Virus record (IMG/VR): IMGVR_UViG_3300034108_000432
Coordinates: 1 to 22,463 of that record
Length of the DNA: 22,463 nucleotides
Reading direction: 5' to 3' (one strand)
Origin: a virus
The position numbers were made by a program, and so were the translations under genes. The notes under the pieces are model-generated. The model worked only from the letters and a program-made list of their open reading frames with translations. It did no database searches and had not been told where the DNA came from. Below, one piece after another: positions 1 to 22,463 of the stretch (its first letter is position 1; every line of letters starts with the position of its first letter).

Positions 1-1044
1 GAGTTATTTAAGATACAGGAGAAAATTAATGCGTTAAATCAAGAATATGGCATAGGTGTAAAAAAGGTAGTAGAGGACACTTCTGAAGGATACGCTAAAA
101 TAAATACATCAGCCGGAGGGGTTGCCGAAAGTACACAGGAAACCGCAGACAAAGCAGAAGGAGCAGCCGCAAAAGTAGCCGATTACCAAAAGGCTTTATC
201 TAAATTAGGACTTGAAGCAAGAAACGTACAATCATCTATTGATGATTTGAATAACTTAATACAAGATAATACGACTGACCCATTAAAACCTCCACCCGAA
301 GCAAAAGGGGGTGGTATCGGTAAAATAGATGGAAACTTTGAGAACTACATGAACAACATGAAGGCATTGCTACCTATATTGGATAGGTTTAATGCAAGCG
401 ATGCTTTTCAAACTTTATTTTTAGGCAAGGCAAAACCAATCCCACTTGCCCCGCAACGTAACACAGGCTCACAGGATTTACAAAACTTACAATTACAAGT
501 AACTGCGAATAATACGCTTAACAATGCGCTTGCTATAAGGAACTCGGAACAAATGCAGTACGAAGAGCAATTAAGAGAATCAAAAGCGGCTGCACTTACA
601 AATACCTTAATGAATAGCGTAACCGGGTTATTTACTGCTATGCAAAACGGGGCAGGTTTAGGTGAGGCTTTAGGTAATATGTTTAAGCAAGTTGCTATTG
701 ATATTGCAAAGGCAGCAGTTCAAGCAGCAATCTTCCAGGGTATTTTGATGGCGTTCGGGGGCGGTGGAGGATTATCGTTCGGGCAAGGATTCTTAGGTGG
801 ATTTAAGAAACTTCTCGGCTTCTCACAAGGCGGCACCGTATCCGGCCCACAATCCGGTTACCCTGTAATGCTACACGGCACAGAGCATATTGTACGTCCC
901 GACCAGATGAAATCAATTATTGCAAGCGCATCGCAGATGGGGGGGAGTAATAGTAGCAGGGTAATGGTAGAGGGTATAATTAGGGGTAACGATATATTCC
1001 TTTCACAACAAAGAACGGGTACATTCCGCTCACTTACAACGTAA
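1..1044 (+). CDS. Tail tape measure protein, C-terminal part (5' end outside window)
   Basis: The frame is open from the first base, so this is the last 347 residues of a longer protein whose start lies upstream; a TTG at 247 in the same frame is not needed as a start. Tape measure proteins fill the tail tube and set its length. The visible part is helical and Ala/Gln/Lys-rich, then has a hydrophobic, Gly-rich stretch (about residues 205-275, with a GGGGG run) and ends with a region containing FSQGGTVSGP and HGTEHIVRP, a pattern I know from tape measure C-termini of tailed phages. It is followed 4 bases later by the next tail gene, the usual order of tape measure then distal tail proteins. 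I see no peptidase or lysozyme domain in the visible part. Confidence 0.85.
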   Translation, partial: ELFKIQEKINALNQEYGIGVKKVVEDTSEGYAKINTSAGGVAESTQETADKAEGAAAKVADYQKALSKLGLEARNVQSSIDDLNNLIQDNTTDPLKPPPEAKGGGIGKIDGNFENYMNNMKALLPILDRFNASDAFQTLFLGKAKPIPLAPQRNTGSQDLQNLQLQVTANNTLNNALAIRNSEQMQYEEQLRESKAAALTNTLMNSVTGLFTAMQNGAGLGEALGNMFKQVAIDIAKAAVQAAIFQGILMAFGGGGGLSFGQGFLGGFKKLLGFSQGGTVSGPQSGYPVMLHGTEHIVRPDQMKSIIASASQMGGSNSSRVMVEGIIRGNDIFLSQQRTGTFRSLTT

Positions 1045-1048
1045 TAAC

Positions 1049-3268
1049 ATGCCTTGTAAAAAAGTAGTAATTGACATTATAGCCGGAGACCTTGCAGATG
1101 CGGATGATGGATTCGTTTATATCAGTTTCGTTGATTGCTCCGGTAACGATGTTGTGGTGGGATACAATACCGCAAAATTAGATTTTGATACAGGGTATTG
1201 CATGGATATTGACCGTGATTACACGGCTGAAATATACGTAGGTGGCATACCTACTGCGCCGCCTTACAATAGCCGGGTTACGGAGGGCGATACCTGTACC
1301 GAATCCAATCCGGTAGAAATACCCCCGGCAGTAGTACCACCTGCATACGGAAAGAAATACACCCTATCAGCAGTAGGCAAATCTGGGCATACGTTTACGG
1401 CTGAAATATATGAGAAACTATACACAGGGGCAACATATCCAATTAACACTTCATTAAACCCGTTTGTATTAGATTGCCTTGCCTCTAACGATGACCCATT
1501 CCAACCAATACTACCAACTACATTCACAATACGGGCAGACTTCACAAATTTTACAGGGCCGTTCCCTGACTTCTTATCTACGGATGATAGAAAATACTTT
1601 GTTAAATTTTATGCAAGTGGTACAACCTATTTGTTGTGGAATGGCTTTATATTAATGGATACTATTTCGCTGCCATTCACAACAGGGAGTACAATCATTG
1701 ATATTATTTGTGTAGATGCAATCGGGCAATTAAAATCGGTTACCTACCTACCCGGTGTACCGCTTCTGACAAGTACAGAAAGTATTGTTAAAACAATAAA
1801 CAATTGCCTTGCCTATTTATTATATCCGGGCGGCTACAAAGTAAACTTTGCCGTTAATTACTACACATCGCAGCTATCAGATGCAACAAGCGCACTTCGG
1901 CAGATATACGTTACTCAATGTAACTGGCAAACAGGGTCGGAGGCTTATCTAACCTGTTATGATATTATAGAAATCATTTGTACGGCATTTGGGGCGCAAA
2001 TATATCAGTCGGGCGGTGAGTGGTGGATAACCTCCGTTAATGAAAGAGCAAGTAATACGATACGCGTATTCCAAACGGATCAAGATACTTCGGCCGATGT
2101 TGCCTATACAAAAACATTGAACTACACAATTCAGCCATACCAAAGTGATACGCTGACTCCGTTCTATTTTGTAAACAATTCACAAACGAAAATACTATCA
2201 AAGGGATTTCCGATAGTAGAGGTTAGCGGGGATATTGATTACAATTATAACAAACTTATTAACGGAGATTTTAGTAAGCTAAGTAACATTGCAGGTAACG
2301 CCCCGAATGGTACACCGGATAACTGGACTACAACAATCGGTACAAGTGGTTCGGTAAACATTCAAACAACTAATGGAGTTAGCGGATTGTTTTTAGATGG
2401 AGGCACTACAAATACGGTGCTTGTATCTACTCCGGTACTGATAGATGAATACGATAAAGTTAGTTTGTCATTTGATGGGTATGGCGGAACGGGAGGTGCT
2501 ACATTTTTGCACATAGAAATAAAGATTGATGTAGGGGGTGGCAACTTTTACAAGTACACGAAAGCAGCAGGGGCAGACCCTGAATGGTTATACAATCCAT
2601 CCACATCAGCAGGGGCGTATAGGTACGAAGTGGGAGATATTGTTAACCCGCAAAGAATAAGTATTGATTCAAGCGGTGCGCCTGCATCGGGAACATTAGA
2701 GATTACTTTTAGAGTAGGTACACAAATAGGCGGGGCGCATACAGAGGGATTCTTTGGCAATGCACGGTTAACTTATACATCGCAGTATTCTAAATACACT
2801 TTCCAAAATGTTAACACAAGTTCACCTTATAAAAAAGAGGTAAATGTTAAATTAGGAAATTATACCGTAATATCAAGTATTGTTTCACGTACTCAATCTC
2901 AATCGTTACTAACTACATCTAATAACGGGTTACTTAACTGGACTCGTTACGGGGATAGTAGTGTTACTTATAGCACACTTGCGATTCTTTTGTTATCGCA
3001 GTATTACAACATATTCAGTAAGCCCCGTGTTAATATGTCTTTTACGCAGTACAATGTTTACAATCAGGCGGGGGATTATTTTATCGGGTTAGTTAATAAC
3101 TTTGCAATTACAGACCCATCGGGAACAATATCAATAAACGCATTCAAGTATATTTTGGGTGCATGTACCATTGATTACGTTAACAATACAATAAGTGGTA
3201 CTGCGTTACAAATTGCAAACACAAATTTAACTTTTAGTACAAAGCAAACTTTAACACCTAACAGATGA
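1049..3268 (+). CDS. Large tail/baseplate-type structural protein of unknown exact role
   Basis: 739 residues, starting 4 bases after the tape measure stop and overlapping the next gene by ATGA, so it is translated within the tail operon. The protein is rich in Thr, Ser, Asn, Gly and Tyr with alternating hydrophobic residues, as in beta-rich virion proteins; no membrane segment or catalytic motif is evident. The N-terminal 90 residues contain several Cys (CKKV, DCSGND, GYCMDI, DTCTES) and end in a Pro-rich linker (about residues 85-100). A region around residues 400-580 (NGDFSKLSN..., then alternating Gly and hydrophobic residues) resembles the carbohydrate-binding-like jelly-roll modules often found in tail proteins. 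Position directly after the tape measure suggests a distal tail, hub or baseplate protein. The precise role is inference. Confidence 0.6.
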   Translation: MPCKKVVIDIIAGDLADADDGFVYISFVDCSGNDVVVGYNTAKLDFDTGYCMDIDRDYTAEIYVGGIPTAPPYNSRVTEGDTCTESNPVEIPPAVVPPAYGKKYTLSAVGKSGHTFTAEIYEKLYTGATYPINTSLNPFVLDCLASNDDPFQPILPTTFTIRADFTNFTGPFPDFLSTDDRKYFVKFYASGTTYLLWNGFILMDTISLPFTTGSTIIDIICVDAIGQLKSVTYLPGVPLLTSTESIVKTINNCLAYLLYPGGYKVNFAVNYYTSQLSDATSALRQIYVTQCNWQTGSEAYLTCYDIIEIICTAFGAQIYQSGGEWWITSVNERASNTIRVFQTDQDTSADVAYTKTLNYTIQPYQSDTLTPFYFVNNSQTKILSKGFPIVEVSGDIDYNYNKLINGDFSKLSNIAGNAPNGTPDNWTTTIGTSGSVNIQTTNGVSGLFLDGGTTNTVLVSTPVLIDEYDKVSLSFDGYGGTGGATFLHIEIKIDVGGGNFYKYTKAAGADPEWLYNPSTSAGAYRYEVGDIVNPQRISIDSSGAPASGTLEITFRVGTQIGGAHTEGFFGNARLTYTSQYSKYTFQNVNTSSPYKKEVNVKLGNYTVISSIVSRTQSQSLLTTSNNGLLNWTRYGDSSVTYSTLAILLLSQYYNIFSKPRVNMSFTQYNVYNQAGDYFIGLVNNFAITDPSGTISINAFKYILGACTIDYVNNTISGTALQIANTNLTFSTKQTLTPNR

Positions 3269-3954
3269 CACCCGTAACCGGCCAAAAGCTAAACATATAC
3301 CGCTACAACTCAATAGCAATGACTGACACGTTAATTGCGTGTGCAAGGAATTGCACATTCAGCGTGAATGTGAATGAGATGGAAACCACAGGAATAGCCT
3401 CCGCATGGTTCAAAGAATCCCGCCCGGATGTCGCTTCGTGGTCAATCTCCTGCGATGGGTTGGTGGTATTGGATGATTATTCGTACCTGTTTATGCTTAA
3501 TAGCCAACTTGCTAGGGAGATAGTATCGTTTAAGTTCGTGATTGATAATGGTACTGCCGGAGGTTTGGTTATCGTATCGGGCTTAGTATGGCTGCAATCA
3601 ATCTCATTACAGGGCAATAACAAGGATGTAAGTACCTATCAGGTAAATTATCAAGGTACTGGGGCGTATTCCTTAGCAGGCACAACCATAACGCCCACAG
3701 GGGTGGTTATTAGCGGAACTACTACACAGGTATTACAATACACTGCCGGGGGCGGGGAAACTTCTATCGTTATACCGGGTGGGGCGGGAAAGACTATGCT
3801 CTATGGTAGCCGTGGCGGTACATCGTTTGAAACTATTGTTTATTCGGGTACACCGGGTACGGGGGCAAAGTGGACTATTGGAAGTGGTACGCTCGAAGTA
3901 GATGCCGGAGTGCCATTCTTTACAGGTGAGAAAATTATTATTTTAGTTCAATAA
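3265..3954 (+). CDS. Tail-associated structural protein, function unknown
   Basis: 229 residues. Its ATG overlaps the stop of the preceding tail gene (ATGA), so the two are probably translationally coupled. The sequence is beta-rich with many Gly, Thr, Ser and Val and no signal peptide or membrane segment. The N-terminal part (roughly 1-130, with FSVNVNEMETTGIASAWFKE and SWSISCDGLV) resembles tail tube/major tail-type folds in style: short strands, Ser-rich turns and a 'W.ISCDGLV' core. The C-terminal 80 residues are a separate Gly/Thr-rich module (GGGETSIVIPGG...). It lies between a baseplate-like gene and a fibre-like gene. I do not recognise the family with confidence; a tail tube-like or baseplate-periphery protein is the best guess. 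Confidence 0.5.
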   Translation: MTPVTGQKLNIYRYNSIAMTDTLIACARNCTFSVNVNEMETTGIASAWFKESRPDVASWSISCDGLVVLDDYSYLFMLNSQLAREIVSFKFVIDNGTAGGLVIVSGLVWLQSISLQGNNKDVSTYQVNYQGTGAYSLAGTTITPTGVVISGTTTQVLQYTAGGGETSIVIPGGAGKTMLYGSRGGTSFETIVYSGTPGTGAKWTIGSGTLEVDAGVPFFTGEKIIILVQ

Positions 3955-3963
3955 ACCTATACT

Positions 3964-5652
3964 ATGTTACAAAGATTGTTGATAATTACCCTTACTTTAT
4001 GTTCGCTATCTGCATCCGCACAATGGCAACAAACAGGTAGCAAAGTGCGTTACGTTAATGGGTTGGGTATTCCTACTAAGGATACCGCCGCCGGGGTGAG
4101 TGCTGATAGTTCGCAAATACTGATAAGGCCGGCTGATTCATCTCTGTATATTAAGTACAAGCGGACTTGGGTAAAGGTTGGTAGCGGTGGCGGTGGTGTT
4201 GGCGGTAGTGGTACTATTAACAGAGTGCCCAAGTTCACGGCAGGTACTACTATTGGTAATTCATCCATTGTGGATTCGGCTTCTGCGGTGGCTATGACTA
4301 TTAATCCATCGGGTAATGTGGGGATTGGAACTACTGCACCTACTAATGGAAACCTGCAACTTTATTCTGCATCAGGAACTAATCAAATTATACAAGATGC
4401 AGGAACTTTACTACGTTTTGTAGCGCAAGGCGGTATAAATTATATACTTTCAGGAACGGATTTAACATCAGGTAGTTCTGCACCTTTGGTTTTTGGAAAT
4501 ATAGGAGTAGCAAGTGAATGGATGCGGATAACATCAGCAGGAAATGTAGGTATAGGTTACACCGCACCTGCTACAAGATTAGCCGTTAATGGCACAACCC
4601 TAATCAATACCAACACAGATAACGGAGTTGATAAATTGCAGGTGAGTGGAAGTGCAATAGCATCTACTTTGAAGGTTAATACATCAGGGCAAACGTTAAA
4701 TATATCTACGTTTTATAATTCTGGGTTAGGTAATAACTTATGGATAAATAATACTGCACCAGCAACCGTTTCGGGTGAACAAAATATTGGTATTGGTGTA
4801 GATGCAATGATTTCTAATACTTCCGGTTATTATAATACTGGGATTGGAGGTAGAGCATTACAAAGAAACACATCCGGATTTAGTAACGTAGCACTTGGGT
4901 TTTCTGCATTAGAATATCAAACCACAGGGCAAAGAAATGTCGGGATTGGAACTAATGCATTAAATTCTGTTGTTTCAGGAACTGATAATTTTGGAATTGG
5001 TGCATTTGCTTTACAATTTACAACAGGAAGTAAAAATGTGGGTATAGGTAGTCAGGTATTATATGAAAACACGACAGGTTCATCTAATATTGCTTTTGGT
5101 TTAGATGCAGGAAGAAGGATAAGCGGAGGTAGTGCCAATCAAACATCAAATCAATCTATATTTATAGGTGAAGATACAAGAGCAAGTGCGGCAGGTAACA
5201 CAAATGAAATGGTATTCGGTCATACCGCAATAGGGCAAGGCAGCAACACCGTAACACTAGGAAATTCATCTATCACAAAGACATTCCTACGTGGTAACAC
5301 AATGGTAAATACCACTACTGACAACGGAGTGGATGAGTTACAGGTACAAGGTTCAATATCCGGTATCGGATTCAAACAGGCCTACGTTACCAAAACAGGC
5401 GCATACACCGCTACTAATGATGATTATGTAATTGATTGCACTTCCGGTACTTTCACCGTTACGCTTCCTGCATCATCGGGTAGAACGGGTAGAATACTAA
5501 TCATAAAGAATAGCGGAGCAGGCACTATAACCGTTGATGGTAACGCATCTGAAACCATTGATGGTGCTGCTACCTATTCACTTGCAGTACAATACGCCAC
5601 AGTACAAATTATCTCGGATGGTACCAACTGGAAAATTATCTCTAAATTCTAA
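3964..5652 (+). CDS. Fibre-like adhesin with signal peptide and YadA-head-type repeats
   Basis: 562 residues. Residues 1-19 form a clear type I signal peptide: Arg4, hydrophobic LLIITLTL core, then SASA|Q at the predicted cut, the common Bacteroidota form. After a Gly-rich hinge (about 75-85) come two NVGIG(T/Y)TAP motifs (about 117 and 193), common in fibre proteins. Residues about 270-395 are tandem repeats of the form NxGIGxxALxxxTTGxxN, like the left-handed beta-roll of YadA-type trimeric adhesin heads. A motif NTxTDNGVDxLQVxGS occurs twice, before and after the roll, and the C-terminal 90 residues look like a receptor-binding tip ending TNWKIISKF. A role in host-surface binding is likely. 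The signal peptide is odd for a virion protein. The middle part is more AT-rich than both ends, suggesting domain exchange. Confidence 0.75.
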   Translation: MLQRLLIITLTLCSLSASAQWQQTGSKVRYVNGLGIPTKDTAAGVSADSSQILIRPADSSLYIKYKRTWVKVGSGGGGVGGSGTINRVPKFTAGTTIGNSSIVDSASAVAMTINPSGNVGIGTTAPTNGNLQLYSASGTNQIIQDAGTLLRFVAQGGINYILSGTDLTSGSSAPLVFGNIGVASEWMRITSAGNVGIGYTAPATRLAVNGTTLINTNTDNGVDKLQVSGSAIASTLKVNTSGQTLNISTFYNSGLGNNLWINNTAPATVSGEQNIGIGVDAMISNTSGYYNTGIGGRALQRNTSGFSNVALGFSALEYQTTGQRNVGIGTNALNSVVSGTDNFGIGAFALQFTTGSKNVGIGSQVLYENTTGSSNIAFGLDAGRRISGGSANQTSNQSIFIGEDTRASAAGNTNEMVFGHTAIGQGSNTVTLGNSSITKTFLRGNTMVNTTTDNGVDELQVQGSISGIGFKQAYVTKTGAYTATNDDYVIDCTSGTFTVTLPASSGRTGRILIIKNSGAGTITVDGNASETIDGAATYSLAVQYATVQIISDGTNWKIISKF

Positions 5653-5664
5653 TACCTTTGTAAT

Positions 5665-6006
5665 ATGATAACTGCAATCGCCCTTTCAATCGCACTAACT
5701 ACAACCGCACCCGTGCAAGTGCAAACGCAAACGGATACTATTCCACACTCAATACAAATCAAAGATGTTGAGTCAAACAAGTTTACAAAAGATACCACTT
5801 CGCAAATAACCTGGAGTATATTCGGACTCACAGGAGATAGTGGTGCCGGATGTACGGCATACGTAGTAGCCTATGACAAAAAAGGCCGTAAAGTAATGGA
5901 TGCAAACATACCAATTCCGCCTTCTATTTTAGAACAATGGGGTAACTATGCAAAACTTATAGATAATTATATCATCTCATTGTATAAAGTTCAAAAAAAG
6001 AAATAA
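5665..6006 (+). CDS. Small protein with N-terminal hydrophobic segment, unknown
   Basis: 113 residues. Residues 2-14 (ITAIALSIALTTT) are hydrophobic and could be a short signal peptide or membrane anchor, although no basic residue precedes them. The body is polar, with TDTIPHSIQIKDVESN and SWSIFGLTGDSGAGC, and the C-terminus is Lys-rich (KVQKKK). The stop overlaps the next start by one base (TAATG), which places it at the head of the lysis cassette. A TACCTTTG sequence sits only 4 bases before the ATG, too close to act as a normal promoter for this start. I do not recognise the family. It may be a fibre accessory or a cell-envelope protein. Confidence 0.55.
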   Translation: MITAIALSIALTTTAPVQVQTQTDTIPHSIQIKDVESNKFTKDTTSQITWSIFGLTGDSGAGCTAYVVAYDKKGRKVMDANIPIPPSILEQWGNYAKLIDNYIISLYKVQKKK

Positions 6007-6188
6007 TGGAGCAGCACGTAGATAGCACATCGGTAAAGGGGTTACTATTGACAATGGGTTTATGGATGTTAGCACACGTTACCGCCTCGCAGGTGGCTAC
6101 CTACTGCACTATACTATCGGCTATTGTTACTATAATCGTTAATATACAAAAATTCAAAAATGGCAAAGACAAGCATAGGACTGACTAA
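6006..6188 (+). CDS. Holin-like small membrane protein (first of two)
   Basis: 60 residues with two predicted membrane helices: about 11-27 (GLLLTMGLWMLAHVTA) and 31-48 (VATYCTILSAIVTIIVNI), followed by a basic tail (KFKNGKDKHRTD). The start overlaps the previous stop by one base, and the end overlaps the next membrane-protein gene by 29 bases. Size, two-helix topology, charged tail and position immediately before spanin and endolysin genes fit a phage holin, which forms the lesion that lets endolysin reach the cell wall. The family itself is not recognised from sequence, so holin is an inference from architecture and context. Confidence 0.6.
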   Translation: MEQHVDSTSVKGLLLTMGLWMLAHVTASQVATYCTILSAIVTIIVNIQKFKNGKDKHRTD

Positions 6189-6411
6189 CGTAAACTCACC
6201 CGCTCCGAAATGGTATCGCAAATCAAAGAGAATTATCGGGTTGCTATCCGGCCCTACCGTGTTGGCAGTATTTCAGATATTTAAACTAACTGACCACCAA
6301 ATGGCAAGCGTGGCAACGGTAATAGCTTTCCTTCCTACATTATTAGAGGTATTTTCCGCAATACTTGCAAACGGTGAACAATATGCAGCTATCGATGAAA
6401 AGTCCGAATAA
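6160..6411 (+). CDS. Second small membrane protein of the lysis cassette
   Basis: 83 residues. The N-terminal part is basic (APKWYRKSKRIIG) and is followed by two hydrophobic segments, about 25-42 (IIGLLSGPTVLAVFQIFK) and 48-70 (MASVATVIAFLPTLLEVFSAILA), with an acidic C-terminus (AIDEKSE). It overlaps the preceding holin-like gene by 29 bases and the following lipoprotein gene by about 17, so the four lysis genes are packed in different frames. It could be the true holin, an antiholin, or a second subunit. The two small membrane proteins are not alike in sequence, so this is not a simple dual-start pair. Confidence 0.6.
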   Translation: MAKTSIGLTNVNSPAPKWYRKSKRIIGLLSGPTVLAVFQIFKLTDHQMASVATVIAFLPTLLEVFSAILANGEQYAAIDEKSE

Positions 6412-6880
6412 TTCGGACAGTTGGGTAAAGTGGTGGTTACTTGCAATGGCTTTGCTATTCGTGCTGATTATGACATCATGCAATAGTGTAAAGAAATCGC
6501 AAACCACTACACAAGAACAAACGCTCACTATCTATGTACGTGATACGGTACACGTTAAAGTGATAGACACATCTCGCATCGTAACCGAATTACAGGAATT
6601 TAATACAAAGACTATTGAGTTATACGATACCGTGTATAAAGATGTGCCTGTACTTCGCCAACGGATAATATACGAGAACGTAAAGCAGCAACGCACCGAA
6701 TCACAGGCAGGTATCACAAAGGATAGTGTATCGGGCAGCGTGAGTAATACGCAGGCACTTAGCAAGGTAGAATCAACAAGCAGTAAGAAATCAAACAGAA
6801 TACCATTTATCGGAATTATAATCGGAGGCATTGTAATAATTATAATCTATGGCATACGTAAAACCTATAGTAAGCCTTAA
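6395..6880 (+). CDS. Candidate single-molecule spanin (lipoprotein with C-terminal membrane helix)
   Basis: With the ATG at 6395 the product has 161 residues; an ATG at 6383 and a TTG at 6365 are alternatives. I prefer 6395 because Lys2 and Lys12 then lead straight into a hydrophobic core and a lipobox-like LIMTSC, placing the lipid-bearing Cys at residue 29. The middle (30-130) is polar and helical, with no catalytic motif, suited to spanning the periplasm. The C-terminus has a strong membrane helix (IPFIGIIIGGIVIIIIYGI, about 136-154) and a basic end. Lipobox at one end and inner-membrane helix at the other is the layout of u-spanins such as T1 gp11, which disrupt the outer membrane at the end of lysis. 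It lies between holin-like genes and the endolysin. The -3 Met of the lipobox is not the textbook Leu but is tolerated in Bacteroidota-type lipoproteins. Confidence 0.65.
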   Translation: MKSPNNSDSWVKWWLLAMALLFVLIMTSCNSVKKSQTTTQEQTLTIYVRDTVHVKVIDTSRIVTELQEFNTKTIELYDTVYKDVPVLRQRIIYENVKQQRTESQAGITKDSVSGSVSNTQALSKVESTSSKKSNRIPFIGIIIGGIVIIIIYGIRKTYSKP

Positions 6881-7418
6881 CGAGTATAAGGCGATGTTTG
6901 ATTCGATGCAAGTCGATGAAGATAAAGCAGCCGAAATAGCTAAAGCCGTTGCACTAATCAACAAGGGTAAGCAGCGTTATTTATCCGTTACTGCTAAACT
7001 GAATCTCAAATGCCCGTGGTATGCACTGGGGATAGTTCACTACTTAGAAGGCAGTTGCAATTTCTCAAAGCACATTCACAATGGCGATCCGTTAACCGCT
7101 CGCACCTGGCAAGTACCTGCAGGCCGGCCATTACTACCGCCACAATTCGGTAAGTCCTACACTTGGGAGGAAAGCGCTGAAGATTGGTTTCGCTTAAAGA
7201 ATTGGCACAAATGGCAAGATTGGGGGGTGCAAGATATGTTGTATAGATTTGAGGCGAATAACGGATTCGGGTATCGCAAGCGGTCGGTTGCTACGCCTTA
7301 CCTATGGAGTTATAGCGACCATTACGACAAAGGCAAGTTTGTAGCGGATGGCAAATACAATCCCGATGCCGTGAGTAAGCAAGTCGGGGCGGCAATTTTG
7401 CTTAAGGAATTGATGTAA
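6849..7418 (+). CDS. Putative endolysin, lysozyme-like family
   Basis: 189 residues, overlapping the spanin candidate by 32 bases. Residues 57-94 carry a strongly patterned core: WYALGIVHYLEGS, then HIHNGDPLTARTWQVPAGRP, followed by a Trp-rich region (TWEESAEDWFRLKNWHKW) and NNGFGYR near residue 138. I know this combination (Ile-His-x-x-Glu, HNGDPLTxRT, VPxGRP, E.YNG.GYR) from phage and bacterial proteins annotated as lysozyme-family muramidases; Glu67 is the likely catalytic acid. There is no signal peptide, so export would depend on the holin-like proteins just upstream. The assignment to peptidoglycan hydrolysis is therefore based on motif memory plus lysis-cassette context; the exact bond cut is not established. 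Confidence 0.7.
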   Translation: MAYVKPIVSLNEYKAMFDSMQVDEDKAAEIAKAVALINKGKQRYLSVTAKLNLKCPWYALGIVHYLEGSCNFSKHIHNGDPLTARTWQVPAGRPLLPPQFGKSYTWEESAEDWFRLKNWHKWQDWGVQDMLYRFEANNGFGYRKRSVATPYLWSYSDHYDKGKFVADGKYNPDAVSKQVGAAILLKELM

Positions 7419-7440
7419 TTTTACACTACAATTATAAATC

Positions 7441-7851
7441 ATGGCAGTATTTAACAAATTCGATTCGTTTGTGGAAGCGGTAGCGGAGAAGGTGCATAAC
7501 CTCGGCTCTGACCAACTAACCATAGCACTCACCAATACTGCCCCGGTGGCAGGTAATAGCCTACTTGCAAATATTACGGAGATTACCTATACCAACCTTT
7601 CGACACGTAACCTTACCACTACCGCATCTTCGCAGACCGCAGGGCTTTATAAATTAGTGGTATCGGACACCACCCTCACATCCACAGGCGGTAGCACAGG
7701 CCCATTCCGGTACGTGGTAGTGTACAACTCTACGGCAGCAGGTGGGCCGCTTATTGGGTTTTTTGATTATGGTAGTAGCATTACCCTGCTTTCCGGTGAA
7801 TCTTTAACGGTTGATTTTGACCAAGTTAATGGACTCTTAACTATTCAATAA
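7441..7851 (+). CDS. Conserved phage virion-type protein
   Basis: 136 residues. It begins FNKFDSFVEAVAEKVHNLG and continues with DQLTIALTNTAPVAGNSLLANITEI, a pattern I have seen in many environmental tailed phages near tail and fibre genes, where function is usually listed as unknown structural. The rest is beta-rich (RYVVVYNSTAAGGPLIGFFDYGSSITL and a final LTVDFDQVNGLLTIQ), with no membrane or catalytic features. It is separated from the lysis cassette by 22 bases and overlaps the next gene by one base (TAATG). It is probably a virion-associated or decoration-type protein; the role is inference. Confidence 0.6.
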   Translation: MAVFNKFDSFVEAVAEKVHNLGSDQLTIALTNTAPVAGNSLLANITEITYTNLSTRNLTTTASSQTAGLYKLVVSDTTLTSTGGSTGPFRYVVVYNSTAAGGPLIGFFDYGSSITLLSGESLTVDFDQVNGLLTIQ

Positions 7852-8282
7852 TGGCAGATAACGTAGGATATACACCGGGGAGCGGTGCAACAATCGCAGC
7901 AGATGATATAGGGGGTATCCTGTTTCAAAGGGTGAAGCCTACATGGGGTTCAGATGGAGTTGCTAACGATGTAAACGTAACTACCCCTCTACCTGTAACT
8001 GGCGCACAAGAATTAATGGAAGCTATTGAAGCGATGCGGATGGCTATACACACACTAACACGTACTATCGGACTTGCACAGGTTAACCCGCTCACAGGGC
8101 GTATGTTGGTTGACCCATCGGGGGTTACTTCGCCTGTATCCGGTACGGTATCTGCCAACCAATCAGGTACCTGGAACATTACCAACCTTGCCACAATTGG
8201 CGGTGTGGCTGCTAACTCACAGGTGCAATCCTTTGAGAGAATGACTGCCGATAATTTAAGAAGAAATATAAACGTAACATAA
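7851..8282 (+). CDS. Conserved phage protein, probable virion component
   Basis: 143 residues. Its ATG overlaps the previous stop and its stop overlaps the next ATG by one base each, so three genes are coupled. The N-terminus has the pattern GSGATIAADDIGGILFQRVKPTWG followed by DVNVTTPLPV, which I recognise from numerous phage genomes next to the preceding protein type. A short helix (ELMEAIEAMRMAIHTLTRTIG, about 55-75) separates it from a Ser/Thr/Gly-rich strand region. The C-terminus is basic and polar (RMTADNLRRNINVT). There is no known enzymatic motif. I infer a minor structural protein attached to tail or capsid. Confidence 0.55.
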   Translation: MADNVGYTPGSGATIAADDIGGILFQRVKPTWGSDGVANDVNVTTPLPVTGAQELMEAIEAMRMAIHTLTRTIGLAQVNPLTGRMLVDPSGVTSPVSGTVSANQSGTWNITNLATIGGVAANSQVQSFERMTADNLRRNINVT

Positions 8283-9715
8283 TGGCTACTACAAACGGAA
8301 ATAGACAGATACTTGATTTAAAAAGATGGGAGCAAGTAACCCCGGCACCTGTAGCATCAGCAGCAGGTGCAATGATTGCATCTTCCCGGCATTTTAAGCA
8401 AAATCAGTTGTACGTGCAGGGTACTGCAACTGCATACTTATACAACCCGAATGATGATGGATGGGTGCAACTTCCTTCGCCTGCGCTTGCAGGTACTTTG
8501 GCAGCAGGGGCGGCAGGTACCGCCGGGGCATGGAGTACAGGTACAACGATTGCCGCATCGCTGACCGCAACGGCAGGTACTACCTCTACAATTACAACGA
8601 ACCAAACTATAGCCCGTTCACTTGCGGGGTATTCAATACATATCTTATCCGGCCCTAACGCCGGGGTTACGCTGCAAATCGTTTCAAATACTATCGGAAC
8701 TAACGCAGTTATAACCGTAGCTACGCAGGCATCGGCATTTTCTGCATCTACGGTATATCGTTTGTGTACGCCTGTATGGTATGTACTGGGTTCGGGTACT
8801 TTGGCATCAGGTTCATTCCGTAAGTATGACTATGCCACCAACACATGGACTACCCTATCTCAAACCGGATTAGCTGCAACTATTGCAACGGATGGCAAAC
8901 TAATAGCAACGCCTTCATGGTATGACCAAGACTATGTGGCACTTGCATCCGGTACGGCAACATCAGCAACCGCTACAACGCTTGTAAATAACACAAAGAC
9001 ATGGACTGCCTCACAATGGATTAACTCACAGGTACGCATTGTATCGGGTACAGGGGCAGGGCAACTTCGTACGATTACGGCAAACACGGCCGACACGCTC
9101 ACCGTTGCAACATGGACTACTACACCGGATGCAACCTCGGTTTATCAGATTAGCGGAAATGATAACTTCCTCTATTACATGGGGAATAACGCAGTTACCT
9201 TGTACCGCTATGATATTGGTGCGAACACATGGAGTACCTTATCTCCCACAGCAGCAAGAGCAGCAGCACCCGGAGCAGGGATGAGCGGGCATTGGATATG
9301 GGGCGTAACAAATACTGCATGGACTTCAGAATCCGCTATCATTAACGGGCGTAGATTGTATTCGTTCAGAGGTAATGCAGGTGCCGTACTTGATTACTAC
9401 GATATTGCTGCCAATACTTGGGTATCGGGTGTCACGTATGCACCTGCAACGGAAACATTCACAACGGGTACAAAGTATTCATATTATGGGGATAACATCT
9501 ACATTCAAAAGGATGCCACAAACAGATGGTTTAAGTACAATATAGCCGGCCAAGCAATGGATGGATGGAACACTATGCCTGTAGTGCAAGGTGCTGCTAT
9601 CGTTGGCGATACGGCGTTCGATGTTGAATATCAGGATGGGGCAACTATAATCTTGTACGTTTATATGTTGATGAACACATCAACTCTAATGTTCAGACAA
9701 ATGGTAATTCAATAA
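8282..9715 (+). CDS. Kelch/beta-propeller-like virion protein
   Basis: 477 residues, coupled to the previous gene by a one-base TAATG overlap. Repeated units of the form YDxxTNTWTTLSQTG, YDIGANTWSTLSP and YDIAANTWVSG, spaced through the protein (around residues 182, 310 and 375, with NPNDDGWVQLPSP near residue 57), match kelch-type blades, which build beta-propellers. Between blades lie Thr/Ala/Gly-rich inserts (for example GTLAAGAAGTAGAWSTG), one of which occurs in two related forms (GPNAGVTLQIVSNTIG and GTGAGQLRTITANTA). There is no signal peptide. Propeller proteins of this kind appear in environmental phage structural regions and are suspected of glycan or surface binding; the function here is inferred. 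Confidence 0.6.
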   Translation: MATTNGNRQILDLKRWEQVTPAPVASAAGAMIASSRHFKQNQLYVQGTATAYLYNPNDDGWVQLPSPALAGTLAAGAAGTAGAWSTGTTIAASLTATAGTTSTITTNQTIARSLAGYSIHILSGPNAGVTLQIVSNTIGTNAVITVATQASAFSASTVYRLCTPVWYVLGSGTLASGSFRKYDYATNTWTTLSQTGLAATIATDGKLIATPSWYDQDYVALASGTATSATATTLVNNTKTWTASQWINSQVRIVSGTGAGQLRTITANTADTLTVATWTTTPDATSVYQISGNDNFLYYMGNNAVTLYRYDIGANTWSTLSPTAARAAAPGAGMSGHWIWGVTNTAWTSESAIINGRRLYSFRGNAGAVLDYYDIAANTWVSGVTYAPATETFTTGTKYSYYGDNIYIQKDATNRWFKYNIAGQAMDGWNTMPVVQGAAIVGDTAFDVEYQDGATIILYVYMLMNTSTLMFRQMVIQ

Positions 9716-9716
9716 T

Positions 9717-9872
9717 ATGACACAGGCAGAAATAAAAGAAATATTAGGAAGGCAAATCAATCAACTTGAGATGCTGATTTCTGCCGCCAAGCAGAGAGGG
9801 GATTTAATGGCAGCCATACAATTAACAACTGAATTAATCGAGGCAAAGGATGCTTTTAACGCTATTACGTAA
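9717..9872 (+). CDS. Small helical protein, 51 residues
   Basis: A short gene that begins with ATG 2 bases after the kelch-like gene's stop and overlaps the next gene by 23 bases, filling an otherwise empty 134-base gap. The product (MTQAEIKEILGRQINQLEML...) is almost entirely helix-forming, rich in Ala, Glu, Lys, Gln, Ile and Leu, with heptad-like hydrophobic spacing, so a short coiled coil is likely. Tight packing in the operon supports a real gene, but I do not recognise a family. It may be a chaperone or adaptor for the neighbouring virion proteins. Confidence 0.55.
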   Translation: MTQAEIKEILGRQINQLEMLISAAKQRGDLMAAIQLTTELIEAKDAFNAIT

Positions 9873-10464
9873 TACCGGGGCGGCAGGCAATACACTTGTA
9901 GCTGATAGGGGTGAATACACCCTAACGGGTAACGTAGTAGATTTAAGGCAGGCATACCGCATAGCAGCCGTTGTAGCTGCGTTTACGCTCACAGGCAATG
10001 CCGCCACATTTACAATCGGCAAAACACTTGTAGCTGATAAGGGAACGTACACACTTACCGGAAACGATGCAGGCACAACGGCATCACGTAGAATCGCATC
10101 TGATAAAGGCACATTCGTACTAACGGCTAATGATGCAACCCTACAACGTGTTAGGGCTATTGCTGCCGAGCGTGGTACATTCGTATTAACTGGAAGGGAT
10201 GCCGACCTGGTAAAGAGTTCCACTACACCAACGCTCACGGCTGCACGGGGTACGTTTGTGCTGACCGGATCAGATGCCAATTTGTTTATACCTTTGTATC
10301 AGTTTAACGCAAACGTAACAATACAATCAGCGCAAACTACACAGGTAAATATTGTTAGTCAGCAGAATAGTACTGTTACTATTGATAACGAACAAAGCAC
10401 AACGGTAACAATACAGGAATCAAATGAGTATAACGTAACAATAACTTCAACCTTCGAATCATGA
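9850..10464 (+). CDS. Tandem-repeat beta protein of the virion region
   Basis: 204 residues. Residues about 17-146 contain six copies of a roughly 20-26-residue unit of the form ADxGTYTLTGNDAxL: DRGEYTLTGN, VAAFTLTGN, DKGTYTLTGN, DKGTFVLTAN, ERGTFVLTGR and ARGTFVLTGS. The remaining 55 residues are a different strand-rich stretch of (V/N)VTI motifs (NVTIQSAQ, STVTIDNEQ, TTVTIQES, NVTITST). Such strand-turn repeats suggest a beta-solenoid or fibre-like rod. The start overlaps the preceding small gene by 23 bases and the stop overlaps the next gene (ATGA). Similar repeat proteins occur in environmental phages; the function is unknown, probably structural. Confidence 0.6.
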   Translation: MLLTLLRNTGAAGNTLVADRGEYTLTGNVVDLRQAYRIAAVVAAFTLTGNAATFTIGKTLVADKGTYTLTGNDAGTTASRRIASDKGTFVLTANDATLQRVRAIAAERGTFVLTGRDADLVKSSTTPTLTAARGTFVLTGSDANLFIPLYQFNANVTIQSAQTTQVNIVSQQNSTVTIDNEQSTTVTIQESNEYNVTITSTFES

Positions 10465-10733
10465 TATACAACGGTACCAACGTAACTATAAAGCTAACAG
10501 AGCAAGGGGTTAATTTACACAACCCTACTTCATCTGACATTTATTATAAGAAGCCAAACGGTGAAACAGGTTCATGGGGTGCAACGATTATAGCTAACCA
10601 TGAGATAACCTACACCACAACGGTAGGCGATATTGATGTGCCAGGTGTTTGGATATTGCAGGGATTCGTTGTAAAGGCCGGGGTAACTTACAAAACTTCA
10701 ATCGCTCAAATGATTGTTGAGGCAAGTTTATGA
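10461..10733 (+). CDS. Small beta-sandwich-type virion protein
   Basis: 90 residues, with ATGA overlaps on both sides (previous stop and next start), so it is fully embedded in the operon. The pattern is strands with DIYYKKPNGETGSW, DIDVPGVWILQGFVV and a final AQMIVEASL. It resembles the small phage domains that start with 'i.v..tD.s.....i.y.kPsG..gsw' and end in 'pG.w.lq..v....', seen in BppU-like baseplate N-termini and in stand-alone minor virion proteins. There are no membrane or catalytic residues. A minor structural protein is the best reading. Confidence 0.6.
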   Translation: MIYNGTNVTIKLTEQGVNLHNPTSSDIYYKKPNGETGSWGATIIANHEITYTTTVGDIDVPGVWILQGFVVKAGVTYKTSIAQMIVEASL

Positions 10734-11710
10734 CATTATCCGACATAGCACGTTCATACAGAGATAAGTACGGTATGCAAATGCCATCGCTTAAACTTGC
10801 ACGTATAATGTATGCCGAAAATAAGCTATCATTCAAGCACGTAGAAGCAGCACGAAGTATCCTGCGTAGGATTGAGGGAAAGAATCAGAGTCCGGAAAAA
10901 GCAATCAAAACCAAATATTATATGCCGAATGACAGACCGAAGAATCCGTATAAGTTACCTGCTTCAGATGAGGCAGACTTCACACCCTACAAGATTAAAG
11001 GACACAAACGCATTTTGATATTATCCGACATCCACGTACCATATCATTCCATCGAAGCGTTAACGGCTGCATTTGATTTCGCAGTTAAGGAGAAACCGGA
11101 TGCCATACTACTGAACGGAGATACAATAGACTGCCACCGATTGAGTAGGTTTATTAAGGACCCAAAGAAGCGGAACTTTAAGCAGGAACTTGACACGTTT
11201 AAGGAACTATTTAACATTATCAAAAGCACCTTCAACTGCAAAATATACTTTAAGGTTGGCAACCATGAGGAGCGTTACGAACACTTCCTGCAAGAGAAAG
11301 CGGGGGAGTTGGTAGGGGTAGAAGAGTTTGAGTTTACCAACATACTCAAAGCAAGGGCAGAAGGAATTGAAATCATAGACAATAAACGCCCTATGCAGAT
11401 TGGGCATTTGTGGGGTATTCACGGGCATGAGTACGTAGGGGGAATATCAGCCCCGGTCAATGCTGCCAGAGGTCTATTCCTGCGATCTAAGGTATCTTGT
11501 TTTCAGGGGCATTGTCATGCTACTTCAGAACACACCGAACCGACATTAGCCGGCAAGATGGTAACCACATTCAGTATCGGTTGCCTATCGGAACTGCATC
11601 CGGCATACATGCCGCTCAATAAATGGAATCACGGGTTCGCCATTATTGATACGGATGGGGATGAATTTGAGTTCCGGAATAAGAGAATTTATAAAGGTAA
11701 AGTGCTATAA
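10730..11710 (+). CDS. Calcineurin-like metallophosphoesterase with N-terminal helical domain
   Basis: 326 residues with all five signature blocks of binuclear metallophosphoesterases: SDIHVPYHS (about 99-107, D-x-H), LNGDTIDCH (about 127-135, GD), GNHEERYEH (about 178-186, GNHE), HGHEY (about 231-235) and GHCH (about 260-263). It should hydrolyse phosphodiester or phosphomonoester bonds using two metal ions. The first 60 residues are a separate helical, basic region (SDIARSYRDKYG..., SLKLARIMYAENKLSFKHVEAARSIL) that may bind nucleic acid. The start overlaps the preceding gene (ATGA), so this enzyme is expressed with virion genes rather than with replication genes. Substrate unknown; DNA or RNA ends or a nucleotide are possibilities. 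Confidence 0.8.
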   Translation: MTLSDIARSYRDKYGMQMPSLKLARIMYAENKLSFKHVEAARSILRRIEGKNQSPEKAIKTKYYMPNDRPKNPYKLPASDEADFTPYKIKGHKRILILSDIHVPYHSIEALTAAFDFAVKEKPDAILLNGDTIDCHRLSRFIKDPKKRNFKQELDTFKELFNIIKSTFNCKIYFKVGNHEERYEHFLQEKAGELVGVEEFEFTNILKARAEGIEIIDNKRPMQIGHLWGIHGHEYVGGISAPVNAARGLFLRSKVSCFQGHCHATSEHTEPTLAGKMVTTFSIGCLSELHPAYMPLNKWNHGFAIIDTDGDEFEFRNKRIYKGKVL

Positions 11711-11711
11711 C

Positions 11712-11945
11712 ATGAAAGTAATCCACCGCAAATTAGGAAAGGAAAAAGCGTATGGATTAGCCCACATTGATAGTAATACCATTGAGATAGATAGCCGACT
11801 GAAGCCTAAGCATAAACTGGAGATAACCATTCACGAAGCGTTACACATCCTTTATCCGACTGATTCGGAAACTGCCATCGTTCGGAAATCTAAGCGACTA
11901 TGTGCCGTGCTTTGGCAGGAGGGGTATAGGAAGGTGGAGAAATGA
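11712..11945 (+). CDS. Mini-protein with HEXXH zincin motif
   Basis: 77 residues from the ATG at 11712, one base after the metallophosphoesterase stop; a longer frame from 11646 would overlap that gene by 65 bases and is less likely. The sequence has a strand-rich front (AHIDSNTIEIDSRL), then ITIHEALHILYPTDSETAI with HEALH at residues 41-45, followed by a helix (VRKSKRLCAVLWQEGYRKV). HEXXH is the zinc site of gluzincin/metzincin-type proteases; a Glu at 53 is the only candidate third ligand and is closer than usual. Phage proteins of this small size with HEALH are known but of unclear activity. It may be a minimal metalloprotease or a zinc-binding structural protein. Confidence 0.6.
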   Translation: MKVIHRKLGKEKAYGLAHIDSNTIEIDSRLKPKHKLEITIHEALHILYPTDSETAIVRKSKRLCAVLWQEGYRKVEK

Positions 11946-12019
11946 TAGGCCTTCCACCTATCCGGCAATGCTGACTTTTGTTACTGGGTGTCCGTTCATG
12001 CTATTAAAACCCACGTTTC

Positions 12020-12115
12020 TTACTTATCCTTACTCCGGTGTTTATTCTCATACTCACCGATTCTGTATGCCATGATAAGGGTTCCGAAGAACATTGCTGC
12101 AATAATGTAAATCAT
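12020..12115 (-). CDS. 31-residue membrane peptide coupled to the DnaA-like gene
   Basis: On the minus strand the DnaA-like gene ends in TTATGA, and the ATG of this frame overlaps its TGA by four bases, the typical arrangement of coupled translation. The product starts MIYIIAAMFFGTLIMAY, one clear membrane helix, and ends with a charged tail (RIGEYENKHRSKDK). It is short enough to be missed by gene finders. The ATGA overlap and clean membrane topology support a real gene; the role is unknown. It faces the late operon tail-to-tail, with about 74 bases between the two stops. Confidence 0.55.
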   Translation of the reverse strand: MIYIIAAMFFGTLIMAYRIGEYENKHRSKDK

Positions 12116-12546
12116 AATATTACGTTAAGGTTTTCAATATGTGTTTTGTACTCGTTATCAAACTTTGAGGTTAGGCTATCGTTAACCGACTTCTTAGCGT
12201 GTATAACCGTTGTATGATCACGGCTGCCGAATATACCGCCCACCTCTGATAAGGTAATCTCCGTTTGATTGAGCAAATACCACATGGTTATGTGGCGGGC
12301 TACTACGATATTTCTCATCCGGCTTTTGGATTGCATATTTTCAAATGGTATGCGGAAATAATTACTGCAAGTCTTAATTATATTATCTATTTGCAGTTTT
12401 GAGTTCAATACGATAGGTACATTCACTTTCCCTTTCATACCGGGGAGCGCAAAGTAGCTTATCCTTTGTTTTGGTGTAGTTGGCAAGTAGAGTGTAATAA
12501 AGGGGGATGCGTTTAAGCGTTCTGTTTTGAGTTTTTTGGTTAGCAT
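12112..12546 (-). CDS. Stand-alone DnaA domain IV-like DNA-binding protein
   Basis: 144 residues. Residues about 53-125 match the DNA-binding domain IV of the replication initiator DnaA: IDNIIKTCSNYFRI, then SKSRMRNIVVARHITMWYL and the signature GSRDHTTVIHA at 107-117 (DnaA consensus GGRDHTTVIHA). The AAA+ ATPase and the N-terminal DnaB-loading domains are absent; the first 50 residues are unrelated and basic. DnaA domain IV recognises DnaA boxes, so this protein could compete with or mimic host DnaA, act at the phage origin, or serve as a repressor. It is leftward, downstream of a strong terminator at 12573-12601, so it may depend on readthrough or an unseen promoter. Domain call is strong; function is inference. 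Confidence 0.85.
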   Translation of the reverse strand: MLTKKLKTERLNASPFITLYLPTTPKQRISYFALPGMKGKVNVPIVLNSKLQIDNIIKTCSNYFRIPFENMQSKSRMRNIVVARHITMWYLLNQTEITLSEVGGIFGSRDHTTVIHAKKSVNDSLTSKFDNEYKTHIENLNVIL

Positions 12547-12572
12547 GAGTCATTGTTTAAAATTGAAGTGAT

Positions 12573-12601
12573 AAAAACCCCCCGACATCGCTGCCAGGGG
12601 G
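12573..12601 (-). terminator. Strong intrinsic terminator after the leftward small-gene operon
   Basis: On the minus strand CCCCCTGGC pairs with GTCGGGGGG (9 pairs including U-G wobbles) around a 6-base loop, followed at once by TTTTT. It lies 9 bases beyond the stop of the gene at 12611-13000. The sequence is nearly the same as the terminator at 21602-21632 on the other strand, including the flank GTTTTGGTTT before the stem. Confidence 0.85.
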
Positions 12602-12610
12602 AAACCAAAA

Positions 12611-13000
12611 CTAACCATGCCCTTGTAAGTTAAGCAATTCTGCGCTGAATGGCAAGGCAAATAACTCCTGCATTAATTCCCGACTTACCAAAATTGCCCC
12701 ATTGTTGTAAGTTGACCGGATAGACTTATAAGGTATGTGCATTTCGCTAAAGTCTAAATCTTCAAGCATCCTTTCCTTTGTCGGATATTCCTCATACCGA
12801 TTGGCATTAGGACTAAAGATTTCATACACCGTGCGAATGTCTACTAACTCCGTGCGCTGCATGTAGAATTTAATCGTGTAGATAGGCTCGCCCGAATCAT
12901 CGTAGCAAACGAAAGAGTTACCTTTGCGGTCATACTGTAAGCCCGTACGCTCTGCGTATTGTTGGGCTAATTGTGGGGTTGATAGTACTACTGTTGTCAT
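12611..13000 (-). CDS. Hypothetical protein of the leftward operon
   Basis: 129 residues, third gene of a leftward operon starting near 13328; it begins 12 bases after the preceding small gene and ends just before a strong terminator. It has a short helix at the start (STPQLAQQYAERTG), a central strand region (NSFVCYDDSGEPIYTIKFYM), an acidic stretch (RYEEYPTKERMLEDLDFSEMHIPY) and a C-terminal helix (SRELMQELFALPFSAELL). No membrane segment, signal peptide or known motif is seen. I do not recognise it. Its place beside the HTH gene suggests an early or regulatory function such as host modification. Confidence 0.55.
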   Translation of the reverse strand: MTTVVLSTPQLAQQYAERTGLQYDRKGNSFVCYDDSGEPIYTIKFYMQRTELVDIRTVYEIFSPNANRYEEYPTKERMLEDLDFSEMHIPYKSIRSTYNNGAILVSRELMQELFALPFSAELLNLQGHG

Positions 13001-13012
13001 GGTTTTTGGTTT

Positions 13013-13180
13013 TTATGGTTTGAGTTTGGGTTTACATTTGAAGATGGCAACGAGATTGCCATTATAACTATCTAATCCATCTTGGAAGTTTTCAGCTAAA
13101 TAAAATCCTATATCATTAGTCCAATTAATTTGCACTAAACAAGGGAATGATTCTCCCGGGAATGAATTGTTAATTATCAT
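13013..13180 (-). CDS. Hypothetical 55-residue protein
   Basis: Minus-strand frame from ATG at 13180 to TAA at 13013. It starts 4 bases after the stop of the 47-residue gene upstream and ends 12 bases before the next start, so spacing is that of an operon. The product (MIINNSFPGESFPCLVQINW...) has Cys14 and Cys49, a central acidic/aromatic part (NDIGFYLAENFQDGLDSY) and a basic C-terminus (KCKPKLKP). No family recognised. Confidence 0.45.
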   Translation of the reverse strand: MIINNSFPGESFPCLVQINWTNDIGFYLAENFQDGLDSYNGNLVAIFKCKPKLKP

Positions 13181-13184
13181 ACAA

Positions 13185-13328
13185 TTAATATAATGAATGA
13201 ATGGTTAAAACTCCGGTGTATTTGTTATCCCTACGTATTCTAATACATTGCTTTTTTGCATCGTGCAAACTTTGTGCAAGGATAATATCTCGCAGGATGT
13301 TGTTGAAGTAGATTAGGTAGGTGTTCAT
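13185..13328 (-). CDS. Hypothetical 47-residue basic protein, first of leftward operon
   Basis: Minus-strand frame from ATG at 13328 to TAA at 13185, 4 bases ahead of the next start. A good Bacteroidota-type promoter ends only 4 bases upstream (-7 box TATCTTTG). The product (MNTYLIYFNNILRDIILAQS...) is basic in its second half (DAKKQCIRIRRDNKYTG). No family recognised. The short space between -7 box and ATG implies a leaderless or nearly leaderless transcript, or a later start. Confidence 0.45.
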   Translation of the reverse strand: MNTYLIYFNNILRDIILAQSLHDAKKQCIRIRRDNKYTGVLTIHSLY

Positions 13329-13332
13329 GTGT

Positions 13333-13365
13333 CAAAGATATAATTACATTCCAATACCACCCAAA
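13333..13365 (-). promoter_or_regulatory. Leftward promoter for the 13328 operon
   Basis: Read on the minus strand: TTTG (13362-13365), 21 bases, then TATCTTTG (13333-13340). This fits the Bacteroidota primary sigma pattern TTTG/TTG - about 20 - TAnnTTTG exactly in the -7 box. An inverted repeat (13363-13382) overlaps the -33 element and could hold an operator. Confidence 0.6.
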
Positions 13366-13382
13366 TAATTTTGGAATTATTT
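13363..13382. repeat. Perfect 8-base inverted repeat, possible operator or weak terminator
   Basis: AAATAATT and AATTATTT are separated by TTGG. The repeat covers the last codon and stop of the HTH gene and the -33 box of the next leftward promoter. Without a following U-tract it is a poor terminator, so an operator bound by the HTH protein is a reasonable alternative. Confidence 0.45.
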
Positions 13383-13559
13383 TTGCAATTTAGTTGCATT
13401 TTCCACTATCTTATTGATTTTCAGACACTCACGCTCTGATAATTCTGCCTTGCCGTTTACAAATTCGTGCAGTTTTAGTTTGCGGATGCCGGCTTTTCGC
13501 TCAATGGCAGAGAGGTTAAATACGTGTTGACCTTTGAATAGTTGTTTAAGTTGTTCCAT
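13377..13559 (-). CDS. Small HTH protein, Cro/repressor-like
   Basis: 60 residues. Residues about 14-50 (FNLSAIERKAGIRKLKLHEFVNGKAELSERECLKI) have the size and hydrophobic spacing of a Cro/CI-type helix-turn-helix: a first helix with Ala, a Gly at the turn, a basic second helix and a closing helix. It is transcribed leftward from a promoter that overlaps the rightward early promoter, so its product is well placed to control both. There is no dimerisation or protease-sensitive domain, so it resembles Cro more than CI. DNA binding is inferred from pattern only. Confidence 0.6.
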   Translation of the reverse strand: MEQLKQLFKGQHVFNLSAIERKAGIRKLKLHEFVNGKAELSERECLKINKIVENATKLQK

Positions 13560-13574
13560 AAAAATATATTTTTA

Positions 13575-13607
13575 CAAACCTACAAAATATATTTGGCAAT
13601 ATCAAAA
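13575..13607 (-). promoter_or_regulatory. Leftward promoter of the HTH gene
   Basis: Minus strand: TTTTG (13603-13607), 20 bases, TAGGTTTG (13575-13582), then 15 bases to the ATG at 13559. Exact match to TAnnTTTG with ideal spacing. It shares DNA with the rightward promoter at 13592-13623. Confidence 0.65.
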
Positions 13608-13623
13608 CTATATTCCATCTTTG
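13592..13623 (+). promoter_or_regulatory. Rightward early promoter
   Basis: TTTG (13592-13595), 20 bases, CATCTTTG (13616-13623; one mismatch to TAnnTTTG), then 19 bases to the ATG at 13643. It drives the replication/recombination genes. Its -33 box lies between the -33 and -7 elements of the divergent leftward promoter, so simultaneous use is unlikely. Confidence 0.6.
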
Positions 13624-13642
13624 ACTTCTAAAACAAAAACAC

Positions 13643-14314
13643 ATGAACATCGTAAAACACACCGCCACCGAAATAATGAGCATCGGTAAGGCGTTTGCGG
13701 AGTCTGGAATGTTTCCCGACATCAAATCCGCTGCTCAAGCAATCGTAAAAATTCAAGCAGGTGCCGAGTTGGGTATCGCACCTTTTGCGGCAATGTCCGG
13801 GATCCACATCATTAAAGGAAAGCCGACCATCGGTGCCGGTATCATGGCAAGTATGGTAAAGGCATCCGGCAAGTACAACTACCGGGTAACGGAGCAGACC
13901 GATAAAGTATGCTCCATTGATTTCTACGAGGGCAAGGAACTTATCGGAAACTCCACCTTCACCATTGAAGAAGCAAAGAAAGCCGGAACACAGAACCTGG
14001 AAAGGTTCCCCCGTAATATGCTTTTCGCACGGGCAATGTCTAACGGTGTAAAGTGGTACACTCCCGATGTATTTGCAGGGCCGGTGTACGTTCCTGAAGA
14101 AATGGAGTTCCCTACGCTGCCCGATGCCGAACCTACCAAGCGCATCCTTACCAACAATCAATTCCAGTCAGCACTTGTAAAGATTCAAGACGGCGAATGT
14201 ATCAAAGGCAGTACCGTAACCGTGTACGATTGGGTGCGTACCGAATGCCAACTGACCGAAGAACAACAATCATTATTTAACCTAATAAACTCAAACGACA
14301 ATGGAACTGATTAA
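13643..14314 (+). CDS. RecT/Red-beta-like single-strand annealing protein (putative)
   Basis: 223 residues, first gene of the early rightward operon. The pattern IVKIQAGAELGIAPFAAM, then GIHIIKGKPTIGAGIM and MVKASGKYNYRV, and later RFPRNMLFARAMSNGVKW followed by PDVFAGPVYVPEEM is one I associate with phage proteins annotated as RecT-type recombinases. These coat single-stranded DNA and anneal complementary strands during recombination and genome end repair. The short SSB-like gene 1.2 kb downstream fits that role; a partner 5'-3' exonuclease is not visible in the window, which is unusual if it works as a Red/RecET pair. The C-terminal 60 residues are less conserved and acidic. Family memory is good but not decisive. 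Confidence 0.65.
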   Translation: MNIVKHTATEIMSIGKAFAESGMFPDIKSAAQAIVKIQAGAELGIAPFAAMSGIHIIKGKPTIGAGIMASMVKASGKYNYRVTEQTDKVCSIDFYEGKELIGNSTFTIEEAKKAGTQNLERFPRNMLFARAMSNGVKWYTPDVFAGPVYVPEEMEFPTLPDAEPTKRILTNNQFQSALVKIQDGECIKGSTVTVYDWVRTECQLTEEQQSLFNLINSNDNGTD

Positions 14315-14765
14315 ATTCAACCACACAACGAAAGAAGAACGCTCACAACTTGTCCGTGAAATCTTCGATGAAGTATTAAACGGCAGAATCAACCCACTCG
14401 AACTGCACCTTCGCCTTAAATCAGCGGAGGAAGTAATTAAGCAGCTCACTGGACTTGAGCCGTACAAAGCAATCCTGTTGGATGAAGCACAGAAGCACGG
14501 CAAATCATTTAACTACCAAACTGCGAAGATAGACATCCGTGAGGTGGGGGTGAAGTATGATTATTCGGGATGTGGGAATAGTATATTGGAAAAACTATAC
14601 GAAGATAAATCATTGATTGATGAAGCAATAAAGAGTATCGAAACCTACCACAAAGGACTGCCATCCGCAGGAGTGCAAGTAGTACTATCTGAAACAGGCG
14701 AAGTTGAAACACATTATCCACCCGTTAAAACTTCTACCACATCGGTGGCGGTGACGCTTAAATAA
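14301..14765 (+). CDS. Conserved early phage protein, function unknown
   Basis: 154 residues, overlapping the RecT-like gene by 14 bases. The N-terminal 80 residues are helical and charged (EERSQLVREIFDEVLNG, LHLRLKSAEEVIKQLTG), then a motif VGVKYDYSGCGNSILEKLYEDKS leads into a second helix, and the C-terminus reads ETGEVETHYPPVKTSTTSVAVTLK. I have seen this layout, including the 'YDYSGCGN' box and the 'YPPVKSSTTSV' end, in Bacteroidota phages directly after the annealing protein. The stable pairing suggests a partner in recombination or replication, but no activity is known to me. Confidence 0.6.
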   Translation: MELIKFNHTTKEERSQLVREIFDEVLNGRINPLELHLRLKSAEEVIKQLTGLEPYKAILLDEAQKHGKSFNYQTAKIDIREVGVKYDYSGCGNSILEKLYEDKSLIDEAIKSIETYHKGLPSAGVQVVLSETGEVETHYPPVKTSTTSVAVTLK

Positions 14766-14772
14766 AAAAGTT

Positions 14773-14964
14773 ATGACAAATCCAAATGATTCAGCGACAG
14801 GTTTTGCATGGTCGCAAGAACAATCAGGAACAAGCGGTTTAACCAAACGTGAATACTTTGCAGCAATGGCTATGCAGGGATTACTATCTAATCCCAATAC
14901 AAGTTTTGAAACACGAGATGCAGTAATCATTGCCGATGCCCTAATCGCAGAACTCAACAAGTAA
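14773..14964 (+). CDS. Small conserved early phage protein
   Basis: 63 residues, 7 bases after the previous stop. It starts polar (TNPNDSATGFAWSQEQSG), then SGLTKREYFAAMAMQGLLSNPN and a C-terminal helix AVIIADALIAELNK. The 'LTKREYFAAMAMQGLL...ADALI.EL' pattern recurs in phage and prophage early regions as a protein of unknown function. There is no DNA-binding or membrane motif. Confidence 0.6.
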   Translation: MTNPNDSATGFAWSQEQSGTSGLTKREYFAAMAMQGLLSNPNTSFETRDAVIIADALIAELNK

Positions 14965-14971
14965 CACGGCA

Positions 14972-15063
14972 GTCATGTTAGCGTAATCGGGAATGAATAC
15001 CGACTTGGGATAACGCCTTCGCATTGTAGCGGAGAGATACGGGTTCGAGTCCCGTACATGGCT
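14972..15063 (+). tRNA. tRNA-like element with an 18-base D-loop insertion (possible tRNA relic)
   Basis: Acceptor strands GTCATGT (14972-14978) and ACATGGC (15056-15062) pair in full (one G-U); the T arm ACGGG-TTCGAGT-CCCGT (15039-15055) is canonical and joins directly. D stem GCGT (14981-14984) pairs with ACGC (15013-15016). Removing 18 bases from the loop leaves AATCGGGATA, a textbook D loop with A14, GG and A21, and a total of 74 bases. The anticodon stem is TTCGC/GCGGA with a 6-base loop ATTGTA (normal is 7), so the isotype cannot be read with confidence; UGU is one option. No CCA is encoded. It is either a degenerate tRNA, a tRNA with an unusual processed insertion, or a tRNA mimic. Confidence 0.5.
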
Positions 15064-15068
15064 CTAAA

Positions 15069-15440
15069 ATGACAATTTATATGTCTAAATATTGTAAAAA
15101 ATGTGATTTAGTTGTACCTTTTTTTATAAAGCAAAATGGCCCACATTTGCAATCAATATGTACTAGATGCAATAGTCATATTGACTTTGTAAAGCAGAAC
15201 AATAGTAACAATAGAGAATCAAAGCATAAAAATTTAGTAAAAGAAAAAGGTATTGATTATTGCGAATGGTGTTTAAGAAAAAGAGAAGAAATACCTTTGC
15301 CTGGTACATTGGAAGCACATCATATTGTTGAATACTCTAACGGAGGAACTGACCAACTAAATAACATACTAATATTGTGTACTGCTTGTCATAAACAATG
15401 CCATCACGATAGAACATATTACGGACATTATAACTCTTAA
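15069..15440 (+). CDS. HNH homing-type endonuclease
   Basis: 123 residues, starting 6 bases after the tRNA-like element. The HNH core is LEAHHIVEYSNGG (His84-His85), then QLNNILILCTACHKQCHH (Asn98/99, His108, His112), and four Cys pairs (CKKC 9-12, CTRC 31-34, CEWC 65-68, CTAC 104-107) supply zinc sites, two of them bracketing the HNH fold. It should cut DNA by the beta-beta-alpha-metal mechanism. The gene is clearly more AT-rich than its neighbours, and the 7-base sequence TGGCTCT occurs just before and just after it (15059-15065 and 15447-15453), which suggests a late insertion next to the tRNA. No intron is evident, so it is probably a free-standing homing enzyme. Confidence 0.85.
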   Translation: MTIYMSKYCKKCDLVVPFFIKQNGPHLQSICTRCNSHIDFVKQNNSNNRESKHKNLVKEKGIDYCEWCLRKREEIPLPGTLEAHHIVEYSNGGTDQLNNILILCTACHKQCHHDRTYYGHYNS

Positions 15441-15470
15441 TCACACTGGCTCTGAATACCCAGCGAATCA

Positions 15471-15761
15471 ATGGCAACACTAATCAACGCCTACATCACA
15501 AAGGCAAAACTTGAACAACTGCTCACACAAGCAGACAAAGGCGTGGCTTTCACCATCGCAGTAAACGATGAAGCAAATGCCTACAATCAGAACGTATCTC
15601 TGTACCTTTCGCAGACAAAGGAGCAAAGGGAATCGAAAGAACCAAAGACCTACTTTGGCAATGGTGCAGTAGTGTGGACTGACAACAAAGTTACACTTGC
15701 ACCAAAGAAGGATGCTGCAACTGCGCAGGCATCTACTGAAGATTCCGGATTACCATTCTAA
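15471..15761 (+). CDS. Short SSB-like single-stranded DNA-binding protein
   Basis: 96 residues. The body has strand-rich stretches (MATLINAYITKAKLEQLL, VAFTIAVNDEANAYNQNVSLYLS, KTYFGNGAVVWTD) compatible with a small OB-fold, and the C-terminus is a low-complexity linker (KKDAATAQAS) ending in TEDSGLPF. An acidic tip ending in (I/L)PF is the hallmark by which SSB recruits primase, helicases and repair enzymes. It is roughly half the size of bacterial SSB. Its place between the recombination and methylase genes fits a replication role. The tail evidence is good; the OB-fold itself is inferred. Confidence 0.65.
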   Translation: MATLINAYITKAKLEQLLTQADKGVAFTIAVNDEANAYNQNVSLYLSQTKEQRESKEPKTYFGNGAVVWTDNKVTLAPKKDAATAQASTEDSGLPF

Positions 15762-15768
15762 CTCACCA

Positions 15769-15793
15769 GGGAGGGGACACATTAACCCCTCCC
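15769..15793 (+). terminator. Hairpin after the SSB-like gene, weak terminator or leader element
   Basis: GGGAGGGG (15769-15776) pairs perfectly with CCCCTCCC (15786-15793) around a 9-base loop. The following TTAACTTT is only a partial U-tract. It sits 8 bases after one stop and 15 bases before the next start, so it may reduce readthrough or shield the next gene's start. Confidence 0.5.
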
Positions 15794-15807
15794 TTAACTT
15801 TACAACC

Positions 15808-16002
15808 ATGACCATCCACCAATACATCGAACGCAAATACTTCCGGCTAAACACAACCGCAACAATCCGCAAAGGTGTACTTTACCATTGGGTTAATAAC
15901 CGATGGATGCCGAATAAGGAATTTGAGAGGATATATCCTTTGCCGAATAAGGTGGGGAAGCAACTTACTAATTTGGATTCACGGAAAAACTCATTGCTAT
16001 GA
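15808..16002 (+). CDS. Hypothetical small basic protein
   Basis: 64 residues from ATG at 15808; the same frame is open back to 15697, but that would overlap the SSB-like gene and the hairpin, so the inner start is preferred. The product (MTIHQYIERKYFRLNTTATI...) is basic and aromatic, with VLYHWVNNRWMPNKEFERIYPLP in the middle. The stop overlaps the methyltransferase start (ATGA), so the two are coupled. No family recognised; DNA contact is possible from charge alone. Confidence 0.5.
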   Translation: MTIHQYIERKYFRLNTTATIRKGVLYHWVNNRWMPNKEFERIYPLPNKVGKQLTNLDSRKNSLL

Positions 16003-17135
16003 CCCACGGATCATTATTCTCTGGAATAGGCGGCTTTGACTTAGCTGCTGAATGGATGGGTTGGGAAAACGTATTCCATTGCGAATGGAATGAGTTTGGT
16101 AAAAAAGTATTACATCATTATTGGCCACAATCAATTTCATATCATGACATCACTAAAACAGACTTCACTATTCACCGAGGAAAAATTGACATCCTCACGG
16201 GTGGTTTTCCGTGCCAACCGTACTCAAGTGCCGGAAAGCGAAAAGGAAAAGAAGATGAGCGACATCTCTGGCCGCAAATGCTTAGAGCAATTAGAGAAAT
16301 TCAACCACGTTGGGTTGTGGGCGAAAACGTTCTCGGCCTTGTTAATTGGTCAGGGGGATTGGTATTCCACGAGGTGCAAGCTGACTTGGAAGCTGAGGGG
16401 TACGAAGTATGGCCGTATGTACTGCCAGCTGTATCCGTTAACGCTCCCCACAGAAGAGATAGGGTTTGGTTTGTTGCTAAAAACACCAAGTGCGATGGAT
16501 TCGTATTCGGAGAACCTAACCAAGAAGGAGCAGAAATTTGGCAACTTAGGAACGCTTGCACAGGAAGTTCAATCGGGGTTTATTTATCAGAGAGGCTTAC
16601 TCCCCACCCCCACCGCAATGGATTCAACCAACGCAACGGCAACGATGAAGAGCAGCCAGGTAAAGGAGGGGAGTATGCACTCGGTAACGCTAACACGGGC
16701 AATGAGTATGGGGATGTTGCCGACACCGAATCAGAGAGATTACAAGGACAATGTTGGGAACGGCATAGATGCTCCGAGCATAGGAGTAACGAGGGGTTAT
16801 TCATTGGGGCAGAAAGTAAATTCAATGCTGCCGACACCGGCCACACGGGATTACAAGGGAGCCAGGTCAACGGAAGCATTGGAGGAAGCGGGAAGGAATC
16901 AGACAAATTCGCTTCCGGATGCGTTTGCTCAAACTGGCAAAACTTCCCAACTCAATCCCCGATTTGTTCTCGAAATGATGGGATTTCCTCCCGACTGGAC
17001 AACATTACCTTTTCTAAATGGAGAAACGAATCAATCAAAGCAGCAGGTAACGCAATAGTACCGCAAGTGGTTTATCAAATCTTTAAAGCAATTCAGCAAT
17101 ATGAAACAACATCCCCTCTGGAAGATAAGATATAA
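15999..17135 (+). CDS. DNA (cytosine-5) methyltransferase
   Basis: 378 residues with the ordered C5-methyltransferase motifs: I, LFSGIGGFDLAAEWMG (AdoMet site, about 5-20); IV, GGFPCQPYSSAG with catalytic Cys near residue 71; VI, GENV (about 108-111); VIII, HRRDRVWFVA (about 151-160); and IX/X, KAAGNAIVPQVVYQIFKAI near the C-terminus. It transfers a methyl group to cytosine C5 in a short target, most likely to protect phage DNA from host restriction. No cognate restriction gene is adjacent, as expected for an orphan phage enzyme. The middle (about 165-335), the target-recognition region, is rich in Asn, Gly, Glu and Thr. A second long frame overlaps most of the gene in the +1 frame (see 16255-17058). 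The start overlaps the previous stop by ATGA. Confidence 0.9.
   Translation: MTHGSLFSGIGGFDLAAEWMGWENVFHCEWNEFGKKVLHHYWPQSISYHDITKTDFTIHRGKIDILTGGFPCQPYSSAGKRKGKEDERHLWPQMLRAIREIQPRWVVGENVLGLVNWSGGLVFHEVQADLEAEGYEVWPYVLPAVSVNAPHRRDRVWFVAKNTKCDGFVFGEPNQEGAEIWQLRNACTGSSIGVYLSERLTPHPHRNGFNQRNGNDEEQPGKGGEYALGNANTGNEYGDVADTESERLQGQCWERHRCSEHRSNEGLFIGAESKFNAADTGHTGLQGSQVNGSIGGSGKESDKFASGCVCSNWQNFPTQSPICSRNDGISSRLDNITFSKWRNESIKAAGNAIVPQVVYQIFKAIQQYETTSPLEDKI
16255..17058 (+). CDS. Candidate overlapping gene inside the methyltransferase, +1 frame
   Basis: This frame is open from at least 16090 to 17058 (322 codons from ATG 16090; 267 residues from ATG 16255, preferred because MSDISGRKCLEQLEKF looks like a natural start). 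It lies entirely within the methyltransferase gene. The protein looks real: WYSTRCKLTWKLRGTKYGR and LPTEEIGFGLL, then four spaced repeats of (K/P)TPxxxD (KTPSAMD, PTPTAMD, PTPNQRD, PTPATRD), and a closing SQLNPRFVLEMMGFPPDWT. From memory, proteins with repeated LLPTPxxxD and 'LNPxFVxxMMGFPxxW' occur in phage genomes, often linked to C5-methyltransferases. It may be a second protein, or a segment joined to the methyltransferase by frameshifting. Function unknown. Confidence 0.5.
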   Translation: MSDISGRKCLEQLEKFNHVGLWAKTFSALLIGQGDWYSTRCKLTWKLRGTKYGRMYCQLYPLTLPTEEIGFGLLLKTPSAMDSYSENLTKKEQKFGNLGTLAQEVQSGFIYQRGLLPTPTAMDSTNATATMKSSQVKEGSMHSVTLTRAMSMGMLPTPNQRDYKDNVGNGIDAPSIGVTRGYSLGQKVNSMLPTPATRDYKGARSTEALEEAGRNQTNSLPDAFAQTGKTSQLNPRFVLEMMGFPPDWTTLPFLNGETNQSKQQVTQ

Positions 17136-17159
17136 CACTGCCCATTACAATTATTTAAG

Positions 17160-17167
17160 TATATTTG
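17160..17167 (+). promoter_or_regulatory. Possible -7 box (TATATTTG) ahead of the helicase leader
   Basis: Exact match to TAnnTTTG in the gap between the methyltransferase and helicase genes. No TTG lies at the right distance upstream, so this is a weak call. A start about 7 bases downstream would place the three hairpins at the very 5' end of the helicase mRNA. Confidence 0.35.
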
Positions 17168-17176
17168 CTTGACAAT

Positions 17177-17267
17177 TCATATGCGAAGTTGCAGCCGAAT
17201 ATGAGTTTTTTTATTTAGTTGTTACTAAATATGCCCCTTACGCTGCAACCGTTTGGGGCATTCTTTT
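17177..17267 (+). promoter_or_regulatory. Structured RNA leader: three tandem hairpins before the helicase gene
   Basis: Hairpin 1: TCATAT/ATATGA plus an inner CG/CG (17177-17204), followed by seven T. Hairpin 2: TATTTAGT/ACTAAATA with a 4-base loop (17212-17231). Hairpin 3: ATGCCCC/GGGGCAT (17231-17261), followed by TCTTTTTT that runs into the helicase ATG at 17270. The loop of hairpin 1 contains GTTGCAGC (17188-17195) and the loop of hairpin 3 contains its exact complement GCTGCAAC (17242-17249). Hairpins 1 and 3 look like intrinsic terminators; loop-to-loop pairing could switch between states. This could end the methylase transcript or regulate helicase expression. Confidence 0.55.
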
Positions 17268-17269
17268 TT

Positions 17270-18766
17270 ATGGAACTAAGAGATTACCAAATTAAATTAA
17301 CGGATGACATTGTCCGTAAATTAGCAAAAAGAAAAGTTATTGCACAATTAGCTACCGGAGGTGGTAAGACAGTATGCTTTTCCTCAATCACAAAAAGATA
17401 TATTGACAAGCACGAAAAGTCAGTATTGATACTTGTTCACCGAAAAGAACTATTGCAGCAAACACGCAGATCACTTCACAATGCTTTTAATTTAGATTGT
17501 CAGATTATAATTGCTGGGATGAAAACAATCCCTTACAATAGGATTTATGTAGGGATGGTTGAAACCGTAAAACGTAGAATAGACCAACTCCACAACATTG
17601 GGATGATTATAATTGATGAAGCACATATTGCTAATTTTAATTTAATACATGACCACTTTCCCGAAAGTTATTTCATTGGGTTTACTGCTACCCCACTTGC
17701 AGCCGCAAAAGATAAGCCACTAAAAAATTACTATAACGATATTGTATGTGGGGTAGATATTTCTCATTTAATTGATATAGGTTCGCTTTGTGCCAATGAA
17801 ACCTATGCCGCAAAAGATGCCGTGAATAGAAAAGATTTATCAATCAAAGCAGGTGAATTTGATAATAGTTTAATGGGGCTTGAATTTTCGCAGCCACATC
17901 ACGTTAACAATGTTGTAACCATTTACAAGCAAAAAGCAGAAGGAACAAAGGCTATAGTGTTTAACGTAAACATTGAGCATTCATTAAAGGTTACAGACGC
18001 TTTTGTTCAAGCAGGTTATAATTGCCGCCACTTTGATGGAGAAACAGACACTAACGAAAGAACAGAGGTTTTATCATGGTTTGAAAATACTCCAGGTGCA
18101 ATACTTTGTAACGTAGGAATAGCCACAACAGGTTTTGATGAGCCAACTATTGAAACCGTTATTGTAAACCGCTCAACCATGTCTATGCCGTTATGGTTAC
18201 AAATGACTGGCAGAGGCTCCAGACCTACAGAATTTAAGAAAACTTTTGCAATTATAGACATGGGAGGTAATGCTATTACTCATGGAGATTGGTGCGACAA
18301 GCATAATTGGGAGTATCTTTTTTGGAATCCACCGAAAAAAGGTGAGGGGGTTGCACCTGTAAAGGAATGTCCTAAATGTATGCGGGTTATACACATTAAG
18401 GTTATGAAATGCCCTGAATGCGGACATGAATTTCCTCTACCCAAACCAAAGATAGAAGAAGAATTGAGCGAATTTGTGTTAGTAACTAAAAATACAAATG
18501 TTTTAGAGATAATTTATGATAACAGATTTAAACAAGAATATCGTGCTTTTTTTATACTTGCTGAAGCATTTGCAAGAGAATTAAAGTACACCAACAAAGA
18601 ATTAAATCAGGAAAAGTTTATTTTTACACTCCGCCTTTTACAAGATAAACACAGAGAGTGGTGCCGGGCAAAAGGCAAAAAGTACGATCAATGGCACCAG
18701 AATTTAACAAGAACAAAATTTATTGAAGAACTCCAAAAACACTATAAAAAATGGCAACCTCTGTAA
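17270..18766 (+). CDS. Superfamily 2 DNA helicase (DEAH type) with zinc ribbon
   Basis: 498 residues from ATG 17270; an in-frame ATG at 17219 lies within the hairpin leader and is rejected as start. MELRDYQIKLTDDI is the usual Q-motif-like opening. Motif I is ATGGGKT (about 29-35), II is IDEAH (about 113-117), III is FTATP (about 137-141), V is GIATTGFDEP and VI is QMTGRGSRP (about 311-319). A Cys4 zinc ribbon follows (CPKC and CPEC, about 367-385), then a helical C-terminal domain with REWCRAKGKKYDQWHQNLTR. It should unwind DNA with ATP at the phage replication fork or during recombination. It overlaps the primase-helicase gene by 16 bases. The gene is AT-rich relative to the methylase region. 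Confidence 0.88.
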   Translation: MELRDYQIKLTDDIVRKLAKRKVIAQLATGGGKTVCFSSITKRYIDKHEKSVLILVHRKELLQQTRRSLHNAFNLDCQIIIAGMKTIPYNRIYVGMVETVKRRIDQLHNIGMIIIDEAHIANFNLIHDHFPESYFIGFTATPLAAAKDKPLKNYYNDIVCGVDISHLIDIGSLCANETYAAKDAVNRKDLSIKAGEFDNSLMGLEFSQPHHVNNVVTIYKQKAEGTKAIVFNVNIEHSLKVTDAFVQAGYNCRHFDGETDTNERTEVLSWFENTPGAILCNVGIATTGFDEPTIETVIVNRSTMSMPLWLQMTGRGSRPTEFKKTFAIIDMGGNAITHGDWCDKHNWEYLFWNPPKKGEGVAPVKECPKCMRVIHIKVMKCPECGHEFPLPKPKIEEELSEFVLVTKNTNVLEIIYDNRFKQEYRAFFILAEAFARELKYTNKELNQEKFIFTLRLLQDKHREWCRAKGKKYDQWHQNLTRTKFIEELQKHYKKWQPL

Positions 18767-20919
18767 TAAGCATTTATAACAACATCCGGCAAACAGTATC
18801 AAAAGAAACTATTGATATTGAAAGGTTTATCAATGATATTCGTTTCGGTAAGTGGGAGGATATAGTCAACCCAATACGTATTTTAAAGGATTACGAAGAA
18901 CGTAAAAAAGCAAAATTACAAGTTCCCTATGTTACACTATCAGGGTACTTTTCATCTGAAAGGAACGCAAAAAGTATTACCAACCATAGTGGATTTATCG
19001 GCATTGACATTGATAATATCAGTAATGAACTGAATGGGATAAAGTCTTTACTTTCTACTGATCCCTATGTTTACGGTTGCTTTATGTCTATTAGTGGTAC
19101 TGGGCTTTGTGTATTATTTAAAATAGATGGTGAGAGGCATTTGGATGCGTTTAACTCTATAGCAGATTATCTCATAAAAAAGTATCAGATAGTAATTGAC
19201 CCAAGCGGTAAGGATGTTTGCAGACCTCGTTTTATATCGTATGATCCAGAAGCATATCTAAACACAGATGCAATAGTATTTAAAAAGTATTTGCCAAAGG
19301 AGAAAAAACGTAAAATACAAAGCACAATATTTGTAAAGTCAGAATTTGATGATGTAGTAAAAAAAATGGTTGATGCAAATGTATCATGCGTTGAAGATTA
19401 CCGAGATTGGCTGGCAGTTGGTTTTGGATTAGCTGATTATTTTGGGGAAGCCGGCAGAGAGTATTTTCATTTACTTTCATCCTGTAGTGGCAAATATGAG
19501 CGTTCAATGTGTGATAGGCAGTTTACGCATTGTTTAAGGCAACCTCAAAGCACAGGGAAAATAACTATTGCAACTATTTATTACTTTGCTAAACAAGCCG
19601 GGATAAACATATTCAGCGAAAAGACTAAACGCATAGCAGCAGTTACTTCTTCGCAAAAAAAGGCAGGACTATCCGCTAATCAAATTGCAGAGAATTTAGA
19701 AAAGTTTGAGGGCATAAAAAAGCAAGAAGCAGAAGCAATAATTAAACAGGCCTTTCAGTCAAATTCCGATTTTGCCACTAACACATCATTAGTAGAAAAT
19801 ATACGTTCTCATTTAAAACATACGTATAATTTAAAATTTAATACCATTTCACGCAGAATTGAACTGAATGGTAAGGATTTAGATGATAAAGTTATCAACA
19901 CTTTGTTCCTTGATGCAAAGGTTATTTTTGATGATTTAACATTTGATATGTTTTATCGGGTGCTAACAAGTAATAATACAGAATCCTACAATCCTATTTT
20001 ATCATGGTTTGAGGAAAATAAAGACTTGCCATGTAGCGGAACTATTGATGAATTTTTCCAATGCTTTGACACCGATGATGATTTACTTTACTTTGGTAAA
20101 AAATGGCTTGTTTCTGTAGTTAGTAGTGCAATGGGTATTCACTCGCCATTGGTGCTTATTTACGTATCTGAAAAGCAAGGAACAGGAAAGACAGAAGCAT
20201 TCCGTAGAATGATGCCAAAGGGCTTAAAAAGCTATTATGGGGAGAGTAAGTTAGATGCTGGCAAAGATGATGAAATATTAATGACACAAAAGTTAATAAT
20301 CCTGGATGATGAGATGGCCGGCAAAAACAAAAAAGAAGCAGACCATATTAAAGGATTAACAAGTAAGCAAACATTTTCCCTTCGAGAGCCGTATGGCAGA
20401 ACAAACGTAGATTTAAACAGGTTAGCGGTTCTATGTGGAACTACCAACTCAAAAGCTATATTAAACGATCCTACTGGAAACAGGCGATTTATACCGATAG
20501 AAATTAGAAGCATTGACTTTGACAGGTATAATGCAATAAATAAGGATAAGCTATTTGCAGAGGCATACAACCTTTACACCCAGGGGTTTGAATGGCAGCT
20601 ATCTGCTGAAGATATAGATAGGCTAAATAGCAAGGCCGATAAGTTTCAAGACCTATCAATGGAGTATGAACTTATTAACAAGTTTTTCACATTACCATTA
20701 AGCGGAGGAGGTATCTACATGACCGCTACTGAAATGAAGGTATCTCTGGAGAATCAAAGCGGACTCAAAAACATATCATTGAGGAAAATAGGCATGGAAC
20801 TAAAAAGGATAGGCTTTAATTGTTTGTTAAAAAGAGTTAACAATAAGGTTATGCAGGTGTACGAAGTAGAGAAAAATGAGTCGCAAATCAGTAATTTTAC
20901 CGAGCCTAACCCATTTTAG
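18751..20919 (+). CDS. Primase-helicase (BT4734/VirE-type primase plus VirE-type ATPase)
   Basis: 722 residues. Residues about 55-170 resemble the BT4734-like/VirE N-terminal primase domain: TLSGYFSSERNAKSITNHSG, GIDIDN (acidic pair near 84-88), SISGTGLCVLFKI and DPSGKDVCRPRFISYDP. Residues about 205-290 look like a PriCT-2 module (DYRDWLAVGFGLADYFG, CDRQFTHCL). The C-terminal half is a VirE-family AAA+/SF3-like ATPase: Walker A EKQGTGKTE (about 473-481), Walker B LIILDDEMAG, and GTTNSKAILNDPTGNRRF with Asn sensor and Arg finger candidates. Together it can prime and unwind DNA, the usual replicative core of Bacteroidota phages. It overlaps the helicase gene by 16 bases, and its stop directly abuts the iteron array that is the likely origin. 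Confidence 0.85.
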   Translation: MATSVISIYNNIRQTVSKETIDIERFINDIRFGKWEDIVNPIRILKDYEERKKAKLQVPYVTLSGYFSSERNAKSITNHSGFIGIDIDNISNELNGIKSLLSTDPYVYGCFMSISGTGLCVLFKIDGERHLDAFNSIADYLIKKYQIVIDPSGKDVCRPRFISYDPEAYLNTDAIVFKKYLPKEKKRKIQSTIFVKSEFDDVVKKMVDANVSCVEDYRDWLAVGFGLADYFGEAGREYFHLLSSCSGKYERSMCDRQFTHCLRQPQSTGKITIATIYYFAKQAGINIFSEKTKRIAAVTSSQKKAGLSANQIAENLEKFEGIKKQEAEAIIKQAFQSNSDFATNTSLVENIRSHLKHTYNLKFNTISRRIELNGKDLDDKVINTLFLDAKVIFDDLTFDMFYRVLTSNNTESYNPILSWFEENKDLPCSGTIDEFFQCFDTDDDLLYFGKKWLVSVVSSAMGIHSPLVLIYVSEKQGTGKTEAFRRMMPKGLKSYYGESKLDAGKDDEILMTQKLIILDDEMAGKNKKEADHIKGLTSKQTFSLREPYGRTNVDLNRLAVLCGTTNSKAILNDPTGNRRFIPIEIRSIDFDRYNAINKDKLFAEAYNLYTQGFEWQLSAEDIDRLNSKADKFQDLSMEYELINKFFTLPLSGGGIYMTATEMKVSLENQSGLKNISLRKIGMELKRIGFNCLLKRVNNKVMQVYEVEKNESQISNFTEPNPF

Positions 20920-20920
20920 C

Positions 20921-21207
20921 GTAAAGGATGTAAAGGATTGTAAAGGATAAAAATTTTTATCCTTTACACTTGAAACCCTTACTACCATTGATTCTTATAA
21001 GTTTGTAAAGGATGTAAAGGATAAATCTATAGAAAGTTAATAGAATAATATACACACACATCACACACACACACACATTATTATATTCTATTCCTATAAG
21101 AAAAAACGCATTTTTTCCTTTACATCCTTTACAGATTGCTGAAAGTCAATAGCAGTAAGGGTTTTAGGCGTAAAGGATAAATTTAATTAACCTTTACAGT
21201 AAAGGAT
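20921..21207. repeat. GTAAAGGAT iteron array with dyad symmetry, candidate replication origin
   Basis: Nine exact copies of GTAAAGGAT or its complement: forward at 20921, 20930, 20940, 21005, 21014, 21170 and 21199; inverted at 20959 and 21124. Two near copies are inverted at 21115 and 21189. The layout is symmetric about 21068.5: the 28-base palindrome at 20940-20967 mirrors a 28-base imperfect palindrome at 21170-21197, an 18-base arm starting AACCCTTACT (20974-20991) mirrors 21146-21163 with 16 matches, and the iteron pair 21005-21022 mirrors 21115-21132. The centre is an AT-rich stretch with ATAGAAT/ATTCTAT around a (CA)n run. Iterons, an AT-rich unwinding-like centre and the adjacent primase gene suggest an origin of replication. 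No protein-coding frame is present in this 292-base gap. Confidence 0.65.
20940..20967. repeat. Perfect 28-base palindrome within the iteron array
   Basis: Arms GTAAAGGATAAAAA and TTTTTATCCTTTAC meet with no spacer, joining a forward and an inverted iteron. As RNA it could fold into a 12-13-pair hairpin just after the primase stop, so it might also stop transcription, but no U-tract follows the stem. It has a same-length partner at 21170-21197. Confidence 0.85.
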
Positions 21208-21211
21208 AAAT

Positions 21212-21571
21212 ATGACAAAAGAGCAATTTTTAGCAAGTAATTACAAAAATGAGGATCAATTTCAAGCATTGGTGTATACTTTTATCAACCATAACTACCC
21301 CATATTAAGAAAATTTATATTCCATGTGCCTAATGGCGGTAATAGGTCTGCCCGTGAAGGAATGAAATTGAAGTCTATGGGAGTTTTGCCGGGATGCCCT
21401 GACTTGGTTTGCGTAAAGCCATTATTCGCATTGGAACTAAAAATGCCTAATGGAGTACAATCACCGGCACAAAAGCAAATACAAGAACTTTGGGGAAGTA
21501 TGTACTATATTGCATACTCGGCAAAAGAGGTGATTGATATAATTGATAAAGTAAGTAAAACAACAAATTAA
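21212..21571 (+). CDS. VRR-NUC domain nuclease
   Basis: 119 residues. The VRR-NUC (PD-(D/E)xK) pattern is clear: FHVPNGGNRSAREGMKLKSMG, then GCPDLV with Asp64, LELK with Glu75 and Lys77, and SPAQKQIQELW with a supporting Gln near 87. The helix at the start (DQFQALVYTFINHNYP) is the usual first helix. Stand-alone phage VRR-NUC proteins cut branched or Holliday-junction DNA, so it may resolve replication or recombination intermediates before packaging. The ATG lies 4 bases after the last iteron of the candidate origin; any origin activity could also regulate it. It is the last gene before a strong terminator. Confidence 0.85.
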   Translation: MTKEQFLASNYKNEDQFQALVYTFINHNYPILRKFIFHVPNGGNRSAREGMKLKSMGVLPGCPDLVCVKPLFALELKMPNGVQSPAQKQIQELWGSMYYIAYSAKEVIDIIDKVSKTTN

Positions 21572-21601
21572 CTGGACAAATTTCATGTGGTGTTTTGGTT
21601 T

Positions 21602-21632
21602 CCCCTGGTGTTTCTACATCGGGGGTTTTTTT
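21602..21632 (+). terminator. Strong intrinsic terminator ending the early operon
   Basis: CCCCTGGTG (21602-21610) pairs with CATCGGGGG (21617-21625), 9 pairs with U-G and G-U wobbles, a 6-base loop, then seven T. It begins 30 bases after the nuclease stop. Stem sequence, loop size and the preceding GTTTTGGTTT match the leftward terminator at 12573-12601. Confidence 0.9.
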
Positions 21633-21720
21633 ATGTAAATGTTGGTTAATTTACACATTAACGCCATATTTGATTGATAAAGTCAACATTTGTAAGCGAT
21701 AAAACCATTTGAGTTGAATT

Positions 21721-21753
21721 TTTGGTTGTTTGGCTGGTATGTGAGTACCTTTG
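21721..21753 (+). promoter_or_regulatory. Rightward promoter of the packaging region
   Basis: TTTG (21721-21724), 21 bases, TACCTTTG (21746-21753), then 20 bases to the ATG at 21774: a full Bacteroidota-type promoter. It follows the terminator by about 90 bases, so packaging genes begin a new transcription unit. In the 202-base gap 21572-21773 I see only the terminator and this promoter. Confidence 0.7.
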
Positions 21754-21773
21754 TCTAAAGTAGAACTTAGTAC

Positions 21774-22043
21774 ATGGCTATTGGTAAAAAGACTGGAGGA
21801 AGAAAAGCAGGTACACCTAATGTAACTACCAAATCGGTGAGGGAACATTTCGCCCATGCGTTTGAGTTATTGCAGCAATCACCTTCGGCAAATATTATGA
21901 CATGGGCAGAATCGAACCCCACCGAATTTTACCGCCTGGCATCCAAACTGATTCCGCTACAGGTTGCCAACGATCCGGATAACCCAATGCCGACTACCAT
22001 CATTCAGATTATCCCCGACACCAAATCACACCCCATTGTATAA
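21774..22043 (+). CDS. Small terminase subunit-like DNA-binding protein (putative)
   Basis: 89 residues. It starts AIGKKTGGRKAGTPNVTTKSVREHF, the basic 'K.GGRK.GTPN..T' opening common in phage small terminases and related DNA-binding proteins. This is followed by a helical core (AFELLQQSPSANIMTWAESNPTEFYRLASKLIPLQV) and a Pro-rich, strand-like end (NPMPTTIIQIIPDTKSHPIV). 'P.EFY.L..KLIP' is also typical of this group. Small terminases bind the packaging site and stimulate the large subunit. Its own promoter just upstream and its place at the start of a new transcription unit fit packaging; the large terminase is not in view, so the call remains tentative. Confidence 0.6.
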   Translation: MAIGKKTGGRKAGTPNVTTKSVREHFAHAFELLQQSPSANIMTWAESNPTEFYRLASKLIPLQVANDPDNPMPTTIIQIIPDTKSHPIV

Positions 22044-22134
22044 ATTGTGTATCTATTGTGGAAAACAAAAGTGTAGGCTACAGATGAACCACTCCAAAGA
22101 TATTTGCTATCTTTGTGAAACACGCTCGGACACC

Positions 22135-22463
22135 ATGCACATACATTACAACTTTGCAACACGTAGCAGACCGGAGAAGATGGCTGCTGCATTTGCTACT
22201 ATCCAGGCATATTCACATTCTAAGAAGTACACGGTTGGGTTAACGGTTGATGATGATGATACCGTTACGCTAAACTCAAACGAGTTATCCGACCTGCTTA
22301 AGTTCCCAAATGTGTTTATCAACATGGGTAAATCCAAAAGCAAGGTACACGCCATCAACCGGGGCATGGAAGGATGGCAGGGTGATATTGTGGTTAATAT
22401 GTCAGATGATATGCGATTCATTAAGCAGGGCTATGACATTGACATTATCAACGCATTTGAGGG
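22135..22463 (+). CDS. Glycosyltransferase-like protein, 3' end outside window
   Basis: 109 residues are visible; the frame runs off the window. The first residues (MHIHYNFATRSRPEKM) and later KKYTVGLTVDDDDTVTL, VFINMGKSKSKVHAINRGM and GDIVVNMSDDMRF have the layout of GT-A-fold glycosyltransferases: a 'SRP.K' opening, an acidic loop and a second 'SDDMRF' acidic site where a DxD-type metal motif belongs. Such genes in Bacteroidota phages are often near terminase genes and may decorate DNA or virion proteins. The start is uncertain: ATG 22084, or TTG 22045/22036, are in frame upstream and would add a CxxC-rich, zinc-ribbon-like N-terminus (CIYCGKQKC, CYLC). A TATCTTTG at 22108-22115 could be a promoter for the 22135 start. 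Confidence 0.55.
   Translation, partial: MHIHYNFATRSRPEKMAAAFATIQAYSHSKKYTVGLTVDDDDTVTLNSNELSDLLKFPNVFINMGKSKSKVHAINRGMEGWQGDIVVNMSDDMRFIKQGYDIDIINAFE

Follow-up and report, generated by a model that had tools for sequence, protein, structure and literature searches.

The window analysed here, a 22.5-kb IMG/VR contig, carries genes for tail proteins, a RecT-like protein, a methyltransferase, an SF2 helicase and a primase-helicase, followed by an iteron array and a nuclease-like gene. Its virion genes encode a tail tape measure, a major tail and a tail spike-like protein, and Bacteroidota genomes as well as phages of Bacteroidota contain relatives of the primase-helicase. The primase-helicase gene (18751..20919, + strand), whose product we propose as the initiator, combines a BT4734-like N-terminal domain, PriCT_2 and a VapE-like SF3 helicase (Pfam and PHROGs; fold match 7pds). 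Its upstream neighbour is the SF2 helicase gene (17219..18766, +; phrog_16 by Pfam/PHROGs) and its downstream neighbour the nuclease-like gene (21212..21571, +; phrog_824), in the place of which Flavobacterium phage mumin9-1 has a VRR-NUC gene. An Rfam scan of the window returned a tRNA as its single match, and a tRNA-Lys (CTT) gene lies at 14972-15064 (+), just ahead of an HNH endonuclease gene.

Between the primase-helicase and nuclease genes, at 20921-21207, the 9-mer GTAAAGGAT is found in nine exact and two one-mismatch copies. This had been claimed in the preliminary description and is confirmed by counting and by shuffles, as the whole window holds 26 matches at no more than one mismatch against 6.4 expected and a shuffle maximum of 14. 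The array is also mirrored about position 21068.5, where 79 of 130 positions are complementary (the runner-up centre in the whole window reaches 57), and the arms at 20939-21025 and 21112-21198 are 79% complementary. Each side of the mirror has an outer palindrome and an inner tandem pair, and between them an arm that bears a second motif. On the left, the palindrome is made of two exact iterons, its left half at 20940..20948 (+) and its right half at 20959..20967 (-), and the inner pair of two more at 21005..21013 and 21014..21022 (both +). On the right, the inner pair joins the near copy GTAAAGGAA (21115..21123, -) to an exact copy (21124..21132, -), and the outer palindrome joins an exact copy (21170..21178, +) to the near copy GTAAAGGTT (21189..21197, -). 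The mirror proposed earlier thus holds in position and orientation for these eight of the eleven iterons and fails for the outermost ones: the exact copies at 20930..20938 and 21199..21207 (both +) mirror each other by position and not by strand, and the exact first copy (20921..20929, +) is without a partner. The first iteron begins at 20921, the primase-helicase stop codon ending at 20919, and the last is followed four bases on by the nuclease start codon.

The AT-rich centre with a (CA)n tract that had been described before is indeed present between the inner pairs (21023..21114), where the tract is accompanied by an AT-rich inverted repeat (21039-21052 / 21079-21092). When all 22404 60-mers of the window are ranked by nearest-neighbour stability, the least stable one falls inside the array at 20993-21052, and we regard it as a candidate unwinding element. 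The AACCCTTACT arms (20974-20983 and 21154-21163) are part of a longer motif, CCCTTRCTRNNATTG, of which the window has two copies where 0.11 are expected, a left copy at 20976..20990 (+) that contains the AACCCTTACT arm and a right copy at 21147..21161 (-). We considered the arms as degenerate iterons and rejected this, because CCCTTRCTRNNATTG recurs in families that use other words. With up to one mismatch allowed, 7 of 57 representative loci contain the motif, compared with an expectation of 0.2, and some of these loci belong to families with quite different iterons.

To see how far the array extends among relatives, we collected 182 distinct loci with a relative of the primase-helicase and called arrays by a simple repeat score directly 3′ of the primase gene, with cut-offs of 16 and 20; word calls rest on one 9-mer and miss degenerate arrays. 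At a score of at least 16, an array directly follows the primase in 130 of the 182 loci versus 8 of 182 Markov shuffles, and in control regions in 3 of 180 upstream and 3 of 161 downstream. At 20 or above there are 100 such loci, against none in shuffles, none in the upstream control and one in the downstream control. By the same repeat score 52 of the 182 relatives, the cultured phages phi46:1 and P12024L among them, have no array; the relatives that do have one include a Chitinophaga prophage-like locus, L094. The preliminary description had held that relatives keeping the flanking genes without the array would speak against an origin; the five relatives of about 90% identity that we examined all carry nine exact copies.

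The word varies between lineages, and the geometry is common to them. Across differing words, a template of the geometry matches at p<0.01 for 20 lineages out of 53, and a stricter test for the double pair retains 29 loci with 15 words, some of which are shifted or related versions of others. In these loci the centre gap has a median of 102, the pairs are spaced by 8-10 bp, the arms measure 45-47 bp and the outer spacing is about 20-21. The layout of the window recurs at locus L154 with TGTGCCAAC as the word. Some relatives have outermost sites that extend into the end of the primase-helicase gene. In L154 the right half-origin module, a pair plus an inverted site, is also repeated with an 86-bp period from about +204 to +471 downstream of the primase, and this repeated module is an amplified origin half. 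The gene that follows the array changes as well, being an SF2 helicase in the L063 group according to alignment with the helicase coding sequence. In mumin9-1 (L014), a GIY-YIG-type nuclease gene at 6157-7065 (PF10544 in the note of the record) lies between the primase and a AGGTAACC array that stands ahead of the VRR-NUC gene. Repeats are present directly after the primase in this phage too, as if the nuclease gene had been inserted into the origin.

The initiator itself was modelled with AlphaFold2 from a 48-row alignment, reaching a pLDDT of 85 (34 from the single sequence). The model predicts a winged helix within the C-terminal domain, which spans about residues 630-722, with its recognition helix at residues 677-687 (codons at 20779..20811, +) and a beta wing at residues 691-708. 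Its best PDB match is 7pds, ‘PriRep1 with dsDNA’, over 448 columns, followed by other viral and phage primase-helicases, and the 7pds chain was likewise the sole convincing match of the sequence search. We take PriRep1 to come from a SaPI.

A link between this domain and the iterons emerges from closely related loci. For pairs with a core divergence below 6%, which are not independent and represent about four separate switches, we compared the helicase core with a wing stretch of residues 689-704 (codons at 20815..20862, +), the 16 residues past the presumed recognition helix, which was fixed after three switch cases. In the 71 pairs with different words, 16.3% of the wing versus 3.6% of the core is substituted and the wing is never unchanged. 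In the 177 pairs sharing a word, the figures are 1.3% versus 2.9%, with an unchanged wing in 146. Those ‘different’ pairs that set L062/L069 against L070/L074 still have part of their repeats in common. The cleanly separate switches are L050/L130, L063/L068, L070/L075 and L216/L221, with Poisson probabilities at the core rate of 0.046, 0.010, 0.010 and 0.013, respectively, and the last of them was found after the wing had been fixed and fits. The L221 array, with four copies of GGAACAGA and two remaining copies of GTAACAGA, is apparently caught mid-switch; three of its wing residues have changed, and L216, L217, L218 and L272 have kept GTAACAGA along with the wing residues altered in L221. Loci of the CTGACCACC cluster that carry Q690E alone retain the word, so that among the wing changes it is K693R that goes with the switch. 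DNA alignments reveal that spacers are largely retained where iterons change; at L070/L075 the spacers differ too, and import of a linked segment is therefore possible there. Since the word covaries with so small a patch of the initiator, the comparison of sequences points to this wing patch as the reader of the word.

A packaging (pac/cos) or site-specific recombination site may also be marked by repeat arrays and dyads, yet this array adjoins the primase-helicase rather than a terminase or an integrase and its word tracks the primase-helicase, which leaves such a site with hardly any credibility. The array might also be a regulatory operator, through which the primase-helicase or another protein represses or times transcription of the nuclease and downstream genes, the wing covariation then reflecting operator binding. 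The last iteron ends only four bases ahead of the nuclease start codon, covariation as such shows joint evolution of wing and word and nothing more, and initiators often autoregulate as well. Even so, we consider an operator very unlikely, given that the array stays while the downstream gene varies (the SF2 helicase of the L063 group, the GIY-YIG-type nuclease of mumin9-1), that an operator has no need of a long mirror geometry with an unstable centre, and that neither promoter-like nor terminator-like sites are enriched.

An origin could instead be read mainly by another protein, such as a DnaA-C-like protein or a host factor, and the primase-helicase would then be loaded in a second step. 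The DnaA-like ORF mentioned in the preliminary description does exist at 12112-12543 (minus strand) and matches PF08299 at 1e-21, so the phage encodes a protein with a DnaA C-terminal domain, and the iteron includes TTATCC, which resembles a DnaA box. Against this, the window holds a single match to the DnaA box TTATNCACA where 1.9 are expected, with none inside the array, as would not be typical of an oriC-type origin; the likeness to a DnaA box is lost in the words of relatives, and changes of the word go together with changes in the primase-helicase wing. We therefore think it extremely unlikely that another protein is the main reader. The product of 12112-12543 is small and has the DnaA C-terminal DNA-binding domain without the rest of DnaA, and phi46:1 also has a putative DnaA-like gene.

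Taking the sequence comparisons, the structural model and known analogues together, we conclude that the array very probably serves a tailed phage of Bacteroidota as its origin of replication, with the phage's own primase-helicase as the protein that recognises it. The origin reading of the preliminary description is thereby supported, both by the array being in place in most relatives and by the covariation of its word with the predicted DNA-binding wing. The layout, whose repeat and symmetry had not been recognised at that time, turns out to follow the published organisation of PICI/SaPI origins, in which the initiator gene is followed by two opposed iteron sets around an unstable AT-rich centre (PMC6092414). 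In both cases the iterons lie directly 3′ of the initiator gene, here as in the relatives, and the mirrored sets and the least stable 60-mer of our window correspond to the opposed sets and the unstable centre. A helicase, in which a primase is often included by fusion, serves as the PICI/SaPI initiator, and its C-terminal domain recognises the iterons in characterised cases (PMC6092414; PMC7581432), as with SaPI Rep and Cch2, which recognise iterons downstream of their genes (PMC7581432). A comparable Rep/Pri-Rep helicase with a C-terminal DNA-binding domain is predicted here from the VapE-like helicase, the winged-helix model and the 7pds fold. By its anatomy, then, the element would work like a PICI origin, but it resides in a contig that belongs to a Bacteroidota tailed phage and carries structural genes, and not in a satellite. 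It further differs from PICI/SaPI origins in its 9-bp words, which are unlike published ones, in a more elaborate fixed geometry with outer palindrome, arm and inner pair on each side, and in the second motif conserved in some lineages.

Other known systems share parts of this arrangement. SCCmec Cch2 is likewise a helicase of the D5/SF3 type and uses its C-terminal domain to bind short repeats downstream of the operon that encodes it, however its putative origin has only three AAGTG iterons and a separate primase-polymerase, and no mirror-symmetric pair of sets is reported (PMC7581432). In PLE, a system that is paired with the nuclease Odn, the DNA-binding domain of the RepA_N initiator covaries with the origin repeats and replication takes place in cognate pairs only, showing cognate specificity; that initiator family is unrelated, it swaps whole domains instead of a few wing residues, and its origin has three semi-palindromic iterons of about 30 bp (PMC8263062). 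The array is not of the lambda type, being intergenic and 3′ of the initiator gene, nor of the RepA/RepE iteron-plasmid type, as the adjacent initiator is a primase-helicase and no plasmid Rep match was found among the window proteins scanned.

From the symmetry and the known analogues, a two-ring, bidirectional mechanism can be proposed. The C-terminal winged helix would bind one 9-mer per initiator subunit, and each mirrored set of five to six iterons would nucleate one SF3 helicase ring. The two rings would face each other, melt the unstable centre and depart in opposite directions, while the N-terminal primase would lay primers as they leave. GC skew, one of the checks named in the preliminary description, gives no guidance on this reading, as it has no sign change in the window. 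Among related genomes it flips near the array in G001, where AT skew flips as well, as expected if coding orientation changes, and in G003 and G005 no GC-skew flip was found.

It is about equally easy to believe and to doubt a more general proposal for Bacteroidota phages, in which the origin layout stays fixed and the word keeps switching in place, with most copies changing together and two to four wing substitutions to match. There would then be a readable wing-to-word code, for example with Lys at residue 693 for GGTGGTCAG and Arg there for GGTGTACAG. Origin-targeting parasites or incompatibility might drive the switching.

Phage satellites have been described as the sole carriers of this layout, which the present loci extend to Bacteroidota tailed phages and prophages; these tailed-phage origins may show where satellites obtained it. 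Our comparison was drawn from open-licence papers, and origins of this type may already have been described for phages of Bacteroidota. The many words set in one geometry, along with near-identical initiators that use different words, form a natural library for asking how origins are read by a hexameric initiator and why they diversify, and a few residues and a 9-mer are enough to test each switch.
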